Below are positions 1-35,616 of a stretch of DNA of 35,616 bases, piece by piece. The notes beneath the pieces are model-generated. The model made no database searches. It was not told where the DNA came from and saw only the letters and a program-made list of their open reading frames with translations. The DNA is from Minisyncoccota bacterium (GTDB lineage: Bacteria; Patescibacteriota; Minisyncoccia; Minisyncoccales; Minisyncoccaceae). Numbering within the stretch: position 1 is the first letter of the stretch; every line of letters starts with the position of its first letter. The stretch spans positions 1 through 35,616 of the forward strand of contig JAQUWR010000004.1 of NCBI GenBank assembly GCA_028692745.1, given 5' to 3'. Made by a program: the position numbers and the translations under genes.

Positions 1-7
1 CCTTGCT

Positions 8-1623
<1,616 letters not shown>

Positions 1624-1626
1624 TTA

Positions 1627-2499
1627 TTATTCCATTGCTTCTTTAGTTGACGATATTTCGCAAACCTCTGAAGTTATTTGTTCTTGTCTTGCTTTATTAT
1701 AGTCTAATCTTAATTCTTCAAGAAGACCCTTTGCATTATCAGATGCATTTCTCATTGCCATCATTCTTGCTGAATGTTCTGAAGTATTTGCAGAAAGAAT
1801 AAACTGATAAATTAAATATTCAACAAACACAGGGATTACATCATCTAAAATTATTTTACTTGAAGGCTCAAGCAAATAATCTGTTTCTTTCTTCTGTGAT
1901 TCTTCTTTCAAGAAATTATCAAATGTTTCTTTTTCTAAAGGAAACAATTGAACTTTTGTTGGTTTTTGAATAAAAGATGAAAAGAAGTGCGTATAAAACA
2001 AATATATTTTTTGGTATTTATTTTCTAAAAAAGATTTAACTAAAAAGTCAGAAATTTCTTTAGTTTGATTAAACCTCCAATAATCACCAATTCCCGAAAA
2101 ACTATGAACTATCTCATTATTTTTCTTATAAAATTCAATTGATTTTTTTCCAATTGGCATTATTTCTATTTCTCCTTGCTTTTTAATTGCTTCTAATTCT
2201 TTATTGGTAAACTTTATTAAATTACTATTAAAGGAACCACAAAACCCTCTATCAGAAGCAATAACACAAACTAATATTTTTTTAATTTCTCTTTTTTCTA
2301 AAAAAACAGAATTACCTTCTTTTAAAGCTTTTTCTATTCTTCTTAAGACATTAGCTAGTTGTTGAGCAAAAGGTTTTGAATCTAAGAATCTTTTCTGGGT
2401 TTTTCTCATCTTTAAAGCTGAAAAAGTCTCTAAAGCAGAAGTAAGCTCAGAAATATTCTTGACTGAAGATATTTTTCCTTTAATCTCTCTTAAATCCAT
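1627..2499 (-). CDS. atpG: F1Fo ATP synthase gamma subunit
   Basis: N-terminal LREIKGKISSVKNISELTSALE and C-terminal SEHSARMMAMRNASDNAKGLLEELRLDYNKARQEQITSEV. Confidence 0.97.
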   Translation of the reverse strand: MDLREIKGKISSVKNISELTSALETFSALKMRKTQKRFLDSKPFAQQLANVLRRIEKALKEGNSVFLEKREIKKILVCVIASDRGFCGSFNSNLIKFTNKELEAIKKQGEIEIMPIGKKSIEFYKKNNEIVHSFSGIGDYWRFNQTKEISDFLVKSFLENKYQKIYLFYTHFFSSFIQKPTKVQLFPLEKETFDNFLKEESQKKETDYLLEPSSKIILDDVIPVFVEYLIYQFILSANTSEHSARMMAMRNASDNAKGLLEELRLDYNKARQEQITSEVCEISSTKEAME

Positions 2500-3991
2500 A
2501 ATCAGCTTTAATTTTTTTAATTATTTCTAAAACTTTTTTCTGGTCGTCATCGCTAAAATCTTCTTTTTCTCTAATACTATTTAAAATTTCTTTGTGATTA
2601 ATTTCAACTTCTTCTATTAAATCTTTCTCAAGATTTTTAATTTTGTTTAAAGGAATATCTTCTAATTCACCATTAACTCCTGCGAAAATAATAATCACTT
2701 CTTTTTCAAAAGGCATTGGATTTAAATCGTCTTGTCTTAATATTTCTCTAATTCTTTTTCCTTTTTCGATTGTTTTTTTAGTTTGCGGGTCAAGCTCTTC
2801 AGTAAACTCAGAGAATCTTTCTAATTCTTGAAATTGAGCTAAATCAAGCTTAAGACGTCCTGCTACTTTTTTCATTGGTTTTAATTGGGCAGCTGAACCT
2901 ACTCTTGAAACAGAAGTTCCGACATCTATAGCTGGTTTTTGTTCTTTTTTAAACATAGTTGAGTTTAAAAATATTTGTCCATCAGTAATAGATATTACAT
3001 TGGTAGGAATATATCCAGAAATATCTCCAGCTTGAGTTTCAATAATTGGTAATGCTGTTAAAGATCCTCCTCCTCTTTCAGGTGAAAGCTTAGCAGCTCT
3101 TTCTAATAAACGAGAATGAAGATAAAAAACATCCCCTGGATAAGCTTCTCTACCTGGTGGACGTCTTAAAATTAATGAAATCTCTCTCCAAGCCCAAGCT
3201 TGTTTTGTTAGATCGTCATAAACAACTAAAGCATCTTCTTTATTATCTCTAAAATACTCTCCTATTGTTGCGCCAGAAAAAGGAGCCAAATATACGAAAC
3301 TAGCTGGATCATCAGCAGCAGCAAAAACCACTGTTGTGTATTCCATTGCCCCTTCTCTTTCTAAAGTACTAATTAATCTTTTAACTTTACTTTTCTTTTG
3401 ACCGCAAGCAACATAAATACAGTATGGTCTATTTTTCTCTTTCTTTTGATTTATTATTGTATCAATAGCAATAGCTGTTTTTCCTAAACTCCTGTCTCCA
3501 ATAATTAATTCTCTTTGTCCTTTTCCAATAGGAATTAAAGCATCTACCATTTTAATTCCAGTATGTATTGGAGCTGAAACAGGGCTTCTTTCAATAACTG
3601 ATGGCCCTTTTCTTTCTAATGGCAAATATTCATCTGCTTTAATTTCTCCTTTTCCATCAAGAGGTCTTCCTAAAGGATCAACCACCCTACCTAAAAGAGA
3701 TTTTCCAACTGGAATAGAAAAAACTTTTTTAGTTCTTTTTGCTATCATTCCTTCTTTAATGTTTCTGCTTTCTCCTAATACAACTACTCCAACCTCATAT
3801 TCTTCTAAATTTAAAACCAACCCCAAAACATTGGCTTCCTCAAATTCAATAAGTTCAAAATTTTCTACATTCTTTAGTCCAGAAAGTTTCACTACGCCAT
3901 CCTTAACCTCGATTACCTCTCCGGTTTCTTCTAATTCTCCTTTAATTTCTAAACCTTTTAATTGTTGTTTAAACTGTTCTATTAAGTCCAT
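2480..3991 (-). CDS. atpA: F1Fo ATP synthase alpha subunit
   Basis: GDRSLGKTAIAIDTI P-loop, RRPPGREAYPGDVFYLHSRLLERAAKLS. Confidence 0.98.
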   Translation of the reverse strand: MDLIEQFKQQLKGLEIKGELEETGEVIEVKDGVVKLSGLKNVENFELIEFEEANVLGLVLNLEEYEVGVVVLGESRNIKEGMIAKRTKKVFSIPVGKSLLGRVVDPLGRPLDGKGEIKADEYLPLERKGPSVIERSPVSAPIHTGIKMVDALIPIGKGQRELIIGDRSLGKTAIAIDTIINQKKEKNRPYCIYVACGQKKSKVKRLISTLEREGAMEYTTVVFAAADDPASFVYLAPFSGATIGEYFRDNKEDALVVYDDLTKQAWAWREISLILRRPPGREAYPGDVFYLHSRLLERAAKLSPERGGGSLTALPIIETQAGDISGYIPTNVISITDGQIFLNSTMFKKEQKPAIDVGTSVSRVGSAAQLKPMKKVAGRLKLDLAQFQELERFSEFTEELDPQTKKTIEKGKRIREILRQDDLNPMPFEKEVIIIFAGVNGELEDIPLNKIKNLEKDLIEEVEINHKEILNSIREKEDFSDDDQKKVLEIIKKIKADYGFKRD

Positions 3992-4367
3992 ATTTCTTTT
4001 TCATCTTTATCAAAACATCCTTTAAAGAAGCTTTGATAAAGATGTCTTTTGTTTTTAAACGGAAACCCGCCAAAAGACTCTCATCTAAAGAATAATTAAT
4101 TTCTTTTTTTTCTTTAAGAATATCTTGAATCTTTATTTCTAATTCTTCTTTTAACTCTTTGTCAAAATCTAAAGCCGATACTAATTCTGCAATCTCTTCT
4201 TTCTTATAAATATTTTCTGCTTTTTTCAAAATAGGAAAAAGAAGTTCTTTCTTTTTTTCTAAAATTTTTAAAAGATTAGAAAAAATCTCTTGCTTTTTTT
4301 CTGGATTCTCTTTAAGAGACAAGTATAAACTTCTAGCTAGAATTGTTACTTCTTTTTCTTTCTTCAT
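3969..4367 (-). CDS. atpH: F1Fo ATP synthase delta subunit
   Basis: Position between b and alpha; size and helical composition plus C-terminal DESLLAGFRLKTKDIFIKASLKDVLIKMKK. Confidence 0.85.
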   Translation of the reverse strand: MKKEKEVTILARSLYLSLKENPEKKQEIFSNLLKILEKKKELLFPILKKAENIYKKEEIAELVSALDFDKELKEELEIKIQDILKEKKEINYSLDESLLAGFRLKTKDIFIKASLKDVLIKMKKKYGLNRTV

Positions 4368-4846
4368 ATACTCTTTAAAAATTCTTCTGTCACTTTCTTA
4401 TTCTTTTCTTGGTCAATGTTTTCTTTCAAAATCTTCTCAGCTAAAACAAAAGAACTATCAATAACAATTTTTTCCATTTTTTCTTTTTCTTTTTCTTTTA
4501 TTTCTTCTGCTTCTTTTTGAGCTTTTAACAAAAGACTTTCTCTTTCTTTTTCAGCTAAAAGAATTGCCTCACTAATCTTTTCTTTTCCTTGCCTTTCAGC
4601 GTCAAGAATTATTTTTTTCTTTTTTTCTTCATTTTCCTTATCAGCTTTTTCTTTAACTTCTCTTATTTTATTAAGATTTTCTTCTGCTTCTTTAGATTTA
4701 TTAATACCATCCTCTATTTGATCTCTTCTTTTTTTCATTAAACCCAAAAATGGAGCATAAACAAAACTCTTTAATACAAAGAAAAGAATAGCAAAGTTAA
4801 TTAATTGTCCTATTAAAATTTTCCAATCTATATTTAAGCCTTCCAT
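4364..4846 (-). CDS. atpF: F1Fo ATP synthase b subunit
   Basis: N-terminal TM segment followed by a long charged coiled coil; position between c and delta. Confidence 0.92.
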   Translation of the reverse strand: MEGLNIDWKILIGQLINFAILFFVLKSFVYAPFLGLMKKRRDQIEDGINKSKEAEENLNKIREVKEKADKENEEKKKKIILDAERQGKEKISEAILLAEKERESLLLKAQKEAEEIKEKEKEKMEKIVIDSSFVLAEKILKENIDQEKNKKVTEEFLKSI

Positions 4847-4852
4847 TGTTTA

Positions 4853-5083
<231 letters not shown>

Positions 5084-5347
5084 TTAATTTTTATTATTTT
5101 TATTTAACGACCTTTTTTCTAAAAATGGCAACACCAATTTATAGACATCAATAATGGTTAACACTATTCCTATAAAAATAAACATTAAAAGGAATACTGG
5201 AAACTTATCAAATTTCTGATCAAAAAACAAGCCCAACAATATACAAACAACTAATGGCAATGCTATTAAAAAGCCTAATTCTGATCCTAAAAAAAGCGCT
5301 TGGCCAAAACCTTTTTTAATGTTCTTGGTGTTCTGTGTGATAGACAT
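5084..5347 (-). CDS. AtpI/AtpZ-like small membrane protein
   Basis: 87 aa, two TM helices, GSELGFLIALPLVVCILLGLFFDQKF; encoded between atpB and atpE. Confidence 0.7.
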   Translation of the reverse strand: MSITQNTKNIKKGFGQALFLGSELGFLIALPLVVCILLGLFFDQKFDKFPVFLLMFIFIGIVLTIIDVYKLVLPFLEKRSLNKNNKN

Positions 5348-6023
5348 AAAATACTGTAATTAATGATGAAAATACTAATGCTTGAATAAAAGCAACAAAT
5401 AATTCTAATCCTAAAAATGGCAAAGGAAGAAAATATGGAGCCATTACATAAACAATCATTAAAAGAATTTCCCCAGCAAAAAGATTTCCAAAAAGCCTTA
5501 CCCCTAAAGAAAATGTTCTAGTAAACTCTCCCATGCCTTCTAAAATTCCCACAAAAAACATTATTGGATTTTTAAAGTTAAAAAACTTTTTAAAATGATC
5601 TATTACTCCTATTTTTTTTAAAGCAACAATATGAATAAAGGCCATAGCAAAAATAGCCAAAGCTAAAGTAAAGTGCAAATCAGAACTGGGAGACCTTAAA
5701 AATGGAAAAACCCCTAAACCAGGGATTATTTCTAATAAATTATTTAAAAAAATAAACAAAAAAAGTGTTGCTGATAAAGGAAATACTTCTTCTGTTTTTT
5801 TTCTGTCACCAGTCATGCTGTCAAAAAGACTAAATATTGTTTCTAGAATTATTTCAAAAAAATTCTGTACTTTTCCTGGAATTATTTCTTTTTTTCTAAA
5901 AGCAAAAACAAAAAGACCCATCATTAAAATAGCAATTAAAACACTCAAAACAAAGGTATTAGTTATTTCTATACCAAACAAATTAAACAGTGGTTCACCT
6001 GATAAAGCTATATGTATTTGCAT
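5316..6023 (-). CDS. atpB: F1Fo ATP synthase a subunit
   Basis: Multi-TM; SLGVRLFGNLFAGEILLMIV contains the conserved stator arginine helix. Confidence 0.96.
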   Translation of the reverse strand: MQIHIALSGEPLFNLFGIEITNTFVLSVLIAILMMGLFVFAFRKKEIIPGKVQNFFEIILETIFSLFDSMTGDRKKTEEVFPLSATLFLFIFLNNLLEIIPGLGVFPFLRSPSSDLHFTLALAIFAMAFIHIVALKKIGVIDHFKKFFNFKNPIMFFVGILEGMGEFTRTFSLGVRLFGNLFAGEILLMIVYVMAPYFLPLPFLGLELFVAFIQALVFSSLITVFYVYHTEHQEH

Positions 6024-6057
6024 ATTTAAAAAATAATTTGGCTAATTCGCCAATTAC

Positions 6058-6085
6058 ATCTTACCTAAAAAGAACTTAATGTCAA
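6058..6085 (-). promoter_or_regulatory. Sigma70-type promoter for the atp operon
   Basis: Minus strand TTGACA (6085-6080), 16 bp spacer, TAAGAT (6063-6058); atpB ATG at 6023. Confidence 0.65.
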
Positions 6086-6086
6086 G

Positions 6087-6113
6087 AAAAAAAGTAATCA
6101 TTACTGATTACTT
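6087..6113 (-). terminator. Rho-independent terminator overlapping the 3' end of the 83-aa ORF
   Basis: Minus strand AAGTAATCA GTAA TGATTACTT followed by TTTTT; 9-bp perfect stem. Confidence 0.75.
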
Positions 6114-6352
6114 GAACACTCTTCTTTAAGATCTTTTATCCCTCTTTGAAGGTCTTTAGAAAATTTTATATATCCAGAAAGTGTAAAAAATAGATCATTC
6201 TCTGGCAAATCTTCGTTCATAAAAATAATGTTATCTGCACTTAAAGCATAATTTAAGAAAAAATTTGAAATTTTTTGTACTGGGGTTTCTTCAGGGAAAG
6301 GAAAAATTATTTCTACTTCTTCGTCATTAATTAAATTTTCCTCTACAAACAT
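6101..6352 (-). CDS. Small acidic hypothetical protein (83 aa)
   Basis: ORF with Shine-Dalgarno-like AAGGTGGT 3 nt upstream of ATG and a terminator at its 3' end. Confidence 0.65.
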   Translation of the reverse strand: MFVEENLINDEEVEIIFPFPEETPVQKISNFFLNYALSADNIIFMNEDLPENDLFFTLSGYIKFSKDLQRGIKDLKEECSSNQ

Positions 6353-6387
6353 ATTACCACCTTTTAAAAATTACTATATTAGTAGTA

Positions 6388-7605
6388 TCACTTTAATGCT
6401 TTTCTTACAATATCTCTATCGTCCCAAGGAATCTTTTTTCCGTTTTTAACACATATCCATGGTTCACAACCCTTACCAGTAATAATAACTACATCTCCCG
6501 AAACAGCCAAAGATAAAGCTTTTTTAATCGCCTCTTCTCTATCTAATATTTTTTCTGCTTTAAAAGAGCCAGAAGCTACTTGATTAATAATTTCCATTGG
6601 ATCTTCATCATAAGGGTCTTCGTTGGTTACAATAACCACGTCTCCATATTTTTCAGCAATACTACCTAAAACTGGCCTTTTCCACTTATCTCTTCCTCCT
6701 CCACAAGCACCTAAAACACAAATTAATTTTCCATTATTCGGCTTTAAAAAACTATATACTTTTTCTAAAGCAACTGGTGTAAAAGCATAATCAACAAAAA
6801 CCTTAAAAGGACTTTGAATAACCTCTTCCATTCTTCCTGGTATTTGTTCTACTTTTTTAATTCCATCTCTACACTTTTCTAAGCTAATTTTTTCTGAAAA
6901 ACCAATAGCAATGCCTGCTAAAAGGTTATATACATTAAAATCAAATAAAAGCTTTGATTCAAAGTCAATGTTTTGAACTTTAAATTTAGTCCCTTTATAG
7001 CTAGTTTCTACGTTTTCTGCTTTTATTTCTGCGTCATTGTTTTCAATCCCATAAGTAATTGTTTTGTTTGCTGGAAAAGAAAGAAAATAGTCTTTATGCT
7101 GATCATCTATATTTATAATGTGAACATCTTTAACGGCCTTAAATAGTTCCCCCTTGGCTTTTTTATAATTCTCAAATCCTTTATGAGCTTCAATATGCTC
7201 TGGGTTTAAATTAGTAATTAAAGCTGTTTTAAAATTAATAAACTTGTGCCTATATTGTTTTATTCCTTCTGATGTTACCTCTATAACAGCATAATCACAT
7301 TTTTCCTTAACTGCTTTTCTTAAAAAATTTTGCAAGACAAATCTTCCCGGCATTGTCATTTTTAATCTGTTTTCTTCTGTCTTATCTCCTACTTTAAAAG
7401 CAATGGACGTAGAAGAAGCTACTTTATATCCTGCTTCTTCTAATATTTTTGTTGTAATACTTATAGTTGTTGATTTTCCATTAGTTCCAGTAACACCGAT
7501 AACTTTTATTTTTCTAGAAGGAAAACCATTTAAAAAAGCTCCTAAAAAAGCAAAAGTTAAATGATAAAAATTCTTAATAAATTCTGGTATTAATTTTTTA
7601 ATCAT
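6388..7605 (-). CDS. MurE-like Mur ligase lacking a full N-terminal UDP-binding domain
   Basis: GVTGTNGKSTT P-loop, NLNPEHIEAHKGFENYKKAKGELF, FVDYAFTPVALEKVY, CVLGACGGGRDKWKRP. Confidence 0.88.
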   Translation of the reverse strand: MIKKLIPEFIKNFYHLTFAFLGAFLNGFPSRKIKVIGVTGTNGKSTTISITTKILEEAGYKVASSTSIAFKVGDKTEENRLKMTMPGRFVLQNFLRKAVKEKCDYAVIEVTSEGIKQYRHKFINFKTALITNLNPEHIEAHKGFENYKKAKGELFKAVKDVHIINIDDQHKDYFLSFPANKTITYGIENNDAEIKAENVETSYKGTKFKVQNIDFESKLLFDFNVYNLLAGIAIGFSEKISLEKCRDGIKKVEQIPGRMEEVIQSPFKVFVDYAFTPVALEKVYSFLKPNNGKLICVLGACGGGRDKWKRPVLGSIAEKYGDVVIVTNEDPYDEDPMEIINQVASGSFKAEKILDREEAIKKALSLAVSGDVVIITGKGCEPWICVKNGKKIPWDDRDIVRKALK

Positions 7606-8144
7606 TTTTTTAAAAACTTTAAAGCTGATTTTATCCTTTCTTCTGGAGCTTCAATTTCGCTTGGGATATTTGTTACTGCCTGAACAATTTCTTCTTTTGA
7701 AAAACCCAAAGAAACTAAAGCCTTATATGCTTCGTCTTTTTGAACTGGTTTTTTAATTTCTTTGATCTTTCCTGTAATCTCTAAAAGAATTTTTTGCAAT
7801 TTCTTTTGCCCAACACCCTTTACTGGAATCTCTCCTTTTTCTAAAGAATCCTTAAGCTTCTCTAAAGAACCAACAGAAGACAAAATCATTGCTGTTTTTG
7901 GACCTATTCCTGAAACATGATTAAGAGTTTTAAAAAGCTCTAATTCATTTAAAGACAAAAATCCATAAAGCTCTAAAACTTTTTCTCCCATAAAAAGGAA
8001 TGTATAAAAATCTTTATCTTCCCCAATCCTTACTTTTTCTAAATTGTTAGAAGATAAAAAAATCTCAAAGCCTAGGCCCTGTTTATTGACTATTACTGAT
8101 TTATCATCCTTATAAGTTACTCTACCTGACACAAAACTAATCAT
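7602..8144 (-). CDS. ruvA: Holliday junction helicase subunit RuvA
   Basis: HhH motif HVSGIGPKTAMILSS and VKGVGQKKLQKILLE; C-terminal UBA-like EAYKALVSLGFSKEE. Confidence 0.93.
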   Translation of the reverse strand: MISFVSGRVTYKDDKSVIVNKQGLGFEIFLSSNNLEKVRIGEDKDFYTFLFMGEKVLELYGFLSLNELELFKTLNHVSGIGPKTAMILSSVGSLEKLKDSLEKGEIPVKGVGQKKLQKILLEITGKIKEIKKPVQKDEAYKALVSLGFSKEEIVQAVTNIPSEIEAPEERIKSALKFLKK

Positions 8145-8184
8145 TAGTTTAAATATATCACTATTTACTAAATCAGGAAAGGAC

Positions 8185-8215
8185 TTGCATATTTTAGGTA
8201 TTTAGTGTATATAAT
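8185..8215 (+). promoter_or_regulatory. Promoter for rpsT
   Basis: TATAAT at 8210-8215, ATG 8222 seven nt downstream; TTGCAT at 8185-8190 with a long 19-bp spacer. Confidence 0.5.
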
Positions 8216-8221
8216 ATCCAT

Positions 8222-8479
8222 ATGCCAATTAAAATATCTGCAAAAAAACAGCTTAGACAAAGCTTAAAAAGGAAAAAAGGAAACGATATTAAGAAAAAAA
8301 ACATGAAAGAGCTTATTAAAAAAGCTGATATTTTATTTGCAGAAGGAAAAAAAGAAGAGTTAGAAAAAATGATTCCCAGTATCTACAAAGCAATAGACAA
8401 AGCGACTAAAACAGGTATTATTAAAAAAAATACAGCTGGTAGAAAAAAATCAAGAATTGCTAAAAATCTAAACAAATAA
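8222..8479 (+). CDS. rpsT: 30S ribosomal protein bS20
   Basis: MPIKISAKKQLRQSLKRKKGNDIKKKNMKELIKK ... IDKATKTGIIKKNTAGRKKSRIAKNLNK. Confidence 0.94.
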   Translation: MPIKISAKKQLRQSLKRKKGNDIKKKNMKELIKKADILFAEGKKEELEKMIPSIYKAIDKATKTGIIKKNTAGRKKSRIAKNLNK

Positions 8480-9394
8480 TTACACATCAAGGATCAAAAA
8501 ATCTAAAGCAATTTCAGGACTAATACGTCCTGTTTTTATGTCTGTATCTAAAGAAACAATTCTTTCGTATATTCTTTTCAAATCTTCCATTGAAAAGTTT
8601 TTGGCTTGAGATATTGATTTTCTTAAAACATATGGATTCATTCCTAAAACTTCTGGATTTTTAATATTTTTAACACTAAGAATATTTCTGAATTGAAAAG
8701 CTATCATTGAAAAAATATATGGTACTGCGTCTCCACTTTCAATATGATGTTTAATCAAATCTATTGCTATTTTCTTTTCTCTTCTTGCGATAGCATCTAT
8801 TGTATCAAATATATTATTATCAAAAACAGGAGAAACTAATAACTCAACATCTTTTTCTTTTATTGTTTTTTCTGAATAATTGATTAGCTTTTCTATTTCT
8901 TTTGACATTCTCCATAAATCATTACCAACAAATTCTACTAATTTGTTTAAAGCATTGTCTTCTATTTCTCTTTTATTTAATTTTTTCTTTACCCATTTTT
9001 TAATCTGATCTATTCTTAAAAAATTAAAGCCTTCTACTTTTGCTTTTTCTTTTAACAAAGAAAACAATTTGTCTCTTGAAGAAATATCCCCGTCTTCAAC
9101 AATAATAAGAATATTCATAGAATCAAAAATTGATTGTCCTTTTTCTAGCAAGCCTTCTTTAAATTTTACATTAGAAAAAACATTATTTAAAATAAATAAT
9201 TTCTTTTCTTGAAACATTGATATGCTTAAAAAATCACTTTTAAAATCATCGAAATTAATTTCTTTTGCATTTAAAAATTTCAAATTAAAACCACTATTAT
9301 GTTTTTTTCTGTACTCTTTAACAATTTCATCTATTTTTTCTTTCAGCCTATATGAATCTTTTCCATAAAAAAGTATAATCATTATTTTTGACAC
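8480..9394 (-). CDS. holA: DNA polymerase III delta subunit
   Basis: MIILFYGKDSYRLKEKIDEI start, overall size, C-terminal PYVLRKSISQAKNFSMEDLKRIYERIVSLDTDIKTGRISPEIALDFLIL. Confidence 0.9.
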   Translation of the reverse strand: MSKIMIILFYGKDSYRLKEKIDEIVKEYRKKHNSGFNLKFLNAKEINFDDFKSDFLSISMFQEKKLFILNNVFSNVKFKEGLLEKGQSIFDSMNILIIVEDGDISSRDKLFSLLKEKAKVEGFNFLRIDQIKKWVKKKLNKREIEDNALNKLVEFVGNDLWRMSKEIEKLINYSEKTIKEKDVELLVSPVFDNNIFDTIDAIARREKKIAIDLIKHHIESGDAVPYIFSMIAFQFRNILSVKNIKNPEVLGMNPYVLRKSISQAKNFSMEDLKRIYERIVSLDTDIKTGRISPEIALDFLILDV

Positions 9395-10230
9395 TTAGGA
9401 CAAAAGAACGTGCTTCTTCCTCCTTGTTTTATTCTTTTAATTATTCCTCCACATTTACATTTTTCATTTTCTTTTCCATAAACCCGAACCACCTGATGAT
9501 ATCCCCCTTTATCGCCCAATACAGTCCTAAAATCAGAAAAACTATCTCCTTTTAATTTAATCGACTCTTTTAATATACTTAACATTGCTAAATATATTTT
9601 TTTTAAATCCTTTTTATTTAATGTTTCTATTTTTCTTCTGGGATCAATTTTTGCTTCCCACAAAATATCGCTCGCATAAATATTTCCAATACCAACAATA
9701 AAATTCTGATCCATTAAAGCTTGCTTAACTACTCCTTTCTTTTTCAAAAATAATTTTTCAAAATCACTAAAATTAATCTCTAATGGTTCTGGTCCTAATA
9801 ACTCTAATTCTTTCTCTATTTCGTTTTTATTCCACAATTCAATTTTAGCAAATTTTCTTAAATCAGACAAAGCCATTTGAACCCCTTTGTCTAAAAAAAA
9901 TATAACCCTTATAAATTGGTTAGCCTTATCTTTAATAAACCTATCAGAAATCCAAGTATTATTCTTTTTTCTCCATTTACCTAGAAGAAGATGTCCTGTT
10001 ATTTTTTGATGAATCAATAATACTAAATTATCAGATAATTCAAATAAAATGTTTTTACCTCTTCTTTTTATTTCTAAAACTTTTTTACCTTTTATTTTTT
10101 TAGTAAAATTATTAAAAGAAATATTTTTAAATATTTTTTCTGAATCAGTCCATACATTAAGAAAAGTCCTGCCCTGGACTTTTTTTTCTAAACCTCTAAC
10201 AATTGTTTCTACTTCTGGAAGCTCAGGCAT
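9382..10230 (-). CDS. mutM: Formamidopyrimidine-DNA glycosylase
   Basis: MPELPEVETIVRGL start, GIGNIYASDILWEAKIDP, C-terminal zinc finger CKCGGIIKRIKQGGRSTFFCPKCQK. Confidence 0.98.
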   Translation of the reverse strand: MPELPEVETIVRGLEKKVQGRTFLNVWTDSEKIFKNISFNNFTKKIKGKKVLEIKRRGKNILFELSDNLVLLIHQKITGHLLLGKWRKKNNTWISDRFIKDKANQFIRVIFFLDKGVQMALSDLRKFAKIELWNKNEIEKELELLGPEPLEINFSDFEKLFLKKKGVVKQALMDQNFIVGIGNIYASDILWEAKIDPRRKIETLNKKDLKKIYLAMLSILKESIKLKGDSFSDFRTVLGDKGGYHQVVRVYGKENEKCKCGGIIKRIKQGGRSTFFCPKCQK

Positions 10231-10599
10231 TTAACTTAAAAACACTTGTAATTTCTTTACTATTTCTTGAGGAGTAAAATGAGCTTTTACTAAAAAGTCT
10301 TTTGCCCCTAAACCTAACCCTTTTTCAATATCTTCGCTTTGTCCTAAATTAGAAAGTATAATAATTGGTATTTCATTAACACTAGGATCTTTTTTTGCTT
10401 GTTCTAAAACCTCAAAACCGTTTATCCCTGGTAAAATTAAATCCAACAAAACAATGTCTGGTTTTTCTGTTTTAATTTTTTCCAAGCCTTCTTCCCCGTC
10501 AACAGCCAAAACAGTATCAAACCCTAGGCTAGATAATTTTTTACCCAAAAGATCTCTTAAAAACTTGTCATCTTCTATAATTAATACTTTCTTACTCAT
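10231..10599 (-). CDS. Single-domain CheY-like response regulator
   Basis: KVLIIEDDKFL ... PDIVLLDLILPGINGFEVLEQ ... PIIILSNLGQ ... GAKDFLVKAHFTP. Confidence 0.95.
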   Translation of the reverse strand: MSKKVLIIEDDKFLRDLLGKKLSSLGFDTVLAVDGEEGLEKIKTEKPDIVLLDLILPGINGFEVLEQAKKDPSVNEIPIIILSNLGQSEDIEKGLGLGAKDFLVKAHFTPQEIVKKLQVFLS

Positions 10600-10641
10600 G
10601 TTATTATGATTTTATATCAATTTTAAGATATTGTCTATAGT

Positions 10642-11778
10642 CTATACAGGAATTGAAAAATAAAAAGTTGTGCCTTTGTTTTCTTCAGATTCAAACCAAA
10701 TTTTACCCTTATGAGAATCTATAATGTTTTTTGTTGTATATAGCCCTAAACCAGAACCTTCTGTTTCCATTTTTATAACATTGCTTCCTCTAAAAAATTT
10801 TGTAAATATTCTTTCTTTTTGATCTTCAGGAATACCTACTCCAGTATCTTTGATTTTAAAAATAATCTCATTGTCTTTTTCTTCTAAAGAAATTACTATT
10901 TTTCCTTTTTCTGGAGTATATTTTAAGGCATTGTCTAAAAGATTATGTATTGCTAAGCTCATTTTTTCTTCGTCAATTACAACCGGTGGAAGTAATTTTT
11001 TAGATTTTTCAAATTTTACACCAATATTCTTCATCTTAATAACATCTTCATTGTCTTGAATTACATTAACTACAATTCCTTCCATTTGCATTTTTTCTGG
11101 TTTATAAAGAAATTTTCCCTCCTCAATTCTTGTTACATTAAGTAAATCATTAATTAATCCGATCATTCTTTCATTGCTTGTATATGTTTTTTCTAATAAA
11201 TCTTTCTGATCCTCGTTAATACTTCCAACGTCTCCATCTAAAATCATTCTCAATGACCATTTTATAGCTGATAAGGGAGTTCTTAACTGATGAGCAGCAA
11301 TAGAAACAAACTCTGTTTTCATCCTTTCAATAATTTTATCTTTTGATACGTCGTGTAAAACAACTAATATGCCCTTCTTTTTTCCAAAATCAAAATAAGC
11401 TGTCGTCATTTCTAAAAGAATTCCTTCGCCTAATTCAATTTCTTTTCTGTAAACTTCTTTTTTCTTTTTTAATATTTCTACTAATGGTTTTAATTTTATT
11501 TTTTTTAAATTAATTTTAAAAATACTTTTACCTAAAATATTCTCTTTTTTTTCTTTAAATAATTTTTCTATGGTTGGACTTACTAATTCAATTTTATTCT
11601 CGTGATCAATAACCAAAAGACCATCTGTAAAATTATTAATAACAGCCATTGTTTTATTTTTCTCCTCCACTGCCCAATCTTTAGCATCTTGAGTATCTTC
11701 TAAAATATTTAAAAAAGCTAATCTAATTTTTCTTAATTCTTTTTCTTTTTTTTCAATTTCTTGATTAAGGTTTTCCAT
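10642..11778 (-). CDS. Cytoplasmic PAS-HisKA-HATPase sensor histidine kinase
   Basis: PAS-like segment, H-box FVSIAAHQLRTPLSAIKWSLRMIL, N-box HNLLDNALKYTPEKG, G-boxes DTGVGIPEDQ and GSGLGLYTTKNI; no obvious TM helix. Confidence 0.95.
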   Translation of the reverse strand: MENLNQEIEKKEKELRKIRLAFLNILEDTQDAKDWAVEEKNKTMAVINNFTDGLLVIDHENKIELVSPTIEKLFKEKKENILGKSIFKINLKKIKLKPLVEILKKKKEVYRKEIELGEGILLEMTTAYFDFGKKKGILVVLHDVSKDKIIERMKTEFVSIAAHQLRTPLSAIKWSLRMILDGDVGSINEDQKDLLEKTYTSNERMIGLINDLLNVTRIEEGKFLYKPEKMQMEGIVVNVIQDNEDVIKMKNIGVKFEKSKKLLPPVVIDEEKMSLAIHNLLDNALKYTPEKGKIVISLEEKDNEIIFKIKDTGVGIPEDQKERIFTKFFRGSNVIKMETEGSGLGLYTTKNIIDSHKGKIWFESEENKGTTFYFSIPV

Positions 11779-11787
11779 AAATATATT

Positions 11788-12687
11788 TTACCACAATTTT
11801 AAATTTTCGCCAGAGTCTTCAAGTCCTGGGATTCTTTTAATTAAACTTTTAAAACCATATTCTTCTAGTATTTTTTTAAGTTTTTTGAGGTCATAATTAC
11901 CCCACTCATAGTTACACAAACAAAAATCCAAAGGAACATCCTTTTTTATTTCTGATAGTTCTTTGCTTAAAAAAGCATTTTCTTTTCCCTCTAAAAGTTT
12001 TTTTCTAATACTTTCTGTTATTTTAGGGCTATTAATATTATTATAAAGATTTTCAATAGTTTTAAAGTTTTTTATTAATTCTATTGCTGTTTTTTCTCCT
12101 ATTCCTTTTACCCCAGGAATATTATCAGATATATCACCCCTTAAAGCTTTATATTCAATTAATTTTTCCTTATCTAATCCATCATATCTTTTCTTAACCA
12201 TATCTTCATCGTAAAAAGAACCTTCTTTAACACCCTTGCTTAAAAAATATACTTTTGTATTTTTATTAACTAACTGCAATGTATCTAAATCTCCAGAAAC
12301 AATAATATTATTTATATCGTCAAAACAATGAGATAATGTACCTATAATATCATCTCCTTCAAATCCTGACTTTTCACAAATAGAAATATTAAACAACCTT
12401 AAAAAGTCTTTAATCATTGGAATTTGATCATAAAGTTCTTGAGGGGCTTTTTTTCTTTTTGCTTTATATTCTGCAAAAGCTTTTTTTCTAAAGGTTGGCT
12501 CAGGCAAATCAAAACAAACCCCTAAATACTGCGGATCAAACTCATTAATAATTTTTATTAAAACTAAAAGAAATCCATAAACAGCATTAACTATTTCTCC
12601 TTTTTTATTTTTTAAAGGAGGCAAAGCATGAAAAGCTCGATGTATTACCGAATTTCCATCAATCACTACAAATGTCTTTTTCTTCAT
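11788..12687 (-). CDS. Stand-alone 5'-3' exonuclease (PolI N-terminal domain-like, FEN family)
   Basis: FVVIDGNSVIHRAFHALPPL, FEGDDIIGTL, SGDLDTLQLV, LRGDISDNIPGVKGIGEKTA; no polymerase domain. Confidence 0.93.
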   Translation of the reverse strand: MKKKTFVVIDGNSVIHRAFHALPPLKNKKGEIVNAVYGFLLVLIKIINEFDPQYLGVCFDLPEPTFRKKAFAEYKAKRKKAPQELYDQIPMIKDFLRLFNISICEKSGFEGDDIIGTLSHCFDDINNIIVSGDLDTLQLVNKNTKVYFLSKGVKEGSFYDEDMVKKRYDGLDKEKLIEYKALRGDISDNIPGVKGIGEKTAIELIKNFKTIENLYNNINSPKITESIRKKLLEGKENAFLSKELSEIKKDVPLDFCLCNYEWGNYDLKKLKKILEEYGFKSLIKRIPGLEDSGENLKLW

Positions 12688-13105
12688 AAGTTATTTTTCT
12701 TTTATTTTCTTCTAAAAATTCAAATTTAATTTTTATTGTATTAGAAGGTAATATCTTTTTTATTTTCTCTCCCCACTCAACCAAGACAATATTGTTTGGA
12801 TTTTTAAATATTTCTTCTAGCCCCAAGCTTTTAACTTCTTTAATGTTTTCAATTCTATAGCAATCTATATGATAAAAAAATCTATCTTTTATTTTAAATT
12901 TATTTAAAATTACGAAAGTTGGACTTAGTATTTTCTTTTTTATTCCTAAAGCAGACGCAAAACCTTGAACAAAAGTAGTTTTCCCTGACCCCAAATCTCC
13001 CCTTAAACTCAAAATAATGGGTTTATTTTTACAAGATAAAATTTTATCAGCCAATTGCTTCCCTAATCTCTTTGTTTCTAAAAAATTATTAGAAATTACC
13101 TTCAT
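12659..13105 (-). CDS. tsaE: tRNA threonylcarbamoyladenosine biosynthesis ATPase TsaE
   Basis: SLRGDLGSGKTTFVQGFASALG, SPTFVILNKF, FYHIDCYRI, LVEWGEKI. Start placed at ATG 13105 because the track start 13141 lies inside a promoter. Confidence 0.92.
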   Translation of the reverse strand: MKVISNNFLETKRLGKQLADKILSCKNKPIILSLRGDLGSGKTTFVQGFASALGIKKKILSPTFVILNKFKIKDRFFYHIDCYRIENIKEVKSLGLEEIFKNPNNIVLVEWGEKIKKILPSNTIKIKFEFLEENKRKITYEEKDICSD

Positions 13106-13112
13106 GTTTTGA

Positions 13113-13141
13113 ATTATATCTAATTTAAAAGATAAACGCAA
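13113..13141 (-). promoter_or_regulatory. tsaE promoter
   Basis: Minus strand TTGCGT (13141-13136), 17 bp, TATAAT (13118-13113), ATG at 13105. Confidence 0.7.
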
Positions 13142-13147
13142 TGTTAA

Positions 13148-13176
13148 TTGACTTTTACCCTAAAATACAGTAGTTT
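13148..13176 (+). promoter_or_regulatory. Promoter for the DHH-like gene and pilB
   Basis: TTGACT (13148-13153), 17 bp, TAGTTT (13171-13176); ATG at 13187. The track's TTG start is this -35 box. Confidence 0.5.
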
Positions 13177-13186
13177 TAAAAAAAAT

Positions 13187-14281
13187 ATGGATTATTTTGA
13201 AAGAATAAAAAATAGCATAGAAAATGCTAAAAATATAGTAATTGTGGCAAACAATAACGCTGACAAAGACATTATGGCAGCTACTTTAGCCATGTTTTTT
13301 GCTTTAAAAAATAAATATAATGTTTTTCTTCCCGAAGAAAAAAATCCTGAAAAACTAATTGAATTTTTAAATGAAGACGTGGGAAAGAAAAAAATAGTAA
13401 TTTCTTTAAAAAATGATATCTCTGAAATTTCTTACCAAAAAAGCGATAACGGTATAGATCTTCATTTGATTCCTAAAAACATTGAAGATCTTAGTCCTGA
13501 AAATTTTTCTTGTAAATTAATATCTGAAGAAAAACCAGAGTCTTTTTCTTCTTTGCCTATTTTTGATTTAATAATTGCTTTTAACATTAAATCATTTAAT
13601 GAGCTCGAAAATTATTTTCAAGAAAACACTGATTCAGTTTATAATTGTACTGTTATGAATATTGATAACAATGATCAAAATGAAAATTATGGAGAAATAA
13701 ATATTATTGAAAAAGATTCTTCTGTCTCAGAACAAATAGCAATATTAATTAAAAATATTTATGGAAAAATTAATGATAAAGCTGCTGGCTTTTTGTTGTG
13801 GGGCATAATATCAAACCTTAACAATAAAAAAACTTTTCAAACATTAAAAATAATAAAATGGTTAATTGGGCAAGGCGGAAACTTATATTTTAATCATACA
13901 AAACCAGAAACAAAAAGAAAACTTTCTCTTTTGGGAAAAACTATTGAAAATCTTAAATTTATAGAAACTGACAATTTTTATCTCTCTTCTTTATCTGAAA
14001 AAGATTTAAAAACTAATGATAGCACTTCTGCTGACATATCTTTTGTAATAGAAAAAATAAAAAACTATTTCTCTATTCCTTCTTTCATGCTATTATGGGA
14101 AGGGAGATCTTCTCCTGTATCAATCAAAGGAGTCTTCTATTCTAAAAAAGAAGACCTGATTAATAAAATTAAAAATACTTATAGTGGATCATATAAAGGA
14201 GAAGGGGGGATTTTTTTAACTAAAAATCAAGACCTTTTTTCAGCAGAAAAAGAAATAACTTCATTATTATGGAAAAAATAA
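13187..14281 (+). CDS. DHH-superfamily-like protein with degenerate catalytic motifs
   Basis: ENAKNIVIVANNNADKDIMAATLAM fits motif I; NIDNNDQNENYGEINIIEKDSSVSEQIAILI fits the DHH motif region with HH replaced; ATG start 13187 preferred over TTG 13148. Confidence 0.65.
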   Translation: MDYFERIKNSIENAKNIVIVANNNADKDIMAATLAMFFALKNKYNVFLPEEKNPEKLIEFLNEDVGKKKIVISLKNDISEISYQKSDNGIDLHLIPKNIEDLSPENFSCKLISEEKPESFSSLPIFDLIIAFNIKSFNELENYFQENTDSVYNCTVMNIDNNDQNENYGEINIIEKDSSVSEQIAILIKNIYGKINDKAAGFLLWGIISNLNNKKTFQTLKIIKWLIGQGGNLYFNHTKPETKRKLSLLGKTIENLKFIETDNFYLSSLSEKDLKTNDSTSADISFVIEKIKNYFSIPSFMLLWEGRSSPVSIKGVFYSKKEDLINKIKNTYSGSYKGEGGIFLTKNQDLFSAEKEITSLLWKK

Positions 14282-15570
14282 CTGGTGAAATAAATATTGA
14301 TAATGATTTTTTAACTAAAAACCAAGAAAAACTTCAAAACGTTTCTTCTCTTTCTCAATTTATAGAATCTTCTTTGTCTGAAGATACAAGTATTGTTTTA
14401 AAAACAATTATGGCTGGAGCCATTGAAATCAATGCTTCTGATTTACATTTCGAAGCCGAAGAAAACGGAAGCGAACTAAGAATGAGAATAGATGGCGTTC
14501 TTCAAAAAGTCTGTTCTTTCAATTCTTTTCAATATAAATCAATTGTTTCGAGAATAAAACTTTTATCAAAGATGAAACTAAATGTAGAAAAAAAACCACA
14601 AGATGGTAGATTTACTATTCTACTAGAAAAAGAAATAACTGAACAAATAGAAATTAGAGTTTCTACTCTTCCCTCAGAATACGGAGAAACAATTGTAATA
14701 AGGGTTTTAAATCCTAAAAGCTTAATAAGCCTGGAAGACCTTGGCTTAAGAAAAGACTTATATAAAATTTTCACTGATCAATCAGAAAAACCCAATGGTA
14801 TGATTGTTGTTACTGGTCCAACTGGTTCTGGTAAAACAACAACTCTTTATGCTTTTTTAAAAAAAATAAAAAGCTCTGAAATTAAAATTGTAACCATCGA
14901 AGATCCTATAGAATATCATTTGTCTGGAATTTCTCAAACACAAGTTGATCCTAAAAAAGGATATGATTTTGCTTCAGGATTAAGATCAATAGTAAGACAA
15001 GATCCTGATGTAATTTTAGTTGGAGAAATTAGAGATCTTGAAACAGCAAGCATTGCTTTACAGGCCGCATTAACAGGACACCTTGTTTTAAGTACCCTTC
15101 ACACCAATGATGCTGCTGGTACAATTGCTAGGCTTAATGCTTTAGGAGAAAAACCAGTAAATATTGCTCCTGCTATTAATATGGTTGTTGCTCAAAGATT
15201 AATAAGAAAATTATGCCCTAAATGCGCTGAAGAAAAAATAATATCTAAAGAATTACACGAAGAATTAAAAGAAACATTAAAAAACATTCCTTCTTCAATA
15301 GAAATTCCAGAATTCAATGAAAAAACAAAAATTCTTTTTCCAAAAGGATGTGCTTATTGCAACAATACTGGATACAAAGGAAGAATTGGTTTATTTGAAA
15401 CATTAATCGTTGATTCTGAAATGGAAGATTTTATTCTTACTTCTCCATCTTCTTCTGCGCTAGAAAAATTTGCAATTCAAAAAGGAATGATCACAATGAA
15501 ACAAGATGGATACATTAAAATATTAAATAATATTACCAGTTTTGAAGAAGTTAAAAAAGTTGTGGGATAA
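14269..15570 (+). CDS. Type II/IV pilus assembly ATPase (PilB/GspE family)
   Basis: VTGPTGSGKTTTLYAFL, GEIRDLETASIALQAALTGHLVLSTLHTNDA, tetracysteine CPKC...CAYCNNTGYKGR. Confidence 0.97.
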   Translation: MEKITGEINIDNDFLTKNQEKLQNVSSLSQFIESSLSEDTSIVLKTIMAGAIEINASDLHFEAEENGSELRMRIDGVLQKVCSFNSFQYKSIVSRIKLLSKMKLNVEKKPQDGRFTILLEKEITEQIEIRVSTLPSEYGETIVIRVLNPKSLISLEDLGLRKDLYKIFTDQSEKPNGMIVVTGPTGSGKTTTLYAFLKKIKSSEIKIVTIEDPIEYHLSGISQTQVDPKKGYDFASGLRSIVRQDPDVILVGEIRDLETASIALQAALTGHLVLSTLHTNDAAGTIARLNALGEKPVNIAPAINMVVAQRLIRKLCPKCAEEKIISKELHEELKETLKNIPSSIEIPEFNEKTKILFPKGCAYCNNTGYKGRIGLFETLIVDSEMEDFILTSPSSSALEKFAIQKGMITMKQDGYIKILNNITSFEEVKKVVG

Positions 15571-15597
15571 AAAAACTGCATTAATAAATTAATGCAG
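15569..15597 (-). terminator. Rho-independent terminator of the minus-strand structured RNA
   Basis: Minus strand CTGCATTAA TTTA TTAATGCAG TTTTTTT: 9-bp perfect stem and seven Ts; overlaps the pilB stop codon. Confidence 0.88.
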
Positions 15598-15735
15598 GAA
15601 ATAATTCCTGAACTGGGGGCTAACTTTAGCATTCGGGCTGAAAGTCAAGAATTTTCCTGAGGAATAGCCCAGCGCAAACCAAACAATCCATTAACTACAG
15701 AAAATCCCTACCCCCAGTTCAAGAATCATTTTGTA
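15569..15735 (-). ncRNA. Structured small RNA, about 165 nt, 6S RNA-like architecture
   Basis: Promoter at 15769-15741 and terminator at 15597-15569 on the same strand; closing helix 15610-15619 with 15711-15720 (GAACTGGGGG/CCCCCAGTTC) extendable outward with few mismatches; inner GGGCT/AGCCC arm; small GCTAAAGTTAGC hairpin next to the closing helix; no ORF. Confidence 0.7.
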
Positions 15736-15740
15736 CTCTT

Positions 15741-15769
15741 AAGATAACACACTTATTAAAATTTGTCAA
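15741..15769 (-). promoter_or_regulatory. Strong sigma70-type promoter for the structured RNA
   Basis: Minus strand TTGACA (15769-15764), 17 bp, TATCTT (15746-15741). Confidence 0.8.
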
Positions 15770-15776
15770 GACCTAA

Positions 15777-16766
15777 ATGGACAATAACGAAGAACTAATT
15801 GAATCTACTTTAAGGCCTAAAAACTGGGATAATTACATAGGTCAAGAACGCATTAAAAAACACTTAAGAGTGATTATTGATGCTGCTAAAGAAAGAAATG
15901 AGGCTCCTGATCATGTTCTTCTTTATGGTCCTGCTGGATTAGGAAAAACCACCCTTGCCTATCTAATTGCTAAAGAAGCTGGGGCCAATATTCGAACAAC
16001 ATCAGGCCCAGTTATTGAAAAATCAGGAGATCTTGTTGCTATTTTAACAAACTTAAATGATGGTGATTTTTTATTCATTGATGAAATACATAGAATTAAT
16101 CGTTTTGTAGAAGAATATCTTTATTCTGCAATGGAAGAATTTAAACTTAATTTAATTCTAGGAAAAGGACCAATGGCAAAAACCATTGACATTGCTCTTC
16201 CCCAATTTACGCTTATCGGAGCAACAACAAGGGTAGATCTTTTATCAGCACCCCTAAGAAGTAGATTTGGGGCAGTATTACAATTAAATTTTTACAACCA
16301 AGAAGAGATTGAAAAAATAATAAAAAAGTCTGCAAAAATATTAAATGCAGAAATTGAAGAAAACGCAATTAAAGAAATTGCTAAAAGATCAAGGTTTACA
16401 CCTAGAACAGCTAATAAGCTCTTAAAAAGAGTCAGAGATTTTGCTCAGATAGAAAATAAAAACATTATTACCAAAGATTTAGCAGATAAGGCCTTAGACT
16501 TTTTGGAAGTGGATGAATTAGGATTAGAACCTTCTGATATAAAAATTCTCGAAACCATTATTAAAAAATTTAATGGTGGTCCTGCTGGATTACAAGCCTT
16601 ATCAGCTTCAACCTCAGAAGAAAAAAATGCGATACTAGAAATATATGAACCATATTTAATTCAATTAGGATTAATAAAAAGAACCTCTAAGGGACGTATT
16701 GCTACTGAATTAGCATACAAGCATTTAAAAATAAAATGCAAAAACGATCAACAAAACTTGCTTTAA
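15777..16766 (+). CDS. ruvB: Holliday junction helicase ATPase RuvB
   Basis: LRPKNWDNYIGQERIKKHL, LLYGPAGLGKTTLAYLIA, FIDEIHRINRFVEEYLY, GATTRVDLLSAPLRSRFG. Confidence 0.98.
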   Translation: MDNNEELIESTLRPKNWDNYIGQERIKKHLRVIIDAAKERNEAPDHVLLYGPAGLGKTTLAYLIAKEAGANIRTTSGPVIEKSGDLVAILTNLNDGDFLFIDEIHRINRFVEEYLYSAMEEFKLNLILGKGPMAKTIDIALPQFTLIGATTRVDLLSAPLRSRFGAVLQLNFYNQEEIEKIIKKSAKILNAEIEENAIKEIAKRSRFTPRTANKLLKRVRDFAQIENKNIITKDLADKALDFLEVDELGLEPSDIKILETIIKKFNGGPAGLQALSASTSEEKNAILEIYEPYLIQLGLIKRTSKGRIATELAYKHLKIKCKNDQQNLL

Positions 16767-17338
16767 TTCTTTTGTTTATTTTTCAAATAGCAAAAGCTGA
16801 TATTCTTATCAATGAGATATGTTGGATGGGAGACGATATTTCTAGTTCTAATGAATGGATAGAATTATATAATAATTCAAGCGAAAATATTTCTCTTAAC
16901 AATTGGCAAATTATAATTTCTGATAAAAAAATAATTAATCTTGAGGGGATGATTCCTTCTCAAGGTTTTTACCTTTTGTCTAGAAATAAAAATCAAAAAG
17001 AAGCTAACTTGTTTTATAGTAAAGCCCTAAACAATAAAGGAGAAAAAATAGAATTAATTGATGAAAAAAACAACTTAATTGATTTAGCAGAATTCTCTAA
17101 TGGATGGCCTTATGGAAACAATGAAACCAAGCAAACAATGGAAAAAAATTCAGAAGCATGGCAAACAAGCATAAATTCAAAAGGAACCCCAAAACAACCT
17201 AATAGTTTAATTGAGAAAGAAGAAACAAAAACCATTAACCATGATAAAGAAAAAACCAATAACAACACTATTATTTTCTCTTTATTTCTTTCCTTTTTTT
17301 CCGGAGGAATCGTTGTTTTTATTAAAAGATTAATCTAA
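16736..17338 (+). CDS. Secreted/anchored lamin-tail-domain (LTD) protein
   Basis: Signal peptide LALILLFIFQIAKA, then DILINEICWMG...NEWIELYNNSSENISLNNWQI; C-terminal TM helix IIFSLFLSFFSGGIVVFI. Confidence 0.82.
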   Translation: MQKRSTKLALILLFIFQIAKADILINEICWMGDDISSSNEWIELYNNSSENISLNNWQIIISDKKIINLEGMIPSQGFYLLSRNKNQKEANLFYSKALNNKGEKIELIDEKNNLIDLAEFSNGWPYGNNETKQTMEKNSEAWQTSINSKGTPKQPNSLIEKEETKTINHDKEKTNNNTIIFSLFLSFFSGGIVVFIKRLI

Positions 17339-18001
17339 TATTAATTTTTTAGAAATAAGAGTAATTTCTTCTTTAAAAAATTGCTTTATCTCTGCCCATG
17401 AAATATTAATACTTACTGATAACTCTGGATCATTTTCAGCATCCTCAAAATAAACTAAACTTTTTAAAATATGATTATAATTATGAGCGATTAAAGGATA
17501 CTGATCTGGTAACTTTTTAATAATTACTTCCAATGATTCTGTGTTTTTGATGCACCAATAAAGATCAAAAAAATCTCTTTTTTTACCACGTTGAGATATT
17601 GCTATTATTTTCATAACTGCAATATCCTCTAATTGAAGAATTTTAATTGTTCCATTTTTTATAAATTCCATTTTAGGTATAAAAAATGGATAAGATATAA
17701 AACTTATTTTCGCATCAAACATTCTAGCGTATAGTGTGCCTTCCTTATTAATATCTATTTTTAATTCTTTACACAAAGAGAGATTGTTTATCAATTCCGT
17801 ATTATCAAATTTATTATTTTTTGTAAAAAAATCTAAATCAATAGATTTACGATAACCTGCCTGTAAGGCTATAGCTGTACCACCAGCTAAATACCAGTCC
17901 GTCTTTTCAAGCCATTTTTGGTTGGCTAAAAAATCAAACGCTTTTTTTGTTTCTTGAGGCAAAAAATCAAAAACTATTTTTTTTCTAAAATTAAATTCCA
18001 T
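17330..18001 (-). CDS. AbiEii-type nucleotidyltransferase (toxin-like)
   Basis: WYLAGGTAIALQAGYRKSIDLDFFTKN nucleotidyltransferase motif and LEDIAVMKIIAISQRGKKRDFFDLYWCI. Confidence 0.88.
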   Translation of the reverse strand: MEFNFRKKIVFDFLPQETKKAFDFLANQKWLEKTDWYLAGGTAIALQAGYRKSIDLDFFTKNNKFDNTELINNLSLCKELKIDINKEGTLYARMFDAKISFISYPFFIPKMEFIKNGTIKILQLEDIAVMKIIAISQRGKKRDFFDLYWCIKNTESLEVIIKKLPDQYPLIAHNYNHILKSLVYFEDAENDPELSVSINISWAEIKQFFKEEITLISKKLILD

Positions 18002-18201
18002 AAATTTTTTGATTCTTTTCTAAGAGATCTTGAGCTTTCTAATGCCCTTTTTATTGTTAATTTATCGTAATTTTTCCATACCCATTTTACCTCCTCGTCG
18101 TTGCCAAAATCTAAAATACGCTCAATCACGTAATTAGCGTTCTTGTTAATATCTATTAATTTAGGATCAACGTCCCAAAACAATGATTGTCTAAATTCCA
18201 T
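17974..18201 (-). CDS. Small putative antitoxin partner of the AbiEii-like protein
   Basis: 75 aa, overlaps and is co-directional with 17330..18001; FRQSLFWDVDP...IDINKNANYVIERILDFGNDEEVKWVW resembles small proteins often found upstream of AbiEii-like genes. Confidence 0.75.
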   Translation of the reverse strand: MEFRQSLFWDVDPKLIDINKNANYVIERILDFGNDEEVKWVWKNYDKLTIKRALESSRSLRKESKNLWNLILEKK

Positions 18202-18207
18202 ATATAT

Positions 18208-18276
18208 ATATTATCAAATATCATCATTACTTGCAACAATAAAATTATTGCAAATTTTACCTTTTTGGAGTATATA
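18208..18276. promoter_or_regulatory. Back-to-back divergent promoters sharing a palindrome
   Basis: Palindrome TTGCAAcAATAAAATTaTTGCAA 18231-18253. Plus: TTGCAA 18248-18253, 17 bp, TATATA 18271-18276, yebC ATG 18283. Minus: TTGCAA 18236-18231, 17 bp, TAATAT 18213-18208, ATG at 18201. Confidence 0.7.
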
Positions 18277-18282
18277 TAAAGC

Positions 18283-19005
18283 ATGAGTGGACATTCTCAT
18301 TGGCACACTATTAGATTTAAAAAAGGTGTAGCTGATGCAAAAAAAAGTAAAATATTTTCTAAATTAGCCAGAGAAATATCAATAGCTGCTAGAGACGGAG
18401 GAGCTGATTTAACTTTTAATCCAAAATTAAGAACTATTATTGAAAAAGCAAAAGCAGAAAATATGACATCTGACAGTATCGATAGAGCCATAAAAAAAGG
18501 CTCGGGAGGAACAGAGGGGTGTAATTATGAAGAATTTACTTTTGAAGCTTATGGCCCTAGTGGCACTGCTATTATAATCGAAGGAATTACTGATAATAAA
18601 AATAGGAGTATTGGCGAAATAAAAATACTAATATCACAACATGGTGGAAAAATGGTTGAAGAAGGAGCAATAAAATGGATGTTTGATAAAAAAGGCGTAA
18701 TTATAATCAACAAAGAAGATATTAAGGACAAGGAAGAACTAGAGCTTCTTTCAATAGAATCAGGGGCAGAAAACTTTGAATGGCAAGAAGAAGGTCTTGT
18801 AATTTACACAAAACCAGATGAGCTAGATAAAGTTAAAAACTTCTTGCATGAAAATAAAATCAAACTAGCATCTTCTGTTTTGGAATGGGTACCAAAAGAA
18901 AACATTGAAATAGATGAAACAACAAGAGAAAAAAATCAAAAACTTTTTGAGTCTCTCGATGACAATGATGATGTTCAAAATATTTACTCTAATTTTAATT
19001 TATGA
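18283..19005 (+). CDS. yebC: YebC/PmpR-family protein
   Basis: MSGHSHWHTIRFKKGVADAKKSKIFSKLAREISIAARDGGAD; NPKLRTIIEKAKAENMTSDSIDRAIKKGSGG. Confidence 0.98.
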   Translation: MSGHSHWHTIRFKKGVADAKKSKIFSKLAREISIAARDGGADLTFNPKLRTIIEKAKAENMTSDSIDRAIKKGSGGTEGCNYEEFTFEAYGPSGTAIIIEGITDNKNRSIGEIKILISQHGGKMVEEGAIKWMFDKKGVIIINKEDIKDKEELELLSIESGAENFEWQEEGLVIYTKPDELDKVKNFLHENKIKLASSVLEWVPKENIEIDETTREKNQKLFESLDDNDDVQNIYSNFNL

Positions 19006-19493
19006 TTATCCTCGGAATAGATCCAGGGACAGCAACAACTGGATTTGGAATAATTAATTGTCACAAAAAACAATTAACCTGTATAGAATACGGTGTAATT
19101 GAAACATCTCCCAAAATAGAAATGGGAGAAAGATTAAAAAAAATAAATAGAGATTTAGAAGAAATTATCAAGTCGCATAAGCCAAAAATAGCAGCCATAG
19201 AGTCTCTTTATTTTTTCAAAAACTTAAAAACAGCTCTTCCTGTTAGCCAAGCAAGAGGTGTAATTCTTTTGTCTTTTTCAAATAAAAATGTTCCTTTTAA
19301 AGAGTTTACTCCTCTTCAAGCAAAAACAGCTGTTGCTGGTTATGGTAGAGCAAGCAAAGAACAAGTTCAAAAAATGATAAAACATATTTTAAAATTAGAA
19401 AAAATACCAAAACCAGACGATGCTGCTGATGCGCTAGCTATCGCTGTTTGTTGTGCTTATCACCTTGATAGTTATAATTTTAAGGTTTCTTAA
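19002..19493 (+). CDS. ruvC: Crossover junction endodeoxyribonuclease RuvC
   Basis: ILGIDPGTATTGFGII, AIESLYFFKNLKTALPVSQARGV, KPDDAADALAIAVC. Confidence 0.97.
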   Translation: MIILGIDPGTATTGFGIINCHKKQLTCIEYGVIETSPKIEMGERLKKINRDLEEIIKSHKPKIAAIESLYFFKNLKTALPVSQARGVILLSFSNKNVPFKEFTPLQAKTAVAGYGRASKEQVQKMIKHILKLEKIPKPDDAADALAIAVCCAYHLDSYNFKVS

Positions 19494-20667
19494 TTTTTAT
19501 AAAATTCCTTTTTCCTGATTGTATTACCATGTCCTCTATGGTAATTATTTTTTTCCAATCTTTTTCAGTGCTAATTTCTTTTCCTTTGATAATTTTTATT
19601 CCTCCCTGTTCTACTACTCTCTTTGCTTCTGCTTTTGATTTTAATAATCCTGTTAAAACTAATAAATCTAAAATATTTATTTCTTTTTCTTTAATTTTTA
19701 TCTCTTTAATTTCTTTAGGTAAGTCTTTTTTTTCGTGAACCTGTTCAAAATATTGTTGAGCGTCTTCTGCTTCTTTCAAAGAATAAAATTGTTTAACAAT
19801 TTCTGTCCCTAATATTTTTTTAGCTTCTTTAGGATTTTTAATTGTTTTTTTAATTTTTTCTATTTCTTTAATTGGTATTCTTGTACAACATTCAAAATAT
19901 TCAAAAATTAATTCATCCTTAAGAGACATTATTTTACCAAAAATATCTTTAGGCTCATCTGTTATATTAATAACATTACCCCAACTTGTAGACATTTTTC
20001 TTCCGTCTAATCCATATATCATTTTTAAGGTCATTATATCTTGTGGGTCTTGCTTAAATAGTCTTTGCAAATCTCTTCCTGTTTTTAAATTAAACAATTG
20101 ATCAAATCCCCCTATTTCAATATCTGATTTTATCATCACAGAATCATATCCTTGAAAAATTGGGTACAATAATTCGTGAAAACCTATTTCTTTTCCCTGT
20201 TCCCACCTTTCTTTAAAGTTTCTTCTCTGAATCATTTGTTGAGCAGTAAAGCTCATGCTAATTTCAATAAGATCTTTAATTGATAATTTACTAAGCCATT
20301 CGCTATTATATTTAATGTTTACTTTTTTTAAGTTAATTATCTTTCCAATTTGAGAAAGATAATCCTTCATATTTTCTTTTATTTCTTTAGAGGTTAAAGG
20401 TTTCCTCATTGCTGTTTTATCTGATGCATCTCCAATTAAAGCAGTAAAATCGCCAATAATTAAAGTTATTTTATGCCCTAAATCTTGAAAATCTTTTAGC
20501 TTCAATAATATAGTTGCTCTTCCTAAATGAATCTTTGGCCCAGTGGGATCTATTCCCAGCTTAACATTTAATTTTTTGCCTGAAAGTAAAGCTTCTTTTA
20601 AATGCTTTTTATCAACAATATCCTCTGTTCCTCGAATTAAAATTTCTTCTATTTTTTCATTTTTCAT
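19480..20667 (-). CDS. tyrS: Tyrosyl-tRNA synthetase
   Basis: KLGIDPTGPKIHLGRA (HIGH-type), KMSTSWGN (KMSKS-type), C-terminal S4-like domain LLKSKAEAKRVVEQGGIKI. Confidence 0.96.
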   Translation of the reverse strand: MKNEKIEEILIRGTEDIVDKKHLKEALLSGKKLNVKLGIDPTGPKIHLGRATILLKLKDFQDLGHKITLIIGDFTALIGDASDKTAMRKPLTSKEIKENMKDYLSQIGKIINLKKVNIKYNSEWLSKLSIKDLIEISMSFTAQQMIQRRNFKERWEQGKEIGFHELLYPIFQGYDSVMIKSDIEIGGFDQLFNLKTGRDLQRLFKQDPQDIMTLKMIYGLDGRKMSTSWGNVINITDEPKDIFGKIMSLKDELIFEYFECCTRIPIKEIEKIKKTIKNPKEAKKILGTEIVKQFYSLKEAEDAQQYFEQVHEKKDLPKEIKEIKIKEKEINILDLLVLTGLLKSKAEAKRVVEQGGIKIIKGKEISTEKDWKKIITIEDMVIQSGKRNFIKIKKP

Positions 20668-21059
20668 ATTATTAATTTACCTAAATATTTATCTATTTCT
20701 TTTATTGTTTTTTTCAAGAAATCTAAATACGTTTTTGATTCTTTTTCTGTAATAATAGCTATTCCTCCATAAAGGTCTAAGTTTCTTTTTTGTCTCATCT
20801 CGTTAGAAATAATTTCTATATCTTGATTTTTCAAAAAATATGCCATCCTTCTAATTAATTCTATATGATGCCCTTTCTTTGATTTAACTCTTAGGTTATT
20901 TTTAGCGCAAACAGTAATTGCTAGCTTTATTAAAGAGTTATAAGAAAAAATAAAAATAATATCCGGCTCTTTATATTTCAAAGCAATTTTATAATCTTTA
21001 ATCGCTGAATCGTAATATCTTTGAATTTGTTTTGATGAAAATTTAAAATCTTCGAACAT
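20664..21059 (-). CDS. HEPN-domain protein (putative toxin)
   Basis: All-helical 131 aa; AIKDYKIALKY...SYNSLIKLAITVCA and RQKRNLDLYGG; adjacent to an MNT nucleotidyltransferase. Confidence 0.75.
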   Translation of the reverse strand: MFEDFKFSSKQIQRYYDSAIKDYKIALKYKEPDIIFIFSYNSLIKLAITVCAKNNLRVKSKKGHHIELIRRMAYFLKNQDIEIISNEMRQKRNLDLYGGIAIITEKESKTYLDFLKKTIKEIDKYLGKLII

Positions 21060-21061
21060 AA

Positions 21062-21634
21062 TTAAATAATCTTAATAACCCCTTCTTTAAAAATATTTTC
21101 TATAAAATCGTCTTTTTCTTTCCTTTTCTTTTCAAAATCTGAAGAAGAAAAATCTATAATATTAATATCTCTTCCCATAACCTTTTCTAAGGGAAGTATT
21201 GCTTTTTTCGCTATTAGACTATTATGACTCCCAATAAGCAATAAGTCTATATCACTCTCAGAATTAAAAGTACTCTCCTTGCCTGATTTATTTTTAGCAT
21301 AAGAACCGAAAATATATACCGATTCTAATCCTTTTAAATTAAGTAATCTTTCTTTTATTTTTTCAGCTAGTCCGTATTTGTTCTCATACATTGACTTTAA
21401 TTCTTTCAAAAGAACATATTTTTTATTAAGAAAAAAATATTTTTCTTGTCCTATTTTTTCTGAAGACAAGATTCCTTCTTTTTCTAGTTCTTTAAGTTTA
21501 CGAAAAAGATTTCCCGCGTCTTCATCTAAAATTTGCGCAAACTCATTAATATAGTGCTTTCTATCTTCGTTAAGAAAAAAATATCCTAATATTTTAACTG
21601 TTATTTTTGATTTAAAACTTGTCATAATTTTCAT
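21062..21634 (-). CDS. wHTH-MNT nucleotidyltransferase (putative antitoxin/regulator)
   Basis: N-terminal winged-helix region LGYFFLNEDRKHYINEFAQILDEDAGNLFRKLKELEKEGIL; MNT motif YIFGSYAKNKSGKESTFNSESDIDLLLIG. Confidence 0.88.
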   Translation of the reverse strand: MKIMTSFKSKITVKILGYFFLNEDRKHYINEFAQILDEDAGNLFRKLKELEKEGILSSEKIGQEKYFFLNKKYVLLKELKSMYENKYGLAEKIKERLLNLKGLESVYIFGSYAKNKSGKESTFNSESDIDLLLIGSHNSLIAKKAILPLEKVMGRDINIIDFSSSDFEKKRKEKDDFIENIFKEGVIKII

Positions 21635-21693
21635 TGTAAATCTTTACAATACCCATTGTAAAGCATTGCAATGGTGTTTGTCAAGCATTGCAA
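21633..21693. promoter_or_regulatory. Operator-like repeats and minus-strand promoter of the HEPN/MNT operon
   Basis: Perfect inverted repeat ATTGTAAA-TC-TTTACAAT 21633-21650; related imperfect repeat ATTGTAAA-GC-ATTGCAAT 21655-21672; direct repeat GCATTGCAA at 21663 and 21685; minus TTGACA (21684-21679) with TACAAT (21660-21655), 18 bp. Confidence 0.65.
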
Positions 21694-21715
21694 AAAACAT
21701 AAAAAATGGTAGCAT
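21688..21715 (+). promoter_or_regulatory. PBP1A promoter
   Basis: TTGCAA 21688-21693, 16 bp, TAGCAT 21710-21715; ATG 21722. Confidence 0.45.
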
Positions 21716-21721
21716 TAAGCC

Positions 21722-23605
21722 ATGAAAAAGAAAATAAAAAACTTATTTTTAACTCCTTTAAGGAGTATTTTAACAGTTATAATAATTTGCATAATATTAG
21801 GCGTCTCTGTTTTTTTGTATTACATAAAAGATCTTCCTCGGCCTGAAGTATTTACTGAAAACGAGATAAATCAAGCTACAAAAATATACGACAGAAAAGG
21901 AGAAATCTTATTGTCTAGTATTTATGGAGAAGAAAAAAGAACCTATGTCCCTCTTTCAGAAATGCCTGAAAATTTAAAAAAAGCTGTTATTGCTAGTGAA
22001 GATTCTAATTTTTATAACCATTTTGGAATAGATTTTTATGGGGTTTTAAGAATGATTAAAAACAATATTATTTCTAGGGGGTTATATCAAGGAGGATCAA
22101 CTATTACCCAACAATTAATTCGTTCTACTTTTTTAACTAATGAAAAATCTATTGAAAGAAAAATCAAAGAATGGGTATTAGCAATAGAATTAGATAGAAG
22201 ATATTCAAAAGATCAAATTCTAGAGTGGTATTTAAACCAAGTGCCTTTTGGAATTAATATTTATGGAGCTCAAGAAGCTGCTTTAACTTATTTTCAAAAA
22301 CCAGCCAAAGATCTTACCTTAGCTGAAGCTGCTCTTTTGACGGCAATTGTTCAAGCTCCTAGTTATTATTCTCCTTATGGAAAACATCTTGATGGACTAT
22401 TAAGCGAAAAAGATCTTGTTTTAGAAAGAATGGAAATTGTTGGATATATTTCTAAAGAAGAAAAAGAGGCTGCTCAAAAAGAAGAATTAACTTTTAACAA
22501 ACTTCCTAAAACTAAAGCTATTCACTTTACTGAATATGTAACCCAACAATTAGAAAAAGCTTATGGCTCTGATTTCTTAGAAATAAAAGGTCTAAAAATA
22601 TACACAACTCTTGATTGGGAGCTCCAACAATTTGCAGAAAACGCTGTAAAAGAAAAAGTTGCTTTTAATAGAGCAAACTATAATGCATATAATGCTGCTT
22701 TAGTGGCTATAGACCCTAAAACAGGGGAAATATTAGCCCTAATTGGCTCTGCAGACCCTCAAGAAGACCCATTACCATTAGGATGTGATCCAGCAACTAC
22801 TTGTAAGTTTACGCCTAGCTATAATATTGCTACTCAAGCAACAAGAGGTCCTGGGTCATCTTTCAAGCCTTTTGTTTATGCTGAAGCATTTAGAAAAGGT
22901 TATGACGATAACACTATTATTGTAGACGAATATACTAATTTTGGTACGATCCAAAATCCATATACTCCACAAAATTATGATGGAACCTTTCATGGACCAG
23001 TAACCATAAGAAGTGCTCTTGCTCAATCTTTAAATATTCCTGCTGTAAAAGCTCTTAAAGATTTAGCTGGCCTAGAAGATAGTATTGCCTTGGCTAAAAA
23101 AATAGGCATTACTACCTTAGAAAAAGATCCTAGTTTTTATGGCCTTCCTTTAGTTTTAGGATCTGGAGATGTAAAATTAATTGACATGGTTTCTGCTTAT
23201 AGTGTTTTTGCTAATAAAGGATATAGAATAGAACCTTCTCCAATACTAAGAATTGAAGACAGTCAAGGAAACATAATCTACAAAAACAATAAAACGCCTA
23301 GAAAAGTACTAGAAACAAGTGTTTGCAATTTAATAACTGATATTTTATCTGATAATGCTGCTCGAGCTCCTTTATTTGGATGGAATTCTGTTTTATATTT
23401 TCAAGAACCTCCTAAGGTTGCTGTAAAAACAGGAACCACCAATAATAGCGTTGATGGTTGGACAGTGGGATATACAGATGACATATGTATTGGTGCTTGG
23501 ACAGGAAACAATGATAGAACTCCAATGCAAGGAGCAATGGGAGGAATATCAGCTGCTCCTATTTGGAGAACAGTAATGCAAGAATATATTCAAGACAATT
23601 ACTAA
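21722..23605 (+). CDS. Penicillin-binding protein 1A (transglycosylase/transpeptidase)
   Basis: AVIASEDSNFYNHFGID, GGSTITQQLIRSTFLTNEKSIERKIKE, GPGSSFKPFVYAEAF, SLNIPAVKAL, VKTGTTNNSVDGWTVGYT. Confidence 0.97.
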   Translation: MKKKIKNLFLTPLRSILTVIIICIILGVSVFLYYIKDLPRPEVFTENEINQATKIYDRKGEILLSSIYGEEKRTYVPLSEMPENLKKAVIASEDSNFYNHFGIDFYGVLRMIKNNIISRGLYQGGSTITQQLIRSTFLTNEKSIERKIKEWVLAIELDRRYSKDQILEWYLNQVPFGINIYGAQEAALTYFQKPAKDLTLAEAALLTAIVQAPSYYSPYGKHLDGLLSEKDLVLERMEIVGYISKEEKEAAQKEELTFNKLPKTKAIHFTEYVTQQLEKAYGSDFLEIKGLKIYTTLDWELQQFAENAVKEKVAFNRANYNAYNAALVAIDPKTGEILALIGSADPQEDPLPLGCDPATTCKFTPSYNIATQATRGPGSSFKPFVYAEAFRKGYDDNTIIVDEYTNFGTIQNPYTPQNYDGTFHGPVTIRSALAQSLNIPAVKALKDLAGLEDSIALAKKIGITTLEKDPSFYGLPLVLGSGDVKLIDMVSAYSVFANKGYRIEPSPILRIEDSQGNIIYKNNKTPRKVLETSVCNLITDILSDNAARAPLFGWNSVLYFQEPPKVAVKTGTTNNSVDGWTVGYTDDICIGAWTGNNDRTPMQGAMGGISAAPIWRTVMQEYIQDNY

Positions 23606-24732
23606 ATTTTAATTGGCATTACTACATATAAATAACTTGAATCTCCTACCGGCCTTATTATCGAAGGACCATCGTCTCCTTGAAATTCAAATGTTATTTC
23701 AGAGCTTTTAATATTAACAAGTCCATCAATTAAAAACTTCCAATTAAAAGAAACTTTTAATTCACTTCCTTCAATTTTAGCAGGAAGACTAATATTAGCT
23801 TCCCCTATATCAGCGTCCTGGCTAAATATTTCCAAATTTTTAGATATCTTTAAAATAATTTCATTTGTTCTTCCTCCAAAAATACCAGCTGCTTTAACTT
23901 GTTTTAAAAACTCATCTTTATTAACTGTAATTTTTGTTTTTCCTTCTTTAGGAATAATTTCTTGATAAGAAGGGTACTCTCCTTCAATTTGTCTTGAAAT
24001 TAAATTTATTTCTGGATGATCAACTGTTGATAAAAAAGTTTCAAATAATACTTGTGATTCAGATAAATATATTCTTAAAGATTTATCTTCTTCGTTAATT
24101 ATGTTAATTAATTCTTTAGCTGATCTTTGAGGAAGAATAAAATTAACTTCTTCGTTAAACATATTTTTATACCCTTGTTTGTTAGGAAAAGATATTGTTT
24201 TTTCAGACAACCTAAAACTGTCTGTTGCTACTAATTTAACAATATCTTTTTGAAAAGAAAAATACACTCCTGATATTTCTGGTTTTATTTGAGACAAACT
24301 TACAACATCTACAACATTTATTAGTCCTTCTTTTATTTTTTTACTATTTATTTCAATAAAATTATCTTTAGAAAAACCAGGAATAATAGGAAAATCATCA
24401 GCAGAAAAACCTTTAACTTGTGTTTTATAGTTTTTCCCTTCAATGGTTAAAGTGTTTCCTTTTTCTTTAATATTTACTTTTTCATCCGTTAAGACCCCTG
24501 CTATTTGATTTAATAATTTTGCTGGTACAGCTATTTTTCCTTCTTTTTCAGTTTTACACATTCCCCACCATTGTATGCCTAGTTCTAAATCTGTAGCAGA
24601 AATTTTAATAAAATTAGATAATACTTCTATTAACACATTATCTAAAATTGGTAAGGTTAAATTTTTACCAGTTATTTTTTCTACAATATTTATTCCTTTT
24701 TTAAATTCTTTTGATAAAATTGTAAAGTTCAT
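23602..24732 (-). CDS. dnaN: DNA polymerase III beta sliding clamp
   Basis: MNFTILSKEFKKGINIVEKITGKNLTLPILDNVLIE; C-terminal RPVGDSSYLYVVMPIKI. Confidence 0.96.
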   Translation of the reverse strand: MNFTILSKEFKKGINIVEKITGKNLTLPILDNVLIEVLSNFIKISATDLELGIQWWGMCKTEKEGKIAVPAKLLNQIAGVLTDEKVNIKEKGNTLTIEGKNYKTQVKGFSADDFPIIPGFSKDNFIEINSKKIKEGLINVVDVVSLSQIKPEISGVYFSFQKDIVKLVATDSFRLSEKTISFPNKQGYKNMFNEEVNFILPQRSAKELINIINEEDKSLRIYLSESQVLFETFLSTVDHPEINLISRQIEGEYPSYQEIIPKEGKTKITVNKDEFLKQVKAAGIFGGRTNEIILKISKNLEIFSQDADIGEANISLPAKIEGSELKVSFNWKFLIDGLVNIKSSEITFEFQGDDGPSIIRPVGDSSYLYVVMPIKI

Positions 24733-24968
24733 ATTATTAATTATTATTTAAATTATTTTTTAAGTTATTATTAATATTAGTTTTAATTATTTTGGGGACA
24801 AACTATTTTTTCTCTTTATTTTTTAATATTTTATATTTAATTTTCTTTGGAATAACTGGGGAAAAAAAGAGTAGATTTTATGAATAAGTTTTGGTAAAAA
24901 TTTTTATGGTTTTTTTATTTAAAATTAATCTATATTTTTTCCTTTTTGTTTCCTCATTTTGTTAACAC

Positions 24969-26330
24969 TTAATTACTATAAATTCTTTGTAAAATTAATT
25001 CTATTTCTTGGTGTGTCTTTTCCTCTTCTTCTTCTAATTTTTCAATTAACTGACAAGAATGAATAACGGTAGTGTGATCTTTTCCGCCAAACTTTCTTCC
25101 AATTTCAGAAAAAGACATTTTTAATTCTTTTTTCAATAAATACATAGCGATTTGTCTTGGTTTAGAAAATTCTTTTTTCCTAGAAGTAAAAAACATGTTT
25201 CCATTGGGAATATCATAAAATTCAGTAACAGCTTGGATTATTTTTTTATAATTAGTAATTTTAGACGGAGAAATAATTAAATTTTTTAATAATTTTTTTG
25301 CTTCCTCTAAAGAAGGATTTTTATTATTAGTTTTTTTAAAGATTATTAGTCTATTTAAAGCACTTTCTAGTTCTCTAATGTTTCTTTGAATATTGTTTGC
25401 AACATAATCAAGAACGTCTTTTGATAAATCAGCACCTTTTTCTTCACTTTTTTTTCTTAAAATAGCTATCCTTGTTTCATAATCAGGAGAAGACATGTCT
25501 GTTATCATCCCACCCTTAAATCTTGATTTTAATCTTTCTGTTATAGCGGGGATAGTATTAGGATGTCTATCAGAAGACAATATTATTTGTTTGTTTTTTT
25601 GGTATAAAGAATTAAATGTATGGAAAAATTCTTCTTGAGTTTTATCTTTACCAGCAATAAATTGAATATCATCAACAATTAAAACATCTAGTTCTCTTAA
25701 GCTCTTTTTTAATTCTTCTATGTTATGATTTTTAATAGAATTAACAATAACAGAAATCATTTTTTCGGCAGGAAGGTATTTTATTCTTTTCTCAGGACTA
25801 TCTTCTTTAATTTTATTTCCAATTGCTTGAATAAGGTGTGTTTTTCCTAGTCCTACCCCACCGTAAATAAATAATGGATTATAGTTTTTACCTGGTTCTT
25901 CTACAACTGCTGTTGCCGCAGCATAACACATCTCATTAAAGGGGCCGACAATAAAACTTTCAAAAGTATAGCGAGGATTTAAATTGGTGTCTTTGTTTGT
26001 TTCTAATTCTTTAAATCCTAATTGTTCAGTTAAGACATCGTCTTTTCCAATGGTTTTTTTCCCGCTTACTATTTTTTTTGTTTTTCCTGGGTCAACAGAA
26101 AAAGAAACGTTTTTAATGTTTTCGTCAATCGTATGAAGAATTTTTAAAATGTCTTTGCTGTATTTTTGTTCTAGCCATTCTTTAGAAAAAGAATTAGGAA
26201 CAGAAACAACAACAATATCATTTTCAAAAGAAAGTATTTTGGTGTTAGCAAACCACGTAGCAAAATTAGCAGGAGAAATATTTAATTGTATTTGGGCAAG
26301 TACTGTTTGCCAAAGGTTTTCTAATTCCAT
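24969..26330 (-). CDS. dnaA: Chromosomal replication initiator DnaA
   Basis: LFIYGGVGLGKTHLIQAIGN, VLIVDDIQFIAGKDKTQEEFFHTFN, C-terminal GRKFGGKDHTTVIHSCQ. Confidence 0.99.
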   Translation of the reverse strand: MELENLWQTVLAQIQLNISPANFATWFANTKILSFENDIVVVSVPNSFSKEWLEQKYSKDILKILHTIDENIKNVSFSVDPGKTKKIVSGKKTIGKDDVLTEQLGFKELETNKDTNLNPRYTFESFIVGPFNEMCYAAATAVVEEPGKNYNPLFIYGGVGLGKTHLIQAIGNKIKEDSPEKRIKYLPAEKMISVIVNSIKNHNIEELKKSLRELDVLIVDDIQFIAGKDKTQEEFFHTFNSLYQKNKQIILSSDRHPNTIPAITERLKSRFKGGMITDMSSPDYETRIAILRKKSEEKGADLSKDVLDYVANNIQRNIRELESALNRLIIFKKTNNKNPSLEEAKKLLKNLIISPSKITNYKKIIQAVTEFYDIPNGNMFFTSRKKEFSKPRQIAMYLLKKELKMSFSEIGRKFGGKDHTTVIHSCQLIEKLEEEEEKTHQEIELILQRIYSN

Positions 26331-26418
26331 AAGTTTCTTTAATTATACTAGATTTATTATATTAAATAAAGCCAAACAAAGCAAAAGTCCTTATAGAATA
26401 AAGAGGTTATTAATTATA

Positions 26419-26438
26419 TGTGGATAAGTGGTTGATAA
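26419..26438 (-). promoter_or_regulatory. DnaA boxes upstream of dnaA (candidate oriC element)
   Basis: TGTGGATAA 26419-26427 is a perfect inverse TTATCCACA; GGTTGATAA 26430-26438 is the inverse of TTATCAACC, a degenerate box; in the dnaA-rpmH intergenic region. Confidence 0.65.
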
Positions 26439-26515
26439 TTTGTTTAGAAAAATAAATATTGACCTAACGCTTATTTTTTGATATGTTTAATTTATTAAAT
26501 TAATATATACTTAAT

Positions 26516-26656
26516 ATGCAACAAGCAACAACATATAAACCAAAAAAGAAAAAGAGAAAGAGAACGCATGGTTTTATGAAAAGAACAGAAACCCCAAGCG
26601 GAAAAAAGGTTTTAAAAAAGAGAAGAAATAAAGGAAGAGCAAAGCTCACTGTTTAA
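26516..26656 (+). CDS. rpmH: 50S ribosomal protein bL34
   Basis: Not in the ORF track; translates [46 protein letters not shown]. Confidence 0.95.
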
Positions 26657-26988
26657 TGTTGCCTAAAGAAAACAGGCTAAAAAAGAAAAAGGACTTTGAA
26701 AGAGTTTTTGAAAAAGGAAAAACCATAAAAGGAAATAGTTTATACTTAAAAGTTCTAAAAACAGAAGAACCTTTTATGAGAATTGGGTTTGTTGTTTCTA
26801 AAAAAGTTTCTCTTCAAGCAGTAGAAAGAAACAAAATAAAAAGAAGGCTAAGAGAATCTATAAAAAAGATTTCAATAAAAAATAAGTTTGACGCTATTGT
26901 TATTGCTTTGCCTAAAATTAAAAAAAATACCTTTGAAGAAATTAAGCAAGACATAGAAGAAACCTTTAAAAAAATAAACAATGTTTGA
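26656..26988 (+). CDS. rnpA: Ribonuclease P protein component
   Basis: [43 protein letters not shown]. Confidence 0.96.
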   Translation: MLPKENRLKKKKDFERVFEKGKTIKGNSLYLKVLKTEEPFMRIGFVVSKKVSLQAVERNKIKRRLRESIKKISIKNKFDAIVIALPKIKKNTFEEIKQDIEETFKKINNV

Positions 26989-27697
26989 AATAATAGGTAA
27001 TATTTTTAATGTTTGTCTTTATCAGCCTTTGCTGAATTTTTTGGTACTTTTATATAATTTTTTAGGAAATTTTGGTTTATCAATTATTGTTTTAACCTTA
27101 ATTATAAAAGTAGCAACCAATCCTTTAAATAAAAAATCTTTAGAATCGCAAAAGAAAATGACAGAAATGCAACCTTTAATTAAAGAGTTGCAAAAGAAAT
27201 ATAAAGACAAAGAGCAGCAAGGAAGAGAGTTACTTAAACTTTATCAAGAACACAAATTTAATCCTTTTGCTGGTATTCTTGTTCTTTTTTTACAGCTCCC
27301 TATTTTATGGGCTTTGTTTAGGGTTTTTCAAGCTGGAATAGAAATAAGCAAAATAGGACCATTTATTTATTCTTTTATTCCTGTTCCAGAAATAATAAAT
27401 CCAATGTTTTTAAGCATTGATTTATCTCAACCAAGTATATTAATAGCAATTATTACAGCAGTAACACAGTTTATTCAAGTAAAAACTACACCAATGCAAC
27501 CTGCTAAAAAAGAAGGAGATAAAGAAAAAGATCAAATGGAGCAAATGACGGAAATGATTCAAAAGCAAACTTTATTTATTATCCCAATTATTACTTTTTT
27601 TGTTTTGTTTAAATTACCAGCAGCTTTAGGTTTGTATTGGATGTTAACTACAATTTTAAACATTTTCCAACAAAGAAAAATATTTAATAAAAAATAA
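26981..27697 (+). CDS. yidC: Membrane protein insertase YidC/Oxa1
   Basis: NFGLSIIVLTLIIKVATNPLNKKSLESQKKMTEMQPLIKELQKKYK; follows rnpA. Confidence 0.96.
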   Translation: MFEIIGNIFNVCLYQPLLNFLVLLYNFLGNFGLSIIVLTLIIKVATNPLNKKSLESQKKMTEMQPLIKELQKKYKDKEQQGRELLKLYQEHKFNPFAGILVLFLQLPILWALFRVFQAGIEISKIGPFIYSFIPVPEIINPMFLSIDLSQPSILIAIITAVTQFIQVKTTPMQPAKKEGDKEKDQMEQMTEMIQKQTLFIIPIITFFVLFKLPAALGLYWMLTTILNIFQQRKIFNKK

Positions 27698-27699
27698 AC

Positions 27700-28167
27700 A
27701 TGGAAGAAAAAGAAGAAATCGAAAAAATAATTAAAGAGTTTTTTTTAAAAGCAGGATCAGAAGCTGAAATTAAAAAAATAAATATAGAAAAAGAAGAAGA
27801 TGGTAGAGAATCTTTAGTTGTTAATATTAAAACTAAAGAAGCTAATATTTTTATTGGAAAACAAGGACTCGTTCTTTCTGACACGCAATTATTATTAAGA
27901 AAGATAATAAAAAAGAAAACACAAAAAGATTATTTTTTAAATTTAGACATTGATGATTATAAAAAATACAAAGAAGATTATTTAAGAGAGTTAGCTCAAA
28001 ATACTGCTAATGAAGCGATTAGAGATAAAGAAAAAAAAGAATTATTATTGCCGGCTTCTTTTGATAGAAGAATAGTCCACCTAGAATTAGAAAAAAAACT
28101 AGACGTTAAAATTGAAAGTGTTGGAGAAGGAGAAAATAGAAAAATTATTATAGAGCCAATACTTTAA
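27700..28167 (+). CDS. Jag/KhpB-like KH-R3H RNA-binding protein
   Basis: IKTKEANIFIGKQGLVLSDTQLLLRKII (KH) and PASFDRRIVHLELEKK (R3H-like); follows yidC. Confidence 0.9.
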   Translation: MEEKEEIEKIIKEFFLKAGSEAEIKKINIEKEEDGRESLVVNIKTKEANIFIGKQGLVLSDTQLLLRKIIKKKTQKDYFLNLDIDDYKKYKEDYLRELAQNTANEAIRDKEKKELLLPASFDRRIVHLELEKKLDVKIESVGEGENRKIIIEPIL

Positions 28168-29945
28168 ACATTACTTTGACCGTATTTTTTAGCATCTCTA
28201 ATTTTAATAATCTCTTCAGGAGTAGTTGTTATTATTTGATCTTCAGTATATGAAGCAACAATACTAATAGCTACGTGTTTTTGTCCAGCGAAAAATATTC
28301 CCTCCCCTACAGGACTTTCTAAAAGAAGGAATTTTTCTTGTTCAGTTAAATTAAAAGTTTTTTGGACTAAGTCAATTGAAGCCGGGCTTTGCTTTAAAAG
28401 CAACTGTAAAGAAGAGTTGGTAATAATTGGTTTTCCGTAATCTGAGCTAATAAAGTCAGAAACATCTTGAGTAATAGTTGTTACTCCTAGCCAATACTTT
28501 CTAGCTCTTTTACATATTCCATACAAAAAGGAAGCTCCATCAGATTGTTTCATCATCCACCAAGCCTCATCTATAACTAAAATCCTCTTTTTAAGAGATA
28601 CTCTTATAGTATTCCAGATATAACGCATAACAATAAATAATGCGATTGGTCTTAATTCATCTTCCATATCTCTAATACCAAAAACAACTAAAGGTTTGTC
28701 CATTGAAAGGTTTGAACGTTGATTGAAGAAAGAAGCAAACGTTCCTTTAGTAAATTTTCTTAATCTTTCTACTAAGTTTTCTGCGCCTTGCATTGTTTCT
28801 AAAACAGACTCTAAGTCAGATAATATTGGAATGTTACTATTCCATTTTTTAGGATCAGAATAAGGAGTAATGTCTTTGGCAGCATAAGTTTCCATTAAGG
28901 CTCTATCCATAATCGCATCTTCTTCCGGAGTCATTCCGTTTAACATTATCCTCATTAATCCCACGAGGTTAATTATATTATTTCTTAAAACATCTTCTGG
29001 GGTTTCACCTTCTCTTGGTTCTGGTAAATCAAAAGGATTAATATGCGTTTCAGAGCTTAAAGATATTTTAAAGAAAGCTCCGTCAACAGCTTCAGTTAAT
29101 GGTTTATACTCATTTTCTGGATCAATAATAATACACCCGGTATCCATCATTAAAGACCTTAATACTTCCAGCTTTACAGCATAAGATTTTCCAGATCCTG
29201 ATTTAGCAAAAATAACCATGTTAGCGTTTTCTAAACTAAACCTATCAAAAAGAATAAGAGAGCGATTGTGTTTATTTACACCAAACAATATTCCCTCGTT
29301 AGAGCTTAAATCAAAAGATATAAAAGGAAATAAACTAGACAAAGGATCAGTATTTAAAGTGTTATGTATTTGAATAAGATCCATTCCATAAGGCATGCAA
29401 GAAATCATTCCTTCTTTTTGTTGAAGTAATGCTGGCTTAATATATATTAATCTTGATTCAAGAACAGACCTTATTTTTGTTTCGATTAACTCTAGTTCTT
29501 TTTTATTATCAGTATAAATTGTGATATATAAACCAAATTTAAACATTTTTTCTTGAGCGGTTTGAAGTTTATCTCTAAGGTCTTCTAAGTCTTGATAAGC
29601 AACCTCTAGGGCTGGGTCTCTGATTAAACCTTTTTCTTGTCTTTCAATTATTTCTGATTGTACTTCTGTTACACTTTTTCTTAGTTGTCTTAATATGGTT
29701 CCAGTTTCAATGGGATGAAAGAAGAAAGAAAGATCAAAAGGAACGTCCATGTTAATAATTGGAGCTAACCAGCCCATTGTTAGATAACGAGGATAAGAAA
29801 AAACAAAATATGTTTTAGCAATTTTTTCTTCAATGTTTACGAAGTTTTGATTTATTTCAATTGCCGGAGGAGCAATAATGTCCTTTATTCCAGTAACTTC
29901 TTGTTCAAATAATTTTTGTTTTTTAGGTTGGTTAAATAAATTCAT
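28164..29945 (-). CDS. VirB4/TraC-family conjugation-like ATPase
   Basis: VIFAKSGSGKSYAVKLEVL Walker A, CIIIDPENEYKPL, RILVIDEAWWMM Walker B. Confidence 0.92.
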   Translation of the reverse strand: MNLFNQPKKQKLFEQEVTGIKDIIAPPAIEINQNFVNIEEKIAKTYFVFSYPRYLTMGWLAPIINMDVPFDLSFFFHPIETGTILRQLRKSVTEVQSEIIERQEKGLIRDPALEVAYQDLEDLRDKLQTAQEKMFKFGLYITIYTDNKKELELIETKIRSVLESRLIYIKPALLQQKEGMISCMPYGMDLIQIHNTLNTDPLSSLFPFISFDLSSNEGILFGVNKHNRSLILFDRFSLENANMVIFAKSGSGKSYAVKLEVLRSLMMDTGCIIIDPENEYKPLTEAVDGAFFKISLSSETHINPFDLPEPREGETPEDVLRNNIINLVGLMRIMLNGMTPEEDAIMDRALMETYAAKDITPYSDPKKWNSNIPILSDLESVLETMQGAENLVERLRKFTKGTFASFFNQRSNLSMDKPLVVFGIRDMEDELRPIALFIVMRYIWNTIRVSLKKRILVIDEAWWMMKQSDGASFLYGICKRARKYWLGVTTITQDVSDFISSDYGKPIITNSSLQLLLKQSPASIDLVQKTFNLTEQEKFLLLESPVGEGIFFAGQKHVAISIVASYTEDQIITTTPEEIIKIRDAKKYGQSNV

Positions 29946-29948
29946 ATT

Positions 29949-30590
29949 TTATTTTATTAATTCAGGTGGCAAATCAGGGAAATAGCCCATTTCTGATTGT
30001 TTAGGATGATGTAAGCTCCACAAAAGCTCAACAATATCTTCTGTGTTTAAAGGAATTGATTTTAATCCGCAACGCTTTAAACCAAGAGATACATATTCCA
30101 TTCTTTGCCATAATTGATATTTTCCTGTTTGAAAATTTTGTTCAGTTAAATTAGCAGCACTAGGAGTTTGACTTTTTTTACTAGAAGAGGCTCCAGCTAT
30201 TTCAATTAAGGGATGATAAGGAACAATAACATAAAAATTTTTACTCATAATAGAACCCTCTGCTACAATTTCTTCAATAAATTTTCTATAATCAGCAGTT
30301 TGTATTTTAAGAAGTTCATTTTTTTGTTCGTTTTCTAATGTTCTAATTTTATCTATATAACCAGTAATATTTACTTTTCTTGAGCTAACAATTATTTGAC
30401 AAGAAAAATCTAAAGAATTTAAAAAGTTTTGAAAATTAAAAACAATAGCACTTTGTTCTTCTTCAGATTTTAAAGCAAAGTTAATAGAAGAAACCATTAA
30501 AATTGCTTTTAAGGATTTATCTTTCATTACCATGACACCCTCTCTTATTTGTTCAACTGGAATAAATTGTTGTGAGGAGTTTGCAGACAT
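29949..30590 (-). CDS. TraC N-terminal-like protein encoded separately from the ATPase
   Basis: FIPVEQIREGVMVMKDKSLKAILMVSSINFALKSEEEQSAIVFNFQNFLNSLDF; immediately upstream of the VirB4-like ATPase. Confidence 0.78.
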   Translation of the reverse strand: MSANSSQQFIPVEQIREGVMVMKDKSLKAILMVSSINFALKSEEEQSAIVFNFQNFLNSLDFSCQIIVSSRKVNITGYIDKIRTLENEQKNELLKIQTADYRKFIEEIVAEGSIMSKNFYVIVPYHPLIEIAGASSSKKSQTPSAANLTEQNFQTGKYQLWQRMEYVSLGLKRCGLKSIPLNTEDIVELLWSLHHPKQSEMGYFPDLPPELIK

Positions 30591-30591
30591 T

Positions 30592-30999
30592 TTAAAAATA
30601 TATTTTTTTATTTAATTTTTCGATTCGACCACTGTCTTTTATTTTTAATTTTGTTTTTTCTTCTTTTACTTCTACTTTATTTGATTTTTTAGTTGGAAGG
30701 AAAACAGGCGTTTCTTTTCTTTCCCATTTATATAATTTTGTATTTAAATTAAAGTTTATGAAATTTTTTATAACAAGCGGAATTCCTAATCCTTCAATTT
30801 TTACAAAAGCTAAGGCGAGCGCTATGCCGAATACAAGGCCGCAAATAAGAACATATAAAAAGAAATTGGTTTGGGCTAAAGAAAAGTATAAGAAAAAAGA
30901 AATTCCCAATGCTCCACCAATGTAAACACTTTGTTTTAAAGTAAATGGTCCTAAAAGTTTAGGATCATGTTCTATAAATTGTGGTACTTGAAATGGCAT
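30592..30999 (-). CDS. PrgI-family membrane protein
   Basis: FQVPQFIEHDPKLLGPFTLKQSVYIGGALGISFFLYF with two TM helices; position upstream of TraC/VirB4 genes. Confidence 0.82.
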   Translation of the reverse strand: MPFQVPQFIEHDPKLLGPFTLKQSVYIGGALGISFFLYFSLAQTNFFLYVLICGLVFGIALALAFVKIEGLGIPLVIKNFINFNLNTKLYKWERKETPVFLPTKKSNKVEVKEEKTKLKIKDSGRIEKLNKKIYF

Positions 31000-31001
31000 A
31001 A

Positions 31002-31445
31002 TTATAATACTTCCCTATAAGGGTCATAACTATCATATTTTATTGGTTTTTCTTTTTTTTCTATTATAGCATCTTTTTGAATTTTTGCATCTTCTTCTAG
31101 GGGAATATTTTCAAAATAATTATCACTATATATTTTATTTAAAGAAACTCTTAAATGTCTGAAAATAGCATACGTTAATTCTTTAATAATTTGATTAGCA
31201 ACAGATTCTTCAATATTTAATTCTAATTCTAAAGTAATTGGCAGTTCTTTTAAAGGAAGAAGTCCCATTAAAGTTCTTCCAGTGTATTTAGCAACCAAAG
31301 AAGATTGTTCTTCTGTTAAATTAAGACGACTGCAAATTGTTTTTACAGCTTCATTATTGTTTTCAGAAAAGATAGCTTCTTTTAAATCTTCAGGAAGCTT
31401 TTCATATGTTTTCCAGAAAAATTCTTTTGATGGTTCTTTTTCCAT
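31002..31445 (-). CDS. Hypothetical helical protein at the head of the T4SS-like operon
   Basis: 147-aa ORF; start-proximal promoter TTGATA (31487-31482), 18 bp, TAAAAT (31463-31458). Confidence 0.75.
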   Translation of the reverse strand: MEKEPSKEFFWKTYEKLPEDLKEAIFSENNNEAVKTICSRLNLTEEQSSLVAKYTGRTLMGLLPLKELPITLELELNIEESVANQIIKELTYAIFRHLRVSLNKIYSDNYFENIPLEEDAKIQKDAIIEKKEKPIKYDSYDPYREVL

Positions 31446-31495
31446 AATAATAATTGTATTTTATCATACAAAGGAAGGGTTTATCAAGGGCAATA

Positions 31496-31524
31496 TTGAC
31501 AAATAAGTATTAATAGTTTATTAT
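31496..31524 (+). promoter_or_regulatory. Promoter of the SPFH gene
   Basis: TTGACA 31496-31501, 17 bp, TATTAT 31519-31524; followed by a leader with CCCTAAAAGGG hairpin and AAAGGAG at 31568-31574. Confidence 0.75.
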
Positions 31525-31582
31525 ATATGTATACCCTAAAAGGGTTTATCGTAACTTGAAAACAAAAAAAGGAGAAAAGAAA

Positions 31583-32833
31583 ATGTCAAAAGAAATGGAA
31601 GAAAAGTTTGCAACAGAGAAAAAAACCTTTCTCAAAGGGCTTTTCATTATTGCAGGCTTTGCAATTATTGCCATTATCTTGGCTTTATTTGTTGGTATTG
31701 CTGGAGGAATAATTGGAATAATTATTATTTTAATAGCCACCTTTATTGTTCTTTACTTTATCTGGGCGCCCAATGATGTTTTTGGGACATTTCCAGAAGA
31801 AGGATTTGCTATAATCCTTGTTGAGGGAATGGGATTTAAAAAGCTTTTTCTTAAATTTAAAGATTTTGGCTTTGATTTAAACTGGAATATAGTTAAAGAA
31901 AGCGACAAGAAGATACACCAAAAAGAAATTAAAGGAATGTGCTTTTTTCTTTGGCCGTTTCAGCGAAGATATGTTTATAGGCTGAAATGGACAAAATATT
32001 CAGAGAAAGGAGAAAGCATTTCTAAACAAGAGGTTTTAAAATCAGTCCTTGTCAAGTCCTATGTTTATTTTGTTGGAATTTCTTCAGCCGAAGATCACAG
32101 TCTGATGCCAATTAATATTGGTTTAGCTGTTGAGATGAGAATAATTAATCCAGTTAAAGCGATATATAAAATACAAAATTGGTATGGAAGCGCTGCTAAT
32201 TTTATTCAAGGCGGTGTTAGAGATGAAATAAGAAAGAGAGATTATATTGAATGGATTAATCTTTCTGAATCTATTTCCCTTGGAGATTATTTTGAAAAAG
32301 AAATGAAGGATTCAACAATTGAAAAGATAAGAGAAGATTTTGGTGTTGAAGTTGTCAAAATAAAAGTGGTTCAAATTGAACCATCAGACAAAAGATATAT
32401 CGAAGCTTCTACTAGAAAAAAACTTGCTGAATTTGAAAAAGAAGCGATTGTGGTTGAGGCTGATGCTGAAAAAATAAAAAGAACAACCGAAGCAATTGGT
32501 CCAATCATTGATTCAATTTCAGAAATGACAGGACAATCAAAAACCGAGGTTCAAAGCCAGTGGAAAGATGATCCAGAAAATTTTGAAAAAAAATACGAGA
32601 AATCGATAATAAGAATCAATGATCTTTTGAAAGCGCAAATAGCAGGAGATAAATACATAAAGATAGAAACTTCTGCTGGAGGAAAAGAAGGAGGCAATCC
32701 TCTTTTAGAACTTATAGCTCTTTCACAAATAATTTCTCAACAAGTATCAAAAAATCAAAACCCTTCTCAAACAGAAAACAAAAAAAAGAGAAGCGGAAAA
32801 GAAGTGATGGAAGATCTTGGGTATTATGATTAA
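31583..32833 (+). CDS. SPFH/Band 7-like membrane protein
   Basis: N-terminal TM hairpin, FPEEGFAIILVEG..., VGVEVVKIKVVQIEPSDKRY-type segment, EFEKEAIVVEADAEKIKR. ATG 31583 follows a Shine-Dalgarno; the track TTG start at 31556 is upstream of it. Confidence 0.82.
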   Translation: MSKEMEEKFATEKKTFLKGLFIIAGFAIIAIILALFVGIAGGIIGIIIILIATFIVLYFIWAPNDVFGTFPEEGFAIILVEGMGFKKLFLKFKDFGFDLNWNIVKESDKKIHQKEIKGMCFFLWPFQRRYVYRLKWTKYSEKGESISKQEVLKSVLVKSYVYFVGISSAEDHSLMPINIGLAVEMRIINPVKAIYKIQNWYGSAANFIQGGVRDEIRKRDYIEWINLSESISLGDYFEKEMKDSTIEKIREDFGVEVVKIKVVQIEPSDKRYIEASTRKKLAEFEKEAIVVEADAEKIKRTTEAIGPIIDSISEMTGQSKTEVQSQWKDDPENFEKKYEKSIIRINDLLKAQIAGDKYIKIETSAGGKEGGNPLLELIALSQIISQQVSKNQNPSQTENKKKRSGKEVMEDLGYYD

Positions 32834-32860
32834 AATTATCAAATACCCATTTTTTATTTT
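32819..32860 (+). terminator. Rho-independent terminator of the SPFH gene
   Basis: GGGTATT-A-TGAT TAAAATT ATCA-AATACCC followed by ATTTTTTATTTT; overlaps the stop codon. Confidence 0.72.
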
Positions 32861-34872
32861 AATTCTTGACTTATATCGATATCCGAGTCTTTTTTTAGTC
32901 TTTCATTTAAGATTATTTGTAGTTTTTTTTCAACTTTTTTAAAATGTTCTTCCATTGGTTTGTTCATTCCAGATGATTGAATTGGGAGTTCTGAGGCGAC
33001 ATAATCTTTTGCCTTTTTCATTTCTTTAAATTCTTTTTTTAATGCATCATTTTCATTAAGGGCATTTCTTTGACCATGAGTCATGTTTTTCCCAAGATTT
33101 TTAAGATTTTTATCATCAACTTTTATAATATGTTCAAGCGTTAAGTTAGAAAATAAAGTAGTGTCTTCAAGGGCATCGTTTTGTTCTCGTGTTCCAAAGT
33201 CTTTGATATTTTTAAGATATTTGTCATCAGACAAAGCAGCCCGAACACCGATATCTTCATAAGACTTTATTCTTATTTTTTCCCTTGCTTCTTTTGGTGG
33301 CATACTATTAATTGTTGCTTGAGTGGTTTTTCCTGTTAATTTTTCAGAGTATTCAGGAGCATATTTAGCAGCGTTTTTAAAATTAAAATTCCAACCTTTA
33401 AGCATTTCTTTGTTTTTTTCATTAGCAACCCATTCCATTGTTTCGTCATCTAAATCTCGCTCATCTATAGAAGCACTAATAGCTGCTAATTTTTGTCTCA
33501 TTCCTGGAGCCGTTGTTGGTTTACTTTTTGCGATAGACAATCTTTTTTCTTTGTCTATTTTTTTCATATTCTCTGTTTCTTCTTTTATTAATTTTTCTTC
33601 TTCAGTATCTGCTTTGCCTAAAGGAGATAATCCTAAAGGTTCTTTTATTTCTCTTTGAACCCATCTTTTTACTTCTCCTTTTTCTGCTTCTCCGCCCGTT
33701 AGTGCCCCTTGAGCAGCTCCCTTAAACGCCCCTCGTAGTGTTCCAAGCCTTGCTTCTGATTTATATCCAGCATTTGCTCCTGAAGCAAAACCAAGAGCAG
33801 CACCGGTTCCTCCAGCAACAATAGCGGTTTTGGCTTTTCCTCCTATGTTTTTTGCCACTCCACTTATCTTTGCTCCTACTGCTCCTCCTGAAGACATTGT
33901 AGTAAAGAAACCTATTGCCATGAATATAAAGGGCATGGCAAAAGTAAATAATGTGCCAAAAACTGATATGCCACTTGAATCAGCGAACATGCCTCCTGCA
34001 GCCATTTCTACCATTGCTACATTTGAAAGGTAAATGAAAAATCCAGCAGGAATACCTATTACGTTCCATTGTATAAATTGAGTCCACCATTCATCCCAAT
34101 AACAATAGCTAGGAAAAACCATTGTTATATATTTTGACTTAGGAAAAACTTTTGAAGCAAAAGCAATAGGAGAAACAATAATTAAAATCCATAGCATGAT
34201 ATATCTTGCTGCAAAAAGCAAAGCGTAAAGTAAATATATTACAGCAGAAAATATACCAAAAAAGAAAAAAACAATTAATGCAACAAAATCCATATTTCGA
34301 TTTTCTTGTATGGATTGTTTCAGAAAATTAACGAGATCTCCCCTTATACCTTCTTGCATAAAATAATAAGTTAATGAGTTTGAAGCATCAATAATAAGTC
34401 CGCAAATAACAGGAGTGAAATTAATTAAAATTGCAATAAGTACAAAATTAATTAAAGATTTTTTTGCTTGAACCTCTTGGCTACCCAAAATAATATTTAT
34501 TGCAATAACAACTAATCCAAATATTAAAGCAACATTAGCTAAATTTCTTGTTATTTCCCATCCTGTTCCTACCAATGTATTGTATCTAGGGTCGCCCAAG
34601 CTAAGACCACTGTTGGTCATACTTATTTGAAGGAAGTCAGGACCAGCTACCCAGTTTAAAAAAGAAAGAGCAGCTGCTGGTATTCCAGCAACTAAACTAG
34701 CGATTAAACCAAAAAAAGCACTGAGAATAGAGTTAGCCATATCGTCTAGGTTTATCCCAAGAGCATTTACAATTCCTCCGAGTATATCAGGAGCAGCGCT
34801 TGCCATTAAAGGTAAAAATAACAAACCAATAATAACAAAAACAATAGATTTTTGTATGTGATTTTTATTCAT
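32854..34872 (-). CDS. VirB6/TrbL-like multi-TM protein with a long soluble C-terminal tail
   Basis: Signal-like N terminus, several TM helices, WILIIVSPIAFASKVFPKSKYI; Gly/Ala-rich linker then charged tail. Confidence 0.78.
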   Translation of the reverse strand: MNKNHIQKSIVFVIIGLLFLPLMASAAPDILGGIVNALGINLDDMANSILSAFFGLIASLVAGIPAAALSFLNWVAGPDFLQISMTNSGLSLGDPRYNTLVGTGWEITRNLANVALIFGLVVIAINIILGSQEVQAKKSLINFVLIAILINFTPVICGLIIDASNSLTYYFMQEGIRGDLVNFLKQSIQENRNMDFVALIVFFFFGIFSAVIYLLYALLFAARYIMLWILIIVSPIAFASKVFPKSKYITMVFPSYCYWDEWWTQFIQWNVIGIPAGFFIYLSNVAMVEMAAGGMFADSSGISVFGTLFTFAMPFIFMAIGFFTTMSSGGAVGAKISGVAKNIGGKAKTAIVAGGTGAALGFASGANAGYKSEARLGTLRGAFKGAAQGALTGGEAEKGEVKRWVQREIKEPLGLSPLGKADTEEEKLIKEETENMKKIDKEKRLSIAKSKPTTAPGMRQKLAAISASIDERDLDDETMEWVANEKNKEMLKGWNFNFKNAAKYAPEYSEKLTGKTTQATINSMPPKEAREKIRIKSYEDIGVRAALSDDKYLKNIKDFGTREQNDALEDTTLFSNLTLEHIIKVDDKNLKNLGKNMTHGQRNALNENDALKKEFKEMKKAKDYVASELPIQSSGMNKPMEEHFKKVEKKLQIILNERLKKDSDIDISQELK

Positions 34873-34881
34873 TTTTTGTAG

Positions 34882-34939
34882 TTTACAATATTTATAAAAA
34901 ATACTATAATAATTATATCATATATTATTTTAAAATCAA
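34882..34939. promoter_or_regulatory. Face-to-face promoter pair between the VirB6-like and downstream genes
   Basis: Plus TTTACA 34882-34887, 17 bp, TATAAT 34905-34910; minus TTGATT (34939-34934), 16 bp, TATAAT (34917-34912); the -10 boxes form the palindrome TATAATAATTATA 34905-34917. Confidence 0.5.
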
Positions 34940-34943
34940 TAAA

Positions 34944-35270
34944 ATGTTAGGATTAAAAATTAATCCAGAGTTAATAATTATTTTTCCTTTTGCCTTAATG
35001 CTTGACGCTATAGGAATAATTCTTGTTTGTTTTGGGTTAGATGATGTAGGGATTACAGACACGATAGGGCTTGTTTTTTTAGGGTCATGGCTCTGGTTTA
35101 GAAAAGGAATAAAGGTAAAAATTGACAGAAAAGACTTTAAAAGAGGTTTTAAGTTTTTAGGAGCAACTATTGGTGAATATATTCCTTATTTAGGAGCTCT
35201 TCCTTTTTGGACAATTACAGTTTTTTTTACCTTGAAAGAATCTAACGAAGGACCAAACAATGAAGATTAA
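34944..35270 (+). CDS. Small membrane protein of unknown function (108 aa)
   Basis: ORF with TM segments IIFPFALMLDAIGIILVCFG and YLGALPFWTITVFFTL; upstream of a VirB2-like ORF. Confidence 0.75.
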   Translation: MLGLKINPELIIIFPFALMLDAIGIILVCFGLDDVGITDTIGLVFLGSWLWFRKGIKVKIDRKDFKRGFKFLGATIGEYIPYLGALPFWTITVFFTLKESNEGPNNED

Positions 35271-35279
35271 AAATATTAC

Positions 35280-35616
35280 ATGAAACCATATCAAATCATA
35301 TTAATTTTAATTTTAATTCTTGTTCCTTTTTTTGCTTATGGTCTTGAAAATCAATACGAGGGATTTGATGCATCAGAAGATGCAGCTAATATTTTTGAAT
35401 ATTTTGTAAAAGTAGCTATTTCTGCAGGAGCAATAATAGCTGTTTTAGTTATTATTTATAATGGAGTTAATATAATTATTGCTCAAGGAGAAACAGCTAA
35501 AATAATAATTGCCAAAGAAAGAATTATAGCTGTATTTGTAGGATTGCTTGTTCTTTTAGGTGTATATATTATTGCTTCAACAATTAATCCGGACTTAGTG
35601 ATAATAAAAATAGAAA
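35280..35616 (+). CDS. VirB2/TrbC-like small membrane protein, truncated by the window end
   Basis: Not in the track; translates MKPYQIILILILILVPFFAYGLENQYEGFDASEDAANIFEYFVKVAISAGAIIAVLVIIYNGVNIIIAQGETAK...; signal peptide plus two TM helices. Confidence 0.6.
   Translation, partial: MKPYQIILILILILVPFFAYGLENQYEGFDASEDAANIFEYFVKVAISAGAIIAVLVIIYNGVNIIIAQGETAKIIIAKERIIAVFVGLLVLLGVYIIASTINPDLVIIKIE

Follow-up and report, generated by a model that had tools for sequence, protein, structure and literature searches.

The gap between pilB and ruvB in the stretch of Minisyncoccota DNA analysed here (35,616 nucleotides, hereafter the window) carries on its minus strand a non-coding gene of about 165 nt, at approximately 15734-15569, both strands having been read. 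Judged from sequence, the product of this gene is supported as a new RNA class absent from Rfam, because deep conservation and strong covariation are combined with the lack of any Rfam match. In particular, the gene shows the set of attributes by which a new family would be recognised, namely its own promoter, a terminator, a covarying fold, broad conservation and no coding potential. Searches with Rfam 15, at gathering as well as permissive thresholds, found no match to the RNA in the window, the order, the class or the loci of other classes, and no description of it was found in the literature, subscription papers and preprints aside. Two weak matches in the window region, snoZ39 on the plus strand (E 0.09) and manA-II (E 8.4), are at chance level and were discarded. 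The manA-II motif (RF04315) has a weak likeness of shape to the RNA (13.6 bits, E = 8.4), but its cut-off of 100 bits lies far above this score, it is a cis-regulatory motif and there is no convincing sequence agreement. An earlier note on this DNA had left the choice between a new RNA class and a divergent 6S RNA: the first is upheld and the second is not. The RNA is apparently new as an RNA family, and its mechanism could parallel a known one.

Gene boundaries and predicted fold

The gene lies between two genes of the opposite strand, namely its convergent neighbour pilB (14269..15570, plus strand), which encodes a type II/IV secretion ATPase (Pfam T2SSE, 1.1e-118), and its divergent neighbour ruvB (15777..16766, plus strand; Pfam RuvB_N, 7.8e-72). 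The putative promoter of the RNA consists of a -35 box TTGACA (15764..15769, minus strand) and a -10 box TATCTT (15741..15746, minus strand), the latter preceded by TG and separated from the former by a spacer of 17; transcription is expected to start at about 15734, the exact position being deduced. Consensus promoter sites of this kind are not rare within the window alone, and the promoter-like pair is conserved at related loci, where it is found no more than 90 nt upstream of the RNA in 93 of 105 cases, against 9.6 expected from mononucleotide shuffles. At the other end of the gene, an intrinsic terminator, CTGCATTAA-TTTA-TTAATGCAG followed by TTTTTTT (15569..15597, minus strand), abuts the pilB stop codon; its 9-bp stem spans 15597-15576 and is followed by the seven T. 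In distant relatives (L016-L019) the U-run comes directly after the closing helix P1, described below, and P1 itself is the terminator. The open reading frames that overlap the RNA region, the pilB stop aside, are all of 51 aa or less and arbitrary. These observations agree with the earlier note, which had described a gap devoid of ORFs, a TTGACA-17-TATCTT pair on the minus strand (here 15769-15741) and, after about 165 nt of RNA, a 9-bp stem with TTTTTTT (here 15597-15569).

The minus strand is predicted to fold with -65.4 kcal/mol, a value that no dinucleotide shuffle equals; the shuffles give -38.1 +/- 4.1, which corresponds to z = -6.7. A weaker fold is predicted for the plus strand (-48, z = -5.0). 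The overall architecture is a three-way junction, in which a 20-bp closing helix (P1) leads to a long arm (P2, divided into P2a and P2b) and to a small hairpin (P3). Covariation was measured in alignments of relatives. Specifically, in A3, for which 17 sequences were aligned with MAFFT without reference to structure, 93% of cells are paired and 26 of 50 pairs show double-sided changes, with a covariation of 0.376 compared with 0.206 in shuffles and at most 0.140 for slid partners. The larger A5 (60 members of the order) has 45 of 50 pairs covarying (0.607 vs 0.280), and A8 (56 members, some of them from outside the order and some from outside the class) has compensatory changes in 46 of 50 pairs (0.683 vs 0.240), values to be read knowing that A5, A6 and A8 were fitted to the covariance model, which favours it, and that A2, A3 and A9 alone are structure-free. 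Covariation in relatives had been proposed in the earlier note as a check, and the helices do covary, from 26/50 pairs in A3 to 46/50 in A8.

All elements of the fold are given on the minus strand. P1 is formed by AATGATTCTTGAACTGGGGG (15711..15730) and CCCCCAGTTCAGGAATTATT (15600..15619), and all of its 20 pairs show compensatory changes in both A5 and A8; the suggestion that the closing helix could be extended outward holds true, as the helix GAACTGGGGG/CCCCCAGTTC continues to a length of 20 bp. The 11-bp helix P2a pairs GGGATTTTCTG (15698..15708) with AGGAAAATTCT (15648..15658), with 92-94% of cells paired and compensatory changes in 9/11 pairs in A5 and 10/11 in A8. The 5' stretch had been described as unpaired; actually GGGATTTTCT pairs with AGGAAAATTC and corresponds to this covarying helix. 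Above P2a an asymmetric internal loop opposes TAGTTAAT (15690..15697), whose AG is well conserved throughout the class by column conservation, to TC of a conserved CCUC (15659..15660; T in 52/56 and C in 54/56 members). The arm ends with the apical hairpin P2b, GGATTGTTTGGT-TTGC-GCTGGGCTATTCC (15661..15689), delineated by covariation in A5 and A8 together with column conservation, in which the basal GG/CC and a single G-C close to the loop do not vary among the 56 members. The invariant bases of the RNA in these 56 members cluster, in fact, in the P2 internal loop and the apical hairpin, and conserved bases that are unpaired occur in this internal loop and close to the apical loop. Finally, P3, ACTTTCAGC-CCGAAT-GCTAAAGT (15623..15645), lies on the 3' side of the junction, with about 82-85% of cells paired and compensatory changes in 8/8 pairs, and its length differs between families. 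Two helices of the original proposal are not supported: a GGGCT/AGCCC arm and a GCTAA/TTAGC hairpin covary no better than shuffles, of which 245/500 and 421/500, respectively, reach the observed score. Instead, AGCCC and GCTAAAGT belong to another hairpin, P3 (ACTTTC-AGC / GCT-AAAGT).

Distribution and the shorter form of other classes

A blastn search of 60 relatives detects the RNA in its own family and, more weakly, in further families of the order, with pilB adjacent in every case. Of 247 genomes of the order, 190 contain it according to covariance model R1, built from A3, and almost all of these have one match only; with model R2 the count for the class is 208/384. The remaining genomes, about 23% in the order and 46% in the class sample, gave no match and may either lack the RNA or carry a diverged one, given that the models came from near relatives, that the genome samples were drawn and not exhaustive and that strict filters drop weak matches. 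Pattern matches to the RNA come from Yanofskybacteria, Harrisonbacteria, Colwellbacteria, Paceibacterota and Parcubacteria, and the class carrying it is probably Paceibacteria. One genome (G030, L241) has two copies about 2.6 kb apart, one by pilB (1704-1835) and one by a 194-aa ORF (4309-4438), and another (G790) has two matches, one of which (L157) is without pilB nearby. The match in G296 (L119) is a bare hairpin and hence no member of the family. Phage records yielded no match to the RNA; one pattern match on a viral contig (L242), with no R3 match and no pilB or ruvB, was judged to be due to chance, and another pattern for the RNA had no match on viral contigs.

Model R3, run over 380 genomes of the phylum, gives 21 matches, of which those below 1e-5 outside the class are in G295, G354, G507, G871 and G932. 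Three of these five genomes, and the weak match G447, have in common the stretch CACGACAAG[C/T]A[T/C]GG. A motif search of 278 genomes gave 18 matches, of which 16 fit the RNA (L217 being partly masked) and two, L214 and L231, are exact-motif matches without a downstream partner and thus not RNAs. In 17 aligned sequences of this shorter form, CACGACAAG.A.GG and UUCUUG are invariant throughout, and double-sided changes occur in 24/34 predicted pairs. The shorter form is devoid of P3 and would fold as a rod, characterized by a nearly invariant 14-mer bulge, CACGACAAGCAUGG, opposite UUCUUG. As R3 detects the shorter form without having seen it, the sequences being absent from its training set, the two forms probably belong to one family; the CACGACAAGCAUGG bulge is absent in Paceibacteria, and therefore the link is probable and not proved.

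The genomic context of the shorter form is of a different kind. Ten proteins near nine loci were scanned, and eight of them, one per locus, have a VanW domain (L219, L221, L225, L226, L229, L230, L239 and L240), the orientation relative to the RNA being convergent in most cases; at the ninth locus the neighbour is a PG_binding_4 protein. No pilB or ruvB match occurs within about 1.5 kb of the vanW-side loci. In two loci (L221, L226) clpP is close to the shorter form. In G295, a genome of another class, the RNA adjoins a gene similar to release factors, of baeRF family 10 (L236:1690-2871), and ruvB lies on the opposite flank of the RNA at a distance of about 1 kb.

Candidate functions

With gene, strand, fold, conservation and synteny computed, we infer expression from the promoters and terminators, and in addition action in trans and the binding of a partner. 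The most plausible reading, held with a little more than even confidence, is that of a new-family, freestanding RNA, constitutively expressed and acting in trans, which would bind a protein through the P2 arm. Specifically, a freestanding single-copy gene with a sigma70-type promoter of its own would be transcribed in the direction of the pilB 3' end, and the intrinsic terminator would end a transcript of a predicted length of about 165 nt. This transcript would fold into the long P1, the P2a/P2b arm with its asymmetric internal loop and, in Paceibacteria, the small P3 on the 3' side. The RNA, presumably expressed constitutively, would act in trans and not in cis on pilB or ruvB, contacting a conserved protein or core machine via the P2 internal loop and the apical hairpin and, in the other classes, perhaps also via the invariant bulge. 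Several partners can be considered, one of them being RNA polymerase, to which 6S and Ms1 bind. Action in trans is favoured over action in cis because the gene is single copy, its promoter is constant, loop bases are conserved and the neighbours change between classes.

A broader formulation, for which the chances appear evenly balanced, is that of an ancient RNA of housekeeping type that occurs in several classes of Patescibacteria and has a function outside those of 6S, SRP, tmRNA and RNase P; its two architectures would be a three-way junction by pilB-ruvB in Paceibacteria and, in the other classes, a rod with the CACGACAAGCAUGG bulge, in most cases beside vanW. The Patescibacteria form a vast and for the most part uncultured group of bacteria with minimal genomes. 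The RNA is very probably important to the cell, as it is a single-copy gene in a fixed place, maintained by compensatory mutation throughout the class in genomes of 0.5-1 Mb that have shed most regulators. Its fixed neighbours make the RNA easy to find, delete and pull down, and the covariance analysis provides a concrete, testable structure. As for the familiar housekeeping RNAs, a tmRNA identity was rejected, given that the tmRNA of the genome sits elsewhere (C12:15924-16274), and the window was searched for tmRNA with none found; RNase P RNA is about 300 nt or more in length, which makes it an implausible identity.

It is rather unlikely that the RNA is a 6S-type regulator, that is, a divergent or analogous promoter mimic that would bind sigma-RNA polymerase (or the core enzyme, like Ms1), be released by product-RNA synthesis and have its AU-rich P2a melted by the polymerase. 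The points of resemblance to 6S/SsrS RNA (RF00013) are a freestanding gene with its own promoter, single copy and a size of 150-200 nt. In addition, the strong closing stem is followed by a 5' strand rich in AU, by an apical arm and by a small 3' hairpin, an order that is also that of 6S, in which the hairpin is known from some lineages. The long closing stem between the 5' and 3' ends, a feature of 6S, is found as the 20-bp P1 with every pair covarying, and in some 6S RNAs the 3' portion of the bubble does contain a hairpin (PMC8876501). Moreover, the class sample has no RF00013 match, and the class may therefore need another 6S. A hallmark of 6S, however, is a largely single-stranded central bubble between two helical arms (PMC8876501), and the open bubble is not found here: the corresponding region is P2a, 11 bp with compensatory changes in 9/11 to 10/11 pairs. 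As P2a covaries, in 10/11 pairs, the ground state would lack an open central bubble. In other words, a covarying helix replaces the bubble, and conservation sits in the apical hairpin and the internal loop.

Sequence models speak against 6S as well. RF00013, the model check that the earlier note had called for, has no match at E<=10 in the region or in the genome of origin, and none in ten relatives or in the class sample. Over 287 genomes of the phylum it gives 22 matches, 3 of them above the cut-off and none in the order or class of the window. Conversely, R3 applied to six 6S loci of other Patescibacteria stays at noise level in five; at the sixth (L106), R1-R3 reach 20 bits via the closing helix, the opposite strand giving 13 bits too, so that only this helix of Patescibacteria 6S is seen by R3. 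In addition, one genome (G516) carries the shorter form of the RNA together with a probable 6S, sub-threshold at 31.2 bits (cut-off 46.4), with a CACCCACCUGG element and a perfect GUGAUCCUG/CAGGAUCAC closing stem. An argument from mutual exclusion of 6S and this RNA was dropped as unsound, because few genomes of the phylum sample have either of them and G516 apparently has the two together. Identity as a divergent 6S is, on the whole, not supported. Patescibacteria of other classes do carry 6S (L103-L108, phylum sample), which is probably under-annotated in Patescibacteria, since 19/22 matches are below the Rfam cut-off. A related comparison is offered by Ms1 RNA of Actinobacteria, structurally likened to 6S, which is likewise lineage-wide and recognised largely by its fixed gene neighbours (PMC9130861); the RNA described here differs from Ms1 in its neighbours and in having no Rfam match, and for it RNA polymerase is a candidate partner.

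Improbable, too, is a regulatory sRNA that would act by base pairing, its invariant unpaired bases being complementary to a conserved target RNA. The 5' bulge CACGACAAGCAUGG of the other-class form is of the kind that a fixed target would preserve, but this stretch is absent in Paceibacteria, window included, where the conserved bases reside in the internal loop of P2 and in the apical hairpin.

A weaker rival, and quite an improbable one, is that the RNA is the lineage's missing SRP RNA, too divergent for Rfam. Neither RF00169 nor RF01854 has a match in the genome of origin and 19 relatives, strong RF00169 matches alone being listed, and tmRNA is found in 20/20 of the same genomes; moreover, the core SRP motif GGAANGNAGCAG is absent from the assembly, which is 90.7% complete. 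A single-copy, class-wide, rod-shaped RNA would fit the vacancy, bacterial SRP RNA being itself rod-shaped, single-copy and about 100-270 nt long. Against this, the SRP models have no match in the region (E<=10), ten relatives (E<=5) or twelve other-class loci (E<=2), and the Ffh-binding signature, a GGAA-type tetraloop with a CAGG/AGCAG internal loop, is absent from the RNA, whose apical hairpin is UUGGCUUCGGCUGG-like in the class with a UUCG-like apical loop. The SRP RNA of these 20 genomes is either very divergent or missed, and in the genome of origin it may simply have been missed because of the 90.7% completeness and of the restriction to strong RF00169 matches. With a 6S identity set aside and a recognisable SRP RNA apparently lacking in the order, the binding partner of the RNA becomes a direct question.

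Gene neighbourhood and regulation in cis

Of 105 loci examined, pilB was found at 103 and ruvB at 78, and without exception the RNA is oriented convergently to the former and divergently from the latter (103/103 and 78/78). This constancy would suit a cis element of pilB or ruvB, such as a convergent antisense RNA, a shared terminator or a riboswitch; such an element is nevertheless very improbable, given that the RNA strand is opposite to both genes and scores far higher (at L037, 124 bits vs 39 on the opposite strand), that the pilB coding region is not appreciably overlapped here and that the shorter form, a neighbour of vanW in most cases and without any pilB or ruvB match over the nearest 1.5 kb or so, speaks against regulation of pilB in cis. 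In particular, an RNA antisense to both neighbours cannot be the 5' leader of either, and a cis riboswitch or leader was rejected for all loci examined. The constant adjacency of pilB is instead read as inherited gene order, to which a functional link could be an alternative.

Beyond ruvB, the region 16736-18001 of the window encodes a lamin-tail-domain protein, which comes after ruvB, and, adjoining it, an AbiEii-type nucleotidyltransferase (17330-18001, minus strand). Genes with a lamin-tail domain adjoin the RNA or pilB in L065 and L078 too.
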